A stretch of DNA of 64,000 nt from Desulfosudis oleivorans (GTDB taxonomy: Bacteria; Desulfobacterota; Desulfobacteria; Desulfobacterales; SURF-7), in the NCBI GenBank assembly GCA_020723325.1, contig DYJD01000007.1:62001-126000 (forward strand). Reading direction: 5' to 3'. Shown here piece after piece: positions 1-64,000 of this stretch. Made by a program: the position numbers and the translations under genes. The notes under the pieces were generated by a model. The model ran no database searches. It had not been told where the DNA came from and saw nothing but the letters and a program-made list of their open reading frames with translations. Within the stretch, counting starts at the first letter, position 1, and each line of letters opens with the position of its first letter.

Positions 1-20
1 GATTCGCTGAGCCGGGAACA

Positions 21-288
21 GAAAACCCGGCCACCAGGGCAGGCAGCCGGGTCAACAATGGATAGCTGGTCATGGTCCGACTGAAGGGATTTCATCTTGC
101 TAAGCCGTTCTAGGGAGCCTTGTTAAAATGAAAACCCGGCCATTACTGACCGGGTTACATGGTACCGGACGTGGGGGGTGTCCGGCTTTAAGTAGGGGAA
201 TTGGCTATACAGCTTATTTTCTTGTCATGTCAAATGAAAAATCCGACCGTCCATCCCAGGGCTGGCCGGGTCGTTATTATTAACCAAT
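21..288. repeat. Recurring short GC-rich hairpins
   Basis: Three similar elements, each starting gaaaa followed by an (a)cccgg-type arm and closing with an accgggt-type arm, begin near 21, 130 and 236, spaced about 106-109 bases. A fourth variant lies at about 1305-1324. The sequence between them shows little similarity, so this is a recurring hairpin and not a clean tandem repeat. No gene is convincing in the first 490 bases. The setting suggests remnants of cassette boundaries, but that is inference. Confidence 0.4.
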
Positions 289-483
289 AGATTCAAACTG
301 TTACCAGGTAACGGTTTGCCTTGGTAGCAAATATGGTCGATTTGTGGAGTTGACAGCGCAACCGCCGGACTGTTAATGTACAAACTGCAGGGGCTATGTG
401 CATTGTTTTTAATGGGTTGCAATGGGACACAACATGACAAGTTTTCTGCATTCTTGAGGTGATCGTTTCCAGCCTTTCAAATA
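256..483 (+). repeat. Diverged direct repeat, copy A
   Basis: The best-conserved part (about 381-483) matches 1351-1464 in the same orientation. Shared blocks include ggctatgtg/agctatgtg, then gggttgca/gggtttgca, acacaacatg, caagttttctgca, and tcgtttc followed by cctttcaaat. Each copy lies directly upstream of a small accessory gene or operon (the VOC gene at 494, brnTA at 1598), so it may be a mobile-cassette leader or promoter segment. It codes for nothing recognisable. Confidence 0.6.
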
Positions 484-493
484 AGGAGACAAT

Positions 494-889
494 ATGAAAA
501 CAAATGAACTATCGACATGCTTTTGTACTGATGATGTAGACGCATGCCGTGAATTTTATACCCGATATTTTTCAGCAAAAGCAATTTTCGATTGTGGCTG
601 GTATGTCAACCTGAGCATAGGCAAAGATGGCCCCACTATTCAATTCATGCAGCCAAAAGAAAGCATGCCGACTTTTGGTGGTACAGGCGTGATGCTCAAT
701 TTCAAAGTTGATGATGTTGATGCGGAATATTCTAGATTGACTGAATCTGGTCTAAAAATAGCAATGCCATTGGAGGATCACCCTTGGGGAGATAGAGGGT
801 TTTCGGTTATTGATCCTATCGGTAACTCTGTTTACATCTACTCAGACCGTGAACCTTCAGATGAATTTAAGCGATATTACAAGGGCTAA
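494..889 (+). CDS. VOC-family (glyoxalase/bleomycin-resistance-like) protein
   Basis: This 131-residue protein has the length and fold pattern of a single-domain VOC protein. The start resembles the usual N-terminal strand and helix (DDVDACREFYTRYF), and the end has the typical metal-site strand (GFSVIDPIGNSVYIYS). VOC proteins are metal-dependent lyases, dioxygenases or drug-binding proteins; the substrate here cannot be read. A good Shine-Dalgarno (aaggag) precedes the ATG. The stop codon lies inside an attC-like structure, and VOC genes are common integron cassette cargo. It differs in style from the cytochrome genes around it and is probably acquired. Confidence 0.75.
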   Translation: MKTNELSTCFCTDDVDACREFYTRYFSAKAIFDCGWYVNLSIGKDGPTIQFMQPKESMPTFGGTGVMLNFKVDDVDAEYSRLTESGLKIAMPLEDHPWGDRGFSVIDPIGNSVYIYSDREPSDEFKRYYKG

Positions 890-971
890 CAAGGCAAATG
901 CAATCGGACAGCAGAAGCGCCGCTCCTTCGTCGCTCTGCTTTTTTACTACCGGGGATTTGCATCGTTCAAC
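884..971 (+). other. attC-like recombination site
   Basis: The site begins with ggctaacaa at the VOC stop codon and ends with gttcaac. The arms are imperfect inverted repeats: aac-a-gcaaat on the left and atttgc-t-gtt on the right, with a second complementary pair nearer the centre (cagaagcg against cgctctg). Length (about 88), position across a stop codon, and a new gene start 14 bases beyond fit an integron attC site. The outer boxes deviate from RYYYAAC/GTTRRRY, so it may be degenerate. No integrase gene lies in the window. Confidence 0.4.
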
Positions 972-984
972 AAAAGAGCCAAAA

Positions 985-1285
985 ATGACGCGAAAGGACG
1001 AATACAACAATTTTGTGGAGCACCCGCGGTATGGCAAGCGTCCCAGAATTACCGGATTGAACCCAAAAACTGATTATCTCGACGTGTTCCTACATTTGCA
1101 TTCCGGGGATCGAGAATGGGGTGTTTCATCCTCGGCAGATGGAGCGAATTAGGATGATTCTGAATCAAATCCCAGAGTGTTATCGATCAGGTCGCACTTA
1201 CGCCGACGCTATGTCACGATTGGGTGAGATTGAGAAAAAAAACGAATCGGATAAGAGCGGGTCTCTCTCCCGCCCTCCCAACTGA
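985..1285 (+). pseudogene. Zinc-ribbon-domain protein, internally deleted
   Basis: Two pieces in different frames look like the two ends of one known family of about 200-residue bacterial zinc-ribbon proteins. Bases 985-1152 encode the N-terminal signature NNFVEHPRYGKRPRITGLNP. Bases 1112-1285, in another frame, encode a C-terminal signature (GVFHPRQMERIRMILNQIP) that normally follows the zinc ribbon. The central CxxC-containing section is missing, so a deletion of several hundred bases probably removed it and shifted the frame. Family assignment is from memory of conserved ends and was not searched. Both remnants are probably nonfunctional. Confidence 0.55.
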
Positions 1286-1350
1286 AAAATAGCGTTTTCA
1301 AGATTGAAAACCGGACGGGATTAACAAATTGAAAGCGGATGCCAGATTGA

Positions 1351-1464
1351 TAAAGTGCAGAATGTCTGGAGCTATGTGAATCATTTTTAAGGGTTTGCAC
1401 TAGACCACAACATGGCAAGTTTTCTGCACTTTTAGAGTATTCGTTTCTATCCTTTCAAATTAGA
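1351..1464 (+). repeat. Diverged direct repeat, copy B
   Basis: Second copy of the repeat seen at 381-483, same orientation; looser similarity extends upstream to about 1300 (a ccgg...gattaac block in both). It lies between the zinc-ribbon remnant and the BrnTA promoter. The 1286-1597 stretch otherwise holds only the brnT promoter. Confidence 0.6.
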
Positions 1465-1559
1465 ATTTTTCTACGTTTATATAAGATATCGGCAGAAAAT
1501 TGATTTTTATCGGCTATTCGAGTAGGCTTGATAATAATCTATGTTCGCCAGAGAAAACC

Positions 1560-1592
1560 TTGACATGTACATACAATCGTGCATACTATAAT
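1560..1592 (+). promoter_or_regulatory. Sigma70-type promoter of brnTA
   Basis: A perfect -35 (TTGACA, 1560-1565) is followed after 18 bases by TACTAT (1584-1589), overlapping TATAAT (1587-1592). The start codon of brnT is at 1598, so transcription would begin at or next to the ATG and there is no room for a Shine-Dalgarno; the toxin message may be leaderless. The spacer has the direct repeat gtacatac/gtgcatac, a plausible operator for autoregulation by BrnA. Confidence 0.65.
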
Positions 1593-1597
1593 TCATC

Positions 1598-1864
1598 ATG
1601 TTTGAATGGGACAAAGCGAAGGCCAAAAATAACCAATCCAAGCACGGTATCTCATTCGCCGATACATTTGCGGTCTTCGAAGATCCTAACGCCGTAACGC
1701 TTGAGGATTCCAGCGGCGATGAGCAACGGTATATTACCATTGGAATGGACACCTTCAGCCGCATTTTGGTGGTAGTTTACACATGGCGTGGTGAAAATAT
1801 CCGTATAATTTCAGCACGTAAAGCCGTGCGCTATGAGGTGAGACAATATGAAGGCGAAATATGA
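1598..1864 (+). CDS. brnT: BrnT family toxin
   Basis: This 88-residue protein has the BrnT pattern: the N-terminal FEWDKAKAKNNQSKHGISF, a central DPNAVTLED stretch, then RYITIGMDTFSRILVVVYT and RIISARKAVRYE. BrnT is a ribonuclease toxin of the RelE-like fold that is neutralised by BrnA. The order toxin-then-antitoxin with a short overlap to the next gene is typical. The start follows the promoter so closely that the message may be leaderless. Such pairs are frequent cargo of mobile regions and integrons, which agrees with the setting. Confidence 0.9.
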   Translation: MFEWDKAKAKNNQSKHGISFADTFAVFEDPNAVTLEDSSGDEQRYITIGMDTFSRILVVVYTWRGENIRIISARKAVRYEVRQYEGEI

Positions 1865-2102
1865 TTTCAGTAAAGGTAAACGTGGTGCCGTTCTTCCTTC
1901 TTCTGGTAACAAGGTCCGCATTACTATCAGGCTTGACCAAGATATTGTAGATTGGTTTCGTTCTAAAGTTGAGGAACAAGGTGGTGGCAATTACCAGTCA
2001 ATGATGAACAACGCTCTCCGCATCTACATGGAAGGCCAGAAACAGCCTCTTGAAGAGATTCTGCGTCGAGTCGTTCGTGAGGAATTACAAGCGACTCATT
2101 AA
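1848..2102 (+). CDS. brnA: BrnA family antitoxin
   Basis: This 84-residue protein contains the ribbon-helix-helix segment KVRITIRLDQDIVDWFRSKV followed by NYQSMMNNALRIYM, as in BrnA antitoxins. It should bind BrnT and repress the shared promoter at 1560-1592. It overlaps the end of brnT by 17 bases and has its own Shine-Dalgarno (gaggtgag) just before the ATG. A short inverted repeat (TTGGTGGCG at 2105-2113, CGCCACCAA at 2229-2237) lies immediately after the stop and could be another worn cassette boundary. Confidence 0.88.
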   Translation: MKAKYDFSKGKRGAVLPSSGNKVRITIRLDQDIVDWFRSKVEEQGGGNYQSMMNNALRIYMEGQKQPLEEILRRVVREELQATH

Positions 2103-2458
2103 TGTTGGTGGCGAACCAGACGCTGGTCGGAGCGGCGAGGACCATGTCGTCCGACAGCTTTCCGTTCGGGATGTCGAAATTTGTATTTATAGAGCCAAGC
2201 ACAACGGCTATTATCTGCACCAACAAACCGCCACCAAATAGTGCAGATAGTCTTTTTCATCCCGCTCAACAGCTTGATAAAAGCTCAACCAAGATCCGCC
2301 TGCGATTAACCTTTATTTTTTTAAAAATAAAACCGCTATTTTTCGTTTTTGTTTCCAAAGTACCGTAGTCCGGTGCCCTCTCGTGCATCAACACTGACTG
2401 AACAACGGCCTACCTTCGGAAATGGTCTTGAAAGGAACCGCTTCAACATGTTCGGCTA
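2103..2458. other. Intergenic region, no supported gene
   Basis: Small overlapping frames occur here but none has a family signature, Shine-Dalgarno or codon pattern I trust. The only structure seen is the TTGGTGGCG/CGCCACCAA inverted repeat at its left end. The accessory region seems to end before the sigma54 promoter at 2459. Confidence 0.4.
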
Positions 2459-2474
2459 TGGCATGCTAATTGCT
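2459..2474 (+). promoter_or_regulatory. Sigma54 promoter of the tetrahaem cytochrome gene
   Basis: TGGCATGCTAATTGCT matches the -24/-12 consensus (GG, ten bases, GC; TTGCT at -12). It lies 134 bases upstream of the cytochrome start at 2609 and points toward it. Confidence 0.75.
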
Positions 2475-2608
2475 TTTTGGTTTTTTACAAATTGTGGAGT
2501 TATACAGTCTCGATAAAAGGCTGTTGGAGAAAAAATGAATCAAAAGGATTTTTTGTTCTATCTAAGGGATCAAGAACTTCCTTATAGTAAAACATAACTG
2601 GAGGTTGA

Positions 2609-3250
2609 ATGAATGTGAAGATCTTGGAAACCGCAATAATAGCTTTTTTAGCGCTAATAATATCATCGCCGGAGGCGATGGGCGGCCAGATTGAGAATAC
2701 CATGCATGGATTCGCAATTATGTATGATGGCTGGAACAATACCGGCGAATTATGCGTTGTTTGTCATACCCCCCATCATAGCAAAAATACAGTAAGCGGT
2801 TCGCAATTGTGGAACCGGGATGATACGACCGCAAATTTTACGCCTTATTCAAGACATTCAATGAAATCAACACCTGGACAGCCGACCGGGCCGTCAAGAT
2901 TGTGCCTGGGCTGCCATGACGGCACCATTGCGCTTGAGAGGTTTGGTGATGCAACAAGTGGAAACCACTACATCAGCTTATGGGGACGCATCGGAACAAA
3001 CCTCATGAATGATCACCCAGTGTCCATGGTCTATGACAGTACTCTTTCGAATATCAGTGGTGCGCGTCTAAGGGACCCTTCGACCAGCCCTTCAACCCTC
3101 GGCGGTACAATTGGTCAGGATCTATTGCGAAATTCAAGACTTGAATGCACTTCCTGTCACAATCCCCATGGTGGGCAAAACAACAACGGCTACATGTTGC
3201 TGAAGTGGCCGGCTGACCCACAGTTATGTTTGGTTTGCCATAACAAATAA
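2609..3250 (+). CDS. Secreted tetrahaem cytochrome c (doubled-CXXCH type)
   Basis: The 213-residue precursor has an N-terminal signal peptide and four CXXCH motifs: CVVCH, CLGCH, CTSCH and CLVCH. The order (CHTPHH near the start, CHDGT in the middle, CHNPHG and a terminal CLVCHNK) is shared with the products of 21836-22480 and 22576-23229 and with the N-terminal third of the 12-haem protein at 28374. The protein is probably periplasmic or extracellular and transfers electrons. A good Shine-Dalgarno (ctggagg) precedes the ATG. It is monocistronic, between a sigma54 promoter and an intrinsic terminator. Size and haem number are like OmcE-type filament subunits; that link is a hypothesis. Confidence 0.88.
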   Translation: MNVKILETAIIAFLALIISSPEAMGGQIENTMHGFAIMYDGWNNTGELCVVCHTPHHSKNTVSGSQLWNRDDTTANFTPYSRHSMKSTPGQPTGPSRLCLGCHDGTIALERFGDATSGNHYISLWGRIGTNLMNDHPVSMVYDSTLSNISGARLRDPSTSPSTLGGTIGQDLLRNSRLECTSCHNPHGGQNNNGYMLLKWPADPQLCLVCHNK

Positions 3251-3289
3251 AATATAATTAATATTTAAAACATTAACTATAACAATCCA

Positions 3290-3326
3290 AAAGCTACGGA
3301 ATCAGTCATTCCGTAGCTTTTTTTTC
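3290..3326 (+). terminator. Intrinsic terminator after the tetrahaem gene
   Basis: A 13-base-pair stem (aaagctacggaat paired with attccgtagcttt) with a five-base loop is followed by a run of T. It ends the 2609-3250 transcript. The remaining sequence to 3601 is AT-rich and shows no gene. Confidence 0.9.
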
Positions 3327-3601
3327 AGTTTTTTATATGTCGTCCATTCCCCGCGCGAACTTTGCCCTACCGAATCAAAACAGAGCCAAAATCCAGCGGC
3401 AACTATAACTCAAAACAAGGTACACTGAAAACCTTTAGAGCCCCTTTAAACCAACCATATGTTTAGTTAGCGAACACAATCATCATTTATTTAAATATTA
3501 TCTTATTAATTTATATAGTTAAAATATGTATCATATTTAGACACAAACACCGACACGCCACCCATTTTTTTTCAATCCGAATGCTGTTTTACATCTGATC
3601 A

Positions 3602-4456
3602 CTAAATAATAGCCCTTAATTTTAATACAGGCCGGGGATCCACAAGATGTCGCGAGAACCAGCCGTCATGATTCGGCACATCAAAGGCCAGGGATAGAAT
3701 CTCTGAAAAATGCAGTACCGGTACTGGTTGCTTCAAGGTGCACCGAACTTCCAAATTCATGTGGCACATGGCGCAGGCGGTGATGATGCAGTCCGCGCCG
3801 GTGTCGGCCGCCTCGCCCATCATGCGATTCACAATGGAAGTGACCAGTTCCGGGCGGGCCACGGACAAGAATGTGCCGCAGCATTGGGATCCAAAAGACC
3901 ATTCCAGGGCCGTGGCACCCAAACCGGTTAGGATTTTTTCCATCAACCCTTTGTAATTCTTTTCATGGCGCAGGGTATTGGGGCGGTTCAGCATGCAACC
4001 ATAATAAGGCAAGAATTTGAGTTGCTTCAATTTCTCGGACACTTCCACGCCCAAATAGTCTGGGATGCGGTTTTCCATCAACTCAAAGAAATGCAAAATT
4101 TGCAGATCGCGGTTGAACGGCCTATTCCATTTTTTTTCAAAACGATAGCGCATGAGCTCGTTACGGCTCAATTCCCGATGGGCCAGCCGCAGCCGGATGA
4201 TGCAGTTGGGGCAGGCCACGAGCAGTGGACGGTCAGAAGCTGTCAGAAACAGATTGCGGGCCGCCAGCCCAAGGGCCAGATCATGATCCATGGCATAAGC
4301 CGAGGAACTGCCGCAACAGTTCCAGTCCTCTACTTCGATAAGATTGACGCCGATGCGACGGCATAATTCTTTCAGTGAGTGATCATTTTCCTTGGCGGTG
4401 GTGGCCAGGGAACAGCCAGGGAAATAGGAAACATCCATCAACGGTGTAGTATTCAT
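3602..4456 (-). CDS. hdrB: HdrB-like protein with two CCG domains
   Basis: The 284-residue protein has the two cysteine-rich CCG repeats of heterodisulfide reductase subunit B: FPGCS...NCCGSS...CPNC, then YYGCM...QCCGT...CAMC. In HdrB these ligate two noncubane [4Fe-4S] clusters where disulfides are reduced. The length is normal for HdrB. The ATG at 4456 (third codon of the longest frame) is preferred because aggcagg lies upstream. It is last in a minus-strand operon, five or so bases after the PP2C-HdrC gene. No HdrA is nearby, so the electron partner is unknown; it may serve a membrane or soluble Hdr-like complex. Confidence 0.85.
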   Translation of the reverse strand: MNTTPLMDVSYFPGCSLATTAKENDHSLKELCRRIGVNLIEVEDWNCCGSSSAYAMDHDLALGLAARNLFLTASDRPLLVACPNCIIRLRLAHRELSRNELMRYRFEKKWNRPFNRDLQILHFFELMENRIPDYLGVEVSEKLKQLKFLPYYGCMLNRPNTLRHEKNYKGLMEKILTGLGATALEWSFGSQCCGTFLSVARPELVTSIVNRMMGEAADTGADCIITACAMCHMNLEVRCTLKQPVPVLHFSEILSLAFDVPNHDGWFSRHLVDPRPVLKLRAII

Positions 4457-4467
4457 CGTCAACCTGC

Positions 4468-5760
4468 CTATTTTTGATTAAATGCGAATTTGACATCCTG
4501 CATCTGCGTCACCCGGGAAGGGAGCAGTTCCAGTTTCCGTTTTGCCAGCATTTTCATGCCCACGCCCATGTCGCTAAACCAGTCTTTTTTATAAAATTTG
4601 TAGCGCAGCATGATTTCGAGTTTGTGGGTGCGTCCATAGCGATGGACAGTATTCAAGACCTCTTGATGAAATTTGAGGATATCCGGTTCGGCAATGGTGA
4701 CTTTTTCTTGCACCGCCATCTGACAAAGGGCATGGGTGACAGCGGAAATGTCCACACTATTGGGGCATTGCACCGAGCAGTTGTTGCAGCCCACGCAAAT
4801 CCAGATGGAGGATGACTCTAATACCTCTTTTTTCTGTCCCATCTGAACCAGGCGAATGATCTGATTGGGCAGATAATCCATGGCTTCTGAAAAAGGGCAA
4901 CCACCGCCACAACTGAGACAATGGTAACAAGCATTGAAATCTGTCCCGGCGATTTGCTTGACTTCTTTTGCAAAATCCGAACCGGTATAGATTTCAGTTA
5001 TGGTATCGTTCTGCTTCTTCATCTTGCTGACTTTCCTTTCATTGGTGATCTCCGCTAAGATCGCTGTCCGATCATCACGGGAGCCGGCTTTTAAGGCCGA
5101 GTCCAGTAGCGCCTGGGTCCGGGTATTGAGATCCGCAGGATCATTCAAAACCTCGATCATGGCTTCAATGGCGATGGAATTATAGACCCCGTCTGTGCAG
5201 AGGAAAACAAGGTCACCTGGAAATACTTCCAAACTACCATACGCCGGTTCGCAGTCACCGCAACCAACGCACTGATCCAGCAGTCGCCGGGACTCATGGG
5301 TGCGGGCCTCCGCCGCTGAAATCTTGCCTTCTTCCACCAGGAATTGGGCCATGTTTTGATCACAAGTGATTTGGCTCAGCCGGCGGTTGCGAAAAAGATA
5401 TAAGCGGCTGTCTCCCACATGCACATAGTAGGCATATCCATTGCTCAGAAAAACAGCCGTACAAGTTGCGCCTGTTCCTGCCGGAACGGAATTGCAGATA
5501 AATTGATCCGTTTCCACAATCAGGTCTGAAAGATGTTTGAGAATCTGATCCGATCCCCTAAATCGTGTGAGTTGTTTGATCAACAGCTCGGCCACATGCG
5601 CCCCCCCGTTTTCAATGCCCATGCCGTCTGCAACCGCCAGGAGTAAAGTGGCATCCGTTGGTGCCGTGATCAGGAAACGATCTTCATTTTGCTTGCGCCC
5701 CGGTCCCATGCCGCTGTATCCATAAGCAACGGCCGGTCTTATTGCTAAATCAAATTCCAT
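4468..5760 (-). CDS. PP2C phosphatase fused to HdrC-like ferredoxin domain
   Basis: One continuous 430-residue frame joins two unrelated proteins. Residues about 1-240 are a PP2C-family Ser/Thr phosphatase with the metal-site motifs intact (QNEDRF, ADGMG, VGDSRLY, TDGVYN, SRDDRTAI). Residues 247-430 are an HdrC-type protein with two CxxCxxCxxxC clusters (CYHCLSCGGGC and CVGCNNCSVQC). The linker is only a few residues. An internal ATG at 5022 starts exactly at the HdrC part and has aaggaaag upstream, so HdrC may also be made alone. The start at 5760 overlaps the kinase stop and has ggaag before it; it is preferred to the longer upstream start. The neighbours are a kinase and HdrB. Confidence 0.82.
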   Translation of the reverse strand: MEFDLAIRPAVAYGYSGMGPGRKQNEDRFLITAPTDATLLLAVADGMGIENGGAHVAELLIKQLTRFRGSDQILKHLSDLIVETDQFICNSVPAGTGATCTAVFLSNGYAYYVHVGDSRLYLFRNRRLSQITCDQNMAQFLVEEGKISAAEARTHESRRLLDQCVGCGDCEPAYGSLEVFPGDLVFLCTDGVYNSIAIEAMIEVLNDPADLNTRTQALLDSALKAGSRDDRTAILAEITNERKVSKMKKQNDTITEIYTGSDFAKEVKQIAGTDFNACYHCLSCGGGCPFSEAMDYLPNQIIRLVQMGQKKEVLESSSIWICVGCNNCSVQCPNSVDISAVTHALCQMAVQEKVTIAEPDILKFHQEVLNTVHRYGRTHKLEIMLRYKFYKKDWFSDMGVGMKMLAKRKLELLPSRVTQMQDVKFAFNQK

Positions 5761-7396
5761 TGAATACTTCCGTATTTTTAAAATCAGCCACTTTGGTGAT
5801 AACACCCAAGCGTTTCATTTCAGTAAAAAAGTCTTCCATTCTACGGCTAAGCGACATCTGTTGATCCTCGGCATAGATCAGACAAATGTTTTTCATGACC
5901 ATTCTTTTTTCCATCTCCTTATGAATTATGCCGAATTTTTTGGCCAGGGGCTGCAGTGCTTCTTTGGCCTGGGCGATGTTCTGATAGCGCTTATTCATGT
6001 CCACGCGTCCACAGGTAGTTATGAAATTTCGTAATTCCAGCGGCAGGTCAGGCTCCAATTCCACCGGATCAGGAATGTCCAGGGTCAGATGGAAATCCAT
6101 CAGGCGGCGGATGTCTTCTTCCGGAAAAGGTCTTTTCCCCGTTACCATCTCATAGGCCACGATTCCCAAGGCATAGATATCCGTACGCGGGTCCACCGGA
6201 TAGCAATTGATTTGTTCCGGTGCCATATAGGCCACCGTGCCGGAAAAGGCCAGATCTTCCGTACCGATGGGGCAGGCCAGGCCGAAGTCAAGGATTTTCA
6301 CCCGATCGCCTTTTACGATAAAAATATTGTCAGTATTGATATCCCGGTGAATAATGCCCTTCCCATGGGCGTATTCCAAACCACTGCACACTTGCAGGAG
6401 GAAATTGACGGCAAGTGGGACAGACAGGCTTCTTAAGCGCGGCAGCAGTTCCATCAGGCTTTCACCTTCAAGCAACTCCATGATGATGAAAAGCGTGCGG
6501 TAGCGCTCTTCAAAATCATAGACTTTCAAGATGTTCTCGTGATTCATGGCGGCAATGGTCTGGGCCTCGAGACGGAAGCTGTTGATAAATTCTTTGTCCA
6601 TGGCCAGATTATGTCGCATCATCTTGATGGCAACGGGCATGTTCAAGGTTTTATGGACACCCTGGTAGACAATGCTGTATCCTCCCCGGCCGATGGCGTC
6701 GGTGGCCACATATTTTCCGATAGTCCGATAGGCCGTGGGCCGCCTGGAGTCGAAACGATCAGCCACCACCTCCGTAAGGAAGGTCAGTACTTCCGGATCG
6801 TTTTGGGATATATCCTCAAATTGTTCCCGATTCAAAACCCATACATCCATGTCCGTTTCCGCTTCAATATGGGCGCGGCGCGGTTCTCCGGTCAAGATTG
6901 CGAGACCGCCCACAATATCCCCTTCGCCGTAATGGTCTGTAGGATGCAATTCACCGTCTTTTTCCACCAGCACTAGGCAGGAACCTTTTTCGATGATATA
7001 TGCATTTTCATCGATTACTCCCTGGGTGATAAAGCGGGTCCCGGCTTTGATATGCAGCATGGTCATGTTGGCAAAATAGGGGCTGCGTTTTTCATTGGAG
7101 ATGAAACGCAGGAATTTTTGGGTCATTTTGGCAGAGCCTTCATCATTCTGCACAAGTCTGAAAAAAGCACAATCCATGCAGGATGCCCGCTTTTCAGCAT
7201 AAGATCCCTGTATTGTTCCGCCGCAATAAGTCCCGGCCACGGCCCAACAGAATCTGCCGCCGTTTTTTCCACCGTTGATGCCGCTATATGAAGTGTCGAC
7301 AGCAGCCGGGCAAGTTCCAAATGCAGATGCATTGGCTCCATTCTGCTCCCGGCCGCATTTCCGATATTCCCAGCAGTTCTTGCGAATTTTTTTCAT
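5750..7396 (-). CDS. Two-CW / cyclic-nucleotide-binding Ser/Thr protein kinase
   Basis: The 548-residue protein has three parts. Residues about 7-88 form a cysteine-rich two-CW domain (CWEYRKC near the start, then FCW and CMDCAFF). Residues about 105-215 are a cNMP-binding domain with the GEGDIVGGLAILTGEPRRA core. Residues about 227-490 are a Hanks-type kinase with glycine loop GRGGYS, lysine in VAIKMM, HRDINTDN, DFG and APE; the usual HRDLKP lysine is replaced by Asn. It probably phosphorylates a protein that the adjoining PP2C domain dephosphorylates, under control of a nucleotide or redox signal. No sigma54 site was found upstream. Confidence 0.85.
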   Translation of the reverse strand: MKKIRKNCWEYRKCGREQNGANASAFGTCPAAVDTSYSGINGGKNGGRFCWAVAGTYCGGTIQGSYAEKRASCMDCAFFRLVQNDEGSAKMTQKFLRFISNEKRSPYFANMTMLHIKAGTRFITQGVIDENAYIIEKGSCLVLVEKDGELHPTDHYGEGDIVGGLAILTGEPRRAHIEAETDMDVWVLNREQFEDISQNDPEVLTFLTEVVADRFDSRRPTAYRTIGKYVATDAIGRGGYSIVYQGVHKTLNMPVAIKMMRHNLAMDKEFINSFRLEAQTIAAMNHENILKVYDFEERYRTLFIIMELLEGESLMELLPRLRSLSVPLAVNFLLQVCSGLEYAHGKGIIHRDINTDNIFIVKGDRVKILDFGLACPIGTEDLAFSGTVAYMAPEQINCYPVDPRTDIYALGIVAYEMVTGKRPFPEEDIRRLMDFHLTLDIPDPVELEPDLPLELRNFITTCGRVDMNKRYQNIAQAKEALQPLAKKFGIIHKEMEKRMVMKNICLIYAEDQQMSLSRRMEDFFTEMKRLGVITKVADFKNTEVFNGI

Positions 7397-7480
7397 CTCA
7401 AACCGGTTTCTTCGTCATAAGACAATTCTGTGGTGAAAACTCCCAATCACTGAGCGTCCTTGGTCACTGTTTCGACCTTA

Positions 7481-7586
7481 TCGCGGCTGGAAGCCGCTCC
7501 CACGACAGAGGATGGAAGCCGCTTCCGCGACGAAGGATGGAAGCCGCTCCCGCGACGGAGGATGACCGAAACGATAATCAAGGCTC
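7481..7586. repeat. Dispersed repeat, copy 1
   Basis: The stretch runs from tcgcggctggaagccgctcc through the tandem units to ggaggatgaccgaaacgat and aatcaaggc. The same sequence, inverted, lies at 21219-21309 and a partial copy at 33725-33788. It is short, intergenic and palindrome-rich, like REP/BIME elements. Confidence 0.7.
7489..7563. repeat. Tandem repeat, three 25-base units
   Basis: Three adjoining 25-base units at 7489-7513, 7514-7538 and 7539-7563 begin ggaagccgct and end ggat, with a few substitutions. There are no spacers, so this is not a CRISPR array. The unit is the core of a dispersed element also found near 21246 and 33745. Confidence 0.9.
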
Positions 7587-7765
7587 GCAAACCTTTGAGC
7601 GTCGCATACTTGTAACTTTATTGGGCTACCACAATGTAATAGATCAAGTCAACTGCTATATTCGGACAGCAGAAAACAATTAAAAAACTAGCGATTGACC
7701 AAAATACCACAAAGTGATACAAGAGAAAAATTTACAGCAAATACAAGACATACTCTTCAGAAAGA

Positions 7766-8749
7766 ATGACCCAAATGCCGAATCAAATTTTTCCCCCAGA
7801 TGAATGCACCGGCAATAAAGCGGACAGCGCTTTTGAATCCATCCCCATGCTTGTAAAAGCACTGATCCATTCCTATCAAAAGGATGATTCTTTCAGCCAT
7901 CTCGGCCCGGCTCCGATTCCTTCCCAGGAAGTCTTGGTTACCATGCTTCATCAGGTAAGGCGCATACTCTTTCCCGGTTATTTCGCGCACTATACCCTGA
8001 ATCGCGCCAATCTGGAATATTACATGGGCCAGGAAACAACCGAACTTTTTGAGCAGTTGTCCCAGCAAATCCTGCTGGCAAGCCGCCATGACTGCCTGCG
8101 GTACGGCCGGCCCTGCTTTCACTGTGTTGAAACAAGTCGCCATACGGCTCTGAAATTCCTGCAAGGCCTGCCCGAAATCAGAAGGATATTGGGAGCGGAC
8201 ATCCGTGCGGCTTTATCGGGTGACCCGGCGGCCAAAAGTTATGACGAAATCATATTCAGCTATCCGGGTTTGTTCGCCATAACGATTTATCGAGTCGCTC
8301 ATCTTCTGCTGCAACTCGGCGTGCCGCTGCTGCCGCGCATGATGAGCGAATATGCCCATCGTTTTACCGGCATTGATATTCATCCCGGCGCTAAGATCGG
8401 TGAAAGTTTTTTCATCGACCACGGCACCGGTGTGGTAATCGGTGAAACCGCCGAGATCGGCAACCAGGTCCGCCTTTATCAGGGGGTGACCCTCGGCGCC
8501 CTTTCCCTGCCGCGCAATGCGGCTGAAAAATATCGCCACCGTAAACGGCATCCAACCATTGAAGACGAAGTCATCATTTATGCCAATACAACGATTTTAG
8601 GCGGGGAAACCGTTATCGGTTCCCGCTCCATTATCGGCGGTAACATATGGCTCACCGAAAGCGTGCCGCCGGACACCAAAGTCATCCTCAAAAAACCCGA
8701 ATTGATTTTCAGCGAAAACCACATCCGCAATTGGATGACCGTTGCTTAA
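7766..8749 (+). CDS. cysE: Serine O-acetyltransferase
   Basis: The 327-residue protein has the long N-terminal helical region of CysE/EpsC followed by left-handed beta-helix hexapeptide repeats (GIDIHPGAKIGESFFIDHG, GVVIGETAEIG, GVTLGALS, then RHPTIEDEVIIYANTTILGG). The histidine/aspartate pairs typical of the active site are in IDIHPGAKIG and IDHGTG. It converts serine and acetyl-CoA to O-acetylserine, the precursor of cysteine. Cysteine supply suits a cell making many CXXCH cytochromes and Fe-S proteins, but there is no sign of shared regulation. It is monocistronic, and the Shine-Dalgarno is weak. Confidence 0.93.
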   Translation: MTQMPNQIFPPDECTGNKADSAFESIPMLVKALIHSYQKDDSFSHLGPAPIPSQEVLVTMLHQVRRILFPGYFAHYTLNRANLEYYMGQETTELFEQLSQQILLASRHDCLRYGRPCFHCVETSRHTALKFLQGLPEIRRILGADIRAALSGDPAAKSYDEIIFSYPGLFAITIYRVAHLLLQLGVPLLPRMMSEYAHRFTGIDIHPGAKIGESFFIDHGTGVVIGETAEIGNQVRLYQGVTLGALSLPRNAAEKYRHRKRHPTIEDEVIIYANTTILGGETVIGSRSIIGGNIWLTESVPPDTKVILKKPELIFSENHIRNWMTVA

Positions 8750-8980
8750 CAATGCCGAGTTCCTTTCGGACTGACCGGACCGGCAGATAGCCGTTCCATA
8801 TCTGAACACTGCCAACTTATTGTAATCCAAGCTTTCAATCAAAAATTCCGGAAGCAGTGTCCGCATTCAATACATCCTTCAGCAAGCTGACCTTCCGTCG
8901 TTGACCACCTTTCTCAGTTTCCGATAGATAATCAACCACTGCCAATTGGAATTATATGCCTGCCGATTCCTTCTCATTAT
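8750..8980. other. Intergenic region upstream of the 9127 operon
   Basis: No gene is seen. A loose inverted repeat (gttgaccacc...gataatcaac, about 8901-8938) lies 45-80 bases before the sigma54 promoter at 8981 and could be an activator site, though it is imperfect. Confidence 0.3.
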
Positions 8981-8996
8981 TGGCGCAATGTTTGCA
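8981..8996 (+). promoter_or_regulatory. Sigma54 promoter of the receiver/cytochrome operon
   Basis: TGGCGCAATGTTTGCA has the GG-N10-GC spacing with TTTGCA at -12. It lies 131 bases upstream of the start at 9127. Confidence 0.65.
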
Positions 8997-9126
8997 GTTC
9001 AACACACCGACAGCAAGTGATGCAAACCGAATGCCTTATCATTCGGACAGCGGAAATTTTATTTTTTTTATTTTATCGGTAAATGCTTTTCAGCACCCGG
9101 TGAATGGCTATTAAAGGGTTAGTCTG

Positions 9127-9528
9127 ATGGAAAAAGAAGTTGCAGTACTGGATGCAAATGAATTGAAGTGCCGTGAAATTTGTGGGTTACTTCAAAAATG
9201 GAATTATTCCGGAGCACAGTTGCACAGTTTGCCGACCCTTGAAGAACATATCCAAAAAAGCACTTGCCAAGTCGTGATTATGGATATCGATACTGTACCC
9301 ATTGACAACCGTACAATCCGCCAATTGACCCTCAAGAATCCGGGCGTTTATTTCTTGTGCCTGTCCGAAAACCGTTTTCATCCGGAATTAAAGGAAGCCT
9401 TATGCTACCATATTTATGCTTGTATCAAAAAGCCTGTGGATCCTGAGGAACTGCAATATTGGCTGAGGAGTATCGATAAAAATGGCGCTTGGTCTGATGA
9501 TGATGGCGGAGGATGGCCGAAAAGCTGA
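9127..9528 (+). CDS. Stand-alone CheY-like receiver protein
   Basis: The 133-residue protein is a single receiver domain. An acidic residue follows strand 1 (VAVLDANE), the likely phospho-acceptor is in VVIMDIDTV, and the conserved lysine is in CIKKPVD. There is no output domain. The C-terminal tail (WSDDDGGGWPKS) is low in complexity. It is directly upstream of a multihaem cytochrome gene and probably cotranscribed from the sigma54 promoter at 8981. The cognate kinase is unknown; the hybrid kinase at 36890 and the haem-motif kinase at 56220 are candidates in the window. The function is inferred from the domain only. Confidence 0.75.
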   Translation: MEKEVAVLDANELKCREICGLLQKWNYSGAQLHSLPTLEEHIQKSTCQVVIMDIDTVPIDNRTIRQLTLKNPGVYFLCLSENRFHPELKEALCYHIYACIKKPVDPEELQYWLRSIDKNGAWSDDDGGGWPKS

Positions 9529-9546
9529 TCAAGGCCATATCAGGAC

Positions 9547-10431
9547 ATGGGCAGAGCGTTATTAACGTCTATTGTTGTTTTCCTGTTGCTGGCAGGCGAA
9601 AGATCAGCCGCAGAGGAAAAAAAACAAATATCAGTAAATGTTGAAAACAGGGCTGTTGCAGCCGACATCAATATTCATTATACAGGGCGTTATTGCCTGG
9701 AATGTCATGTGAAACAGCCGACAGTGGGGGGAGATCCACTGTTACAATATAATGGCGATTTTAAAAGTTTATGCCGCTGTCATGGCAACATGCAGGATAC
9801 CTATCACCATCCGACGGACATACTTCCACCCCAAATAAACAGCATCAAGATTCCTACTGAATTTCCTTTGTGGAAAGGCAAGATCGATTGCATCACTTGC
9901 CATGATGTCGCCAGGCAATGCCGCGTCAATGAATTCAAGGAGGTCTTCTTGCGCGGAGCACCCTATCCGCGGCCTACGGCTTTTTGTTATCAATGCCATG
10001 ATCAGCAGGCATATGCCAGGTTTGATCCCCACCAACAAATTGATGCCTCTGGAGTGATTGTTGAATCGAAATGTCTTTATTGCCATGAAGAAAAACCGGA
10101 TGTTCAGCACGCGAAATTCAAGGATTTGAAATTGCTCGCTGATCTCGAAATCCTCTGCCGCCGCTGTCATTTTATCACCGGCAATCATTCCGGGAACTTC
10201 AATCATATGACCAAGCCGAGCCCCAAAGGACTGGCCCGCTTAAAACGGATGCGCAAAAAATTCAAAATCATTCTTCCGCTAACCATCGAAGGCAAGATGA
10301 CGTGCGTCACCTGCCATAATCCCCACCAAAAAGGAGTTATTCCCGAAGAACGCCCGAGCGCCAAGGGGGCGGATTCACATTATCGCCATCGCTTGCCGGA
10401 AAGAATATGCATTGAGTGTCACGAGATGTGA
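9547..10431 (+). CDS. Octahaem-type multihaem cytochrome c
   Basis: The 294-residue precursor has an N-terminal signal peptide and seven CXXCH motifs (CLECH, CITCH, CYQCH, CLYCH, CRRCH, CVTCH, CIECH). An eighth candidate is a contracted CXCH (LCRCHGN) in the second position. The paralogue at 62286-63230 has exactly the same arrangement including the contracted site (LCKCHYT), so it is unlikely to be a sequence error. Histidines after it (HHPTD / HAHPVD) could be distal ligands. It is probably periplasmic and soluble. It lies 18 bases after the receiver gene, with aggac just before the ATG. It converges with the 10448 gene. Confidence 0.88.
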   Translation: MGRALLTSIVVFLLLAGERSAAEEKKQISVNVENRAVAADINIHYTGRYCLECHVKQPTVGGDPLLQYNGDFKSLCRCHGNMQDTYHHPTDILPPQINSIKIPTEFPLWKGKIDCITCHDVARQCRVNEFKEVFLRGAPYPRPTAFCYQCHDQQAYARFDPHQQIDASGVIVESKCLYCHEEKPDVQHAKFKDLKLLADLEILCRRCHFITGNHSGNFNHMTKPSPKGLARLKRMRKKFKIILPLTIEGKMTCVTCHNPHQKGVIPEERPSAKGADSHYRHRLPERICIECHEM

Positions 10432-10447
10432 TCCTGCCTGATTGGGA

Positions 10448-11428
10448 TCAATTGCCGAATAGATGCGGGAAATAGAAAACCTCGTATTTCGTCACCAAAC
10501 CCTTGATATTGATATTTTTAAGATACCCGGCTTTTTCTTTATTAAAACCCAATTGATGATAATCTAGAATACTTTTTCCGGAATGACATTCATTACAAGC
10601 CATGCTGATTTCTTTCCGACCCGTATTCTTATGAAATTCATCCAACTTCTGCTTCCTATCACTTTTGCTGAGCTGTTTTTCAACCGATAGAAATATTTTG
10701 GCCTTTTCCAGATCCTGGGGATTACGCACCGGTTGCTTACGACCTTTTTCCATGGAAAATACGTCAATGCGGGAAATGGAATTTGTAGCAACATCTCCCT
10801 GATGGGATTTGGGATTGAAGAAGGTTCCAAAAGGCCGGCCATGGAACACGGTATTTTCTTTTTCCGACCAATCATAGATCAATTGATTGAATTTATCCCT
10901 TTTTAAATGACAGACCTCGCAGTGCAAAAAACCGGTGTGCATATTGATAAAAGCCCGGACCAGATTGTTGCGGCTATGGGGATAGAGTTTATGACAAACC
11001 CCGCATACAGATGCATCGTTAATCTGTTCGATGTAGGATTGTTCAAATTTATGAATATATTTCATGGCGTTAGTTTCTGCCTGAATGTCTTCCTTGTCTT
11101 CCTGATGGCATTCCTTGAAGCAATCCACTTGTGATGCGCCGGTATGGGGAACTTTTACAACCGCTTGATGGCATTGACGACAACCTCCCTGACCGTGTGG
11201 GGATTGCATGAATTTCTCTTCGTCAATATGGAGGGGTTGAAACCGAGTTGAGCTGTCTATTTGAACAAGTCCCGGATAACGATGACAGATCAAACAGCCG
11301 TCTTTATCTTCAGCCAAGGATTCAGAAATGCCTAAAAAAAACAGCTTAATGATACAGAATAACAACATGCTGACAATATATGCAAGTACGCTTCTTTTTT
11401 TTATTTTACAGAGTATTGGATTCGGCAT
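10448..11428 (-). CDS. Hybrid multihaem cytochrome c
   Basis: The 326-residue protein has a signal peptide or anchor (about residues 14-39), five CXXCH motifs (CLICH, CRQCH, CGVCH, CEVCH, CNECH) and one CX3CH (CFKECH). Its N-terminal half resembles the start of the large c subunits at 12009 and 14842 (CHRYPGL, then CX3CH after a VD). Its C-terminal half resembles the anchored trihaem subunits at 13961 and 16872 (PHS..., NMHTGFL.CEVCH, and the end TKYEVFYFPHL). It thus seems to merge the two c-type partners of the cytochrome b module into one chain. The ATG at 11428 is chosen over an upstream TTG. Confidence 0.82.
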   Translation of the reverse strand: MPNPILCKIKKRSVLAYIVSMLLFCIIKLFFLGISESLAEDKDGCLICHRYPGLVQIDSSTRFQPLHIDEEKFMQSPHGQGGCRQCHQAVVKVPHTGASQVDCFKECHQEDKEDIQAETNAMKYIHKFEQSYIEQINDASVCGVCHKLYPHSRNNLVRAFINMHTGFLHCEVCHLKRDKFNQLIYDWSEKENTVFHGRPFGTFFNPKSHQGDVATNSISRIDVFSMEKGRKQPVRNPQDLEKAKIFLSVEKQLSKSDRKQKLDEFHKNTGRKEISMACNECHSGKSILDYHQLGFNKEKAGYLKNINIKGLVTKYEVFYFPHLFGN

Positions 11429-11888
11429 AGGTCGTCGGTACAACAATTGCGGAAAATGTTATATATTTAAAAATTGTTTTTAAAATAACAGCAAAATACA
11501 TGCCGGGTACACTGAATATTATCACCACTTAATTTTGAATTTATAATAGTTCAAAGCATATCGCAACAAACCAATAAATACCCACATGCAGCCGGCTTTG
11601 ATCAGGATTGCTTTTCTTCCGTTTACCAATACTTCTAACCACGGCTCAATTTGGTCCCAATACAAGTGTTAAACACCGGCTGCCGTGCATGATAACAGTA
11701 CATAAAATAACTACCTATAATAAATAAATAAATATTATTTGCAAACACACATATGTCTTTTTTTAGGACATAATTGGGAGGATTTTTACCCGTCGGCTGA
11801 TATTATAAGGCTGCCGCCTTGGAGCCATAAGACAGAATAACGTGAAATGCAAAACACTATATAATCGATCCAAAAAAAAAACCATGTA
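11429..11888. other. Divergent intergenic region between two cytochrome operons
   Basis: There is a sigma54 promoter for each side (11490-11505 minus, 11889-11904 plus). Between them the sequence is AT-rich. The inverted repeat TATGTC-N9-GACATA near 11751-11771 lies about 120-140 bases upstream of the plus promoter and may be an activator site. No gene is seen. Confidence 0.4.
11490..11505 (-). promoter_or_regulatory. Sigma54 promoter of the hybrid cytochrome gene
   Basis: On the minus strand CGGCATGTATTTTGCT has the GG-N10-GC spacing; only the first base departs from TGGCA. It lies about 60 bases upstream of the start at 11428. Confidence 0.6.
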
Positions 11889-11904
11889 TGGCATATAAAT
11901 TGCT
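11889..11904 (+). promoter_or_regulatory. Sigma54 promoter of the 12009-21178 operon
   Basis: TGGCATATAAATTGCT is an excellent -24/-12 match, 104 bases upstream of the GTG at 12009. All eight genes to 21178 are closely packed or overlap and could be read from it. Confidence 0.78.
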
Positions 11905-12008
11905 GTCTTTTACCTCGCTTTCGTGTGGATAATTGCGGCGTTTTTATGCCGGCTTAACCGAATGTTACGTTGTATCAATCTTTTCAACAGGAAGTGAGGA
12001 AGACCGAC

Positions 12009-13073
12009 GTGCTCAAAGTCACCTGTCGATCCATTGTGACAATATGGAGTTTTTGCAGTTTTTTCCTTTTGCTCACATTTCAGAATTCCTTTGGGGCGGA
12101 TATTGGTAATTGCCTGTTGTGCCACAAATACCCAGGTCTGAGCCGTGTGGATGAAAACGGGAAACTACGGCTGCTTTATATCAATGAAGCTGTATTCAAT
12201 ACCAGTATGCACGCCAAGGTGAAATGCGAGGGTTGTCATACGGATATTCAAAAAATACCTCATGATCCGGCTAAAAAAGTAGATTGCCTGACTCAATGCC
12301 ATATTGTGGAACCATCCAGTGAACAGAAGTTCTCCCACAAAGATGTTGCGGAATTCTTGCAAAAAAGCGTTCACAGCCCGGTGGATGCCGATGGAAATCC
12401 GAAACCGTTTCCGGAAGATTTTCCGGATTGCAAAAAATGCCATGACAATCCCCTATATCGTCCCATGTCGTTCAACAAAATGATGCTGCCGGGTATTTCG
12501 GAAACAGCTTTGGGTCGCTGTCGGGTATGCCATAAGAAGGATGACTTTATTTACCAGTTTTACAATCATGTCACCACGCGGTTGCGCAGAAGCCGCAATC
12601 CCAAAAATATCGCCGAATCATGCGCGCGCTGTCATGACGATACCAAATTGATGAAACGCCACAATCTTTCCACCAAAGCGGTTTATTCCTACGGAGAAAG
12701 TTTTCACGGCAAGGCTGCCACGTTCCTGGATGAACGGATTCCCGATTGCCTGGATTGTCATGTCAATCCGGGCGAGTCAGTGCATCAAATGCTGAGTTAT
12801 AAAAATCCCCTTTCCGCGGTTTCCTTGCAGAATAGAGGCCGAATTTGCGCCACAGCGGAGTGTCATCCCCGGGCAACGCCCAAGATGGCGGAGTATCAGG
12901 TGCATGCCGAGTTCAATCTGAATCAAAGCCCGGTGCGCTATTATTTCACAGTCTTTTTCATCGCCTTGACCGGCGGAACTTTGCTGCCGTTGATGGGGAT
13001 TATTTTTCTGGACTGTCTGCGCCGCCTGTTTCCAAATGCCGGCTTGATTCAAAGAAAGAAGAAACATGAATAA
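12009..13073 (+). CDS. Membrane-anchored octahaem-type cytochrome c, module 1
   Basis: The 354-residue protein starts with a signal peptide and ends with one membrane helix (YYFTVFFIALTGGTLLPLMG) and a basic tail, so the haem domain should face the periplasm. It has six CXXCH motifs, one CX3CH (CLTQCH) and one CX4CH (CATAECH), eight candidate haems. A GTG start at 12009 with gagga upstream is preferred to the TTG at 11970, which has no good ribosome site. It overlaps the cytochrome b gene. The set c/b/c resembles Cbc-type quinone-cytochrome oxidoreductases of Geobacter. It is paralogous to 14842-16071. Confidence 0.82.
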   Translation: MLKVTCRSIVTIWSFCSFFLLLTFQNSFGADIGNCLLCHKYPGLSRVDENGKLRLLYINEAVFNTSMHAKVKCEGCHTDIQKIPHDPAKKVDCLTQCHIVEPSSEQKFSHKDVAEFLQKSVHSPVDADGNPKPFPEDFPDCKKCHDNPLYRPMSFNKMMLPGISETALGRCRVCHKKDDFIYQFYNHVTTRLRRSRNPKNIAESCARCHDDTKLMKRHNLSTKAVYSYGESFHGKAATFLDERIPDCLDCHVNPGESVHQMLSYKNPLSAVSLQNRGRICATAECHPRATPKMAEYQVHAEFNLNQSPVRYYFTVFFIALTGGTLLPLMGIIFLDCLRRLFPNAGLIQRKKKHE

Positions 13074-13932
13074 AACAACCATCATCCGAATCAAAAACGG
13101 AAAGAAGTATTTTTTTCGATTCAGTGTGAACCAGCGTATTCAGCATGTGATTCTGGCCACATGCGTGGTGGTGCTGGTGCTGACCGGCATGCCCCTCAAA
13201 TTTCACTACACCTTCTGGGCCCAATATCTGTACACCATGTTCGGCGGCATTCATATGGCCCCTATTATTCATCGCATGGCCGGAGTCATCCTGATTATAT
13301 TATTTATTTATCACCTCCTCTATCTGATCCGCACCATTTGGAAGGGACAGATCCTGCCGCTCAAGCAGAGGGAGGGGTTAAGCATAGTCAAACTGATCCG
13401 CTTGCTGGTGAACCAGCCGCTGATACCCAATCTCAAGGATCTGAGAGACATCATCGACTTATTGAAATACCTTTTTTTTATCAGCGCTGAGCGGCCCAAA
13501 GGCGCACAGTTCACCTGGAAAGAGAAGTTCGATTATTGGGCCCCTTTTTGGGGTATCGTGATTATCGGTGCTTCCGGCGCCGTAATGTGGGGCAAAGAAA
13601 TCGCCACCCGATGGCTGCCGGGTGAAATCATCAATTTCGCTCTGATCGCCCACAGCGATGAGGCGCTTCTGGCAGCTTTGTTTTTATTCATCTGGCATTG
13701 GTACAATGTGCATTTTTCAACATCGGTATTTCCCATGGGAACGGCTTTTCTGACCGGCTATTTGTCCGAGGAGCTGATGATCGAGGAACACTATGAGTAT
13801 TATGTGGAAGTGATGAAACGCGAAGGCTTTGAACATGAGATTCTTCCGCCCCATGGAGGGGGGCAGGATTCCACCAACATGAAGACGAAGGAAGAAGTCG
13901 TATCAGCTTCGGAACTACCCCGAATTCTGTAA
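13066..13932 (+). CDS. Cytochrome b, di-haem membrane subunit, module 1
   Basis: The 288-residue protein has about four to five membrane helices and histidines placed as in the cytochrome b561/b(N-terminal)-like family: QHVILAT, HRMAG, YHLLYL, AHSDEALLAA, and WHWYNVH. It likely carries two b haems and oxidises or reduces quinone, passing electrons to the flanking c-type subunits. It overlaps the preceding gene by eight bases. A hydrophilic C-terminal tail of about 60 residues follows the last helix. Its paralogue is 16068-16838. Confidence 0.88.
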   Translation: MNKTTIIRIKNGKKYFFRFSVNQRIQHVILATCVVVLVLTGMPLKFHYTFWAQYLYTMFGGIHMAPIIHRMAGVILIILFIYHLLYLIRTIWKGQILPLKQREGLSIVKLIRLLVNQPLIPNLKDLRDIIDLLKYLFFISAERPKGAQFTWKEKFDYWAPFWGIVIIGASGAVMWGKEIATRWLPGEIINFALIAHSDEALLAALFLFIWHWYNVHFSTSVFPMGTAFLTGYLSEELMIEEHYEYYVEVMKREGFEHEILPPHGGGQDSTNMKTKEEVVSASELPRIL

Positions 13933-13960
13933 CCGGATAAAGAAAGAAGGCGGCTTGCGA

Positions 13961-14845
13961 ATGAAAGCATTCCTCTCCAAAATATATATCATCGGTTTCA
14001 TGGTATTGACCCTGGGTTTTATGGCTCTGATTTGGAAAGTGACTTTCCAGCATATACTGGAAGAATATCAGAATCGCAAAAAAAGCGAACAAATCAGCGA
14101 GATGAAGAAAGAAAAAGAGAAGCTTTCCGCTGATCCCACTTTTCAAAACGCCATTATGGAAGGCGATGAGCGCGTAAAGCACTATCTGGGCTATCGCGTT
14201 CTGGAAGATACCAGAATTGAAGGCCATTTCCATCACATTGATTTCAATGCCGTACCTGACAAACGTTCCTATTGCATCACCTGCCACGGTGACATCCCCC
14301 ATGATAAGTCCAAGGAATTGCGGGCTTTTGCCAATATGCACGCGGCCTTTATCGCCTGCCAGACCTGCCATATCCGACTGGAAGGGGATAAACGCACCGG
14401 TGTTTTCAAATGGTATGACCGCGGCACCGGTGAAATCACCGCAAGTCCCGTGAAAGAAGGCGTATTGCCTGGAAGATATCAGGCCAAAATCATCCCCTTT
14501 GAATCGGAAAATGGGAAAATCCAGCGCATGGATAATCCGGAGCGCATGCAGTTTGCAGCCGAATTCAAAAAACAGGAACCGAAATTGTCCGAATTGCAGA
14601 AAACCAAAGCCAGAAAAATCATTCACAACATTGTCAGCAAGCAGCCCTACATTTGTGAAGACTGCCACCAGCAGCAGGCGCCGGTGCTGCCGTTCAAGGA
14701 ATTGGGCTATTCAGAAAAACGCACCAATTCCTTTATCAGCACGGAAGTCATCGGCATGATCAAAAACTATACCAAATTCTATATGCCGCGGATGCTTCAT
14801 CCAGGCCAGGCCGAGGACGGCACGGCACCGGCAGGAGGAAAATGA
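13961..14845 (+). CDS. Membrane-anchored trihaem cytochrome c, module 1
   Basis: The 294-residue protein has one N-terminal membrane helix (about residues 8-30), a charged coiled-coil-like stretch (RKKSEQISEMKKEKEK), and three CXXCH motifs (CITCH, CQTCH, CEDCH). It ends with a tail motif (TKFYMPRML) shared with 16872-17720 and 10448-11428. It probably relays electrons between cytochrome b and the larger c subunit at the outer face of the inner membrane. The ATG at 13961 is preferred to the TTG at 13955; gaagg lies upstream. Its stop overlaps the next start (ATGA). Confidence 0.82.
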   Translation: MKAFLSKIYIIGFMVLTLGFMALIWKVTFQHILEEYQNRKKSEQISEMKKEKEKLSADPTFQNAIMEGDERVKHYLGYRVLEDTRIEGHFHHIDFNAVPDKRSYCITCHGDIPHDKSKELRAFANMHAAFIACQTCHIRLEGDKRTGVFKWYDRGTGEITASPVKEGVLPGRYQAKIIPFESENGKIQRMDNPERMQFAAEFKKQEPKLSELQKTKARKIIHNIVSKQPYICEDCHQQQAPVLPFKELGYSEKRTNSFISTEVIGMIKNYTKFYMPRMLHPGQAEDGTAPAGGK

Positions 14846-16071
14846 CCATCATAGCAACAAATTATAAGGAACATCTCGTGAGATCTCTGACCGTTCAAAC
14901 AATTGCCATTTTTTTTGCAGCAGTTTGCATGCTCTTTGCTGTTCAGGGGCTGCATGCTTCTTCCGAGGCCCTGCCGGACTCGGAGAATTGTCTTTACTGC
15001 CATCGCTATCCCCAGATGGGGCGTTATGATGAAAACGGCAAGAAGCGAATTTTTTATGTGAATGAGCGAATCTTTGCCAAATCCGTTCACGGCAAATTGA
15101 GTTGCAAAAGCTGCCATGTGAGCGGTCTGGATCAGATCCCCCATACGGATATCAAAAAAGTGGATTGCACCACCAAGTGCCATATCAAGGAGCCTTCCAC
15201 CAATCAGGAATTTTCCCATGCCAATGTGGTTCTAAAAATGGAAACGAGCGTGCATGGGCGCAGAAACAAGGATAACCCATATCCGGAAGATCTTCCGGAT
15301 TGCAAATCCTGTCATGACAATCCGCTGTATGCCACGTTGGACGGCATGTGGTGCGACAATGAAGCTTTGTCCAATGAAACCCTGGCCCGTTGCACTGTCT
15401 GCCATGTGCGCAAGGAATGGGCCGAAAGTTTCTATACCCATTTCACCCACCGCATGCGCAAAAAAAGAGCCCAGAAAGATATTGTACAGCTTTGCACCGG
15501 CTGCCACGAGGATCGTGAAAAAATGAATCGCCACGGTCTGGAAAGCATCGAAACCTATAAAGACACCTATCATTGGAAGCAGGTGAAATACAAAGTGGAG
15601 AATGCCCCGGATTGTCTGACCTGCCATGTGCCTGTGGGTCATTCCACCCATGAAATGTATGCACAGACCGATCCGCGCTCGCCCTTGCATATGAACAACC
15701 GGGTCAGCACTTGTTCCCACCAGGGCGGCATTCAAGTTTGTCATCCCGGCGCAACCCCTGAATTCGCCATGGGACGTGTGCATGCCTATGGCGCTAAAGC
15801 GGAATTGGCTGCTGCCGAGACCACGATAAAAATAGGAGACGATACTGATAAGTCAAAATCCCTGGTTCAAATAAGAGCGAAAAAGGAAATTTCGGACAAA
15901 GAAATCTTTCATTATGAAGTACTGCGCTATCTCACGTTGATATATAAGGTTCTGATCGGCAGTACCATCGGTTTTATGTGCCTACACCAATTTTTAGATT
16001 ATCGCAGAACCCGGAAAAGGATGAAGCACAGCCATCATTCTTCCCATCCGGAAAAGGAAGATAAAATATGA
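14842..16071 (+). CDS. Membrane-anchored octahaem-type cytochrome c, module 2
   Basis: The 409-residue paralogue of the 12009 product has a signal peptide, six CXXCH motifs, one CX3CH (CTTKCH) and a C-terminal membrane helix (LTLIYKVLIGSTIGFMCL). At the eighth haem position the CX4CH of module 1 is replaced by a CX8CH (CSHQGGIQVCH), followed in both by HP-ATP. About 45 residues more than module 1 lie between this motif and the helix. The ATG at 14842 has ggagg close by; a GTG at 14878 with aagga is an alternative. Confidence 0.85.
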   Translation: MTIIATNYKEHLVRSLTVQTIAIFFAAVCMLFAVQGLHASSEALPDSENCLYCHRYPQMGRYDENGKKRIFYVNERIFAKSVHGKLSCKSCHVSGLDQIPHTDIKKVDCTTKCHIKEPSTNQEFSHANVVLKMETSVHGRRNKDNPYPEDLPDCKSCHDNPLYATLDGMWCDNEALSNETLARCTVCHVRKEWAESFYTHFTHRMRKKRAQKDIVQLCTGCHEDREKMNRHGLESIETYKDTYHWKQVKYKVENAPDCLTCHVPVGHSTHEMYAQTDPRSPLHMNNRVSTCSHQGGIQVCHPGATPEFAMGRVHAYGAKAELAAAETTIKIGDDTDKSKSLVQIRAKKEISDKEIFHYEVLRYLTLIYKVLIGSTIGFMCLHQFLDYRRTRKRMKHSHHSSHPEKEDKI

Positions 16072-16838
16072 ACCACGCCTCATCCACAGAACAAAGAATG
16101 TTCATTCGTTTGAATCGCTCCGAGAAGAATCAACATCTGATCTTTGTCATCTCTTTTATCGTATTGGCAGTGACCGGCTTTATGGTGAAGCTTCCCGATG
16201 AACTGGTGACACTCCTGGGCGAACACCGGCAAACCGTGTTTCAATATCGCAGCATTATCCATCGCCTGGCCGGTTTCATCATGATTCTTGCGAGCCTTTA
16301 TCATATGGGTTATCTCGTGTTCACTAGGTCCGGCCGAAGATGGCTGAAGGATATGCTGCCCCGACCCAAGGATCTTACGGAAATGTTCCAGAACTTTATG
16401 TATTATCTGGGCGCCCGGGAAAATCCGCCGGAATTCGACCGGTTTTGCTATAAACAAAAATTAGAATATGGTGCCTTGATTGCCGGTACGGCCTTGATGA
16501 GTATCTCCGGGGTCCTGCTCTGGTCCGAATCCTCCTGGGACAAATTCATTCTCGACATTGCATCCCTGGTACATAATATGGAAGCAGTGTTGGCCTGCTT
16601 GGCCATCATGGTCTGGCATATGTATGAAGTCCATTTGCGGCCCCATAAATTCCCCTTAGATAAAATGTGGCTCACCGGCATAATTTCGGAAGAAGAAATG
16701 CAGGAAGAGTTTCCCCTGCATTATAAGAAAATAATGGAAAACCCGGAATTGCAAAAAATATATATCGTGGATGGGCCGGTAAAAAATGCGGAAACCGGAC
16801 ATGGAATTACAATGGCGGATGTTTCCCATATGAATTAA
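16068..16838 (+). CDS. Cytochrome b, di-haem membrane subunit, module 2
   Basis: This 256-residue paralogue of the 13066 product keeps the helix pattern and histidines (NQHLIFVIS, IHRLAG, LYHMGYLV, LVHNMEAVLAC, WHMYEVH). It has the shared segment HKFPLDKMWLTGIISEEEM after the last helix and a shorter tail. It overlaps the preceding gene by four bases (ATGA). It likely exchanges electrons with quinone and the flanking c subunits; a second copy may be tuned to another potential or partner. Confidence 0.88.
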   Translation: MNHASSTEQRMFIRLNRSEKNQHLIFVISFIVLAVTGFMVKLPDELVTLLGEHRQTVFQYRSIIHRLAGFIMILASLYHMGYLVFTRSGRRWLKDMLPRPKDLTEMFQNFMYYLGARENPPEFDRFCYKQKLEYGALIAGTALMSISGVLLWSESSWDKFILDIASLVHNMEAVLACLAIMVWHMYEVHLRPHKFPLDKMWLTGIISEEEMQEEFPLHYKKIMENPELQKIYIVDGPVKNAETGHGITMADVSHMN

Positions 16839-16871
16839 CAGTGGATGACCGTTCGCAAAGGAGCAAACCGA

Positions 16872-17720
16872 ATGCTGGAGCAAGATAGTCAAAAAAATAA
16901 TAAAAACCATGGACGCCTGCACAGAATCATCCATTTCATCAAGGTGCTTCCCCAAAATATGCTGAAAGTGATTTATTTATTGCCTTTTTTCCTGTTCGGC
17001 CTCTGGCTGCTTCAAATGGTTTATTTTCCCAAGGTGGAATTCAAACAACGGGTGACCATTGTCAAACCGATCATCGATGACGTGGCTTTTTTCCGGAAAA
17101 TGCTGGAAACCAAGCCTGCAGCCGCCAAGGGATATTTTCACACCCCCGATGAATATGTCACCCAGGGTGAGCACTATCCACCGCTCTGTTCCAACTGCCA
17201 CGGTTCCTACCCCCACAGTAAAGAAAAAAAAATACGCTCCATGCTGAATTTCCATAGCGGCTTTATTGCCTGCGCAGTTTGTCACGCCCATGAAAAAATG
17301 CCGGAAAACGCAAAAGTGAGTTTCAGTTGGGTGGACCGCGAGACCGGCACCATCACTACCCAGGTGGAAGGAGAATATGGAAAATATTCGGCAAAAATCT
17401 TCCCTCTCAAGATTCACAAAAACGGCCTGCGGGAAATCTTCCAACCGGTGAGCGCTGAAGCAGCTCAGGAATTCATCCGGTTGAAGCAACATTTTACGCC
17501 GGATCAGATCGCCGAAGCCAAAATCAAACTGCATGGGAATATCTCCCAAAAACCGGTTAATTGTTCCGAATGCCATGTCAAAGACGGTTATATGAATTTT
17601 GCAGACCTGGGGTTTACACCCAATCGGGTCCGACACCTGATTTCCACGGAAGTAGTAGGACTGGTGGAAAAATACAAGTCCTTCTACATGCCCAATGAGA
17701 TCGATTTCGGTAAGAAATAA
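16872..17720 (+). CDS. Membrane-anchored trihaem cytochrome c, module 2
   Basis: The 282-residue paralogue of 13961-14845 has an N-terminal membrane helix (LPFFLFGLWLLQMVYF) and three CXXCH motifs (CSNCH, CAVCH, CSECH). It shares the PHSKEKKIR-x-MLNFHSGFIAC block and the ending KYKSFYMPN. The ATG at 16872 is chosen over 16845 because aaggag lies eight or nine bases before it. It closes the second c/b/c module. Confidence 0.82.
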   Translation: MLEQDSQKNNKNHGRLHRIIHFIKVLPQNMLKVIYLLPFFLFGLWLLQMVYFPKVEFKQRVTIVKPIIDDVAFFRKMLETKPAAAKGYFHTPDEYVTQGEHYPPLCSNCHGSYPHSKEKKIRSMLNFHSGFIACAVCHAHEKMPENAKVSFSWVDRETGTITTQVEGEYGKYSAKIFPLKIHKNGLREIFQPVSAEAAQEFIRLKQHFTPDQIAEAKIKLHGNISQKPVNCSECHVKDGYMNFADLGFTPNRVRHLISTEVVGLVEKYKSFYMPNEIDFGKK

Positions 17721-17736
17721 TTCCGGTCATAGTCGA

Positions 17737-18726
17737 ATGGAAGCGGCAATAAAACATGCCGGGTCGACAGCATTTGTTTCCGTATTTGCCAAGGCCCGGC
17801 TTGTGCTGGCGGTCTTTTTATGGATTCATGCCGCGCTTCAACCCAGCCCAGTGGAAGCCGGCATCCGCTTGATAGGCGCGGCACCGCTCTTTCAAATCCA
17901 TGGAACTCTTAAAAAACCAAGCGATGTGTCGGTTTCAAAAAACGGTCGGATCTATGTCGTGGACGGCCTGAATCATCAAATCCGCATCTTTGACTCCAAT
18001 GGCAATGAAGCCGGCTCGCTGGGTAGAAAAGGCGCGGAAAAGGGCGAGCTCTTTCGTCCTTTGGGGCTGAGCTTGGATAGCAACGGGAATGTGTATGTGG
18101 CTGATTCCGGTAATCACCGCGTCTCGATTTTCAATTCCTCAGGAGAATGTTTAAAAGTTCTCACAGTGCCTTCAGAAAAAGGTAAATTCGCAGACCCAGT
18201 GGATGTGGCCGTTGATGAAAAGGCCCGAGTTTTGTATATTGCGGATAATGATCATCATACCATCAGGCGATTTGATCTTGCTGCCGATAAATGGCTTGGA
18301 CCCTTCGGCTCGCCGGGTTCGGGCAAGCGGGAATTCAAATACCCCTTTCTCATGGCTCTGGATGCGGAGCGTTATCTTTATATTGTGGATGTGATCAATA
18401 CCCGGCTTCAAGTTCTGAATCCCGAAGGCCGTTATGTTACGGAAATCGGCGGCTGGGGTGTGGAAAAAGGCGAATTTTATCGTCCCAAAGGAGTGACTAT
18501 CGATACCAAGGGGCGGGTGTATGTCAGTGACAGCTTTATGGGCGTAATTCAGGTTTTTCAAAAGTCCGGTGAATTGATTGGAGCCATCGGCGATCCGAAA
18601 AAAAAGCTGGTCCTGCGCTTTCAAACCCCCACCGGTATTTATGTCGATGATCACAATCGATTGTATGTTGCCGAAATGTTTGCCGACACCGTTAGTGTAT
18701 TCCGGCTTTCAGAGGAACCGGAATAA
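17737..18726 (+). CDS. Secreted NHL-repeat beta-propeller protein
   Basis: After an N-terminal hydrophobic segment and a likely cleavage near PVEA, the 329-residue protein consists of NHL repeats (for example VDGLNHQIRIF, ADSGNHRVSIF, ADNDHHTIRRF, VDVINTRLQVL, SDSFMGVIQVF). NHL propellers are protein-binding scaffolds; here it is probably periplasmic or exported. It is closely related to the 60929-61882 product, and both directly precede a 20-haem cytochrome gene, so the pair probably works together. The start at 17737 is uncertain because no clear ribosome site is seen; a frame from 17695 overlaps the previous gene. Confidence 0.85.
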   Translation: MEAAIKHAGSTAFVSVFAKARLVLAVFLWIHAALQPSPVEAGIRLIGAAPLFQIHGTLKKPSDVSVSKNGRIYVVDGLNHQIRIFDSNGNEAGSLGRKGAEKGELFRPLGLSLDSNGNVYVADSGNHRVSIFNSSGECLKVLTVPSEKGKFADPVDVAVDEKARVLYIADNDHHTIRRFDLAADKWLGPFGSPGSGKREFKYPFLMALDAERYLYIVDVINTRLQVLNPEGRYVTEIGGWGVEKGEFYRPKGVTIDTKGRVYVSDSFMGVIQVFQKSGELIGAIGDPKKKLVLRFQTPTGIYVDDHNRLYVAEMFADTVSVFRLSEEPE

Positions 18727-18733
18727 GGCCTTT

Positions 18734-21178
18734 ATGGTAAAGCGCGTCCTGATTTTCTGGCTTGGACTGTTGTGGTTGCCCGAGTTGATTTTTGCCGGAG
18801 AGGTGATCGCCCCCAAGAATCCCAACTCCGCCAAAGGCTGCGCCATTTGCCACTACCGCTGGGTGGATACCTTTTTCATCCAAGGCCGCGGCTCGGATTT
18901 GGTGCCCTATCAATCGGAAAAAAACGCGGCCAATGAGGAGATGTGCCTCTCCTGTCATGACGGCAGCGTAATGGATTCACGGGAGCAGCTCAGCAGCGGC
19001 CGTGGACATACAGTCAACCGGCCGCCACCGGCCGGCATGGTGATTCCCAAGATCTTTCCCCTGGATGAAAACGGCAATTTAAACTGCGGAACCTGCCACA
19101 CGGCCCATGGCGTTCCCAGTGGCGATGATCCCCAGGAAACCATTTTCATGCGTGCTTCCAACCGCAATTCGGCCATGTGTCGCATGTGTCATCCCCGGGA
19201 AGACGGCGGCAATAAACAAGGCAATCACCCCATTGACGCTATGATGCCCAATATGCCGCGGGATTTGGTGGTTAAAAACGCCTCGGTCAATGCCCAGGGC
19301 ACCCAACTGACCTGCCAAAACTGTCATGTGGCCCACGGCTCCAAACAGCCCGACTTTCTGGCGGACAGCACCGGCAGATCCCAGCTTTGCCTCCGCTGCC
19401 ACGGGGATAAAGATGCCTTTGGGCCGGACGGCCGTAGGCGCCCCGGTCATATGGTCAACATGACCCCTGATAATATCAAAGTCCCAGGGGCAATTGTAAG
19501 CAGCGGTGCCAAATTAGGGGATCGCGGGGTGGTGATCTGCCAAACCTGCCACAAAGTGCATCGAAACAACACGGAAAAGCAATTGCTGATCATTCGCAAA
19601 GACGAAGGTTCCGGCCTTTGCCTGACGTGCCATACGGATAAAAATACAGTGAAGGAAACCAAACACGATTTACGCCGATCCCGGCCTGAAGAAAAAAATC
19701 TGCAGGAACGAACCGCTGTTCAAGACGGTGTTTGTTCCGCTTGTCATCTGCCCCATCGGGCCGCCCGTGAGCCGGTGGGACAAGCGGATTACACCACCCA
19801 GCTCTGCATGAGCTGCCATGCCAAGGGCCGCATGGCGGAAAAGGATTTTCTCATCGGCGGCTATACCCATCCTGTGGATATCAATCCCTTTGAAAAAACG
19901 GTCAATGGAACGATTCTGCGCAAAGTGAGAGCGGTCAAAGGAGAATTGAAACTGCCGTTGTACAATCAACACGGCATCAAGGACCCCAATGGGGTCATGA
20001 CTTGCGCCACCTGTCATAATCCCCATGATCGCCGCAAAGGCGATGAAAAGGAACTGGTTCCCGTGGCCCCCAAGAAAGTCGGAACCACGCCCTTTTTACG
20101 TGAAAATTCGCCGGCGATTTGCGCTGAATGCCATCGCAACAAATTCGACATTGCCTATACCAAGCACAATTTGGCCAAAGCCGCACCAGAAGCCAAAAAT
20201 ATTTTAAACCAAACCGTTGGGGAATCCGGGTTGTGCGGTAGTTGTCATTTGACCCACAGTGCCCAGCGCAGCTTTTTATGGGCCCGGCCCATGAGCGCCG
20301 ACAGCGACGGCTATCTTTGCAGCGGGTGCCATCGCAAAGACGGCATGGCAGCCCAAAAACTGCCCGGTTCCTTTTCTCACCCCTTGGGCATCAAACCGGC
20401 TGAAAAAGGTTTGACCACGGTCCTGCCCCTATTCGACGCCCAGGGAAAGCTCGCTGCAAGCGGTGCCATGAGCTGTTATACCTGCCATGATCCCCATCAT
20501 TGGGATCCGGGCAAGGAAAGCCCGGATGTATCGGCCGCAGGTGAAGGCAGCGCCTTGAACAGTTTCCTGCGCATACCCAACGCCCCCACCTCGCACCTGT
20601 GCGAGGCCTGCCACAAGGACCAGGCCCTGGTGGAAAAGACCGATCATGACCTGGGTATGATAGATCCCCAATTCCGCAACAGCATGGGTCGGACAGCCAT
20701 GGAAGTGGGCACCTGCGGCATTTGTCATCTGGCCCACAATGCCGGCAACCGGCAGCGCCTCTGGGCCTTGGACTTTGGCGAGGGTGAACACATCATGGAC
20801 CGGATGTGTTATTCCTGCCATGCCACCAATGGATCGGCCGCCAACAAAATCCCGCAGATATCCACCCATCCAAGAGAAAAAATCGTCAACGTCGGCCGTG
20901 AACGCAGCGGATTCCCAGGATATTTTCCTTTATTTGATCATGCCACAGGTGAAAAGGTCACTGTGGAAAATATCTCTTGCCCTTCCTGTCATACGGTCCA
21001 CCAATGGAGCCCTTCTGTTTTGCAAAAAGGTCCGGGTCGCAATGTGGAAGGCGATGCCACCAACAGTTTCTTGCGTGCCCGCCTGGAAGACATGCTCTGC
21101 AAGGATTGCCACGGGGATGATGCCCTGTACCGCTTTAAATATTATCATAAAAAATCCGCCCGGCTATCTGCAAAATAA
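18734..21178 (+). CDS. 20-haem cytochrome c (doubled-CXXCH)
   Basis: The 814-residue protein has a signal peptide (MVKRVLIFWLGLLWLPELIFA) and 20 CXXCH motifs spread evenly in doubled-CXXCH style repeats (CHTAHG, CHVAHG, CHKVH, CHLPH, CHNPH, CHDPHH, CHLAH, CHTVH). It is homologous along its length to the 58482-60932 product, which also has 20. It is likely a large periplasmic or surface electron conduit. The ATG at 18734 lies seven bases after the NHL stop; the long upstream extension of the frame overlaps that gene and is not coding. It ends the operon that begins at 12009. Confidence 0.92.
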   Translation: MVKRVLIFWLGLLWLPELIFAGEVIAPKNPNSAKGCAICHYRWVDTFFIQGRGSDLVPYQSEKNAANEEMCLSCHDGSVMDSREQLSSGRGHTVNRPPPAGMVIPKIFPLDENGNLNCGTCHTAHGVPSGDDPQETIFMRASNRNSAMCRMCHPREDGGNKQGNHPIDAMMPNMPRDLVVKNASVNAQGTQLTCQNCHVAHGSKQPDFLADSTGRSQLCLRCHGDKDAFGPDGRRRPGHMVNMTPDNIKVPGAIVSSGAKLGDRGVVICQTCHKVHRNNTEKQLLIIRKDEGSGLCLTCHTDKNTVKETKHDLRRSRPEEKNLQERTAVQDGVCSACHLPHRAAREPVGQADYTTQLCMSCHAKGRMAEKDFLIGGYTHPVDINPFEKTVNGTILRKVRAVKGELKLPLYNQHGIKDPNGVMTCATCHNPHDRRKGDEKELVPVAPKKVGTTPFLRENSPAICAECHRNKFDIAYTKHNLAKAAPEAKNILNQTVGESGLCGSCHLTHSAQRSFLWARPMSADSDGYLCSGCHRKDGMAAQKLPGSFSHPLGIKPAEKGLTTVLPLFDAQGKLAASGAMSCYTCHDPHHWDPGKESPDVSAAGEGSALNSFLRIPNAPTSHLCEACHKDQALVEKTDHDLGMIDPQFRNSMGRTAMEVGTCGICHLAHNAGNRQRLWALDFGEGEHIMDRMCYSCHATNGSAANKIPQISTHPREKIVNVGRERSGFPGYFPLFDHATGEKVTVENISCPSCHTVHQWSPSVLQKGPGRNVEGDATNSFLRARLEDMLCKDCHGDDALYRFKYYHKKSARLSAK

Positions 21179-21571
21179 AACAAAAAATAACCAATCCCGA
21201 ACCAAAATCAAGCTGTAGCCGGCCTTGATCATCGTTTCGGCTATCCTCCATCGTGGGAGCGGCTTCCAGCCGCGATTCAATCCTGAATGACGATCAAGGC
21301 CTTGTAGCCGTTCGCGTGGATTATGTGCGGAAAATGAACACACGTAATAAATTGATTGAATTAAAAAAAGCAACAAACAACACGGATATGTCCTTAATTG
21401 AAACAATCGCTATGGACCGGTTCGCCTGTCGAGTGCCTGCCTGGTGCGTATGGTTGGTTTCAGCTAAAAACGCTGTTCATATTAAACTATTCAGTAAAAT
21501 CACGACTTCGCGTCTTAATTAAACACAGCGTCCGCGAAAAACGGAAGCGCCTCCAGCAGTAATAAAATCCA
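21179..21571. other. Intergenic region before the 21836 operon
   Basis: It holds the second copy of the dispersed repeat (21219-21309). A small open frame at 21253-21522 has no family signature and begins inside the repeat, so it is not called. No terminator with a clear T-run was seen after the 20-haem gene. Confidence 0.4.
21219..21309. repeat. Dispersed repeat, copy 2 (inverted)
   Basis: The arms GGCCTTGATCATCG (21221-21234) and CGATCAAGGCC (21291-21301) flank a core reading gtgggagcggcttccagccg, the reverse complement of the 7481-7586 repeat. The whole can fold as a long hairpin. It is a REP-like intergenic element. Confidence 0.75.
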
Positions 21572-21587
21572 TGGCATATTAGTTGCT
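21572..21587 (+). promoter_or_regulatory. Sigma54 promoter upstream of a GEMM riboswitch
   Basis: TGGCATATTAGTTGCT is an excellent -24/-12 match. Transcription would start near 21600, at the very beginning of the riboswitch, so the activator and the riboswitch act in series on the 21836 operon. Confidence 0.78.
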
Positions 21588-21597
21588 ATTTTTTGCG

Positions 21598-21672
21598 GTA
21601 GATAAAGCCAAACCCTGAGCGATCAGGGGACGGAAAGCCACGGATCTCTCCGAGACAGCCGGGTCGCCTTGA
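21598..21672 (+). ncRNA. GEMM-I class (cyclic dinucleotide) riboswitch
   Basis: The conserved parts are present in order: gccaaacc, a hairpin ccctga-gcga-tcaggg with a GNRA tetraloop, ggacggaaagccacgg (the tetraloop receptor and conserved core), then gacagccgggtcgcc. This is the GEMM-I aptamer architecture that binds cyclic di-GMP, with a Geobacter subgroup binding cGAMP. The ligand cannot be assigned safely by eye. A downstream gcgcccggctgt (about 21683-21694) can pair with acagccggg of the aptamer and could form the alternative structure. It lies 164 bases before the cytochrome start. Confidence 0.82.
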
Positions 21673-21835
21673 AAACGAAAGAGCGCCCGGCTGTTCCATT
21701 TGGGATCAGGGGCGAGAATTTAGGCTTCAATAGTTAGGAGGTGAGAAAAAAGTCTTAATCAGGGCAATACCACTGGCGAATTTTCTAAATGAAGAAAACA
21801 CTCGATCCCCAATTTGACGAAGAAAGGAGTATAGT

Positions 21836-22480
21836 ATGAAACAACCCAAATGGATTATGTTGCTGACGGCAACGCTGGTTATCGGCTCAGCATCAATTGT
21901 TTTTGCCGGAATTACCGGGTCAGATCATGATTTCAGCTCTGCTACCTGGTCCTCCGGCCAGATTTGTAAACCCTGTCATACCCCTCACCATGCCATGAGC
22001 GTGGCGGACGGCCCTTTGTGGAACCACACTGAAACCACCGCCACTTACCAAACCTATCCGGGCGGTGGAACCATGAATGCAACGCCCGGCAACCCCAGCG
22101 GCGTATCCAAGCTTTGTCTGTCCTGCCATGACGGCACGGTGGCCGTGGATGCCATGGCTGGCGGCCCCGGCTCTGGAATCCCGGCCGGCCGAATCGGCGG
22201 CAACGGCCTCATCGGAACCGATCTGAGACAAACCCATCCGATTTCTTTCGACTACACGGCTGCTTTGGCTACTGCTGATGGAGAGTTGGCAAATCCAACA
22301 ACGGCTTCCTCCGGTGTTACCGCCAGCGGAACCATAGCCACGGACATGCTTTTCGGCACAAGCAACAATAAATTTGAATGCGCATCCTGCCATGATGTTC
22401 ACAATGCGTATAACCAAAGCTATTTGCTGCTGAAAAGCAATGCAGGCTCGGCCTTGTGTTTGACTTGTCACCTTAAATAA
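21836..22480 (+). CDS. Secreted tetrahaem cytochrome c
   Basis: The 214-residue precursor has a clear signal peptide ending VFA and four CXXCH motifs (CKPCH, CLSCH, CASCH, CLTCH). It has the ITGSDHDFSS start, the PLWNH block, KLCLSCHDGTVAVD, and ends SALCLTCHLK. It is paralogous to 22576-23229 and 2609-3250. An excellent Shine-Dalgarno (aaaggag) precedes the ATG. Control by a sigma54 promoter and a GEMM riboswitch suggests an abundant, strongly regulated surface protein. Its haem number and size recall OmcE-type nanowire subunits; I rate this as a hypothesis. Confidence 0.88.
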   Translation: MKQPKWIMLLTATLVIGSASIVFAGITGSDHDFSSATWSSGQICKPCHTPHHAMSVADGPLWNHTETTATYQTYPGGGTMNATPGNPSGVSKLCLSCHDGTVAVDAMAGGPGSGIPAGRIGGNGLIGTDLRQTHPISFDYTAALATADGELANPTTASSGVTASGTIATDMLFGTSNNKFECASCHDVHNAYNQSYLLLKSNAGSALCLTCHLK

Positions 22481-22505
22481 TTTGATTATCGATGGAAATT
22501 TATCC

Positions 22506-22538
22506 GGAGTCAAAAGGGGGACTCCTCCTTTTGACTCC
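22506..22538 (+). other. Intercistronic hairpin
   Basis: GGAGTCAAAAGG and CCTTTTGACTCC form a 12-base-pair stem between the two small cytochrome genes. There is no T-run, so it is probably a partial terminator or an RNA-stabilising structure that makes the first cistron more abundant. Confidence 0.7.
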
Positions 22539-22575
22539 ATGCAATTCGGTAAAATTTTAGAGAGCTTGAAAATTT

Positions 22576-23229
22576 ATGAAAAACATCGCAAAGCTAATAG
22601 GGATGATCGGTTTATCCATTCTGTTTTCCGCCACATTTGCTTTGGCGGATATCACCGGCAGCGCACATGATTTTTCCGCCCAATCATGGTCCCAAGGCGA
22701 GATTTGCCTGCCTTGCCATACGCCGCACCACGCGGATATGAGTGTAAGTAAAGCCCCCCTCTGGAATCATGCCAACACCCAAGCTGTTTATACGCTTTAC
22801 CAGAGTCCCACCATGCACGAGACCCCGGTTCAGCCCTTGGGGATTTCCAAGCTATGCCTCTCCTGTCATGACGGCACCGTGGCTGTGGATTCCTTCGGCA
22901 ATCACAGCGGCAGCCAGTTTATCGGGGGTACTGCCAATCTCGGCACGGATCTTTCCAATGACCATCCCATCAGCATCAGTTGGACCCATCAAACCATTGT
23001 GCCCTTTGGGATGAGTTCACAATGCACCTATTGTCATACACTCATTCACCAACAGCAAAACCCGGAAAAATACCCATTGCCGTTTTATACCTATGACAAT
23101 GGGAATACATATAAAGTGGAATGCGCCACCTGCCATGATCCGCACAACAAGGATGTTCCTGGCGAGCCGCGCATGCTGCGCAAGTCCAATCTGCAATCGC
23201 AATTGTGTCTTGGGTGCCATAACCGGTAA
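22576..23229 (+). CDS. Secreted pentahaem cytochrome c
   Basis: The 217-residue precursor has a signal peptide and five CXXCH motifs (CLPCH, CLSCH, CTYCH, CATCH, CLGCH). It is a paralogue of the preceding gene (ITGSAHDFSAQSWSQGEICL, PLWNH, KLCLSCHDGTVAVDSFG), with an extra CTYCH inserted in the region after SNDHPIS. It is probably secreted and may assemble with or beside the tetrahaem protein. It lies about 95 bases downstream of that gene with the hairpin between. Confidence 0.88.
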   Translation: MKNIAKLIGMIGLSILFSATFALADITGSAHDFSAQSWSQGEICLPCHTPHHADMSVSKAPLWNHANTQAVYTLYQSPTMHETPVQPLGISKLCLSCHDGTVAVDSFGNHSGSQFIGGTANLGTDLSNDHPISISWTHQTIVPFGMSSQCTYCHTLIHQQQNPEKYPLPFYTYDNGNTYKVECATCHDPHNKDVPGEPRMLRKSNLQSQLCLGCHNR

Positions 23230-23350
23230 AGGGTTGCAAATTATTTTATGCATGAAGAACCGGACTGGAAAATTTAAATTTTTCCGAGTATAAGATACTG
23301 ATCCGGTTCCCACCGGTCTTGCCCATATTTTAAGATTAAGGTTGCAGATA

Positions 23351-24487
23351 ATGAGAAAACACATTCCATGGACCGGAGTACTGGTCCTGTTGCTGGCCTG
23401 CACATTCGGATGCGCCGGAACCACGGAAAAAAAAATCCGGCCGTCCGAAGAAATCATATTTTATCCACCCTTTCCCCAGCGCCCCAGGTTGCAATTTCTA
23501 ACCTCCATAACCCAAGAAAAAGACCTGGGTGTGCAACGCAGTGCTTTTGACGAATTTCTGTTGGGCAAGGAAATTTCCCAAAAAACCATCGGCAAGCCCT
23601 ATGATATTGGCACAACCAAAGGCAAAATCTTTATTCTGGATAAAGCCGCCAACCAACTGATTTTCATCGACCTGAAAGCCAAAAATTTCGACTATCTGAA
23701 AGCCAGCGGCCAGGGTGCCTTGGATAAACCGGCCGGGATCTGGGTCGGTGCGGACGGTGCCAAATACATTGCCGACTTCGGCCGGAAACAGGTGGTTGCC
23801 TTTGATCCGGACAACGATTATTTGAATGCCTTCGGCAGCGATGGGATTTTCGGAAAACCAGTGGATGTTGCCGTCCATCAAAATCAGATCTATGTCTGTG
23901 ATATGGAAAAAAACCAGGTGATGGTTCTGGACAAAACCAGTGGCGAATTGCTGAAAACCTTTGGCGAACCCGGCCAAAAAGACGGCCAACTCTGGAAGCC
24001 CACCCATTTATTCGTGGACCATCAAGGTCATATCTTCGTTAATGATGCGTTTAATTTTCGCGTTCAGGAATTTGATGGAAATGGGAATTTTATAAAAGCA
24101 TTCGGCAAACTCGGCGATACGCCGGGCTCTTTTGCAAGACCAAAAGGACTGGCTGTATCCAGGGACGGACATATATATGTGGTGGATGCGGCTTTTGAAA
24201 ATGTGCAGATTTTTGACGAACCAAGTGAAAAACTCCTGCTTTTTTTTGGCGGCCAAGGCGACGTCGGCCCCGGAGACCTTTATCTGCCCTGCGCCATTTC
24301 TATTGATTATGAAAATGTGGAATATTTCACCGAGTATGCAGATCCAAACTTTCAATTAAAATATTTGGTCTATGTCGGCAATCTATTCGGTGACCGAAAA
24401 GTGAATGTGTATGGATTCGGTGATTGGATCGGAACCGTTGCTGCGGAAAAAACGGAAAATGGTGAAAAGTCGCCGCAAGACCAATAG
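23351..24487 (+). CDS. NHL-repeat lipoprotein
   Basis: The 378-residue protein has a lipoprotein-type signal (VLVLLLACTFGCAG) followed by NHL-like propeller repeats (for example AGIWVGADGAKYIADFG, VDHQGHIFVNDAFNFRVQEF, VSRDGHIYVVDAAFENVQIF). It is related to the 27298 product (same ending NVQIF...LLLFFG), so the operon has two. It probably anchors to a membrane and scaffolds the conduit complex. The ATG at 23351 with aagg upstream is preferred to a TTG at 23342. The next gene overlaps its end by 29 bases. Confidence 0.83.
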   Translation: MRKHIPWTGVLVLLLACTFGCAGTTEKKIRPSEEIIFYPPFPQRPRLQFLTSITQEKDLGVQRSAFDEFLLGKEISQKTIGKPYDIGTTKGKIFILDKAANQLIFIDLKAKNFDYLKASGQGALDKPAGIWVGADGAKYIADFGRKQVVAFDPDNDYLNAFGSDGIFGKPVDVAVHQNQIYVCDMEKNQVMVLDKTSGELLKTFGEPGQKDGQLWKPTHLFVDHQGHIFVNDAFNFRVQEFDGNGNFIKAFGKLGDTPGSFARPKGLAVSRDGHIYVVDAAFENVQIFDEPSEKLLLFFGGQGDVGPGDLYLPCAISIDYENVEYFTEYADPNFQLKYLVYVGNLFGDRKVNVYGFGDWIGTVAAEKTENGEKSPQDQ

Positions 24488-25190
24488 ACCACCTGCGCAT
24501 TGTTTTTTGGCCCGCTCCACGCTTGTGGCCTCCTTGTTAATCAACATGCTCCTGCATGGTTGCAGTCCGCAGACACGGCATCAAATACTGACCTTTTTTT
24601 TTACCGGTGTTCCCCCTTTGGAAAAGGAGGAGACTTCATCCACCAAACCCTTGTCCTTGGAAAAAGCAAAAGACAAGATCAAAAAAATCGTCTACCATTC
24701 CCATAAATTTTTTGAAGAAGGGGATTGCGGGAAATGCCATGACACTTCCGTGCGCTTTAATGCGCCTGGAGCTGCTGATCAAAAACGGATTTTCCGCAAA
24801 GGCATGCAAATGCCGGGGGCGCTGTTGATGCCGGCAAAGGAAATCTGTATTGCCTGCCATGTGAATAAATCTGCAGCCTGGCCACAAAATGAAGGACTTT
24901 GGCTGCATACGCCTGCGGCCCAGGGGCAATGCATTCAATGCCATCACGCCCACCAAAGCACCAGGCCATACCAGCTATTGCAAAAGCGCTCCCAGCTCTG
25001 CAAAGCATGCCATGCTGAAAAAAAATGCACAGAAAGTGCATCCCCTGGGCAGGACCCTGACAAATGCCTTGTATGTCACAGCCCCCATGTTGGTAAGAAC
25101 AAGGCCATGCTGATTAAAGACTATAAAGAAGAACGGATAGAATCACTGACGCGGATCGAGCTGCCGATCCAGAGCAAAGACCGGAAATAG
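24459..25190 (+). CDS. Pentahaem cytochrome c lipoprotein
   Basis: The 243-residue protein has a basic N-terminus, a hydrophobic stretch and a lipobox-like end (NMLLHGC), then five CXXCH motifs (CGKCH, CIACH, CIQCH, CKACH, CLVCH). It lies just before an outer-membrane barrel gene, so it is the likely periplasm-facing, lipid-anchored cytochrome of a porin-cytochrome conduit, analogous in role to OmaB or MtrA but not obviously homologous. The ATG at 24459 is chosen because it begins the signal sequence. Confidence 0.78.
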   Translation: MVKSRRKTNRPPAHCFLARSTLVASLLINMLLHGCSPQTRHQILTFFFTGVPPLEKEETSSTKPLSLEKAKDKIKKIVYHSHKFFEEGDCGKCHDTSVRFNAPGAADQKRIFRKGMQMPGALLMPAKEICIACHVNKSAAWPQNEGLWLHTPAAQGQCIQCHHAHQSTRPYQLLQKRSQLCKACHAEKKCTESASPGQDPDKCLVCHSPHVGKNKAMLIKDYKEERIESLTRIELPIQSKDRK

Positions 25191-25271
25191 GCCGAATCGC
25201 ATTGCACAAGCAGAATCGCTTTCACCATGCGGTCTTGGAAAAGAGGAAATCGTTTGAGGGCCGGAATACAG

Positions 25272-27326
25272 ATGATTTCGAGGAAGCAGGCGGGCTTTCT
25301 CTTGGCCGTTTTGGCTGTTATTGGGATAAACTGCCTTTTTCCAGGGATGATATTGACCCCAATACCCACTTGCGCACAGCCTGGGTCAATCGTTTCCGAT
25401 CAGCCCCCGACAGATCCCCAGATCGAATCCATGCAGACTGAAAAAGAAGGTTTTGGCCGCTATTTGGTGTTTACCAGGCCGAAAATCGGCATGGGACTGT
25501 CCTGGGAATTCCAGGAAGAGCACCGCCGGCTTGAAGGTGCAAACAGCAAGGATTGCCAGCGCACTTCCCGGGAGCGTGCCGAAATCGAAACAACAGGTTG
25601 GCTTTACAATCCGGCTTTGGCAGCCTACACCCTGAATTATCAACCCGAATGGAACCAGGGAACAGAAGAGCACGAACCTGGAAGCAAATCATCGAGCAAC
25701 AGCCTGTTCCTGAACGGCTACCATGGGGATATCACCTTCTTGCAATACAAGCCTTATACCGTAAGACTGTTTTCGGATCGAAGACTCTCAGCATTGAAGA
25801 GCGCCCTTGCGGCAAGAACCGATACGGACTCGGAATCCTATGGCGGCGAATTCAGCTTGAAATACCCGGTCATGCCCACGAACATTCTATACATGCATTT
25901 TGACGACACCCAATCCGGATTTTATCATTCCATCCGGACAAGTGATTTGATCCGTGGGGATATTCGTCTCAATACTGCCAATACATATACCCATTTGAGT
26001 ACAAAACACCAGGATGAGACCAGAATCACCGAAGGAATCGAAAGCCGGGTGAAAAGCGCCAATCATGATTTTCGTAACGACATTAATTTTGCCACTGATC
26101 GACAGGTTCAACTTCACTCGTATGCTTCATTTCAATCCACGGACAGTAAACGGCTCGATACTTCCAATTTGAATGTGAATGAAGACCTGTATTGGACCCA
26201 TGCCAAAAATTTCAGCTCCGACTATCATGCCGATTACCGGAGCAACCAATGGCGTGACACCCGGAATGAAAACTGGTCCTTGAGTGCGGGATTGAGGCAT
26301 TTGCTTTATGAAAATTTAACCTCCTCAGGCCAATTGTTTACTTCAATGGATGATTATGCAGAAGGAAATGAGCAGACTTCGGGCGGCAAGCTGAATTTTG
26401 ATTATCAGCGCGCCATTCCTTGGGGCATGCTGAAATTATCCATGGGTCATGATTATGAGCTCAATCATCGGTCTTTTTTACAAAGTAGTATCATACGAAG
26501 ACAAGCATTGGTGCTGCAAAACACCGCCCTCACCTATCTTGACCAACGCAATGTAGACACAGCCTCGATTGTAATAGCAGATGAATCCGGCGGCGTAATT
26601 TATATTAATGGCCTGGACTATCGGCTCAGTGAAATAAACGGTTTTGTCCGTGTCCAAAGAACCGGTTTCAGCTCTATCAAAGACGGTGAGAAGGTGTGGA
26701 TAACGTATCGCTATTTGCAAAACCCACAATTTGATGATGCTTTGTCCGGACAAGATTACAGTATCCATTTTGAATTGTGGGAGATGCTGATGCTGGGCTA
26801 TCGTTTTTCACACCAACAGCAGCGCATTTTATCAGGGGTTGCGCCCCAGGTTCCAACCAACGATACCACTAATTCGGTGGATGTGAAGCTGAATTGGCGC
26901 TGGACCGAAACCGCCTTCAGCTATACGGATATGGCTCGCAGCTCGGGTATCTCCTCAACCACCTGGTTGACTAGCGAGAAAATCACCATCTGGCCGACAA
27001 ACAACTTGTATTTACAATTCAACGGCCATGAAGGCCGGCGAAAATTCAAGGACAACTATCGTACGGAACATTTTTACGGGCTGACAGGGAGTCTGAATTG
27101 GCTGCCGGTGAGATGGTGCCGATATAGCCTCGAGGTCTTTCAACAGGATTTATCAGGGCAAACCGAAATCACAACCAGCCAAGGCATGGAATCCATTTTA
27201 GAGTTGTCATATCGGGTCTGGGGCGGTACCATTCGGTATCGATTCTATAACGAGCAAGATAAATTGCATGATAACCAGAGGCAAATATATACAATCTATG
27301 CTGAAATCAAGAGAGCGCTTTGGTGA
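25272..27326 (+). CDS. Outer-membrane beta-barrel (porin of a cytochrome conduit)
   Basis: After a signal peptide ending near PTCA, the 684-residue protein is rich in alternating amphipathic strands with aromatic girdles (for example YTLNYQPEW, LHSYASFQSTD, YHADYRSNQW, MLGYRFSHQQQR, GGTIRYRFYNEQD). It ends in a strand-like segment (IYTIYAEIKRALW) with a terminal aromatic residue, as outer-membrane barrels do. A soluble-looking insert (VDTASIVIADESGG to DGEKVWITYRY) lies past the middle. Size and position between a pentahaem lipoprotein and a 12-haem cytochrome suggest an MtrB/PioB/OmbB-like role. The start at 25272 is preferred on the signal peptide; 25227 is possible. Confidence 0.8.
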   Translation: MISRKQAGFLLAVLAVIGINCLFPGMILTPIPTCAQPGSIVSDQPPTDPQIESMQTEKEGFGRYLVFTRPKIGMGLSWEFQEEHRRLEGANSKDCQRTSRERAEIETTGWLYNPALAAYTLNYQPEWNQGTEEHEPGSKSSSNSLFLNGYHGDITFLQYKPYTVRLFSDRRLSALKSALAARTDTDSESYGGEFSLKYPVMPTNILYMHFDDTQSGFYHSIRTSDLIRGDIRLNTANTYTHLSTKHQDETRITEGIESRVKSANHDFRNDINFATDRQVQLHSYASFQSTDSKRLDTSNLNVNEDLYWTHAKNFSSDYHADYRSNQWRDTRNENWSLSAGLRHLLYENLTSSGQLFTSMDDYAEGNEQTSGGKLNFDYQRAIPWGMLKLSMGHDYELNHRSFLQSSIIRRQALVLQNTALTYLDQRNVDTASIVIADESGGVIYINGLDYRLSEINGFVRVQRTGFSSIKDGEKVWITYRYLQNPQFDDALSGQDYSIHFELWEMLMLGYRFSHQQQRILSGVAPQVPTNDTTNSVDVKLNWRWTETAFSYTDMARSSGISSTTWLTSEKITIWPTNNLYLQFNGHEGRRKFKDNYRTEHFYGLTGSLNWLPVRWCRYSLEVFQQDLSGQTEITTSQGMESILELSYRVWGGTIRYRFYNEQDKLHDNQRQIYTIYAEIKRALW

Positions 27327-28374
27327 ACAATTCAAGACCGGCCCTGCGAGGCATTCTGCTTATGCTGGCTGGCTGATCTTCCTGTTGTTGCTTCTGACTC
27401 AGGCTGGTTGCCGGCAAGCCCAAATCCAACCGGATTTACCGGAATTGCTATGGCCGAAATCGACGGAAACACCGCGGATTCGTTTGCTGAAGACCGTTTC
27501 CAAAGCCGAAGACTATCAGATCCGCAAGGGAATGCTTGGTCACATGGTGGACTATATCACCGGTTTTGAAGACCAGGCACTGGTCTCACCCTATGGAGTG
27601 GAAGTGGATGCGGACGGACGCCTTTATGTCGTCGACACGTTCTTGAAAACCGTCATCGTGTTCGATGCGGGCGCGAATACTTATTATTACGTTGCCAGGG
27701 GTGAAAAACCCTTCTCTTCCCCCATTGACATTGCCGTGGATTTTCAAAGCAGGCAGGTTTTTGTCACGGATTCCAAAATTGGCGCTGTTTTCGCATATCA
27801 CAACTTTGGCAGGGAATTCATCGGCTTCATCGGGCTGGGAATATTGGAAAGACCCACCGGCATTGTCGTGAATGCCGGCGCGTCCGAATTACTGGTGGTG
27901 GATACATTGGCGGGCGATGTTTTGCGTTTCGATCTGAAGAGCCACTCTTTTAAAGGCAAATATGGCCAAGGGAATTTATCCGAACTGCTGCATGGTCCGA
28001 CGCTTATTTCCGTTGAGCGAGACGGTGCCGTGCTCTTGACGGATGCCTTGAATTTTCGGGTGTTGAAATTCGATTCCAACGGAAACATCCTTGGTCAGTT
28101 CGGCAGCCCCGGAGACGGGCCCGGATATTTTTCAAGACCGCGCGGCGTGGCCGCGGACAGTGACGGCAATGTGTATGTGGTGGATGCACTGTTTGATAAT
28201 GTCCAGATTTTCAGTCAGGAAGGCAAACTGCTGATGGCTTTCGGCGAACACGGCTCGGATTTGGGGGAATTCTGGTTGCCGGCCGGCATCCACATTGATC
28301 GGGAAGATCGAATTTACATTGCGGATGCGTACAACAAACGGATTCAGATCTTCCAATATTTGAAAGAACGGTAA
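27298..28374 (+). CDS. NHL-repeat lipoprotein
   Basis: The 358-residue protein has a lipobox (LLLLLTQAGC) and NHL repeats (VDADGRLYVVDTFLKTVIVF, VDFQSRQVFVTDS, NAGASELLVVDTL, DSDGNVYVVDALFDNVQIF, DREDRIYIADAYNKRIQIF). It is related to 23351-24487. The gene overlaps the barrel gene by 29 bases and its stop overlaps the next start (taATG), which implies translational coupling. It probably belongs to the outer-membrane conduit complex or its assembly. Confidence 0.83.
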   Translation: MLKSRERFGEQFKTGPARHSAYAGWLIFLLLLLTQAGCRQAQIQPDLPELLWPKSTETPRIRLLKTVSKAEDYQIRKGMLGHMVDYITGFEDQALVSPYGVEVDADGRLYVVDTFLKTVIVFDAGANTYYYVARGEKPFSSPIDIAVDFQSRQVFVTDSKIGAVFAYHNFGREFIGFIGLGILERPTGIVVNAGASELLVVDTLAGDVLRFDLKSHSFKGKYGQGNLSELLHGPTLISVERDGAVLLTDALNFRVLKFDSNGNILGQFGSPGDGPGYFSRPRGVAADSDGNVYVVDALFDNVQIFSQEGKLLMAFGEHGSDLGEFWLPAGIHIDREDRIYIADAYNKRIQIFQYLKER

Positions 28375-30104
28375 TGGAAATGAGACATTACAAATTCGCA
28401 ATTCAATTGTTTGTGTTTATTCTTATGACGGTTATTTATCAGTCTTTGGCCATAGCCGGCAGTGGTATTCGTTTCACCAAACACAATCTTTCCACAAGCG
28501 GTCCAGGATCCATTCGGGCCGCATCCAGGGATGAAATCTGTATTTTTTGCCACACCCCTCCCAATCCAAAATTGTATCAGTTTAAATGGAACCGCGTAAA
28601 CGCCACCACGACGTATACGCCTTATCAAAGCTCCACCCTGCGTTCAAAAGTCGGCCAGCCCACCGGCTCCTCCAGATTGTGCCTGAGCTGCCATGACGGC
28701 ACCATCGCCCTGGGGGCGCTTATAACAGAATCCGCGGAAATCAGCTTTAAGGGCGGCATCCGTTTTATGCCGGAAGACAAGCCGGCGGCCCTGGGCACGG
28801 ATCTATCGGACGATCATCCCATTTCCATGGTCTATGATGCCCGCCTTGCCGCTGAAAACAGGGAACTGCTCTTGCCCTCCCTCCTTCCGCCGGAAATTGA
28901 GTTGGATGACAATCAGCAGCTTCAATGTACTTCCTGCCATGATCCCCATGACGACTCCCATGGAAAATTTCTGGTCATGTCCAACCGATTTTCCCGCCTT
29001 TGCACCGCTTGCCATGTAATGGAAGGCTGGCCGCAAAGCGCCCATGCCGTATCCAATGTAATGCTGAACCGGTCCAAGCGGAAAATGGATCAGAATACCG
29101 CATATCGGACTGTGGCGGAAAACGGTTGCGAAAATTGTCACAGACCCCATAATGCTTCCAGCCATGAACGCCTATTGGCTTACCGTTTTGAAGAGGATAA
29201 TTGCCTGGTCTGCCATGACGGCGGAACCGCCGCCGGCGACATTGAATCAGAACTTCAAAAATTTTCCCGCCACCCGGTTCAGGATTATGTGGGGATCCAT
29301 GATGCAGCGGAAAATTTCACTGCCGGTGCTTCCCTACGGGCCCATGTGGAATGTACGGATTGTCATGACCCTCATCAAGCCGGAAAAAAAGCCGCCATCA
29401 TTTCCGGCTTGCCTGGTGCGAATATGGGAGCAACCGGCATCACCGCCGGCGGTCAGCCGACCGCCAAGGCGCAGAGCGTAAATGAGATTTGTTTTAAATG
29501 CCACGGTGATCTCAGTATGGTTACCGAGCTGCGGATAACCCGCAAGATCGAGCAGATCAACACCCGGCTTGAATTTGCCGCCGGAAATCCATCCCATCAT
29601 CCTGTGGGAACCACCGGCGTCAATGCCGATGTGCCCAGCCTTTTATCGCCATGGACAGTCAACAGCCTGATGACTTGTACGGACTGTCACAATTCGGATA
29701 ATCGTTCCGGCCAAGGCCCCCAAGGCCCGCACGGCTCTAATTTTAAATACCTGCTTGAAAGACAATATGAGACCAGGGATCCGGCCGTTGAAAGCGCCGC
29801 CACCTATGCGCTTTGCTACAAATGCCATAGCCGTGCCAGTATTTTAAGGGATGAAAGTTTTCCCCTTCACAGCAAACATGTGGTGGAACAAAACACGTCC
29901 TGCTCCATCTGCCACGACCCCCACGGGATCAGCGGTCTTCAAGGCAATTTCGAAAACAATCCGCATTTGATCAATTTCGATTTGAGCGCGGTCGGCCCGA
30001 ATGTGGACGGCGCGCTTGCATTTCAGGATTTGGGCCGTTTCCGCGGCCGGTGCGACCTCGCCTGCCATGGCCGGGAACATCGCCAGGCGCAGTATCCCCA
30101 ATAA
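28374..30104 (+). CDS. 12-haem cytochrome c
   Basis: The 576-residue precursor has a signal peptide (ends SLAIAG), eleven CXXCH motifs and a C-terminal CX3CH (CDLACH). The N-terminal third matches the small tetrahaem family (EICIFCHTPP, LCLSCHDGTIALG, CTSCHDPHD), so the gene looks like a tetrahaem unit extended by more doubled-CXXCH repeats. It could be the extracellular-facing cytochrome of the conduit next to the barrel. The start codon overlaps the NHL stop. Confidence 0.87.
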   Translation: MEMRHYKFAIQLFVFILMTVIYQSLAIAGSGIRFTKHNLSTSGPGSIRAASRDEICIFCHTPPNPKLYQFKWNRVNATTTYTPYQSSTLRSKVGQPTGSSRLCLSCHDGTIALGALITESAEISFKGGIRFMPEDKPAALGTDLSDDHPISMVYDARLAAENRELLLPSLLPPEIELDDNQQLQCTSCHDPHDDSHGKFLVMSNRFSRLCTACHVMEGWPQSAHAVSNVMLNRSKRKMDQNTAYRTVAENGCENCHRPHNASSHERLLAYRFEEDNCLVCHDGGTAAGDIESELQKFSRHPVQDYVGIHDAAENFTAGASLRAHVECTDCHDPHQAGKKAAIISGLPGANMGATGITAGGQPTAKAQSVNEICFKCHGDLSMVTELRITRKIEQINTRLEFAAGNPSHHPVGTTGVNADVPSLLSPWTVNSLMTCTDCHNSDNRSGQGPQGPHGSNFKYLLERQYETRDPAVESAATYALCYKCHSRASILRDESFPLHSKHVVEQNTSCSICHDPHGISGLQGNFENNPHLINFDLSAVGPNVDGALAFQDLGRFRGRCDLACHGREHRQAQYPQ

Positions 30105-30135
30105 CCGAACTTGCGACCAGGATGGGAATTCACCC

Positions 30136-30699
30136 ATGAACCTTCAGATGATTTCTTCAAAGACTTTTAGAAATTTATTGTTTTGCATGCTGGGACTTTT
30201 CCTATTTTTCAATTTCTTGGCCTTACTGGTTTTATACTATCGGTACAGCCCGGAACTCGGTCCGCACTACGGCGCGGTCTATCGCCTGGCCGCGAACATT
30301 AAAGACTCCATTTTGGTTCAGTCCCTCTTTATTGCCTTGCTTTTCTTTTTTTTAACCGCCGTGGGGGCAGCCGCAATCTGTATTGTATACTCCCATCGCA
30401 TTGCCGGTCCGCTGTTCAAGACCAAGCAATACGCCGCCGAATTAGCAACTGATCTTGAAAGTGGTCCCATCCGCTTCCGAAAAAAAGACATCATTCATGA
30501 TTTGGCCGGGACGATGAATGCGATTGCTGATTATTGCCGGGCAAGAAAGGAGCGGATCATGGCTGATTTGACGGAAATGGAAAAAGAAATCCGCGGCATT
30601 GGGTCGGACCAGAAAGACGCTCTTAAAATAAAGGCTTTGCACCAGAACCTGCAACAACTGGATGCCCGCATCCTGGAAGAGATGAAAAGGATCAAATGA
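30136..30699 (+). CDS. HAMP-like two-helix membrane protein
   Basis: The 187-residue protein has two membrane helices (LFCMLGLFLFFNFLALLVLYY and LFIALLFFFLTAVGAAAIC). A HAMP-like linker follows (YSHRIAGPLFKTKQYAAEL) and then a predicted coiled coil to the end (MEKEIRGIGSDQKDALKIK). There is no kinase or methyl-accepting domain. It lies between cytochrome genes, with an ATGA overlap to the next. It may transduce or organise at the inner membrane; the function is unknown. The ATG at 30136 has ggatggga upstream. Confidence 0.68.
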   Translation: MNLQMISSKTFRNLLFCMLGLFLFFNFLALLVLYYRYSPELGPHYGAVYRLAANIKDSILVQSLFIALLFFFLTAVGAAAICIVYSHRIAGPLFKTKQYAAELATDLESGPIRFRKKDIIHDLAGTMNAIADYCRARKERIMADLTEMEKEIRGIGSDQKDALKIKALHQNLQQLDARILEEMKRIK

Positions 30700-31469
30700 A
30701 TACAAAAAAATGGTGGCTGGCTGCATTTGGTCTTGGTTGCCTTGTTCTGACCGCCTGGGGCCGATCCAACTTGACCCATCGTTTTGCCGATACTGAATGT
30801 GTTCTCTGCCATGTTGATGTCCGGAATGACGCGCCCCGTCTGAAGCCCATGACCAGCGATAAATGCGAAGAATGTCATCGAGATCGGCGGGCGGCACTGT
30901 CTCACCCTTTTGACATTGTTCCCGAGATATCCATTCCCGCTGATCTGCCATTGGCCGAGGGGAAGCTGACTTGCTCCACCTGCCATTTCACCCATCCTTT
31001 TTCCATCCGCAATGCCTTCATGGGGGCCTATTTATTGCGCAGGCCGGGGAAAGGCGCGGCATTTTGTTCGGTCTGCCATCGCATCGACGCCAAGGGCCAT
31101 ATCCTGTTCGACAATGTTCATCAGGGTTCCTTTCAGGAGACAAATCGCTCCCAGTCCTTGGATGAATATACCCTGCAATGCATTGAATGCCATGATCGTC
31201 ATGTTGATCGGGCCTCAGCAGCTTTAGGTTCCGGTAATTGGTTGCATCGCGCGACCAATCTGAATCATCCCGTGGGGGTCCTCTACCAGCAAGCGCAGAA
31301 CCGTAAACCGGGGAGCTTTCAACCTCAGACGACCCTATCGCCGGAAATCAGGCTGTATAATGGAAAAATCGGTTGCGGCACTTGTCATAATGTTTATTCG
31401 AAACAAAAAGCCATGCTGGTGGTCGGCAATCGGGGTAGCAGTTTGTGTTTGCAATGCCATGTAAAATAA
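30696..31469 (+). CDS. Heptahaem cytochrome c
   Basis: The 257-residue protein has an N-terminal signal or anchor and seven CXXCH motifs (CVLCH, CEECH, CSTCH, CSVCH, CIECH, CGTCH, CLQCH). The central part has the SHPFDIVPEISIPADLPLAEGKL pattern (H-P-D-I...P-L-G-KL-TC), which also occurs in the 9547 and 62286 products (DIPP...VFPLKEGKLAC), so it is a distant relative. It is probably periplasmic and may carry electrons from the inner-membrane modules to the barrel complex. Confidence 0.87.
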   Translation: MNTKKWWLAAFGLGCLVLTAWGRSNLTHRFADTECVLCHVDVRNDAPRLKPMTSDKCEECHRDRRAALSHPFDIVPEISIPADLPLAEGKLTCSTCHFTHPFSIRNAFMGAYLLRRPGKGAAFCSVCHRIDAKGHILFDNVHQGSFQETNRSQSLDEYTLQCIECHDRHVDRASAALGSGNWLHRATNLNHPVGVLYQQAQNRKPGSFQPQTTLSPEIRLYNGKIGCGTCHNVYSKQKAMLVVGNRGSSLCLQCHVK

Positions 31470-31497
31470 TTATCCTGGATCGAATATGGAGGAAGGT

Positions 31498-32058
31498 ATG
31501 AAATGGCGGCGGCGGAAATATGTGGTGGATTCCAGGTTCCAGTTGAAATTTGTCATAGCCTACCTGCTGGCCTCCCTGTTCGGAAGCATCGCGGTTTTGA
31601 CTTTATTCAACATCCTGGCGAATCAAGCATTGACGGAGATGATTTTTCGAGTGCACGGCGCACCGCAATCTCCCGGGGAGATCCTCATGCCCCTTTTTCT
31701 CCGGGCCGCCGGTATTGCGTTTCTCTTGTTTCTTCTTACCCTGATACTTGTCAGTGGCCTGATGGTACGAAAGACAAGAGGCCCTTTGTTTCGGATCATG
31801 AAAAGTTTGGCCCTGATGAACCAAGGGGATTTTTCTGCCAGCATCCGCCTCCGTGATGCCGACGATTTTCAAGATGTTGCCCAGGCTTTGGATCAGATGC
31901 GGCAAGCCATCCGGGCGCGTTTTTTGAGCTTTGACCAAGATTACCAAAATTTTTCCAAAGCACTATCCGCCATTCAAACGGTGGAATTCGGGGAACTCCC
32001 CGCAGAAGCACAAAAAGCGCTTCTTTTTCTCATCCAAGACTTACAACAACGCTTGTAA
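31498..32058 (+). CDS. HAMP-like two-helix membrane protein
   Basis: The 186-residue protein has two membrane helices (VIAYLLASLFGSIAVLTLF and AGIAFLLFLLTLILVSGLMV). A HAMP-like segment follows (RKTRGPLFRIMKSLALMNQGDF, then LRDADDFQDVAQALDQM) and a short helical tail. It has no output domain. It is the second such protein in this operon and the last gene of it, converging on the 32074 parvulin gene. The ATG at 31498 with ggaggaagg is preferred to 31486. Its role is unknown. Confidence 0.68.
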   Translation: MKWRRRKYVVDSRFQLKFVIAYLLASLFGSIAVLTLFNILANQALTEMIFRVHGAPQSPGEILMPLFLRAAGIAFLLFLLTLILVSGLMVRKTRGPLFRIMKSLALMNQGDFSASIRLRDADDFQDVAQALDQMRQAIRARFLSFDQDYQNFSKALSAIQTVEFGELPAEAQKALLFLIQDLQQRL

Positions 32059-32073
32059 AACCCTGCCCGCCGG

Positions 32074-33084
32074 TTAAAAACGCTCAATTTTTGCTTCGGC
32101 GCGCAAGCGCTGGATCAGTTTCTCACGGAGCTGGGCCTCATTGCGGTTGCTCAAATCTTTCCGGATCATCTCCTGCACATCTTCAAGGGTAAGCTGGGTC
32201 GGCGGCACCACGGCTTCGATCCTGGCAATGTGAAAACCAAAACGGGTGGCAAGAATCCCGCTCAATTGATTCACTTCCAATGGCAGGATTTGATTTTCCA
32301 GTTCCGGATCAAGACGGCCTTCATGAATTAGGCCGTAGTCACCACCCTTCACGCGATAGGCATCGTCTGAATAATCCCAGGCCAGTTTGGCCATATCGCC
32401 GCCGGCCTTGATTTTATCATACACTTCCTGGGCTCTGCGCTTTTTTTCAGCCCGCTCTTCGGCAGTGGCGTTGGGGGCCACACTGATTAAAATCTGGCGG
32501 AGCTGCACTGCTTTGGGACGGAAAAATTTGGATTTGTTTTCTTCGTAATGGGACTTGATTTGCTGATCCGGCACCTTTGCTTTGGCAAGGATTTCATTTG
32601 CAGTAATTTGCTCAATCAAATTTTTTTTCTCCAAGGCCCGGCGGTATTGTTTTTCAGTTAAATTCGCCTTTTTTAACGCTTCGGTATATTGTTCCTCACC
32701 GCCCAAGCGCTTGATTGCTTTTTCCCGATGGGAGTTGAAAAAATCCTCATCGGCTTTGAGTCCGCCTTTCAGGGCCTCTTGAAAAAGGAGTTCCCTGTCG
32801 ATCATTTTCTCAAACGCCTGGGGTCGGTATTTCTCGCGCTTTTCCGAGGAAAAACCCCCATGGAATACGGCCGCCGGCATGATTTCATTCAGGGCGTCCT
32901 GCAGATCGGCCTCATGCAATTCAACATTGTTCACGCTGGCCAGAGGCTCTGCCAACGCCGGATGGGAAATGGGGCCGATACCGGACAGGGTCGCAAGCAG
33001 GGAGATTGCCGCAAGCAGAAATACTCTTTTTACAATTCCAGGGTATTGACCGGATGGGAGATCAAACTTCTTTCGTCTTTGCAT
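32074..33084 (-). CDS. Periplasmic parvulin-type peptidyl-prolyl isomerase
   Basis: The 336-residue protein has a signal peptide (cut near ALA-EPLA), a SurA-like N-terminal helical domain and one rotamase domain (residues about 195-300: RQILISVAPNAT, DMAKLAWDYSDD, KGGDYGLIHEGRL, GILATRFGFHIARIE). It probably assists folding of exported barrels or cytochromes. It is alone behind a sigma54 promoter, consistent with coexpression with the cytochrome operons. It is not closely alike to the longer parvulin at 44959. Confidence 0.88.
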   Translation of the reverse strand: MQRRKKFDLPSGQYPGIVKRVFLLAAISLLATLSGIGPISHPALAEPLASVNNVELHEADLQDALNEIMPAAVFHGGFSSEKREKYRPQAFEKMIDRELLFQEALKGGLKADEDFFNSHREKAIKRLGGEEQYTEALKKANLTEKQYRRALEKKNLIEQITANEILAKAKVPDQQIKSHYEENKSKFFRPKAVQLRQILISVAPNATAEERAEKKRRAQEVYDKIKAGGDMAKLAWDYSDDAYRVKGGDYGLIHEGRLDPELENQILPLEVNQLSGILATRFGFHIARIEAVVPPTQLTLEDVQEMIRKDLSNRNEAQLREKLIQRLRAEAKIERF

Positions 33085-33182
33085 TCTTTGGTCCTTTGAT
33101 TTTTCTTAGTGATTTGTAAAAGCTCAATCGCCCTAACCACAACAGCCGCCCGCTATCGCCTATTATCAGCCTTCAAAAAGAG

Positions 33183-33198
33183 AGCAACGTTTATGCCA
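33183..33198 (-). promoter_or_regulatory. Sigma54 promoter of the parvulin gene
   Basis: On the minus strand TGGCATAAACGTTGCT is a near-perfect -24/-12 site, about 100 bases upstream of the start at 33084. Confidence 0.75.
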
Positions 33199-33603
33199 TA
33201 GTAAAATACATTTTCCGGCAATCATGGCAGTGACAATTGTGACCGGATGACCGCAATACACTATTCTGTAAGAATCCCAACAAAGGAAGTGTAGTAAAAA
33301 AACACACAGCCGTGCCAATCGAAAAAATCATATTGAAAAATCATGCTGATGGAATGTGTATAAATTGCGGACATGAACCGGCTCGCATGTAGTCATATTG
33401 AAACGACGGCTGATAAAAATCGGACAAATTACTCACCCCATCTATAACATAAAGTGGATAATCACTTTTTTTAAGGTGACCTAAAAAAAAATTACGACAA
33501 TGTGGTATATTTTACTTGACAATGAAAAAACGATTTACTATTAAACAGCCTAAGCTACGCCATTGTTGTACTCCTTATTGTTATTTGTACCTCCATTTGA
33601 TCG

Positions 33604-33638
33604 GGCGGCTTCTTTCTCGCGCGGATTAAGAAGCCGCC
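33604..33638. other. Strong intergenic hairpin
   Basis: GGCGGCTTCTT pairs with AAGAAGCCGCC around a 13-base loop. On the plus strand it is followed by ccccctctttt; on the minus strand there is no T-run. It could be a weak terminator or a repeat element. Confidence 0.55.
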
Positions 33639-33724
33639 ACCCCCCTCTTTTACAACCAGGCAAGTTAAAAATACAAAATTCGGATATCGAAATACGAAAC
33701 AAACATAAATCACTAAACAGGTTG

Positions 33725-33788
33725 AGGCCTTGATCATTGGTTGGCTGTATCGCGCCTGGAAGCCGCTCCCACAACGGAAGGAAGACGG
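33725..33788. repeat. Dispersed repeat, copy 3 (partial)
   Basis: ggccttgatcattggttggct is followed by tatcgcgcctggaagccgct and cccacaacgg. Both halves match the copies at 7481 and 21219, but the order of the arms differs and the copy is shorter. Confidence 0.65.
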
Positions 33789-33803
33789 AAAATAGTAGTA
33801 TGG

Positions 33804-36728
33804 TTAATTGATCGCGCTGCGGACCGCGGGCGGCTTGATGCCGTATTTTTTTAACTTAGCATACAGCGTACTTCTGCTGATGCCCAAGTGCAGGGCGGCT
33901 TGCTTCTTATTCCAGGCGCATTCCTGCAAAATTTCCGTGAGCAGGCGTTTTTCGTTTTCCAGCATGCTGCCGTGGCTCGGTACGGCAGTTACCGAAGCCG
34001 CTTCGGAAAGACCGGTGGGAAGATGGGCGACTTCAATCCGCCCGCCTTTGGCGATGACCACGGCATGTTCGATGCTGTTTTCAAGTTCGCGCACGTTGCC
34101 GGGCCAATGATGCTCCAGCAGGCGGCGCATGGCCTCGGAACTGAAACCACGTGAGTCCACGCCTTGCTCGGCGGAAAATTTTTGCTGAAAATGTCGCGCC
34201 ATAAGCGGAATATCATTGCGCCTTGTTTTAAGGGACGGCAGGTGAACCGGAATCACATTCAATCGATAAAAAAGATCTTCCCGGAAGTTGCCGTTTTTAA
34301 CTTCCTGGAGCAGCTCCTTATTGGTGGCAGCCAGAATGCGGACATCCACCGACAGGGTTTGCTCGCCGCCCAGTCTTTCGAATTTATGGGTTTGCAGCAC
34401 CCGCAATAATTTGATCTGGGCCGAAGGGGAAATCTCGCCGATCTCATCCAGGAATACCGTGCCGTCATGGGCCTGCTCAAAACGGCCGATTTTCTGGCGG
34501 ACGGCGCCGGTGAAGGCGCCTTTTTCATGTCCGAAAAGTTCGCTTTCCAACAGGGTTTCCGGATAGGCCGAGCAGTTGATGACCACAAAAGGATTGTTTT
34601 TACGCGGGCTCTGATTGTGAATGGCCCTTGCCACCAATTCCTTGCCGGTGCCGCTTTCCCCTTGGATCAATACCGAGGCATCGGTAGGGGCGATGTCTTC
34701 AATCAGTTTATAGATTACCTGCATTTTAGGATCTTTGCCGATGATGCCGCGGAATTCGGCCGTCCGTTCAATGCGGCCGTGCAACTCCTGTACTTCCTCT
34801 TCGTGATGGACTGCTCGCAGGAGCGCACCGGCGGCTTGTTCTAATATCAACGCCGTCATTTCAAGCCCTTTTTCAGAGCACAGGCAATCCTTGGAGCATC
34901 CGGCCACTAAGGCGCCATATAATTGCTTTTGATGGAAAACGGGGATGATGGCCTGCCGGCCTTTGGCTGGAAACGTATCCGGTATTAAGGGCGCCGCAAA
35001 AGGTTTGGCAGGGCTGATGCTGAGCTCGTTCAAGCCCTCCAACAAATTCTGGACTGTTTGAACTAGTTCTGAATTTTCTATATGCACCATGCTTTTTTCC
35101 GAAAGGGAAAAAACAGAATTGTGATCACTGCTGAAAAGGAAGAGTTGGAGATGTTCTGTATTTAAAATGGAACGGACTTCGCTCAACAGATATGCCGCCA
35201 CTCCATCCAGGTTTTGCCGGCCGCCGAGTTGTTTGATGATCTGACAGAATGCGCCCATTTCCCGATGGGCCTGGCGCAGTTCTTCTTCGACATTCTTGCG
35301 ATCCGTGATATCCGTGGCGATTTCCAGACGGACAGTGCGACCATCCACCCAGGATATGGCACGATCATGAACGATATACCACCTGCTATTGATGGTATTC
35401 TGGAATTCCCAAACGCGCACACCGGCCGGCGAACCATCGGGATTGAAAAGTTTTGCATCCGAACAAAATTTGCATGGTCCGCTTTGGCCGGTTTGCAGGG
35501 CCTGCCAGCAAGGTGTCCCGAGGACATGGCCGAAATGATCACGCAAGTACTTATTGGCAAATATGATTTCGTATGTATCGATATCCGCTACATAGACGAT
35601 GGCATCCAGACCGTCCAGAATCGTGAGCAGACGCTCATGGGAATTCCTGAATTCCAAGGTTTTCAGTTCGACTTCTTCCTTCAAAGTCTTATTGTAGCCG
35701 GAGGAGATGGAAATGACATAGGCAGAAGCGACGAAAAGAGTAAAGATGATGACACCCACCAACAGCATGTGGTTGATGTAGGCGGCATGAATCTGCTTTT
35801 TGGCCTCTATTTTAGAGGCCCATATGCCTAGGGACCATTGCATTTCGCCGAGTTCGATGGGAGCAAAGGCCAGTAATTTTTGCTCTTTTTCCTGGGTATA
35901 GGCAGAGGCGGATTCATCAAACCGGTAGTATTCGATTTCCGTTGTGCCCGAATAGCCGGCCAGCATGCGCTGAACTGTCTCGTTCAGGTATGGAAAAGTC
36001 TCGGTGTGTTGCAACAGATTGGCGCCGAACAGCTTTGGATCAGGCATCCAAAGAATGTTGGCGTCATGATCAATGAGAAACGCATGTCCGTTGTCAGAAG
36101 GTTTTAAATGGGCGATCAGCCTTTCCGAAAGTGAATCCAGTTTGAAGGTGCAGAGGATGACACCGACGAATTCAACTGCTTCCGGCGTCGAGGTTCCGGC
36201 CTGGAACATGGGAATTGCTATCAAGACACCTTTTTGACCGACCTCCACGCCTTTGAATTCGATAAACTCGATGACAAAGCTGCTGCTGTTGGCCGGCATC
36301 TGCTTACTTCTTTGAAAATATTCCCGCCAGGAAAAATCTTTGTCCTCGATTTCCCTGGCCTCTGCACTGTAACGCAGGACACCGTCGGCATCCAGAATAC
36401 CAATATCATTGACACCGTATCTTTTCAGTTCCTGAATCTCATGGTGCAAAAGCTGCCGGGTGACGGTTTCCTCAAAATTATGAATTTCCGGTACTTTTCC
36501 AAGGGTCTTCAAAGCTCCGGCCAGATTTTCAAAAAACATCTGAATACCGGAGGTCGCTTCCTTGGCAAGAATCAATTGGCGCTGATTAAAATCTTGAAAG
36601 GCCGCCTGCTCCATCAGTTTAAAAGAGCGGTGTCCGAAATAAAGAATAAGACTGATCAGAAAAAAGGTGCCGAATACAATAAAGCGTCGACGGATTCGCA
36701 GCAGACTCGTGATTTGAAATAGACTCAT
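33804..36728 (-). CDS. Membrane-bound sensor sigma54 activator (Cache-PAS-GAF-AAA-Fis)
   Basis: The 974-residue protein has two membrane helices (about residues 15-33 and 325-347) around a periplasmic Cache-like sensor. A PAS domain (about 370-480, with cysteines in [16 protein letters not shown]) and a GAF-like region follow. The AAA+ sigma54-interaction domain (about 655-890) has [14 protein letters not shown] and VFLDEIGE, and a Fis-type helix-turn-helix closes the chain ([19 protein letters not shown]). It senses a periplasmic ligand or redox state and activates sigma54 promoters directly, with no separate kinase. Its C-terminal two-thirds is a close paralogue of 38634-40613. It probably controls sigma54 sites in this window. 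Confidence 0.88.
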
Positions 36729-36889
36729 CGCTCAGTTGGACAGCTTATCATTTCAGATAGCGTACATGTCTTAAAATGGAACAAGCTTGATTGTCGAATC
36801 AAGTACACCACAAAGTGACATATTGTCAATGGCGGGTTTTCGAATACTTAAGATTTTTTTTAAAATCGATAAAATGAACTTAAGTGGTG

Positions 36890-38446
36890 TTATTTACGGC
36901 GCTCATCCAAGATGTTTCGAATGATTTTGGCAAGATCGTCGAATTTAACCGGCTTCAATATGAATTCCTTCAGGCCGATGGATCTGGCCCGCTCTTCATC
37001 AATCTTTTCGCTGAAGCCGGTGCACATGATGATCGGTATCTCCGGCCGGATCTGCATGATGCCCCTGGATAGCATCTCGCCGCTCATGTGCGGCATGTTC
37101 ATATCCGTGATGACCAGATGGAATTTTTCAGGGCTTTTACGAAAGGCGTGCAGCGCTTCAACCGCATTGGTCTGGGCCTCAACCTTATATCCCAGCCGCT
37201 CCAAATGATATTTTCCAAGGGAGGCCAAGTCCCGGTCGTCATCGATATATAAAATCGACTCGGATCCTGTTGGAGCGGGCTGTACCTTCTTCTTTTTGAT
37301 GGGCCGGCCCTGGGTTGCCACCGGCAGCCAGATGGTAAACTCTGTACCGCTCCCTTCCCTGCTCATGACCTTAATGGCACCGCCATATTTTTTCACGATC
37401 CCGCGGACGATGAACAAACCCAAGCCATATCCCCCACCTGGGTCCATCTGAGTGAAATACGGTTCGAAAATATGTTCCATGGTGTCGATATCTATGCCGT
37501 GGCCGCTATCTTTGATGATCAGTTCCAAATAATTCCCCGGTTGTAGATTCGGATGGGGCCAGGTTTCATTCACAGTCAACTCCAGCGGTCGCAGGCGAAT
37601 GTCCAAGGTTCCATTGTTGTTCCCAATGGCTTTGACGGCATTGTCGATGATATTTTTCAGCATGATCCGGATTTGATTGGCTGTTGCCACCACTTGGATC
37701 GGCTCTGTAGAAACATCTTTATTCAAGGCAATATGGGCCGGCAAGTGGGCCTCCAAATCCAAAAGAACTTCCTCGACGACCGTGTATAACACGATGGGGC
37801 CCAATTCCTGGTCGATATACCCGCACATACTCAACATGTGCTTTATCAAGGCCTTCCCGCGCTCCGTATGCTCCATGATGTGATTCAGGTTTTGCCGCAG
37901 GGCCTTTGGTTGATCAAGACAATGCTGGGCCTTTTCCACATAGCCCATGATGGCGGCGAGAATATTATTGAAGTCGTGAGATATATTGCTGATTAGGGGC
38001 CGCAGCCCTTCCGGCTTTTCAGGTTTTTCGATTTCGGCCCCGCCCCGGCTGCCGATTTTGCGTTCAACAATCTGGTGCAGGATTAAATCGGAACTAATGG
38101 GGAGCCAATAAAAATCCCGGATGGTTTGATCCAGCTCGTATTCAAAATGCTGGGTTTCAACGGCTGCCATGCTCTCGGTAGTAAGACACCAGGGGCATTT
38201 GGAGGCTCTGGCTTGCATGACCGCATAGCATTTTTCCCCCGGCACGGCACCGGCCTCTTGGCCGGCCTTGTTGGCTAAAATGATTTCCCTTTCCGGATTC
38301 AGCAACAACACGATACCTGGCAGCGCGTCCAGGCAATTTTGGTAAAGCTGATTCATTTTTTCAAGATGCTGAATTTTTGTTTCCGGACTAAGCGAGGATT
38401 CGGTTTGTTGCTCTTCCGGAACCGGGCATGCAGTCAAAATATCCAT
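36890..38446 (-). CDS. Hybrid histidine kinase (PAS-HisKA-HATPase-REC)
   Basis: The 518-residue cytoplasmic protein has a PAS domain with a cysteine group (CYAVMQARASKCPWC), a HisKA helix with the phospho-histidine in NISHDFNNILAAIMGY, and an ATPase domain (IIDNAVKAIGN, DSGHGID, GGYGLGLF). A C-terminal receiver follows (IDDD, VITDMNMP, FILKP). It may pass phosphate to the stand-alone receiver at 9127 or to another target. The ATG at 38446 is preferred to 38482 because agggaga lies seven bases upstream. It follows the activator at 38634 by about 190 bases. Confidence 0.88.
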   Translation of the reverse strand: MDILTACPVPEEQQTESSLSPETKIQHLEKMNQLYQNCLDALPGIVLLLNPEREIILANKAGQEAGAVPGEKCYAVMQARASKCPWCLTTESMAAVETQHFEYELDQTIRDFYWLPISSDLILHQIVERKIGSRGGAEIEKPEKPEGLRPLISNISHDFNNILAAIMGYVEKAQHCLDQPKALRQNLNHIMEHTERGKALIKHMLSMCGYIDQELGPIVLYTVVEEVLLDLEAHLPAHIALNKDVSTEPIQVVATANQIRIMLKNIIDNAVKAIGNNNGTLDIRLRPLELTVNETWPHPNLQPGNYLELIIKDSGHGIDIDTMEHIFEPYFTQMDPGGGYGLGLFIVRGIVKKYGGAIKVMSREGSGTEFTIWLPVATQGRPIKKKKVQPAPTGSESILYIDDDRDLASLGKYHLERLGYKVEAQTNAVEALHAFRKSPEKFHLVITDMNMPHMSGEMLSRGIMQIRPEIPIIMCTGFSEKIDEERARSIGLKEFILKPVKFDDLAKIIRNILDERRK

Positions 38447-38633
38447 TGTGAATCTCCCTGAAACATCCAAGGACCTTTTCATTCATACAGAAAAGATTTT
38501 TTCATTTCCCGCTTCATCAATTCTTCGCTCGCTAATAAATGTAGGCATTTGGTGATAAAAAAGCAACCGAAAGTGGATATTAACAACAATAAATTTGAAA
38601 TACCATGGCTTTAAAACAGTCTGAAATTGAATA

Positions 38634-40613
38634 TCAATTAATAACGACGCGAGGGGTGGGCATTGCAATCTGATATTTTTTTAATTTTATATACAAGGTG
38701 CTGCGACTGATGCCCAGTTGCTGAGCCGCCTGCTTCTTATTCCAAGTGCAGGCCTGCAATATTTCCATTAACAAGCGTTTTTCATTTTCAAGAATAGTGC
38801 TGTGGGCTGGTCCTGCCAGCAGGGCTGCTTGCCTGGAAAGGCCGGTGGGAAGATGTGATATTTCAATTTTTTCGCCTTTGGCGATGACTACGGCGTGTTC
38901 GATGCTGTTTTCCAGTTCACGTACATTGCCGGGCCAATGATGCTCCAGCAAACAACGCATGGCGTCGGAACTGAAGCCACGCACTTCCAGTTTTTGTTCG
39001 GCCGAGAATTTCTGCAAAAAATGCCGCGCCAGCAAGGGGATATCATTGCGCCTGGTTTTCAGGGCGGGCAAATGGATGGGGATTACATTCAACCGATAAT
39101 AAAGATCTTCCCGAAAATGGCCGCTCTTGATTTCCTGGATCAGATCCTTATTGGTGGCGGCCAGAATGCGGACATCCACCGAAAGGGTTTGCTCTCCACC
39201 CACCCTTTCGAACTGATGGGTTTGCAGCACCCGCAGCAATTTGATCTGAGCTGAAGGGGAAATTTCACCGATTTCGTCCAGGAAGACCGTGCCGCCGTGG
39301 GCTTGCTCAAAACGCCCTATTTTCTGGCGGATTGCGCCGGTGAAGGCCCCTTTTTCATAGCCGAACAATTCGCTTTCCAAAAGGGTTTCCGGGTAGGCGG
39401 AACAGTTGATGATGATGAAAGGATTGTTTTTACGCGGGCTTTGATGGTGAATGGCCCGGGCGACTAGTTCCTTGCCGGTGCCGCTTTCCCCTTGAATCAG
39501 AACCGAAGCATCGCTGGGAGCGATGTCCTTGATCACTTTATAAATCAGTTGCATCTTGTGATCTCTGCCGATAATACCGCGGAATCCATCTGTAAGATCA
39601 ATGGGATTAAATAATTCACGCAGTTCTTCTTCATGGAGTACTGCCTTCATAATGGCACCGGCGGCTTGCTCTAAAATCAGCGACACCTTTTCCATGGTTT
39701 TTTCAGGAGAACGATTGTCTGTAGAAAAGGCGGCCACAAGAGCGCCGCATAACTGATTTTGATGATGAATCGGGATAACAGTTTGCCGGCCATTGGCCGG
39801 GAAAGTCACTGGAAGCAGCGGCGCGGCAATGGTGATACCATCCGGCTTTAGGGTTTTTCCCATTTCCCGAAGCCGAGTCTGGGTAGTATGAACCAATTCC
39901 GGATCAGCAATGTGGACGATATTTTTCCCGGAAATGGAAAATATGGAACTGCCATCGCTGTGAAATAAAACAAGCAGCACATGTTCCGTTTCCAAAATGG
40001 CGCGAAATTCCTTGAGCAGGTACGGGCCGAGACTATCCAAGCCTTTCCGCTCATCCGCCTGTTTGATAATTTTGTAAAAAGCCTGAATTTCCTTATGGGT
40101 TTGGCGCAACTCCGCTTCCATGCACCGGCGATCGGTGATGTCATTGACCATTTCCAGACGCGCAATTCTACCATCCCACCAAGAGACCGTCTGGGCATGG
40201 ACAGTATACCAGCGTTCATTAATGTTTTTCTGGAATACCCAGGCACGCTCTCCCGCCTCAGGGGCATTGGGCTTGCATAGTTTTGCATTTGAACAAATAT
40301 CACATGAGCCGGCTCGGCCGTTGTGAAGCGCCTGCCAGCATCGCTGCCCGACTACATCCCCGAACTGATCCCATGCGTGTTTGTTTGCAAAAAGGATTTC
40401 GCAGGTATCCATGTCGGAAACAAATACGCCTGCATCCAGTCCGTCCAGAATGCCGAGCAATCGCTTATGCGCGGCTTTGGATTCCGAATCTTTCAGCGCC
40501 GCCTTTGCTTTCAATTTTTGAATATACATCAGGGAAACGATGCCGGTGAAAGCAACAACGAACAACTGGGTTAGAAGTAGAATCGGGTTCATTTTTTTCA
40601 TCATCCCAATCAT
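38634..40613 (-). CDS. PAS-GAF sigma54 activator with membrane anchor
   Basis: The 659-residue protein has one N-terminal membrane helix ([20 protein letters not shown]), a PAS domain ([16 protein letters not shown]), a GAF-like domain, an AAA+ domain ([22 protein letters not shown]) and a Fis helix-turn-helix. It is like 33804-36728 without the periplasmic Cache part. Its ATG overlaps the stop of the NHL gene (ATGA), so the true start is 40613 and the longer frame to 41015 is not coding. As last gene of the 26-haem/16-haem operon it probably activates its own operon. Confidence 0.88.
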
Positions 40614-41533
40614 AGGGAAACGGTGAACATCTGGATACGGTTGTTGGACGTATCGGCGATGAATATTTGGTCCTTCTTGTTGATACATATTTGCGAAGGA
40701 TGGTTCAGAAAACCTTCTTTCCAGCCCATGCCGGACTGGCGTCCGAGGAATGATCCATCCGGTCCGATAAGGATGAGGCTCCCGCCGTTGCGATCGATCA
40801 CATATATCCGCCCTTTGGCATCCAAAGCCAGACAGGTGGGAAAGCGCACATATTCTTTCAGGCTTTCCGTTAAGGGCGCAAACTGATCCGAACCTGGCTT
40901 GGCGGCAAACAGCCTGGCATGGGTGCTGTCCACCAGCATGATATCCCCCTTGGGGCTGACGGCGATGTCGGAAATAAAGCCGTAGGTTTTGGGAAAGGCG
41001 AGCTGCCTGGTGCACTCGCCGGACGGCTTGAGAACAATTACGCGTTCGTTGAGGATATCCACGATATAGACATGGTCATTGGCATCCAGGGCAAAACTGC
41101 GTGGAACAACCGTGGCGGCGGATATATTTCCAGTGGGATTGATATAGCCCTTGAAGGCTCCGTCGGCGGTCATGCAGATGATCCGGCGTTTTTTCCCGTC
41201 CAAAGCAAAAATGTCACCCTGTGAATTCAGGTGGACTTTAATCGGGTAAAGCAATTCGGGAATTTGAATTTCGGTCGGCGCGCTTTCCAGTTTTTCATCC
41301 TGAAGCGCATACCGCAGCAATCGTCCGTTTTCGGAATCCGCCACGATCAGCACCGAACCGTCGGAACTGGCGACGCCTTCCGGATGTTTAAGCCCGGCCT
41401 CCTTGTCATCGGAATATATGGAAAGCACATGCTTGATTTTCATATCTTCGCCGCTGGTGGCTCCCATGGGCAGAAACAGCCAGGTCCCAAGGATGGTCAG
41501 GAACGATAGAATCAGCGGTAGTAGATTGCGCAT
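40610..41533 (-). CDS. Secreted NHL-repeat beta-propeller protein
   Basis: The 307-residue protein has a signal peptide (LSFLTILGTWLFLPMGATSG) and NHL-type repeats (VADSENGRLLRY, LNSQGDIFALDGKKRRIICM, VDSTHARLFAA, IDRNGGSLILI, IADTSNNRIQMF). It is coded three bases after the 16-haem cytochrome gene and overlaps the next gene. It probably binds or orders the large cytochromes of the operon. Confidence 0.85.
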   Translation of the reverse strand: MRNLLPLILSFLTILGTWLFLPMGATSGEDMKIKHVLSIYSDDKEAGLKHPEGVASSDGSVLIVADSENGRLLRYALQDEKLESAPTEIQIPELLYPIKVHLNSQGDIFALDGKKRRIICMTADGAFKGYINPTGNISAATVVPRSFALDANDHVYIVDILNERVIVLKPSGECTRQLAFPKTYGFISDIAVSPKGDIMLVDSTHARLFAAKPGSDQFAPLTESLKEYVRFPTCLALDAKGRIYVIDRNGGSLILIGPDGSFLGRQSGMGWKEGFLNHPSQICINKKDQIFIADTSNNRIQMFTVSL

Positions 41534-41536
41534 AGT

Positions 41537-42853
41537 TCACCTTTTGCGATCTGTGTGACATTGGATGCACAAATCATAGGTCGTCTGAAAATGCAGCATT
41601 GCCGGGTGGTTTTGCGTGCCGCAGGCGTTGTGGCAGCTCAGGCAGTCCAATGTAAGGTTTTTGTTTCTTGAATCAATGACCTTTTCTCCGATGGGATGGG
41701 TTGAATGGGTCTGCCATTCATGGCATCGGCCGCAAAGATCGGCGTTGACAGAGGGTTTCACCAGTAGCAAAGGATAGTCCGAGGCATGGGGGGAATGACA
41801 GACCACGCAATTTCCTTTTTTCACAGGTTCGCACAATTTTTTATTGGCCGGATCCATTTTGGTCCATTTCTGCAATTCCACCGTGTCACCATGGCATTTT
41901 CCGCAGACATCGAGGGGGCCGGCCTTCAACAATTTTTTCTCTTTGGACGCATGGGGGGCATGACAATGCAGACAACCTTGGGCATCGGCCACCGGCCAAT
42001 GCAGGCGGTTCTTGTCAAAAGTTTCCTTCATCATCTTTTCATGACATTTCCCGCACAATTCCTTGCTTTGCTTTTTGATGGCAAGAGGATTGGAAGCGGT
42101 GGCGCTTTCATGGCATTCCCCACAGGTTTTCTTGTTTACCGGACTGTGGGGATTGTCGAACAGTAGGCCGCGGGTGTTGGATCCATGGGGATTATGGCAA
42201 CTGATGCAATTGGATTCCCCCACCGGATAATTCATATGCTTGCTTTTGAATTGGCCCTTGGTGACATTATGACATTTCAGGCAAAGACCGGGGGCGCCCT
42301 CTTTCAACAAGGACTTCTGAGCAGCGGACGCGTGGGGGGTGTGGCAGTTCAGGCAGCCTTTCTCCTTGGCCATGGGACTATGGTTGAATTTATTGGTTTG
42401 GGCCTGCTCTTTGATCTCCTTGTGGCACCCGAAACAGAGCTCATTGCCTTTGTTTAGCAGTTGAAATTTGATATCGGATCCATGGGAATCATGACATTGG
42501 TTGCATTTGCCTTCGGTAACGATGCCATGCAGGCTGCGGCTCTTATCCGGAAGGACTTCCTTATGACAGGAAAGGCAAAGCTTGGCAGGACTCAGCACCA
42601 ACAAATTTTTATAGTTGGAAGTATGCGGATCATGACAGGAAGAACAATCGCCGTTTTTGAAAGTGGTATGCACGTAGGCCTTTTTGACTTTTTCCTTGAA
42701 GGCCGCATGGCATTCCAGGCAGGCTTTGCCGGTTGTGCCCGGCTTTAATTTCATGCTTTCCTTGGCCGGGGCTGGAGCGGCAAAAAGCAGCGCGCACAAC
42801 CCCCATATGACGATATACATGGTGTGTCGGATGGCAACCGTTTCTGTTCTCAT
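41537..42853 (-). CDS. 16-haem cytochrome c (doubled-CXXCH)
   Basis: The 438-residue protein has a signal peptide (YIVIWGLCALLFAAPAPA) and 16 CXXCH motifs in a regular pattern, each pair made of CxxCH(N/D/T)PH(A/G)S and CxxCHK types. It is like a short form of the 26-haem protein encoded just upstream. The ATG at 42853 lies two bases after that gene's stop; the longer upstream frame overlaps it. It is probably periplasmic or surface exposed. Confidence 0.9.
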   Translation of the reverse strand: MRTETVAIRHTMYIVIWGLCALLFAAPAPAKESMKLKPGTTGKACLECHAAFKEKVKKAYVHTTFKNGDCSSCHDPHTSNYKNLLVLSPAKLCLSCHKEVLPDKSRSLHGIVTEGKCNQCHDSHGSDIKFQLLNKGNELCFGCHKEIKEQAQTNKFNHSPMAKEKGCLNCHTPHASAAQKSLLKEGAPGLCLKCHNVTKGQFKSKHMNYPVGESNCISCHNPHGSNTRGLLFDNPHSPVNKKTCGECHESATASNPLAIKKQSKELCGKCHEKMMKETFDKNRLHWPVADAQGCLHCHAPHASKEKKLLKAGPLDVCGKCHGDTVELQKWTKMDPANKKLCEPVKKGNCVVCHSPHASDYPLLLVKPSVNADLCGRCHEWQTHSTHPIGEKVIDSRNKNLTLDCLSCHNACGTQNHPAMLHFQTTYDLCIQCHTDRKR

Positions 42854-42855
42854 AG

Positions 42856-44949
42856 TTATTCCGCTGTATGACATTCTTTGCAGGCTTTTTCTGCAAAAGG
42901 CTTGTGGATCCGCTCCTTGAAAAATTTGGGATGCCGGGAAACATGGGGTGTATGACACTTCCGGCAGTCCAGAATTCTGACATCTATCCGTAAATGCGCA
43001 TCACTGAAGGCTTTTGTTTGAACATCGTGGCAGGCCTGACAAAGCGGCTGAATGGGTTTGGCCATCAAGGCCTGTTCCTCGGAAAAATGCGGTTTGTGGC
43101 AGGTCCGGCATTTATTCAGCTCCGACTGGGCGTGGATATAGAGCTTTTTATCCGCGCCTGCAAGAGATTTACTGCCGTCTGAGCCGGTGGGTGTCTCCAT
43201 GCTTTGGGCGGCCGGGGCCTCTTTTTGCTCCATTTGCGCTTTCAAATCCTTATGGCAGGCCAAACAAAGGTCCGGGTAGTCCGTCAGCAACAGATCGTTG
43301 AAAGTGGATTTATGGGGGGAGTGGCATTCCGTGCATTCGCCTTTCACATAGGGGGCGTGCCGACTTTTCAGGTCCGCGGTTTTGATGCCGGGATCCGTTC
43401 CATGGCAGGAAAAGCACAAGAAACCTTGTTTGTTTTTGATCATGCCCTGGACGTTGCTGCCGTGGACTTCGTGACATTTGAGGCATTGGCCGGCGTTGAA
43501 GACCTTGTGATTTGAACCGATGGTCTGGGGCTTCATCAAATCCTCATGGCATTTCGCGCAAAGCTGCGAACCCTCCGGATCGGCCAGCAGGAAATTTTTC
43601 CGTTCCGAACCATGGGAGCGATGACAGGCACTGCAATTACCCTCGGACACCGGCTTGTGGGTCGACGCTTTGGTGAAGCGTTGCTCCGCATCAAAATGGC
43701 ATTTATAACAGACGGTGTCCATCTTGCCTTTCAACATGTCCTTGTGGTTCGAACCATGGGCGTCGTGGCAGGCCGTGCAGTTATTCTCGGCAAAGGGCTT
43801 ATGGGGCGCGCCGGCTTTGATGATTTCCTTGGTCTTGCCGTGGCAGGGCAGGCACAGTTCTTCGGTTTTTGTGCGCAGGAGTTTTGGGTTACCCGCGCTG
43901 TGGCTGCCATGGCAGGTGAGACAGCCTTTGCCTTCCTGGACCGGTTTGTGGGCATTGGCCATTTTTACGCCGCGCTGGGCATGGCAGGTGTTACAAAGCT
44001 GGTTGCCTTTTTTGACCAGCAGTTCCGGGTTTTCAGAGGCATGGGGATTGTGGCAGGCGACACATTGACCTTTGGTAAAAGGTGCATGTTCCATGCTCCC
44101 CAAGGCCTTCAGCTCATTGCCTTTATGGCACTCAAGACATAACTCCTGATCCTTTCGCAGGACCTGAAATGGCGCTGCGGAACCAGGGCTGTTGTGGCAC
44201 TTTTCGCATTCCACCTTGGCCACGACTTTATGGACGCTGGTTTTCAGCAACCTGGGCTGCGAAGAGGAATGGGGATTGTGACAAGCCTTGCAATCCTTCT
44301 GTTCCACCGGGTAGCCCCCATGGGCTTTTTTAAAGCCAGCCTGCTTGCTGTCATGGCAGGCGGCGCAGAGCTGGGCTTCTTTTTGCCGCAGCAGATTGGC
44401 CTGACCGGCTCCGTGCGCTTCATGACATTCCTTGCATTCCTTTTTCTCCAAGGCTTTATGCACGGTCTTTTGGGTGAAATCATTTTTATTGTGGCATTGG
44501 AAACAGAGTTCGCGGCCTTCCTGCTTCAGAAGTTTGGCGGTTTGGGCGGCATGGGGATTGTGGCAACTGGTGCATTTGCCTTTATTCAGGGCCGAATGCA
44601 TCATGGTTTGGTTCAGGCCGATTTTTTCTTTTTCATGGCAGGAGAGGCAAAGCTGGTTTGTCTCCTTTTTCAGAATCAGCTTGGGTATTTTTCCATGCCG
44701 CAGATGACAGTCCTCGCATTTTTTCTCTTTCACCATGGCATGGATGTTTTTCATGGAAAAATATTTTTCCGAAAACGGCTTGTGACAATCCAGGCAGTTT
44801 TTGCTCGCTAAAGTGCGTGTTTGTTTGGCCGAGGAGGATGCACACGCCGAAAGATACAGCAGCAGTCCGCAGACGATCAGGCAAAGCCCGAATCCGATGC
44901 AACCAGATTTTACCAGTAGTCTATTCACCGCGTCACGCATATCCGTCAA
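42856..44949 (-). CDS. 26-haem cytochrome c lipoprotein
   Basis: The 697-residue protein has a lipobox after a hydrophobic segment (CLIVCGLLLYLSAC) and 26 CXXCH motifs at about 25-residue spacing, in alternating types CxxCHNPH/CxxCHEAHG and LCxxCH. The regular repeat (HKP-x(3-6)-CxxCH-xxHGS-x-N) indicates growth by internal duplication. A spacer without haem (about residues 560-605, EAPAAQSMETPTGSDGSKS) divides the last four haems from the rest. Lipid anchoring and size suggest an outer-membrane-linked electron store or wire. It starts nine bases after the parvulin stop. Confidence 0.9.
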   Translation of the reverse strand: MTDMRDAVNRLLVKSGCIGFGLCLIVCGLLLYLSACASSSAKQTRTLASKNCLDCHKPFSEKYFSMKNIHAMVKEKKCEDCHLRHGKIPKLILKKETNQLCLSCHEKEKIGLNQTMMHSALNKGKCTSCHNPHAAQTAKLLKQEGRELCFQCHNKNDFTQKTVHKALEKKECKECHEAHGAGQANLLRQKEAQLCAACHDSKQAGFKKAHGGYPVEQKDCKACHNPHSSSQPRLLKTSVHKVVAKVECEKCHNSPGSAAPFQVLRKDQELCLECHKGNELKALGSMEHAPFTKGQCVACHNPHASENPELLVKKGNQLCNTCHAQRGVKMANAHKPVQEGKGCLTCHGSHSAGNPKLLRTKTEELCLPCHGKTKEIIKAGAPHKPFAENNCTACHDAHGSNHKDMLKGKMDTVCYKCHFDAEQRFTKASTHKPVSEGNCSACHRSHGSERKNFLLADPEGSQLCAKCHEDLMKPQTIGSNHKVFNAGQCLKCHEVHGSNVQGMIKNKQGFLCFSCHGTDPGIKTADLKSRHAPYVKGECTECHSPHKSTFNDLLLTDYPDLCLACHKDLKAQMEQKEAPAAQSMETPTGSDGSKSLAGADKKLYIHAQSELNKCRTCHKPHFSEEQALMAKPIQPLCQACHDVQTKAFSDAHLRIDVRILDCRKCHTPHVSRHPKFFKERIHKPFAEKACKECHTAE

Positions 44950-44958
44950 AAAAGGATG

Positions 44959-46626
44959 TTAGTGTTTGAGATCTGATCCATATATGACCACCGGGTAGTG
45001 TTCTTTCAGCTTATCCGCCCAGTCCTCGATGGCCTTTTTGACTTTTTCCTTAAAAACAGCTTCCTTGATTTTCTGCTGAACACTCTCAAACGACTGCGGG
45101 CTGGGAGAAACCACCTGGGTGATATACAACACCTGATGGCCGCCCTTATCGTTTTCATAAAGCCTGTAATTACCGGACTTGGCATCCGCAACCAATTTTT
45201 GGACATCCTGCGGCAGGCTGCTCAGTGTCAGCAATTGCCCGTCAAATTGAAAAGCCTTGGGGTCCTTGTCCAAAAGCCCTTCCGCGTGGGCGCTCAGCCA
45301 GGTGAAATCCGTGCCCTTGACCAATTTATCAAAGGTCTTCCGGGTATTTTCCTTATTGTTGAAGGACAGGCTTTTGATCCGCAGCATCTGGGGACCTGTA
45401 TACGACCCGAGATTGGCGTCGTAATAGCTCTTCAGCTCAGCCTGATTCAAGGTTATTTCCGGCACAATCACCTTGTCGATGAACATTCCGAAAAGGAGGG
45501 AATTTTCATAGGCCTTGATCCTGTCGCTAAACTTCCTGGTCTTATCCATCCCCTTGCCGGCGGCTTCCAGAAAAAACACCTTTTGCTGCAAGGCGTCTTC
45601 TACAATATCGTGCTTCTTGCTGTTGACTCTTTTGTCTTCAATGGGTTTTTCAATACCGTGGTAAAATTTGGCCTTTAAGGCCTTGGCCAAGTCACCGACC
45701 GTATAATCGTCATCGCCTTTGATCTGGGCGATCACGCGCTTGTCTTCCAATAATTTCTCGAAGCCGGGCGTCTTGCTTTCAAAATCCACGGCCTCTAGTA
45801 ATTCTGAATTCAGGGTGACATATTTTTTTTTCAATTCCTGAAAATAGTCTTGCACACGCTGCAGTTTTTTCTCGTTGAGGGCTTGTGTCTGAGCGGCCTT
45901 CTTCGCCTCTTGATCCTCTTTTTCCGGGTACCGGACCCCATCCAGCTTAAAAATGATGAATTTCTGCTTCTCCAGCACCACCATGGGACTGACAGCACCG
46001 ATTTCCATCTTGGCAACCAGTTTGGCGATGGGGGCGGTCAGGTCTTTGTTTTTGATATGATCGCCCTGCTCCTTGCCTTTTGCAATTCCAGCTTTAACGG
46101 CCTTGGCAAGGACAGTTTTGAAGTCAGCATTGCTCTGGAGTTCGGTTTGAATTTTTTTGGCATCCTCCTCTTTTTCGAATTCCATGGAGGTAATCTGCCA
46201 TTCCTTGACGCTTTCCTTATAGATGCGCTCCACATCCGCAGCATCGGCAACCATGTCCTTGACTTCCGCTTCCAATAGCTGCTCCATCATGGCTTGCTTG
46301 GATTCCTTGGTCACCATGTTTTTCATTTCCGGCAAGTCTGCAAACCCCATGCTCCTGGCTTCAAGGCCGATGAGCCGGGTGTTCACCAGGCGATCCATAA
46401 TCGTCGTGAAGTCGATCCGGCCGGCTTTGTTCCCCTCGCTGACCCGGGAATGGGTCCCGGCAATGGCCTCGTTGAATTCGCGCAACGTGATGGGATCCTC
46501 ATTGACGGTGGCCACAATGGATTCACCATCCACCATGGGCAGTTTGGGGTTTGAAGGAGCTGCTGCTGCCTGGTTCAGGAACAGCAGAGCTACGGACCAT
46601 ACTATTGATAAGGATGTTTTTTTCAT
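44959..46626 (-). CDS. Periplasmic PpiD/SurA-like parvulin isomerase
   Basis: The 555-residue protein has a signal peptide, a SurA/PpiD-like N-terminal region (VATVNEDPITLREFNEAI), and two stretches that look like rotamase or rotamase-derived domains (about residues 145-255 and 400-520; the second has MLRIKSLSFNN and GNYRLYENDKGGHQVLYITQV). It is the first gene of the operon with the 26- and 16-haem cytochromes, so it is probably a dedicated folding factor for them or for an exported partner. The start is at the signal peptide. Confidence 0.83.
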   Translation of the reverse strand: MKKTSLSIVWSVALLFLNQAAAAPSNPKLPMVDGESIVATVNEDPITLREFNEAIAGTHSRVSEGNKAGRIDFTTIMDRLVNTRLIGLEARSMGFADLPEMKNMVTKESKQAMMEQLLEAEVKDMVADAADVERIYKESVKEWQITSMEFEKEEDAKKIQTELQSNADFKTVLAKAVKAGIAKGKEQGDHIKNKDLTAPIAKLVAKMEIGAVSPMVVLEKQKFIIFKLDGVRYPEKEDQEAKKAAQTQALNEKKLQRVQDYFQELKKKYVTLNSELLEAVDFESKTPGFEKLLEDKRVIAQIKGDDDYTVGDLAKALKAKFYHGIEKPIEDKRVNSKKHDIVEDALQQKVFFLEAAGKGMDKTRKFSDRIKAYENSLLFGMFIDKVIVPEITLNQAELKSYYDANLGSYTGPQMLRIKSLSFNNKENTRKTFDKLVKGTDFTWLSAHAEGLLDKDPKAFQFDGQLLTLSSLPQDVQKLVADAKSGNYRLYENDKGGHQVLYITQVVSPSPQSFESVQQKIKEAVFKEKVKKAIEDWADKLKEHYPVVIYGSDLKH

Positions 46627-46686
46627 TGGATTCCTTTTTTTATTTTCCTCTTGCCTTTAGCATAACGCCACAGACTTATAAAGAGT

Positions 46687-46702
46687 AGCAATTTATATAC
46701 CA
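46687..46702 (-). promoter_or_regulatory. Sigma54 promoter of the 26-haem/16-haem operon
   Basis: On the minus strand TGGTATATAAATTGCT has the correct GG-N10-GC spacing; the fourth base is T instead of C. It lies about 61 bases upstream of the start at 46626. Confidence 0.68.
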
Positions 46703-46808
46703 TGTTTTTTCACCCCGGATCTATCGTTTAACCGAACGGCATTATTGATTTTTGTTTTCAACCTGACCCGCACGGCAGAAATATGGACGGGAAGCGGCCC
46801 CATGATAT

Positions 46809-46835
46809 GGTGAATTCACCGCCACCCAATTGGTG
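46809..46835. promoter_or_regulatory. Putative shared activator binding sites
   Basis: A perfect 12-base palindrome GGTGAATTCACC (46809-46820) is followed by CACCCAATTGGTG (46823-46835). They are roughly 105-120 bases from both flanking sigma54 promoters, the usual distance of enhancer sites for sigma54 activators. A similar GGTnA-n2-TnACC pattern occurs twice at 62107-62140. Confidence 0.6.
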
Positions 46836-46928
46836 TTTTCGCTGATTCCACTGCCCGTCTCTGCTCCAGGGCTTCCTACTATATAAATAACCATCTTAAT
46901 TTAAAAGAAATAACATATTCTATCGCCG

Positions 46929-46944
46929 TGGCATATTCATTGCT
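46929..46944 (+). promoter_or_regulatory. Sigma54 promoter of the OmcS-like operon
   Basis: TGGCATATTCATTGCT is an excellent -24/-12 match 30 bases upstream of the start at 46975. Confidence 0.78.
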
Positions 46945-46974
46945 AACCTTGTTTTCAGAAAGGAATCGATACGG

Positions 46975-47970
46975 ATGTTCACTGAAAATCCCAGACAATT
47001 ATTTTCAAGCGCATGGGTCTTGACCGTGGCCGGCCTGATTATCGGGCTGGGAGTTGTTTTCACCGCCGGCGGCTGGAACACAGCCGAAGCATCCATTGAA
47101 GTATCCTATGCTTACCATCTTTCCAATTTCAGCGGCACAGTGCCGTACAACTGGGTCAATCTGTTTGTGGACGAACTCCGCAATGAAATCTACGTCCTTG
47201 ATCCCAGAGCAGGCGACATCCGAGTTTTCAACGAAAAGGGCATGGAGGTTTTCAGCTTCGGCGACGACGGCAGCCTGGACAGTGTGATGGATATAACTGT
47301 TGAAAAAGGCGGTGACATACTCGTTCTCTCCAAAACCAATACCGGCTTTTCCATTCTTCGATGCAATTTCAGAGGGGAAGTCACCGGGAAAATCCTCCTT
47401 GGCAACCTGCCGGATTGGTTGTCGAATTTTTCTCCCACGCGTCTGATCTGTCGCAACGAAAGAATCTTCCTGCTGGATACTGCCGCCATGAAGATCGCCG
47501 TAACCGCGATGGACGGTATTTTTCAAAACGGCTTTGAGCTCATGGCCCTTCTTGAAATCCCGCCGGATAAGCAAATCGGCACAGAGGTGAGCGGGTTTTA
47601 TGTGGATGGGAACGGCAACATGCTGTTCACCGTTCCAGTGCTTTTCTCAGCCTATATCCTTTCTCCGGAAGGCCGGCTCGCTGGTTTCGGCACCCCCGGC
47701 AGTTCACCCGGCCGCTTCGGCGTGGTGAGCGGCATCGCCGCGGATGACCAGGGGAACATTTTCGTGGCGGATCGCCTGCGGAGTGTGGTCATGATTTTTG
47801 ACAGGAATTTTCAATTTCTGAAGGAATTCGGTTATCGCGGCGTGCTGCCGTCCAATTTGATTTCACCATCAAATCTATCCTTGGACGGCAAGGGCAAGCT
47901 GTATGTGAGTCAACTGAAAAGCAGGGGCATCGGCGTCTTTAAAATTCAACAAGCGGCTCCTGATCTTTAA
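46975..47970 (+). CDS. Secreted NHL-type beta-propeller protein
   Basis: The 331-residue protein has an N-terminal signal segment (VLTVAGLIIGLGVVFTAGG) and propeller repeats (FVDELRNEIYVLDPRAGDIRVF, VEKGGDILVLSKT, ADDQGNIFVADRLRSVVMIF, LDGKGKLYVSQLKSRGIGVF). It opens the operon of the OmcS-like cytochrome. NHL proteins next to filament cytochromes are also known in Geobacter clusters, so an assembly or anchoring role is plausible. aaagga lies before the ATG. Confidence 0.82.
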   Translation: MFTENPRQLFSSAWVLTVAGLIIGLGVVFTAGGWNTAEASIEVSYAYHLSNFSGTVPYNWVNLFVDELRNEIYVLDPRAGDIRVFNEKGMEVFSFGDDGSLDSVMDITVEKGGDILVLSKTNTGFSILRCNFRGEVTGKILLGNLPDWLSNFSPTRLICRNERIFLLDTAAMKIAVTAMDGIFQNGFELMALLEIPPDKQIGTEVSGFYVDGNGNMLFTVPVLFSAYILSPEGRLAGFGTPGSSPGRFGVVSGIAADDQGNIFVADRLRSVVMIFDRNFQFLKEFGYRGVLPSNLISPSNLSLDGKGKLYVSQLKSRGIGVFKIQQAAPDL

Positions 47971-48060
47971 GCAGACTGACTCAATCAGAAGGGGGGTGGT
48001 TGAGACATACCTGGCATTTGCGTTTGAGAGGCTGCCGGTCCATCCGGCATAACAAAAAAT

Positions 48061-48168
48061 ATCCTCCGAAAATGGTAAACCCATTGAGAGATGGGGACAC
48101 AAAACCGACAGATCCTACTGATACGAAACCGAGGATGGCTGGGTTGCCGGAGATTACAACTGGAGGAT
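48061..48168 (+). ncRNA. GEMM-I class riboswitch controlling the OmcS-like gene
   Basis: The elements in order are: ggtaaacc, the hairpin cccat-tgagag-atggg (a GAGA tetraloop closed by T.G), ggacacaaaaccgac, then ggctgggttgcc. The closing stem P1 is CTCCG (48064-48068) with CGGAG (48148-48152). ATCCTCC (48061-48067), which contains the 5-prime side of P1, is also exactly complementary to the Shine-Dalgarno GGAGGAT at 48162-48168. Ligand binding should hold P1 and free the ribosome site, giving a translational on-switch. The core deviates somewhat from consensus (acacaaaacc for acgcaaagcc). Confidence 0.75.
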
Positions 48169-48172
48169 TAAA

Positions 48173-49321
48173 ATGAAAGCAATGAAATTAAGTGTTTTTG
48201 CCATGGCTGCAATGCTGGCGATTTTCGGGATCAGCAGCACATCCCATGCGCTCCATGACGGCGGTGTTGCCCGTTGTGAAGCCTGTCATACCATGCACAA
48301 CTCCCAGGGCAATGCGGGCATGACCGTTATTGCGGGTCACGAACCCGGCGGCCGCCTGACCAAAGGCTCCGATCCCAGCTCCACTTGTCTGAACTGCCAT
48401 CAGGGCGGCGGCAACGGCTACCATGTTTTCAGCACGGACGGCTCCAACCTCACCCCCGGCGGGGATTTTTACTGGCTGACCAAGACCTTTAGCTGGGTGT
48501 CCCGCGGCACCACACAATACAGCACCGGTGAAAGCCATGGTCACAGTGTTGTGGCCGCCGATTTCGGACTTGCCGCTGATGCCACCCTGACCACGGCTCC
48601 CGGCGGAACTTACAACGCCGGCTCCCTGGGATGCACCAGCTGCCATGATCCCCATGGCAACAAAAACGGCGCCGGCGCCATCGAAGGTTCCGGTTCTTAC
48701 GGGGTTGCCGGGCCGACCCGCGGCAATTTCCGACTCCTCGGCGATATCGGCTACCAAGCCGGCAGCAGCGTAACCTTCACCTCCCAAGTGCCGGTGGCGA
48801 GATCCTTCAGCTCCAACGCCGAAACCAATGCCAACCATGCGGATTACGGCCAGGGCATGTCGGAATGGTGCCGAAACTGCCATGGCAATTTCAGCGGCAG
48901 CCTGCGTCACCCGGCCGGGAATGACGCGCACCTGAGCAATGATTCCATCGCCGACCATTACAATGCCTATGTGGCCAGCGGCAATCTCACCGGCACCCAG
49001 GCCACCGCCTATCTGGCCCTAGTGCCCTTTGAAAGAGGCACCGCCGATGCGACCACGCTGTCGACCACCAGCACGGTAGGTCCCAATGGAACTTCCAATG
49101 TCATGTGCCTCACCTGCCACCGGGCCCATGCTTCGGCTTTCCCGGATGCCGGCCGCTGGTATTTCACCGCTACCTTCTTAAGCACCCAATCCCATCCGCT
49201 GGCTACCGACACCGGCGTCACCGGCAACGATGTGCTGAACAGCTACTACAACCGGGATATGACCGCCACCTTCGGCGCTTATCAGAGAAGCCTTTGCAAC
49301 AAATGCCATTTGCAAGACTAA
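48173..49321 (+). CDS. omcS: OmcS-like hexahaem cytochrome (filament subunit)
   Basis: The 382-residue protein has a signal peptide ending SHA and six CXXCH motifs (CEACH, CLNCH, CTSCH, CRNCH, CLTCH, CNKCH). It matches my memory of Geobacter sulfurreducens OmcS nearly end to end: GGVA.CE.CHTMHNS, TPGGDF, GHSVVA.D, YGQGMSEWC.NCH, LRHPAGN, LTGTQA.AYL.L.PFE.GTAD, TSNV.CL.CHRAHAS.F, and AYQR.LCNKCH. OmcS polymerises into extracellular nanowires with stacked haems. Spare histidines for bis-His ligation are present (GHSVVAAD, SNADH-type segments). It is preceded by a GEMM riboswitch and followed by a terminator, then barrel and propeller genes. Confidence 0.88.
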   Translation: MKAMKLSVFAMAAMLAIFGISSTSHALHDGGVARCEACHTMHNSQGNAGMTVIAGHEPGGRLTKGSDPSSTCLNCHQGGGNGYHVFSTDGSNLTPGGDFYWLTKTFSWVSRGTTQYSTGESHGHSVVAADFGLAADATLTTAPGGTYNAGSLGCTSCHDPHGNKNGAGAIEGSGSYGVAGPTRGNFRLLGDIGYQAGSSVTFTSQVPVARSFSSNAETNANHADYGQGMSEWCRNCHGNFSGSLRHPAGNDAHLSNDSIADHYNAYVASGNLTGTQATAYLALVPFERGTADATTLSTTSTVGPNGTSNVMCLTCHRAHASAFPDAGRWYFTATFLSTQSHPLATDTGVTGNDVLNSYYNRDMTATFGAYQRSLCNKCHLQD

Positions 49322-49348
49322 TCTGAAGCCTTTACGGATAGTAAACCC

Positions 49349-49379
49349 AAGGCTGACGGGCAACCGTCAGCCTTTTATT
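49349..49379 (+). terminator. Intrinsic terminator after the OmcS-like gene
   Basis: AAGGCTGACGG pairs with CCGTCAGCCTT around a gcaa loop and is followed by ttattg. Read-through would give lower expression of the downstream propeller and barrel genes than of the cytochrome. Confidence 0.85.
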
Positions 49380-49504
49380 GTTACCGCATTGCCAATTACC
49401 GCAGCTTGTGATAGCTGTTCATCCAATATCCAAGACAACCAACCTCTTCTAAGACTGATCCGGATAGGATGTCGGCGGAGAGATTTGCAAAGGTCCGGCC
49501 TGGA

Positions 49505-50911
49505 ATGAAGCCGAAAAAAATATTCTCCATTCTTTTGGGATGCATGTTATTGAGCGCTTGTTTTCCACAACCCGCCTTCCAGACTGTCCACAGCCAGGAA
49601 GGCGGCAGGCTGCTGATCTATCTCCAGCCCATGACCTCTCAAGGCACAAAGCTGCGCTGTATCCTGGACTCCATTTGGGCTAAAAAAGAAGATGGGACGA
49701 AAATCCCGCTGACCTTGTTGTTCCATGAATTAAACGAGGATCTGCCCGGCCGGCAGAAACGCCTGGCCTTCACAAGTGTTCCCCACGGCGCCTTCTCCGG
49801 CATTGCAGTTCACATCAAGAGCGCATCCGTGCAAGGCGAAGAGGGCGAGGCCGCCCTGCTGGTGCCGGATGAACCCGTTAACGTGAATCTTGCCTTTGAT
49901 GTTTCGGATCGTCAAGTGACAGCCCTGTTCCTGACCCTTGATACCGTCGGCAGCATCACCAGCGCTGTTAAATTCGCCCCGCGGTTCGGATTGGAGCCGG
50001 CCAAAAAGATCCTCACCAATCTCACGGGCTATGTGAGCAACAGCGAAGAAAATTATGTGTCGGTGTTCAACAAAAAGACCATGCAGGTGGTGGGTGCCAT
50101 CGCCACCGGCCGGGAACCCAAGGGCCTGGCCCTGGATCAGCGCCGGGGAAAGCTCTATATCGCCGCAGCCGCGGATGATGCCATCGACATCGTGGATGTC
50201 TTTGAAAGGAAGGTGGTGGAAAGAATCAGTCTGCATTTCGGCGATGGGCCGATGGAGCTGGCCCTGAGCCCGGACAAGCAGACAATGCTGGCCGTCAACA
50301 GCGCCTCCAATACCATAAGCGTCATCGACACCGCCGCCCTGCTTGAAACCGCCCGGATTCCGGTGGGGGAAAGACCGGTCTCGGCCGTGATCCATCCCTC
50401 GGGCTTAAAGGCCTTTGTGATGAACTCCTTTTCCAATTCCATATCCGTGATTGATCTGACCCGCAATGAAACTACCGCCACCCTGCCGGTGGACGGCCGA
50501 CCTGAAAGGGCCGCTTTCAACCAGCGCGGTACGGAACTCTATGTCATCGGTCCCAACTCCCCACGGCTCACCATACTGGATCCAGCACGATTGCGGGTGG
50601 TCAAGACGATTTTCGTGGGCATGGGAAACGTTGCCATTCTTGCAGACAACAAGACGGATCTTGTATTGGTGGGCTGCGAAGGTCTAAGCGGCATATCCGT
50701 CATATCATCCACGGCCACCATGTATATTGATCAGATCCAAATTGAAGCCCCACCGGCTCACATGGCCATGGACAATGAGGAAAACATGCTTTTTATGGTG
50801 CTGCCCTCCCGGAAAACCCTTCAAAAAATGAATCCCACCAGTAAAAAAAGCCTTGCAGAAATCGACGTGGGCCAAGGAGCATATGCCGTTGCGGTCATGG
50901 GCGAGCGATAA
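49505..50911 (+). CDS. YVTN beta-propeller lipoprotein
   Basis: The 468-residue protein has a lipobox (SILLGCMLLSAC), a beta-rich N-terminal domain (about residues 20-175, RLLIYLQPMTSQGTKLRC; SVPHGAFSGIAVHIKSASV), and a C-terminal YVTN-type propeller (YVSNSEENYVSVF, LYIAAAADDAIDIVDV, MLAVNSASNTISVIDT, AFVMNSFSNSISVIDL). It is probably anchored at the outer membrane next to the barrel encoded downstream. The start at 49505 is chosen for the signal peptide; 49469 is possible. Confidence 0.78.
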   Translation: MKPKKIFSILLGCMLLSACFPQPAFQTVHSQEGGRLLIYLQPMTSQGTKLRCILDSIWAKKEDGTKIPLTLLFHELNEDLPGRQKRLAFTSVPHGAFSGIAVHIKSASVQGEEGEAALLVPDEPVNVNLAFDVSDRQVTALFLTLDTVGSITSAVKFAPRFGLEPAKKILTNLTGYVSNSEENYVSVFNKKTMQVVGAIATGREPKGLALDQRRGKLYIAAAADDAIDIVDVFERKVVERISLHFGDGPMELALSPDKQTMLAVNSASNTISVIDTAALLETARIPVGERPVSAVIHPSGLKAFVMNSFSNSISVIDLTRNETTATLPVDGRPERAAFNQRGTELYVIGPNSPRLTILDPARLRVVKTIFVGMGNVAILADNKTDLVLVGCEGLSGISVISSTATMYIDQIQIEAPPAHMAMDNEENMLFMVLPSRKTLQKMNPTSKKSLAEIDVGQGAYAVAVMGER

Positions 50912-50921
50912 GAGCCGGCAT

Positions 50922-53084
50922 ATGCGCTTGTGCTTTACCAGGCTTTTCATGAGCGGCCTACTCGGGCTGGTTTTGCTGCCGACCCTTGCGGCCGCGGATG
51001 GAATCACCTTGAATAACGAGTTCAACTACACGACTTCCGACAGCACAACCACGTTTAAAGATACCAACGAGACCCTAAGCGGCAGCAGTGAAACCTTCAA
51101 ACAGCGTTACAATCTTGACCTGTTCCAAAGCATTTATCCCTATCTGACATTTAAAGGCGGGGCTTTATATCAGGGCACGGATTCAACTTTCCTGTCCGCA
51201 GATACGGAAGCCGTGCGCCGGGAAAAGCTGATCCGGCCCTTTGCGGATTTGAATCTGGAAAGCCCGCTGGTAAAAGCCGGCGTCGGCGTTCGCAAGACCC
51301 AAATCGATGAAAACGCCACCGGCAATCCGGACACCACCAATGAACGCGATGAGTTCAACAGCTTTTTGGGATGGCGGCCCCTGGATCTGCCGGAAGTCAA
51401 TCTGCGCGTCGGCAATATTCACTCGTACAATAATCTCAACACCCTGGATTCCGTGTACAGGCAAGTCAACTTTGGCACCAAATATACCGCCTGGCGGGAT
51501 TTACGGCTGAATTATTTTCTGAACCGCGCCGAAACAAGGGATGACATCCACGCTTCGGATATTGTGGAGCAGGCCCAGAATGCCATGGCGGATTATTCCC
51601 ATTCTTTCTGGAACAACCGGCTGGCGGTGAGCACCGGTTACCGGGTGCGGCATTATGCCACGTCCGTTACCGGAACGGCGAGTTTGGAATTGCCCGTATC
51701 CCGTTCCCAAGGTTTCTCCGCCTTGGATAACAACCCCCTACAAAACGATTTTTCCACCAATAACCCATTGATCGACGGGGATAGGACCGTCTCCACCGGC
51801 CTGGATATCGGTTTGGGGGGCGATGAAGGCAAGTTGACCCAGATGGTGATCGATTTCGGCTTTCCGGTTTCGGTTGATACCATTCATTTATGGGTGGATC
51901 GGCGGCTGCCGGCCGGCATCGTCAATGCTTTTTCCTGGTCCATCTATATCAGTCCGGGAACCTTAGCCCCCACGGAATGGTCGCTTTGGGCCGTAAAATC
52001 TCCGGCCGCCTTTGCCCCTTTGGACAACCGCTTTGAATTCTCCTTCCCGGCGGCGACCACCCGTTATATCAAGGTTGTCACCAGGCCGATCTCCATTGCC
52101 GTGCCCAATACCGTTGAGTTCCCCAATATCTTTGTAACGGAAATGGAGACCTTCAGCGCCCGAATGGGTACGGCCGGTTTGAATCAGAATACCAGCCTTG
52201 ACCAAGATTATAACCTGGATCTGAACAGCCGGGTCACGGACCGGACTTCACTCGGGTATCATTTTTTCTTCAGGACCCGTAAAGATGATTTTCTACTCCA
52301 GAAGCGCACGGAATATTCCAACGGTATTTTCGTGAACCATACTTTTAATGAGATGTTCGTGGGCAATACCAGTTTGCTGCGCACCGAAAGCCAGAATGCC
52401 GGTAAAGACAATTTAAACTATACGTTTGCCGCCTCCTTGCGGGCCAATTATCTTGAAACCCTGGATCAGACCTTGACTTACAGCAGCTTGCGGGAAACCG
52501 ATGAGGAAGAGAATGTTGAAAGAAATTCTTTGATATTGAGAACAAATGCGAAATTATATAAAGGTGTGGATGCGTTTCTGGACAATGGTTACAGCATCAA
52601 CAAAACTGTTGTGGATCAAAACCAGGAAAGCGTGCTGGTGCGCATGGGGACCAATATCGTGCCCAATGAAAAACTGACCATGAATACCAACTACACCTTG
52701 AACAGAATCGTAAGAACCGAGATTTTGGATCGAAAAAAAGTCGATTCCCAGTTGGATTTCCAGGTCTTTCTCACCCCCCTGAGTGTGCTGTCGTTGACGG
52801 CCAGGGTAAGCCTGGTGGAGCGGGACAACAAATCCACCACTTACCAAAATTTTTCCGTGAATTGGCTGCCCTTTCCAGAAGGGGCCCTGCAATTCTTCGT
52901 GGTTTATACCGAAGACCTGACGCCGGAGGACAACAAGAAAGAACGTACCCTGAATCCCGGTTTGCTATGGAAAATCAGCCGGCATGTGAATCTCACCACG
53001 GCTTACAACCATACCCGCAGTGAGACAAATACAACGACGACGGAAGCCAACAGCCTGAATGCGCTTCTGCGCCTGATATTTTAA
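50922..53084 (+). CDS. Outer-membrane beta-barrel with discoidin-like insert
   Basis: The 720-residue protein has a signal peptide (cut near LAAA-DG) and many amphipathic strands typical of a large barrel (NNEFNYTTSDSTTTF, RYNLDLFQSIYPYLTFKGG, NLRVGNIHSYNNL, SLGYHFFFRT, NLTTAYNHTRSETN, ending LNALLRLIF with a terminal Phe). A soluble segment at about residues 290-415 (VIDFGFPVSVDTIHLWVD, WSIYISPG, TTRYIKVVTRP) resembles an F5/8-type C (discoidin) carbohydrate-binding domain. It is a second candidate porin for electron conduits or for export of the OmcS-like protein. The ATG at 50922 follows the previous stop by ten bases. Confidence 0.78.
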   Translation: MRLCFTRLFMSGLLGLVLLPTLAAADGITLNNEFNYTTSDSTTTFKDTNETLSGSSETFKQRYNLDLFQSIYPYLTFKGGALYQGTDSTFLSADTEAVRREKLIRPFADLNLESPLVKAGVGVRKTQIDENATGNPDTTNERDEFNSFLGWRPLDLPEVNLRVGNIHSYNNLNTLDSVYRQVNFGTKYTAWRDLRLNYFLNRAETRDDIHASDIVEQAQNAMADYSHSFWNNRLAVSTGYRVRHYATSVTGTASLELPVSRSQGFSALDNNPLQNDFSTNNPLIDGDRTVSTGLDIGLGGDEGKLTQMVIDFGFPVSVDTIHLWVDRRLPAGIVNAFSWSIYISPGTLAPTEWSLWAVKSPAAFAPLDNRFEFSFPAATTRYIKVVTRPISIAVPNTVEFPNIFVTEMETFSARMGTAGLNQNTSLDQDYNLDLNSRVTDRTSLGYHFFFRTRKDDFLLQKRTEYSNGIFVNHTFNEMFVGNTSLLRTESQNAGKDNLNYTFAASLRANYLETLDQTLTYSSLRETDEEENVERNSLILRTNAKLYKGVDAFLDNGYSINKTVVDQNQESVLVRMGTNIVPNEKLTMNTNYTLNRIVRTEILDRKKVDSQLDFQVFLTPLSVLSLTARVSLVERDNKSTTYQNFSVNWLPFPEGALQFFVVYTEDLTPEDNKKERTLNPGLLWKISRHVNLTTAYNHTRSETNTTTTEANSLNALLRLIF

Positions 53085-53110
53085 TGGACAACTGCAAGGA
53101 AAACCGAAAA

Positions 53111-53704
53111 ATGAACCCCATCTTTTTACGTCATCGATTTAGTGGAATCATGTTGTTTTGCGCGCTGGTCTTTTACAACGCCTGCGGCCTGCGCCATCTT
53201 CCCGATGTTTATCGGGATGCGGAAATGGACTTTGCCGCCATCCGCACAGTGGCGGTCATGCCCTTCAACAATCTCACCACCGATAAAATGGCGGGGATTC
53301 GGGTGCGCGAAATTTTTTCCAACAAACTTTTGGCCACCGGCGCCGTCTATGTGCTGCCTTCGGGAGAAGTAGCCCGCGGGGTCAACAAAGCCGGGGTCAC
53401 GGACGCCACCATCCCTTCCGCGGAAGAGATCGTTAAAATCGCGGCCATTATCAAAGCCGACGCCATTATCACCGGGGTGGTCAATGAATACGGCGTGGTC
53501 AAATCCGGGGCCACGTCGGCCAATGTGATTTCCATCAGTCTTCAAATGCTGGATGTCCAGACCCGTAAAATCGTTTGGACTGCCGGAGCCACCAAAGGCG
53601 GCATCACCATGTTGGACCGCCTGTTCGGCGGCGGCGGCGACCCCATGACCGATGTCACCGAGGCGGCGGTTGATGAAACCATTCACAAGCTTTTTAATGA
53701 TTAA
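53111..53704 (+). CDS. CsgG/LpoB-like lipoprotein
   Basis: The 197-residue protein has a lipobox-like site (ALVFYNACG) and the alpha/beta pattern of the CsgG/LpoB/DUF799 group (RTVAVMPFNNLTTDKMAGIRVREIFSNKL, ADAIITGVVNEYGVVKS, SISLQMLDVQTRKIVWTAGAT). Members form periplasmic lipoproteins that help outer-membrane assembly or secretion pores. It directly follows the barrel gene (the longest frame starts in its stop codon, taATG); the ATG at 53111 with aagga upstream is preferred. It overlaps the next gene by eight bases. Confidence 0.72.
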   Translation: MNPIFLRHRFSGIMLFCALVFYNACGLRHLPDVYRDAEMDFAAIRTVAVMPFNNLTTDKMAGIRVREIFSNKLLATGAVYVLPSGEVARGVNKAGVTDATIPSAEEIVKIAAIIKADAIITGVVNEYGVVKSGATSANVISISLQMLDVQTRKIVWTAGATKGGITMLDRLFGGGGDPMTDVTEAAVDETIHKLFND

Positions 53705-54818
53705 ACGACTCGTCATCCTTGGCAGCATCCTGGTTCTGTTTGGTGGGTGCAAGACCCAAGCTGCATCTCCGCCGGATCACGGCGGTGACTTGTCGGGGGC
53801 CTATCCGGTTGTCGCGGTTCTGCCCATCCACAATCTCAGCGGCGCCAAGGCGCCTTTGGATGAAATCCGGCAGACCCTGGAAAGGGCTCTTACGCAGAAC
53901 GGCGTCCCCACCCTGGATTCCGCCGGCCTGCAGCAGTTCATCGTGAACCACCGTATCCGCCACATCGGGGGGATGGAACATCAGACCGCAAGAAGTTTGC
54001 ACACAGAAACCGGCGCCCAGGCTGTTTTTCAAACCACTCTGGAAATTTATCATGATTTCCCGATACCCAAACTCGCTATACTGGCCAGGGTGATGCGCAT
54101 CACCGGTGCTGAAGTCGAAACCATCTGGATGGACGGTGTCGGCCTTGCCGGCGATGATGCGCCGGGCTTGCTGGACCTAGGCGTAATCAAAGACCCCCAG
54201 GTGCTTTTGCAGAAAAGTGCGGAACAATTGATCCGCTCTTTTACCCAACAAATAAAGGCATGCGGCCGGCGAGAAGCTGATCAGGGTATTTCCGCTGATT
54301 TTCAACCCCGGTCGGTGTTCGGCGGCGCCGGGTTTTTGCCGGATAAATCCATTCGAGTGGCGGTGACGCCTTTTTTCAATTTCAGTGAACGAAAATATGC
54401 CGGAGATCTCATGGCCCTGCATTTTGTTCGGCAACTTACGGCCCATGACAACATCATCGTGAGCGAGCCGGCGGATGTGCGCAAAGCGTTTCTGCAAGGG
54501 CGGCTTATCATGAACGACGGCATTTCCCTGACCAATGCCAAAACCCTTTTCCGAAAATTAGGGGTTGATTATATTCTTTCCGGCAGTGTGCTGGATTATG
54601 AGGACGAGCAAGGCGGGACCGGCAAGTCTAAAGTTCATTCTTCAGTGTTTCTGATTGAAAAAAACAGCCTGGCGGTGGTTTGGTCCGCCGACAGCGTCCA
54701 TGATGGGGATGAGAGCGCTTCCTTCTTTTTTGGACTCGGCCGGATGAAAACCGCCCATTCCCTGGCCGCCGCCATGTCCCGGCAGGCGCTGGCAACCATC
54801 TTCCGGCCCGGACCGTAA
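53697..54818 (+). CDS. Lipoprotein with two CsgG/LpoB-like halves
   Basis: The 373-residue protein has a lipobox (VLFGGC) and two similar alpha/beta units. The first starts PVVAVLPIHNLSGAKAPLDEIRQTLERAL and the second IRVAVTPFFNFSERKYAGDLMALHFVRQL, each followed by a strand pair ending in GSVLDY- or VFQTTLEIY-like elements and VVW. It thus looks like a duplicated form of the preceding protein. It may work in assembly or secretion at the outer membrane with the barrel. It is the last gene of the operon and converges with 54830. Confidence 0.68.
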   Translation: MIKRLVILGSILVLFGGCKTQAASPPDHGGDLSGAYPVVAVLPIHNLSGAKAPLDEIRQTLERALTQNGVPTLDSAGLQQFIVNHRIRHIGGMEHQTARSLHTETGAQAVFQTTLEIYHDFPIPKLAILARVMRITGAEVETIWMDGVGLAGDDAPGLLDLGVIKDPQVLLQKSAEQLIRSFTQQIKACGRREADQGISADFQPRSVFGGAGFLPDKSIRVAVTPFFNFSERKYAGDLMALHFVRQLTAHDNIIVSEPADVRKAFLQGRLIMNDGISLTNAKTLFRKLGVDYILSGSVLDYEDEQGGTGKSKVHSSVFLIEKNSLAVVWSADSVHDGDESASFFFGLGRMKTAHSLAAAMSRQALATIFRPGP

Positions 54819-54829
54819 GGGCAATCGGC

Positions 54830-56218
54830 TTACTTCAAGCCGAATTTCTTCAACTGATAGCGGAAGCTGTCGTAAGTAATGTTCAGCAGCTTGGCGGCCT
54901 GGGCCATGTTCTGGTTGGACTTTTCAAGGGCCTGGATGATGAGATCCCGCTCCACATCGTCCAGGGATATGCCGGACTCCGGCAGGATATATCTCCCGCC
55001 CACCGGCCCCGAGGCGATCACTTCCTGGGCCGAGACCCAATGGGGAAGATGTTCGGGCCTGATGATCTCGTTGTTTTCGAGAACCACAAAGCGCTCCAGA
55101 AGATTTTTCAGCTCCCGCACATTGCCGGGCCAATGGTAATTGATCAGCAACCTTTCCGCCTCCGGGGAAAATCCCTTGACGGTGTTTTTATGATATTTAT
55201 TGGTGAAATGGGCAAGATAATAATCCAGCAGCAACGGAATGTCGCTCTTGCGCTCCCGCAGGGGGGGCAGATAAAGATAAAAGGGGCTTAAGCGGAAAAA
55301 CAAATCCTGACGGAAATTCCCTTTGCCCACCGCCTCGATGAGATTGACATTGGATGTGGCGATCACCGTCACATTGACCTTAATCTCCTGGTTGCCGCCG
55401 ATGCGCCGGACGGTGCGCTCTTCCAAAACCCGCAGGAGTTTGCTTTGCAGGGACAACTTCATTTCGCTGATTTCATCCAGGAGGATGGTGCCGCCCTTGG
55501 CTTCTTCAAACAAACCTTTTTTAAGGGTTTTGCTGTCCGTGAAAGCGCCTTTTTCATGGCCGAACAGCTCGCTTTCCAAAAGGGCCTCGGGCATGGCGGC
55601 ACAATTCACGGTGACAAAGGGCGCATACCGGGAGGAGTCCAGGCCGAACATCAGTTGGTGAATATGGCGGGCGATCACTTCCTTGCCGGTCCCGCTTTCG
55701 CCGGTTACCAGGATGGAGCCGACTTTGGCCTGGGCCATCTTTTCCACTGTGGTCTTGATTTCCTTGACAGCCTTGGACTCGCCGATGAATTCCCTTTCCA
55801 TGGAATCGGCATAGGCTTTTCTCAGAAAAGATACTTCTTTCTTGAGTTCTTGTTTCTCAAGGATGTTGCCGACGACGATCTTCACTTCATCCATATCAAA
55901 TGGCTTGGTGATGTAGTCTACAGCGCCGATTTTCATGGCCGCCACCGCCGATTCCGCCGTATCGTCGGCGGTCAGCATGATCACCTGGGTTTGGAGATTG
56001 CGGCTGATGATTTCCTTGAGAATTTCCATGCCGCTGCGTCCGGGCATGGAGATGTCCAGCAGGAGAATATCCGCATCCCAGGCCATGATTTTTTCTTCAA
56101 CCCCATCGGTTTCATTTTCCTTCATGACCTCATAGCCTTCATTCCGCAGAGCCCGCAAGAGCACATCGGAGATCAACTCCTCATCGTCCAGAAGAAAAAT
56201 TTTACCCTTTTTGCTCAT
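54830..56218 (-). CDS. NtrC-family sigma54 response regulator
   Basis: The 462-residue protein has a receiver domain (LDDEEL, LLLDISMP with the phospho-Asp, YITKPFD), an AAA+ sigma54 domain ([17 protein letters not shown]) and a Fis helix-turn-helix (AQAAKLLNITYDSFRYQLKK). The loop that contacts sigma54 reads GAFTDS instead of the canonical GAFTGA. It is encoded one base after the haem-motif histidine kinase and should be its partner. It is a strong candidate to activate the sigma54 promoters of the cytochrome operons, including its own at 61949. Confidence 0.9.
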   Translation of the reverse strand: MSKKGKIFLLDDEELISDVLLRALRNEGYEVMKENETDGVEEKIMAWDADILLLDISMPGRSGMEILKEIISRNLQTQVIMLTADDTAESAVAAMKIGAVDYITKPFDMDEVKIVVGNILEKQELKKEVSFLRKAYADSMEREFIGESKAVKEIKTTVEKMAQAKVGSILVTGESGTGKEVIARHIHQLMFGLDSSRYAPFVTVNCAAMPEALLESELFGHEKGAFTDSKTLKKGLFEEAKGGTILLDEISEMKLSLQSKLLRVLEERTVRRIGGNQEIKVNVTVIATSNVNLIEAVGKGNFRQDLFFRLSPFYLYLPPLRERKSDIPLLLDYYLAHFTNKYHKNTVKGFSPEAERLLINYHWPGNVRELKNLLERFVVLENNEIIRPEHLPHWVSAQEVIASGPVGGRYILPESGISLDDVERDLIIQALEKSNQNMAQAAKLLNITYDSFRYQLKKFGLK

Positions 56219-56219
56219 T

Positions 56220-58424
56220 TCATGACTCCTTATCTTTGCTTTCCGTGGGTAGACAGATATTGAATTCGGTGCCGTGATCCGGTGAGCTTTGCACGGAGAT
56301 ATCGCCGCCGTGATCTTCGATCAGGCGTCTGGTGATCGAAAGGCCCAACCCCGTGCCTTCCCGCTTGGTGGTGAAAAACGGCTGGAAAATATTGGCCAGT
56401 GTGGCCTGATCCATACCCCTGCCGGTATCTTTCAGCGCAATGTGGATGGTGGACGATTCGGGGTCAAAGGCCGTGGTAATGATCAACGTCCCGCCCCCAG
56501 GCATGGCTTCGATGGCGTTGAACATCAAATTCAAAAAGACTTGTTGCAATTGCATGGGATCAGCCAAGATCATCGGCAGGTTTCCGGCAAAATTCCTTTC
56601 CACCGCCATGGGGATGGACGAATTTTTGACAAGTGCCGGGTGCTTCAGCGCCACGGTGATGCTCTTTTCCAGCAACTGGTTGAGATTGACATGGGACAAT
56701 TGCAGTTTGGGCGGTTTGGCGAAATTCAGCAGGTTTTTCAACAGTCTTTCGATGCGCCGGATCTCATCCACGGAGCGTGTGACCAGCATCTGATTATCAG
56801 GTGAAAGGCATTGTTCGCTCTTAAGCATCTCGATGGAGGCCTTTACCCCTGCCAAGGGATTTTTGATTTCATGGGCCAGTCCGGCAGCCCACTCACCGAC
56901 GATTTTCAACTGTTCGGCCCGCTGGAAAGCCGCTTCCCTTTTTTTCCGCTGGGTTATATCCCTGACCACATGTATGAGACCGATCATCTGTTTGTTTTTG
57001 TCAAAACGCGGCATGGCGCGGACTTCGAGATGCCTGTCCAAATGGGGTTCATAGGTTTCAAAGGCGGTGGGCTTATGGGTGGAAAAACAGTTGCAACTCA
57101 GGCATTCTTCCGGGGGGTGCTCCTTGCCATGGTAGTATTGAAAACATTTTGCCGGCAAGTCGCTTTGATCGGGCAGGTCCAGGATCTGCATAGCGGCTTT
57201 GTTGGCGCGGATGATTTTAAAATCCGCGTCATGGATGGTGATCATATCCGTGATTTCGTCAAAGGTATCCTCCCAGTCCTGCTTGGCCTGGAGCAGTTTA
57301 TTTTCCATCTCCTTTCGTTCGGAAATATCCCGATCAAAAGCGAGAAAATACTTTTTTCCCCGAAATGTAAGAAGACCGGCGCTGATTTCAATCGGAAAGA
57401 CGCTGCCGTCTTTTCTTTTATGTTCAATTTCCGCACTAATCCACTCACCCTTCAACATCTTGGCAAGCCGTTCCGGCGCATGTTGACTTGCCTCAGGCGT
57501 ATCCAGATCCCGGATCAGGTTCAGCCGCAGCAATTCATCCAGTGAATAACCGTGCATTTGGGCGGCTGCCGGATTGGCTTCAATGATTTTTCCAGCATTT
57601 TCCCCTTCCGCTTCAACCAGGAAAATGGCGTCCCCGGCGCTTTCAAAAAGCAGACGATAGCGTTTTTCCTCGTCGGTGATGGTCTGCAGATGCTTCTTCA
57701 GCGCGGCCGACATCTCATTAAAGGCGTTGGCCAATTCTTCGAATTCGTCTTTCATTCCGGTGATGGTAAACTCCAGATCACCGCTTTTTATCCTGCGGGT
57801 GGCCGCCACCAGCAGCTTGATGGGCTTTGTGAGGGGGCGCAGAAAAAAGAGACCGAAACCGGCGGCGATAAAGGGGGTGAAAATGACGACAATATAGAGC
57901 ATGTTCTTGCTGTGGGAAATATCTTTCAGGGAGGCATCCGTCTGGCTGTTCAGTCTGGAACTGGCCATGTGAACAATACTGCCCACCTCCTCGATGATAT
58001 TCTCGGACAGGTGATAGGCATTTCCGCGTTCTTCTTCAAATTGAGCCATGTTGCTTTTCTTTTCGAAAGCCCGGGCAAAGGATAGAATAAACTTTTCGAT
58101 ATCGGCATTCAGCACACTGAGGCGATCCTGGACTTCCGGCTTGTGGTGGCAATCCGAGCAGGAAAGCGCCATCTGCTTCAGATTTCTCACATTGTCGGTC
58201 ACCTTTTTCTTGCCCAGGGCGTGGGGGGTGTTGATCAGCAAAAGATCCGTCTGTACCTTTTTCAGATGCAACAACAAATGCTCCCGCAGGATTTCAACCC
58301 GGTGCAGTTTGATCAAAACATCCAACGCCGATGTGGCATTTTGGATGGTGGTGATGATATAGGCGCCCCCTATAAAAAAAAGCAAGGTGACCAAACCCAG
58401 TGTTAAAACAATGGTTTTTTTCAT
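56220..58424 (-). CDS. Histidine kinase with periplasmic c-type haem motif
   Basis: The 734-residue protein has two membrane helices (about residues 5-27 and 173-193) around a periplasmic helical domain that contains one CXXCH (C89-S-D-C92-H93). HAMP (about 195-250) and two PAS domains follow, the second with cysteines CFQYYHGKEHPPEECLSC. The HisKA phospho-histidine is in GLAHEIKNPLAGVKAS and the ATPase domain ends in GTGLGLSITRR. A covalently bound haem outside the membrane would let it sense redox state, O2 or NO in the periplasm. It lies behind the 20-haem gene and before its regulator. Confidence 0.88.
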   Translation of the reverse strand: MKKTIVLTLGLVTLLFFIGGAYIITTIQNATSALDVLIKLHRVEILREHLLLHLKKVQTDLLLINTPHALGKKKVTDNVRNLKQMALSCSDCHHKPEVQDRLSVLNADIEKFILSFARAFEKKSNMAQFEEERGNAYHLSENIIEEVGSIVHMASSRLNSQTDASLKDISHSKNMLYIVVIFTPFIAAGFGLFFLRPLTKPIKLLVAATRRIKSGDLEFTITGMKDEFEELANAFNEMSAALKKHLQTITDEEKRYRLLFESAGDAIFLVEAEGENAGKIIEANPAAAQMHGYSLDELLRLNLIRDLDTPEASQHAPERLAKMLKGEWISAEIEHKRKDGSVFPIEISAGLLTFRGKKYFLAFDRDISERKEMENKLLQAKQDWEDTFDEITDMITIHDADFKIIRANKAAMQILDLPDQSDLPAKCFQYYHGKEHPPEECLSCNCFSTHKPTAFETYEPHLDRHLEVRAMPRFDKNKQMIGLIHVVRDITQRKKREAAFQRAEQLKIVGEWAAGLAHEIKNPLAGVKASIEMLKSEQCLSPDNQMLVTRSVDEIRRIERLLKNLLNFAKPPKLQLSHVNLNQLLEKSITVALKHPALVKNSSIPMAVERNFAGNLPMILADPMQLQQVFLNLMFNAIEAMPGGGTLIITTAFDPESSTIHIALKDTGRGMDQATLANIFQPFFTTKREGTGLGLSITRRLIEDHGGDISVQSSPDHGTEFNICLPTESKDKES

Positions 58425-58481
58425 ATGTCAGTCCATGCGTTGGAGTAGATTTCAGACTTGGTTTTATCTTTCAAAATCCGG

Positions 58482-60932
58482 TTAATCCTTTGTCGTTATG
58501 AAACGCTGCATTCTTTTGTTGGGTTCATGAAAATATAAAAACTTGAGCAACGCATCCGGACCATGGCAGTCCCGGCACGGCATCCATTCAACCTTGCTCC
58601 TGAGAAAACGTGTGGTGGCATCGCGTACGGACGGATTAACGGCAGCGGTGCCGGTATTGGGCGCCCACTGATGGACATTATGACACGACGGACAGCTAAG
58701 CCTTCCCACTCCCGCCGGTCGACCGGAAATTTCATCAAACAGCATAAACCGGCCCTTGTCTTCCAAGGGCTTCCCACCGTTATTCACGATCACGATATCT
58801 TCCGGATGAGAAGCAATGGGCGGGATTCTATTCTTGGCCGAACCGTTCTTTGAATGGCAGTCATTGCACATTTTTTCCAAAACAGCATTGCCGGGCCCCA
58901 TCTCCCGGGCCCAGAGTACGGTTCCGGACCGATCGCCGTGGCTGAGATGACAAACCCCGCAGATGCCGGATTCCAGCGGCGATCGCCCCAGACGGTTGAC
59001 GGCTTCCGGCGCGGTGTGCACCAGGTTATGATCGGATTTTTCTATCCTGGTTTGCTCTGGATGACAGTCGCCGCAAAGCCCCGGTGCAGGTGAATTTTTC
59101 AAACGCAAAAAACTGTTCTGGGCATTGCCGTCAATCTCGGAATACTGGGGATTGAATTCGGTTACCGGATCCCAAACATGCGGGTTGTGGCAGGTAGCGC
59201 ATTTCATGACGCCGTTATCCGCCTGCTTGCCGCTTTTCCCATAAAGTGGCAATGAAGTGGTCTTTTTCTTTTCCAGCGGAGAAATATCCAGCGGGTGGGA
59301 AAAGCCGGTATTGATTTTTTTCTGGGAAATCCCTTCAATATCGTGGCAAGTCATGCAGGGACCTTTTTCACCCACAGGGCCCCGCGCCCAGGGGAAAGCA
59401 GCCCCTTCCTTGTGGATCAGATGGCAGCTTCCGCACATGCCGGAGACCGCCGGTTTTTGCTTCAGGATGTTTTCGCTCTCGGGCATGGAGCGGCTCAAGT
59501 CATGTTTGCTGTTCTTCATCCGGTATTGGCTTTTGTGGCATTCGCGGCAGATCAAGGCCTGGGAGCTCCGTAAAAATGATCCGGCAACGGCTGTTGCAGC
59601 GTCGGTCCCAGGCTTGGTTTTGCCCGAAGGTGAATCCCCATGCCGGTTATGGGGATCATGGCAGGTGGCGCAGGTGATTTCACCATTGGCGCTGGGGCCG
59701 CCGTTTTTCTCAAAAAGGGGAAGACCCATGGCGCCCGGAACCCCAGGCGGTGATTGGACTCCCGGTTTGCCGGCCCGTTGCCCTCCTGGTCTGACATTGA
59801 TCGGATGGGCCATGCCCGTGTATTTTATTTTTTTGGCCATGCTCCCCTGGCTGTGGCAGCTCAGGCAGAGTTCCATGGTGTAGTCGTTTATCCCCGGTAT
59901 TTTTCGAGCCGGCTTGTGCACCTCATGGCAGGGGGAACAGATACCGGCGTCGGCGGCGGTATTGCCCGAAAGGTTTTTTTCAGCCGGGGCCGATTGCAGC
60001 AGATTGTGTTTGGTTGCGGCAAGGCCTTTCTTGTCCACATGGCAGGTCAAACACAAAGCGGATTCCGCGTTGTTTTCAGCGATCAGTAGCCTGCCCGGGA
60101 TTTTGCTGTTATGCACTTTATGGCAGGTTTCACAAATAATTTCCTTGTTCTTTCCCAGCGTGGCGCCTTTGGCCAAAAATCCTTCCGGGATAACCGCGCT
60201 CCGGGCCTGAATATTGACGATGTGGGTGGGATTCTTTTTGCCGTTGGCGGTGAGGCTGTCCTTGTCCGGATGGCAGGCCAGGCAAAGCCCGGCGTCGCGG
60301 TTATTGACCCGTAAAAAATTTTCCCAGCGGGACCCGTGGGCCGTGTGGCAGGTTTCGCAGATAATCGACGTCTTGCGTTTGGAGGCCCAGGCCGTGGTCA
60401 GGTCCTCCGGGATTTCCTTTTGGGTCGGCCCTATGGGATGATGGCCGTTTTTCAAGCCCCCGTCCCTGTCCGCATGGCAGAGGCGGCACATGGCCGAATC
60501 CTTGTTGGAGGTACGCATGAAAATCGTATTGTCCTCATTGGGACCGCTGGGGACCCCGTGGGCCGTATGGCATGTGGCGCATTGGATTTTACCCTGCTCA
60601 TCCAAGGGAAACAAATTGGGTATTTTCATACCATCCGGCGGTTTGACATTCACCTTATGGCCGGAGGAACTGTTGATGCGCACCCTTGAATCCCTTACAC
60701 TGCCGTCGTGACAGGACAAACACATTTCCGGGCTGGCTTCCACCTTTTCAGAGGTATATTCCGTCAAATCCGAACCTTTTCCCTCAATAAAAAAAGTGTC
60801 GATCCAACGATAATGGCAGATGGCGCAGCCCTTGGCCGAATTGGGATTGGAAGGTGCTTTCACCGCAGCGGAAATGGTCGCAGGCCGGCTTAGCAACAAC
60901 ATCAGCCATGCAAGATAAGCCATCTTCTTCAT
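58482..60932 (-). CDS. 20-haem cytochrome c (doubled-CXXCH)
   Basis: The 816-residue protein has a signal peptide (ends ATISA) and 20 CXXCH motifs. It matches 18734-21178 throughout: the start NPNSAKGCAICHYRW-DTFFI-G-GSDL, CLSCHDGSV-DSR, CHTAHGVPSG, and the end RDCHGPDALLKF. The conserved haem number and spacing indicate a recent or strongly constrained duplication. It is probably a long electron conduit. Its start overlaps the NHL stop (ATGA). Confidence 0.92.
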   Translation of the reverse strand: MKKMAYLAWLMLLLSRPATISAAVKAPSNPNSAKGCAICHYRWIDTFFIEGKGSDLTEYTSEKVEASPEMCLSCHDGSVRDSRVRINSSSGHKVNVKPPDGMKIPNLFPLDEQGKIQCATCHTAHGVPSGPNEDNTIFMRTSNKDSAMCRLCHADRDGGLKNGHHPIGPTQKEIPEDLTTAWASKRKTSIICETCHTAHGSRWENFLRVNNRDAGLCLACHPDKDSLTANGKKNPTHIVNIQARSAVIPEGFLAKGATLGKNKEIICETCHKVHNSKIPGRLLIAENNAESALCLTCHVDKKGLAATKHNLLQSAPAEKNLSGNTAADAGICSPCHEVHKPARKIPGINDYTMELCLSCHSQGSMAKKIKYTGMAHPINVRPGGQRAGKPGVQSPPGVPGAMGLPLFEKNGGPSANGEITCATCHDPHNRHGDSPSGKTKPGTDAATAVAGSFLRSSQALICRECHKSQYRMKNSKHDLSRSMPESENILKQKPAVSGMCGSCHLIHKEGAAFPWARGPVGEKGPCMTCHDIEGISQKKINTGFSHPLDISPLEKKKTTSLPLYGKSGKQADNGVMKCATCHNPHVWDPVTEFNPQYSEIDGNAQNSFLRLKNSPAPGLCGDCHPEQTRIEKSDHNLVHTAPEAVNRLGRSPLESGICGVCHLSHGDRSGTVLWAREMGPGNAVLEKMCNDCHSKNGSAKNRIPPIASHPEDIVIVNNGGKPLEDKGRFMLFDEISGRPAGVGRLSCPSCHNVHQWAPNTGTAAVNPSVRDATTRFLRSKVEWMPCRDCHGPDALLKFLYFHEPNKRMQRFITTKD

Positions 60933-61882
60933 CTGGATTTACTTTTCTCTCCGCCGATATTGTAAACGCTGACCTTATTGGCATACATCTCCACCACATA
61001 AAGCCTGTTCCGGGAATCAATGCAGAGCCCCACCGGCGTTTTGAATTTCTTGACCTTGGCCTGAACAGCATCCCCCACAGCGGAAAGAAAGGCGCCGTGG
61101 GTATCAAAGACCTGAATGACACCGAGATAGCTGTCGCTGACGAATACCCGGCTGTTTTTATCAATGGCAATGCCCTTGGGCCGGAAAAATTCCCCTTTTT
61201 CAACCCCCCAGCCGCCGATGAACGTAACAAACAGTCCCTCTGGGTTCAATACCTGCACCCGGGTATTGATGACGTCCACAATGTAAAGATAGTTTTCCTT
61301 GTCCAGGGTCATCAAAAAAGGAAATTGAAAATTGCGCTTGTCCGTACCCTGAGATCCGAACGGTTCTAAAAAGCGATGGCCCGCTAACAGGTAAACAGCG
61401 ATACAGTGATTGTCATTATCCACGACATAGCAGCGGTTGCGGGACAAATCCACGGCCACATCCGTGGGATCGGCGGGTTTGCCCTTGCGATCCGGAATGC
61501 GAAATTCCGTAAGATAGGCTCCTGCTGGATCAAAAACCTGAACTCGGTGATTCCCGGAATCGGCGATATAGACCTTGTTGGCAGCATCAATATCAATCCC
61601 CAATGGATAGTCAAACTCCCCCCGGTCTGAACCTCGGGTACCAAAGGCGGAGGAGAACTCGCCTTTGGATGTAAAAATTTTTATTTTATTGTTGGCGCCG
61701 TCAACCACATAAATTTTTCCATCTGGTGAAACCGCCACATCACTGGGGGTGTTGAATTCATGTTGAATATCAAAAAGGTGTTCAACCTTGGTCAAGGTTA
61801 TCCCCTGGACTGTTCCTGCCCAGCCCCAAAGAAGCAGCACAGGCAGATAAAAAACTGAAACACGGATCATTTTTTTTATCAT
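60929..61882 (-). CDS. Secreted NHL-repeat beta-propeller protein
   Basis: The 317-residue protein has a signal peptide (LPVLLLWGWAGTVQG) and NHL repeats nearly identical in layout to 17737-18726 (VDGANNKIKIF, ADSGNHRVQVF, VDNDNHCIAVY, VDVINTRVQVL, IGGWGVEKGEFFRPKG, SDSYLGVIQVF). With the downstream 20-haem gene it forms a duplicated two-gene unit. The start at 61882 is chosen for the signal peptide; ATGs farther upstream lack a clear ribosome site. Confidence 0.85.
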   Translation of the reverse strand: MIKKMIRVSVFYLPVLLLWGWAGTVQGITLTKVEHLFDIQHEFNTPSDVAVSPDGKIYVVDGANNKIKIFTSKGEFSSAFGTRGSDRGEFDYPLGIDIDAANKVYIADSGNHRVQVFDPAGAYLTEFRIPDRKGKPADPTDVAVDLSRNRCYVVDNDNHCIAVYLLAGHRFLEPFGSQGTDKRNFQFPFLMTLDKENYLYIVDVINTRVQVLNPEGLFVTFIGGWGVEKGEFFRPKGIAIDKNSRVFVSDSYLGVIQVFDTHGAFLSAVGDAVQAKVKKFKTPVGLCIDSRNRLYVVEMYANKVSVYNIGGEKSKSR

Positions 61883-61948
61883 CCGACCGGTTTTTATTTG
61901 CATCCAACAAAACAAATCCGCTGGAACCCTACCTGGAAAACTTTAGAT

Positions 61949-61964
61949 AGCAAGCCTTATACCA
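61949..61964 (-). promoter_or_regulatory. Sigma54 promoter of the NHL/20-haem/kinase operon
   Basis: On the minus strand TGGTATAAGGCTTGCT keeps the GG-N10-GC spacing with CTTGCT at -12; base four is T instead of C. It lies about 67 bases before the chosen start at 61882. Confidence 0.62.
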
Positions 61965-62095
61965 AAAACAGAAGTGGGTAACTATTTGAAAGTGTGCATT
62001 TTCTATTTTCATGGGAAGGCAACTGATTGACACGGAATTTTTCTTTTTGATACACGATGAATTCCGGGCCGGCCCAAAAAACAAGTTGTCGGCAG

Positions 62096-62151
62096 CTTGC
62101 AAAAGTGGTGAAATGACCAAATATATATGGTTATTTGACCACTTTTGCAAG
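62096..62151. promoter_or_regulatory. Long inverted repeat, probable activator site
   Basis: CTTGCAAAAGTGGTGAAATG on the left is mirrored by a right arm ending GACCACTTTTGCAAG, giving arms of about 27 bases with few mismatches around atatat. Inside are GGTGAAATGACC (62107-62118) and GGTTATTTGACC (62129-62140), like the palindrome at 46809. It lies between the minus sigma54 promoter at 61949 and the plus one at 62227. It could also act as a hairpin in RNA. Confidence 0.6.
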
Positions 62152-62226
62152 GACAATATATAAAAAGAGGGGGGATATACCAATCAACCTATTGTTATAG
62201 AAGCATATTATTGTCATATGCCCCCG

Positions 62227-62242
62227 TGGCACAATCGTTGCT
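62227..62242 (+). promoter_or_regulatory. Sigma54 promoter pointing into an antisense gene
   Basis: TGGCACAATCGTTGCT is the best consensus match in the window. It points to the right, but the next gene (62286-63230) is on the minus strand and ends there. A Shine-Dalgarno-like ggaggtaa follows at about 62292, with no sensible plus-strand frame. It could give an antisense RNA, or be left from a rearrangement. Confidence 0.65.
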
Positions 62243-62285
62243 CATTTGCCGGGGATGGCGGACCTGTGAGTTTGCGGTGTACTTT

Positions 62286-63230
62286 TTAACCGGAGGTAAG
62301 CACTTTCATCTGATGGCATTTGATACATAGATTGCCCGGCAGGCGGTGCCTGTATTGCTTACTTGCCCCTTTGGCGCCGGCTCTTTCAGCCGGAATCAAA
62401 CCCTCCTCATGGGGATTGTGACAGGTGGCGCAGGTGAGCCTGCCATCCGCACTCAACGGAAGGATGATGTCGAATTCCTGTTCGGTTTCTTTGATTTTGG
62501 CCTCCACTGCCGGTGAGGGCAAGCGGCGGACATGATTGTCATGCAAGGTCTGCGTGTTGGAATGCATGTGGCAGCGGATGCACAACAGTTCAAGGTTCAC
62601 CAGGAATTTGGTGTCCTTGTAGGTGACAATATTCACATCCGGTAATTCCGAGTGGCAGTACAGACAGGTTTCCGGAAGCATTTCGCCTTTTTCATTCAAC
62701 TGCTTGTGGGGATTGTACTTCCGGTATTTGAGCGGATCATGGCAGCGAAAACACATCCGGCTTCTTTCGCTAAAAGGCGTTTCCCGCAGGAACCTTTCTC
62801 CCTTATAGTAGGCCTTGGGGTCTTCCTGGCACTGGATGGCGATATCATGGCAGGTATTGCAGGCAAGTTTGCCCTCCTTGAGAGGAAAAACAGCCGGGAT
62901 GCGCGGCTTTATTTCCTCGGAAGGCGGGATATCCACCGGATGGGCGTGTTTCTCAGGAAAGGTGTAATGACATTTGCACAACAGTTTGAAATCGCCGTTA
63001 TGCTTTACATTATTTTTCCCGGCCTGGGCCGGCAAGGTATGACATTCACCGCAATAATTGTTGTTAAAATGGATGTTGATCTTCTCTGTTGCTGGTTGTC
63101 CCGCTACCACGGCCTTGCCGGTTTTTTTGGATTCGATCCTGCCGGGAAAAATTCGATTGGCGGGTTTATTGGGATGACAGCTATAGGCACAACCGATGAG
63201 CAAACAGGCAATAATGGCGATTTTTTTCAT
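62286..63230 (-). CDS. Octahaem-type multihaem cytochrome c lipoprotein
   Basis: The 314-residue protein has a lipobox-like signal (IIACLLIGC) and seven CXXCH motifs (CGECH, CNTCH, CFRCH, CLYCH, CIRCH, CATCH, CIKCH). A contracted CXCH (LCKCHYT) sits in the second place. It is paralogous to 9547-10431 (INIH, NGDFK.LC.CH, NPHKQ, SELPDV, IILPL...G.LTC.TCHNPH, YRHRLPG). A seven-residue tail (KVLTSG after the last haem and M) is absent in the paralogue. The Shine-Dalgarno is poor. It is monocistronic. Confidence 0.88.
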   Translation of the reverse strand: MKKIAIIACLLIGCAYSCHPNKPANRIFPGRIESKKTGKAVVAGQPATEKINIHFNNNYCGECHTLPAQAGKNNVKHNGDFKLLCKCHYTFPEKHAHPVDIPPSEEIKPRIPAVFPLKEGKLACNTCHDIAIQCQEDPKAYYKGERFLRETPFSERSRMCFRCHDPLKYRKYNPHKQLNEKGEMLPETCLYCHSELPDVNIVTYKDTKFLVNLELLCIRCHMHSNTQTLHDNHVRRLPSPAVEAKIKETEQEFDIILPLSADGRLTCATCHNPHEEGLIPAERAGAKGASKQYRHRLPGNLCIKCHQMKVLTSG

Positions 63231-63418
63231 TTACGGCGCTTACGGCGGATAAGTAAAAAGTTATATCATTATCAATCCATTGACTTTGGCCGTGAATTAT
63301 CACAGGGTGGTACCTAAAGTCCATATTTAACTTTCCAAAACAATGATTTTGCGATAAGGTCCATCCTCATAAAAACGTATTGTGAATAGAAGAACGTAAA
63401 GACAATAAAAAAGGTTCC

Positions 63419-64000
63419 ATGAGAAAAAAGATAATCATCGGCTCCCGCTCTAGTGATTTGGCCACCTGGCAGGCCAATCACGTGAAACAGGCGATTGAAA
63501 CGCATCATCCTGAAATGGAAGTGGAAATCAAGTTTGTCAGCACCACCGGTGACATTATCGTTGACGTAGCGCTTTCGAAAATCGGCGACAAGGGGCTGTT
63601 CACCAAGGAACTGGAGATGGAACTGCTCAACGGCGGCATTGATATCGCCGTCCACAGTTTAAAGGATCTGGAAACCACCATGCCGCCGGAATTGAAACTC
63701 GCGGTGGTTACAAAGCGGCATCCGGTGGAAGATGTCTTGATTGCCAGGGTAACGGGAACCACCATCAGCACCTTGCCGAAAAATGGTACGGTGGCCACCG
63801 GGTCTCTGCGCCGCAGGGCCCAATTGAAACACCTGCGACCGGATTTGAAGATCGAGGAGCTGCGCGGCAATGTTCCCACCCGTATCCGGAAATTTGTGGA
63901 TTCGGATTGGGATGCCATCATTCTGGCAAGGGCCGGAATCGAGCGTTTGAATTTGGCGCGGCATATTTCTTCTTTTATCAGCACGGATGAGATGCTGCCG
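63419..64000 (+). CDS. hemC: Hydroxymethylbilane synthase, partial
   Basis: The frame from the ATG at 63419 (aagg upstream) runs off the right edge after 194 codons. It begins KKIIIGSRSSDLATWQANHV and continues with VSTTGD, ALSKIGDKGLFTKELE, DIAVHSLKDL, GSLRRRAQLKHLRPDL and LRGNVPTRIRK, the hallmark blocks of porphobilinogen deaminase. The enzyme joins four porphobilinogen units into hydroxymethylbilane in haem and sirohaem synthesis. The dipyrromethane-binding cysteine lies beyond the window. The part HSLKDLETTMP differs slightly from the usual HSLKDLPT. Haem supply fits the surrounding cytochrome genes. Confidence 0.95.
   Translation, partial: MRKKIIIGSRSSDLATWQANHVKQAIETHHPEMEVEIKFVSTTGDIIVDVALSKIGDKGLFTKELEMELLNGGIDIAVHSLKDLETTMPPELKLAVVTKRHPVEDVLIARVTGTTISTLPKNGTVATGSLRRRAQLKHLRPDLKIEELRGNVPTRIRKFVDSDWDAIILARAGIERLNLARHISSFISTDEMLP

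What the first reader, a model, noticed from the sequence alone, without database searches (positions are those of the whole stretch)
48061..49321. OmcS-like nanowire gene under a GEMM riboswitch with a Shine-Dalgarno switch
The hexahaem protein keeps the OmcS signature blocks end to end. Its leader has a GEMM-I aptamer whose P1 5-prime strand (ATCCTCC, 48061-48067) is exactly complementary to the ribosome site (GGAGGAT, 48162-48168). Ligand binding would keep P1 and expose the ribosome site, so a cyclic dinucleotide would switch on filament production. A terminator immediately after the gene favours high, separate expression.
Basis: partly seen in the sequence, partly recalled or inferred. 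Interest (0 to 1): 0.82.

Follow-up and report, generated by a model that had tools for sequence, protein, structure and literature searches.

The report
Second-messenger RNA switch controlling nanowire-type cytochrome
In front of a gene for a haem protein related to bacterial 'electric wires' sits a known kind of RNA sensor for the signal c-di-GMP (or its cousin cGAMP); its first strand can also cover the ribosome's landing site, so the signal probably switches protein production on, and the same layout recurs before related genes in other bacteria.

Summary
Rfam's c-di-GMP-I (GEMM-I) model matches 48064-48151 (59.5 bits, gathering score 35). ATCCTCC (48061-48067) is exactly complementary to GGAGGAT (48162-48168). 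The gene (48173-49321) encodes a hexahaem cytochrome whose only PDB match is OmcS. One correction: P1 is CTCCG/CGGAG, so 48061-48063 lie outside P1 and seem to serve only the ribosome-site pairing.

New evidence: of 23 GEMM-I leaders of OmcS-like genes, 19 have the same layout. In 19 of 19, at least 7 nt pair with the ribosome site, with A-U, C-G or G-U at the outermost pair. None of 9 comparable leaders of other genes reached 7. Imposing P1 frees the window's ribosome site from 1% to 93%. This supports a translational ON switch. G at 48074 and no Hypr-type serine among 23 GGDEF domains favour c-di-GMP.

GEMM-I control of omcST is published for Geobacter; I found no ribosome-site platform in the papers searched. 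Filament formation is unproven: a 100/100 branch separates the protein from OmcS, though neighbours match a published eight-gene nanowire-secretion block.

The parts
48034..48057 (+). possible promoter or operator region: GCCGG-N5-CCGGC dyad followed by ATAACAAAAA, largely kept in the nearest relative just upstream of the anti-SD
   Evidence: sequence; L014 alignment; the sigma-70 scan found nothing, so function is open
48061..48067 (+). anti-Shine-Dalgarno strand ATCCTCC; 48061-48063 outside P1, 48064-48067 shared with P1
48064..48068 (+). P1 5' strand CTCCG
   Evidence: sequence; P1 pairing
48064..48151 (+). GEMM-I / c-di-GMP-I riboswitch aptamer (RF01051)
   Evidence: 59.5 bits, gathering 35; own model R1 48062-48152, 92.5 bits (R1 was trained partly on this sequence)
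48074..48074 (+). ligand-selectivity base (position 20 in Vc2 numbering, mapping recalled) = G, the c-di-GMP type
   Evidence: alignment; G/A rule from PMC9481103 passages
48148..48152 (+). P1 3' strand CGGAG
   Evidence: sequence
48162..48168 (+). Shine-Dalgarno GGAGGAT, complementary to 48061-48067
48173..49321 (+). OmcS-like hexahaem c-type cytochrome, 382 aa, signal peptide-like start (by eye)
   Evidence: the only match of its kind in the assembly at E <= 0.001
49349..49374 (+). intrinsic terminator-like hairpin after the gene
46975..47970 (+). NHL-like beta-propeller protein, often found just upstream of OmcS-like genes in the loci compared
   Evidence: (NHL itself below the Pfam cut-off)
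49469..50911 (+). YncE/YVTN-type beta-propeller; block gene 1 (counterpart of GSU2500 inferred from order)
50853..53084 (+). 743-aa protein, perhaps an outer-membrane barrel (impression only; no Pfam or NCBIfam family); block gene 2
53084..53704 (+). GNA1162/LpoB-like lipoprotein; block gene 3
53652..54818 (+). LpoB-like protein; block gene 4
   Evidence: (below Pfam cut-off)
44959..46626 (-). PpiC/SurA-type peptidyl-prolyl isomerase; block gene 5
42856..44949 (-). cytochrome with 26 CxxCH, like the 26-haem GSU2495; block gene 6
   Evidence: GSU2495 from PMC12977616
41537..42958 (-). cytochrome with 16 CxxCH; block gene 7
40610..41533 (-). NHL-repeat protein; block gene 8

Best explanation
The leader is a class I cyclic-dinucleotide riboswitch with a translational ON platform. 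Without ligand, 48061-48067 pairs with the Shine-Dalgarno 48162-48168, enclosing the aptamer, so ribosomes cannot start the cytochrome gene. When c-di-GMP (most likely) binds the three-way junction, P1 (48064-48068/48148-48152) is held closed, its 5' strand is no longer available, and the Shine-Dalgarno is freed. The gene product is a secreted hexahaem cytochrome of the OmcS superfamily, probably handled by the neighbouring maturation/secretion genes. Shown here: the aptamer match, the mutually exclusive pairings, their conservation with changes on both sides, the predicted energy balance, and the gene neighbourhood. Inferred: ligand binding and identity, switching in the cell, secretion, filament formation.
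For: RF01051 at 59.5 bits. 23 GEMM-I leaders of OmcS-like genes: 19 have a ribosome site 6-24 nt after the aptamer, and in 19 of 19 the columns -1 to +5 of the anti-SD strand pair with it. 13 of these 19 had been found by Rfam's own model. Outermost pair: A-U 14, C-G 4, G-U 1; 53 of 200000 shuffles reach 19 of 19 (relatedness ignored). The four C-G cases lie on both sides of the best-supported branch of the protein tree (L013 versus L045, L053, L054). In L116 and L123 the P1 found by script is UCCGA/UCGGA while the SD pairing is kept. SD-paired ensemble favoured over the P1 ensemble by 1.7-7.5 kcal/mol in 17 of 17 leaders computed. The chance that the SD is free rises when P1 is imposed in 19 of 19, in the window from 0.01 to 0.93. 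Only 20 nt separate R1's aptamer end and the start codon, and the scan lists no + strand terminator before the gene. A pattern drawn from these leaders hits 5 of 395 phylum genomes, all 5 at leaders of OmcS-like genes already known here; the pattern read backwards hits none. Ligand: G at 48074; of 23 GGDEF domains 21 have D at the position read as the Hypr position, 1 has N, 1 lacks the motif, none has Ser.
Against: No experiment. R1, which found 6 of the 19 on its own, was trained on such leaders and so leans to them. 4 of the 23 leaders lack the layout (L035, L060, L214, L217). Most OmcS-like loci searched gave no GEMM-I at all (23 leaders from 155 partly overlapping loci), among them L009, L019 and L258, which is 59% identical and in the same order. 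In 2 of 19 leaders the SD pairing with the P1 5' strand is not the main predicted state (L053 0.00, L048 0.13). The window leader's fold is only modestly more stable than shuffles (z -1.74, 10 of 200 as stable). With P1 alone imposed, mean SD accessibility over 19 leaders is 0.49. Energies ignore tertiary contacts and folding during transcription. The Hypr position was assigned from recall, not from an alignment. Start codons in the leaders were chosen by rule, not from annotation.
Confidence: 0.82

Rival explanations
1. Same aptamer and same ON logic, but the natural ligand is cGAMP, or both dinucleotides.
For: The Geobacter omcST riboswitch is reported as sensitive to both (PMC6456294, passage); 5 of the 19 leaders of this layout carry A and 2 carry C at the selectivity base (read); the base is described as a selectivity factor rather than a hard filter (PMC9262584, passage).
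Against: G at 48074; no Hypr-type serine seen in 23 GGDEF domains of this assembly; aptamers with G favoured c-di-GMP in published probing (PMC9481103, passages).
Confidence: 0.15
2. The complementarity is a by-product: ribosome sites are often GGAGG and P1 happens to be CUCCG/CGGAG, so the aptamer acts otherwise (RNA stability, Rho, or not at all).
For: 6% of shuffled 5' segments reach 7 nt; 4 of 27 control leaders with starts beyond 60 nt also reach 7 or 8; all 19 leaders share related genes, so they are not independent.
Against: 19 of 19 versus 0 of 9 controls with near starts; three pairs outside P1 kept in 19 of 19; both-sided changes in two separate parts of the tree.
Confidence: 0.08
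3. A translational OFF switch, as in Vc2: ligand hides the ribosome site.
For: Translational OFF control by a GEMM-I aptamer is described for Vc2 (PMC9262584, passages).
Against: With P1 imposed the window's SD is 0.93 free, so no strong alternative partner appears; the ligand-free state already hides it.
Confidence: 0.06
4. The gene product is a hexahaem secreted cytochrome that does not polymerise, like the OmcS paralogues of unknown function (OmcT, GSU2501, OmcJ).
For: Separated from OmcS by a 100/100 branch; of the G. [quoted passage not shown]
Against: Six candidate distal histidines kept, including the MH next to haem 1; the only OmcS-like match of its assembly, beside the full block.
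Confidence: 0.4

Closest known systems
GEMM-I (c-di-GMP-I / cGAMP) riboswitch upstream of omcST in Geobacter sulfurreducens
   Same: Same aptamer class before an OmcS-superfamily operon, activating; omcST transcripts fall 2-3 fold without the cGAMP cyclase GacA (PMC6456294, passages).
   Different: The Geobacter platforms described in the passages read act through terminators. Here the 5' strand pairs with the ribosome site and no terminator is seen before the gene. The G. sulfurreducens omcS leader was not available to me; the two held full-length homologues nearest to OmcS (L037 71%, L135 70% identity) have the ribosome-site layout.
Vc2, translational GEMM-I riboswitch
   Same: Translational control by a GEMM-I aptamer with P1 as the key element (PMC9262584, passages).
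   Different: Vc2 is an OFF switch; this one is predicted ON, with the SD competing for the P1 5' strand.
pilM GEMM-I riboswitch of Geobacter metallireducens
   Same: ON switch linked to extracellular electron transfer (PMC9262584, passage).
   Different: Acts on transcription.
OmcS (PDB 6EF8/6NEF) filament cytochrome and its paralogues OmcT/GSU2501
   Same: Six CxxCH, six candidate distal His, conserved blocks end to end, and a neighbourhood like the published one.
   Different: 45% identity to OmcS by tblastn (50%), 382 aa with shorter loops, other side of a 100/100 branch; filament not shown.

Membership tests
c-di-GMP-I / GEMM-I riboswitch (RF01051) | covariance-model score at or above the gathering threshold | tested here: met
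   59.5 bits vs 35
c-di-GMP-I / GEMM-I riboswitch (RF01051) | three-way junction with P1, P2, P3 and a GNRA-type P2 loop (features recalled) | tested here: met
   P2 loop GAGA and P2/P3 pairs in the alignment, with a few P3 positions off-consensus; P1 CTCCG/CGGAG
c-di-GMP-I / GEMM-I riboswitch (RF01051) | binds c-di-GMP | not testable with these tools
   needs in-line probing or ITC
cGAMP-selective GEMM-Ib | A instead of G at the selectivity base | tested here: not met
   G at 48074; rule from PMC9481103
translational ON riboswitch with SD competition | SD and P1 compete for one strand, conserved in relatives | tested here: met
   19 of 19 leaders of this layout; 0 of 9 controls with near starts
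translational ON riboswitch with SD competition | ligand raises translation | not testable with these tools
   reporter or toeprint needed
OmcS superfamily (hexahaem) | six CxxCH motifs and homology over the mature length | tested here: met
OmcS superfamily (hexahaem) | all 12 axial ligands histidine, one from the neighbouring subunit (PMC6584659, passages) | tested here: inconclusive
   six His besides the CxxCH ones are kept at OmcS positions (window residues 28, 42, 124, 161, 246, 319), enough for all 12; that they are the ligands is inferred, and which one crosses subunits is recalled
OmcS proper (orthologue) | groups with OmcS in a tree | tested here: not met
   opposite sides of a branch with 100/100 support
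OmcS proper (orthologue) | forms filaments | not testable with these tools
   cryo-EM needed; AlphaFold model too poor to use
eight-gene 'nanowire secretion' block (GSU2500-GSU2493) | all eight genes nearby | tested here: met
   eight window genes match the eight genes downstream of the OmcS-like pair in G678 (L250), 26 CxxCH in both counterparts. Here the block is split into two divergent halves. That the G678 block equals GSU2500-2493 is inferred from position and the 26-haem gene; the Geobacter genes themselves were not compared

The most novel reading that the evidence does not exclude
A dedicated GEMM-I variant whose P1 5' strand doubles as an anti-Shine-Dalgarno controls selected OmcS-type paralogues in several families of the phylum, on both sides of the deepest supported branch of the protein tree, and works with either c-di-GMP or cGAMP. 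It gates filament protein at translation, including for omcS of Geobacter itself, and it marks which paralogue (in one locus, L015, two) is the wire subunit. It would also help explain why omcST showed the smallest transcript effect in the cGAMP work.
Probability: 0.45. Interest if true: 0.68.

Novelty: new variant of a known kind. Interest (0 to 1): 0.56.

Why it matters
Control of cytochrome filaments by cyclic dinucleotides has been read largely from transcript levels (in the papers I saw). If omcS-type genes are gated at translation, RNA-seq understates the control, and the modest transcript effect on omcST (2-3 fold, PMC6456294) needs another look. Leaders of this one layout carry G, A or C at the selectivity base, a natural comparison of ligand preference on one platform. 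The riboswitch could serve as a marker for the wire-forming paralogue, which PMC12977616 says sequence models cannot pick out in other genera.

Tried and rejected
Structure prediction with 21 aligned sequences gave mean pLDDT 42.7 and pTM 0.38; it was not used and no fold search was made. Three key papers are not held (PMC4418906, PMC4732562, PMC4418907), so the published omcS expression platform could not be read. G. sulfurreducens is apparently not among the 277 genomes of the class searched: the best full-length match to OmcS among my loci is 71%. A 16S search for the anti-SD tail found no match in this assembly. A strict regular expression for the aptamer was replaced by a covariance model. 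A first script lost the rows of window and L014 because an alignment file carried the same names; it was repeated correctly. The start codons guessed are wrong for some leaders (for example L013, L126, L190); one search uses the start 2-12 nt after a GGAGG-like site instead. The Rfam 'GGC' and 'UAU' subfamilies that some relatives match were not pursued.

Full report
WHAT IS THERE. The window lies at G000:C76:62001-126000 of a 7.2 Mb assembly. The named locus most like its cytochrome is from a MAG labelled Desulfobacterium sp. (L014, 72%). Rfam reports two riboswitches in the window: RF01051 at 48064-48151 and the GGC variant RF03167 at 21598-21672. The gene after the first, 48173-49321, encodes 382 aa with six CxxCH. 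In the PDB its only listed match up to E 10 is OmcS (1.5e-79). It is the only match of its kind in the assembly. A terminator-like hairpin follows at 49349-49374.

THE PAIRING, READ EXACTLY. The P1 helix is CTCCG (48064-48068) with CGGAG (48148-48152). ATCCTCC (48061-48067) pairs without mismatch with GGAGGAT (48162-48168). Bases 48064-48067 can be in P1 or on the ribosome site, not both at once; bases 48061-48063 have no partner in P1. The nearest relative, L014, keeps both strands while the linker between them changes.

COMPARATIVE TEST. A model built from 14 aptamers found by Rfam (R1) was run over 155 partly overlapping loci (85, 70; fetched, plus the window), giving 34 rows. I set aside copies of the same place (L001, L040, L118, L149, L153, L164, L168, and the truncated L057), the other window aptamer at 21599, and two 21-bit rows (L172, L173). 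That left 23 leaders of OmcS-like genes. Fifteen of the 23 had been found by Rfam's own model, fourteen of them forming the training set of R1; the other eight (L116, L123, L126, L135, L154, L190, L214, L217) come from R1 alone, were not scanned with Rfam, and R1 leans to leaders like its training set. Of the 23, 19 have a Shine-Dalgarno 6-24 nt after the aptamer: 13 of the 15 from Rfam and 6 of the 8 from R1. Of the remaining four, L060 has a strong terminator-like hairpin (14 pairs), L217 one that the scan reports as 5 pairs and that looks longer by eye, and L214 and L035 have none in the scan; L214 has a distant start and L035 no recognisable SD.

In the 19 the strand X-UCCUCC (or a close form) pairs with GGAGGA-Y over at least 7 nt. 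Column by column, positions -1 to +5 pair in 19 of 19; the flanking columns -5, -4, -3, -2, +6 and +7 pair in 3, 3, 3, 5, 8 and 4 of 19. The outermost column -1 shows A-U 14, C-G 4 and G-U 1. Dealing its 3' partners out anew gave 19 of 19 in 53 of 200000 shuffles, mean 12.7; this ignores relatedness. The C-G cases fall in two distant parts of the tree (L013; and L045, L053, L054), so at least two separate changes on both sides are likely. In L116 and L123 the P1 found by script uses other bases (UCCGA/UCGGA), yet the SD pairing is intact.

CONTROLS. Shuffling the 17-nt 5' segment gives a match of 7 or more in 6% of trials, so a single case proves little. Among 59 top-scoring GEMM-I loci of the order and phylum, fetched without regard to OmcS, 36 had a recognisable start within 150 nt. 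Of these, 9 were within 60 nt, and 0 of 9 reached 7 nt. Of the 27 with farther starts, 3 reached 7 and 1 reached 8. These controls are few and biased to high aptamer scores. A sequence pattern drawn from these leaders (this P1 strand plus the aptamer core) occurs in 5 of 395 genomes of the phylum, once each; the five places are the leaders of L036, L053, L054, L047 and the window, all OmcS-like genes. Read backwards it occurs in none. The pattern would miss other aptamer cores, so it shows only that this exact form was not seen before other genes.

HOW COMMON. The switch is not universal: most of the loci searched gave no GEMM-I match, including L009, L019 and L258 (59% identical, same order). 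Loci overlap and many stretches are partial, so no exact share was counted.

ENERGETICS. The predicted ligand-free fold of the window leader pairs 48061-48068 with the SD region (MFE -30.9 kcal/mol, z -1.74, 10 of 200 shuffles as stable). Over 17 leaders, the SD-paired ensemble lies 1.7-7.5 kcal/mol below the P1 ensemble (L116 and L123 were skipped there because of their different P1). Over 19 leaders, imposing P1 raises the chance that the SD is free in every case: from 0.01 to 0.93 in the window, from 0.05 to 0.49 on average, least in L048 (0.57 to 0.67) and L123 (0.03 to 0.11). Two leaders do not show the SD pairing with the P1 5' strand as the main state (L053 0.00, L048 0.13). The energy gap is small compared with what tight ligand binding can pay (general knowledge), which suits a switch.

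LIGAND. The base that separates c-di-GMP (G) from cGAMP (A) (PMC9481103, passages; a selectivity factor rather than a filter, PMC9262584) is G in the window (48074). Reading, it is G in 12, A in 5 and C in 2 of the 19. The assembly has 23 GGDEF matches: 21 have D at the position I read as the one replaced by the Hypr serine (Ser348 of GacA, PMC8835794; the mapping to the GHxxGD motif is recalled), one has N, one lacks the motif, none has S. I conclude c-di-GMP, with cGAMP as a rival.

THE PROTEIN. In an alignment with OmcS and 20 relatives, the six CxxCH and six further histidines at OmcS positions are kept in the window protein. OmcS has 12 histidine ligands, one from the neighbouring subunit (PMC6584659, passages); that the MH beside haem 1 is this one is recalled. 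In a tree of 42 sequences (midpoint root, for drawing only), a branch with 100/100 support puts the window protein with 18 others, among them riboswitch-controlled genes of Malonomonas, L015, L036 and G312, and OmcS with 22 others. OmcS's own supported group (98/94, 6 rows) holds four riboswitch-controlled genes (L037, L050, L048 and the G678 gene) and L137, which has none. Carriers of this switch need 6 changes on the tree, at least 4 forced by supported branches, so the layout is either old and often lost or gained more than once. In the three clusters read in detail (G678, Malonomonas, G312), the OmcS-like gene nearest the NHL gene carries the switch and the one nearest the beta-propeller gave no match. 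In L015 two genes carry it and a third does not.

NEIGHBOURS. A 2026 study ties an eight-gene block downstream of the OmcS-like gene GSU2501 to OmcS maturation and secretion, and names the 26-haem GSU2495 (PMC12977616, passages). In G678 the order is NHL, OmcS-like with GEMM-I, second OmcS-like, beta-propeller, barrel-like protein, GNA1162-like, LpoB-like, PpiC, 26-haem, 15-haem, NHL. Window genes 49469, 50853, 53084, 53652 (+) and 44959, 42856, 41537, 40610 (-) match the last eight; counterparts lie also in the Malonomonas (L251) and G312 (L252) clusters. In the window they form two divergent halves.

AGAINST THE LITERATURE. GEMM-I control of cytochrome, pilus and polysaccharide genes in Geobacter is known. 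omcST transcripts fall 2-3 fold without GacA, omcST is named as the smallest effect in the passage on the esnD deletion, and its riboswitch is said to sense both dinucleotides (PMC6456294, passages). The Geobacter platforms described in passages I read are terminators (PMC6456294; PMC9262584). Vc2 is a translational OFF switch. I found no description of a GEMM-I ON switch acting on the ribosome site of an omcS-type gene in the listings of five full-text searches, which cover open-licence papers only and of which I read passages of a few; three key papers of 2015 could not be read. The finding is therefore filed as a new variant of a known kind: known aptamer, known target family, and a conserved translational platform so far seen here only before these genes.

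Noticed in passing
own genome G000:C78:127168-127512 (-), L084: Four GEMM-I aptamers in tandem before a small protein with a signal-like start. A survey counted 347 doublets and 12 triplets of this class in the passage read (PMC9481103), so a quadruplet would be unusual.
   Followed up: partly
own genome G000:C78:143377-143455 (-), L006/L085: Single GEMM-I before a similar small protein.
   Followed up: no
window 21598-21694 and 21836-22480: GEMM-I-GGC aptamer followed by a perfect hairpin (21655-21663 with 21686-21694, by eye) that uses its 3' part, then a gene with a CxxCH motif: perhaps a second, transcription-type switch, though no clear T-run follows.
   Followed up: partly
   Followed up: partly
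L048:817-906 (+), L135:2842-2928 (-): C at the ligand-selectivity base in two leaders with the ribosome-site platform; ligand preference unknown.
   Followed up: no
window 48034-48057: Inverted repeat GCCGG-N5-CCGGC and ATAACAAAAA largely kept in L014 just before the anti-SD strand; might be promoter or operator, no sigma-70 match.
   Followed up: no
window 50853-53084: 743-aa conserved block protein without a Pfam or NCBIfam match at E <= 0.01, barrel-like by impression only.
   Followed up: partly
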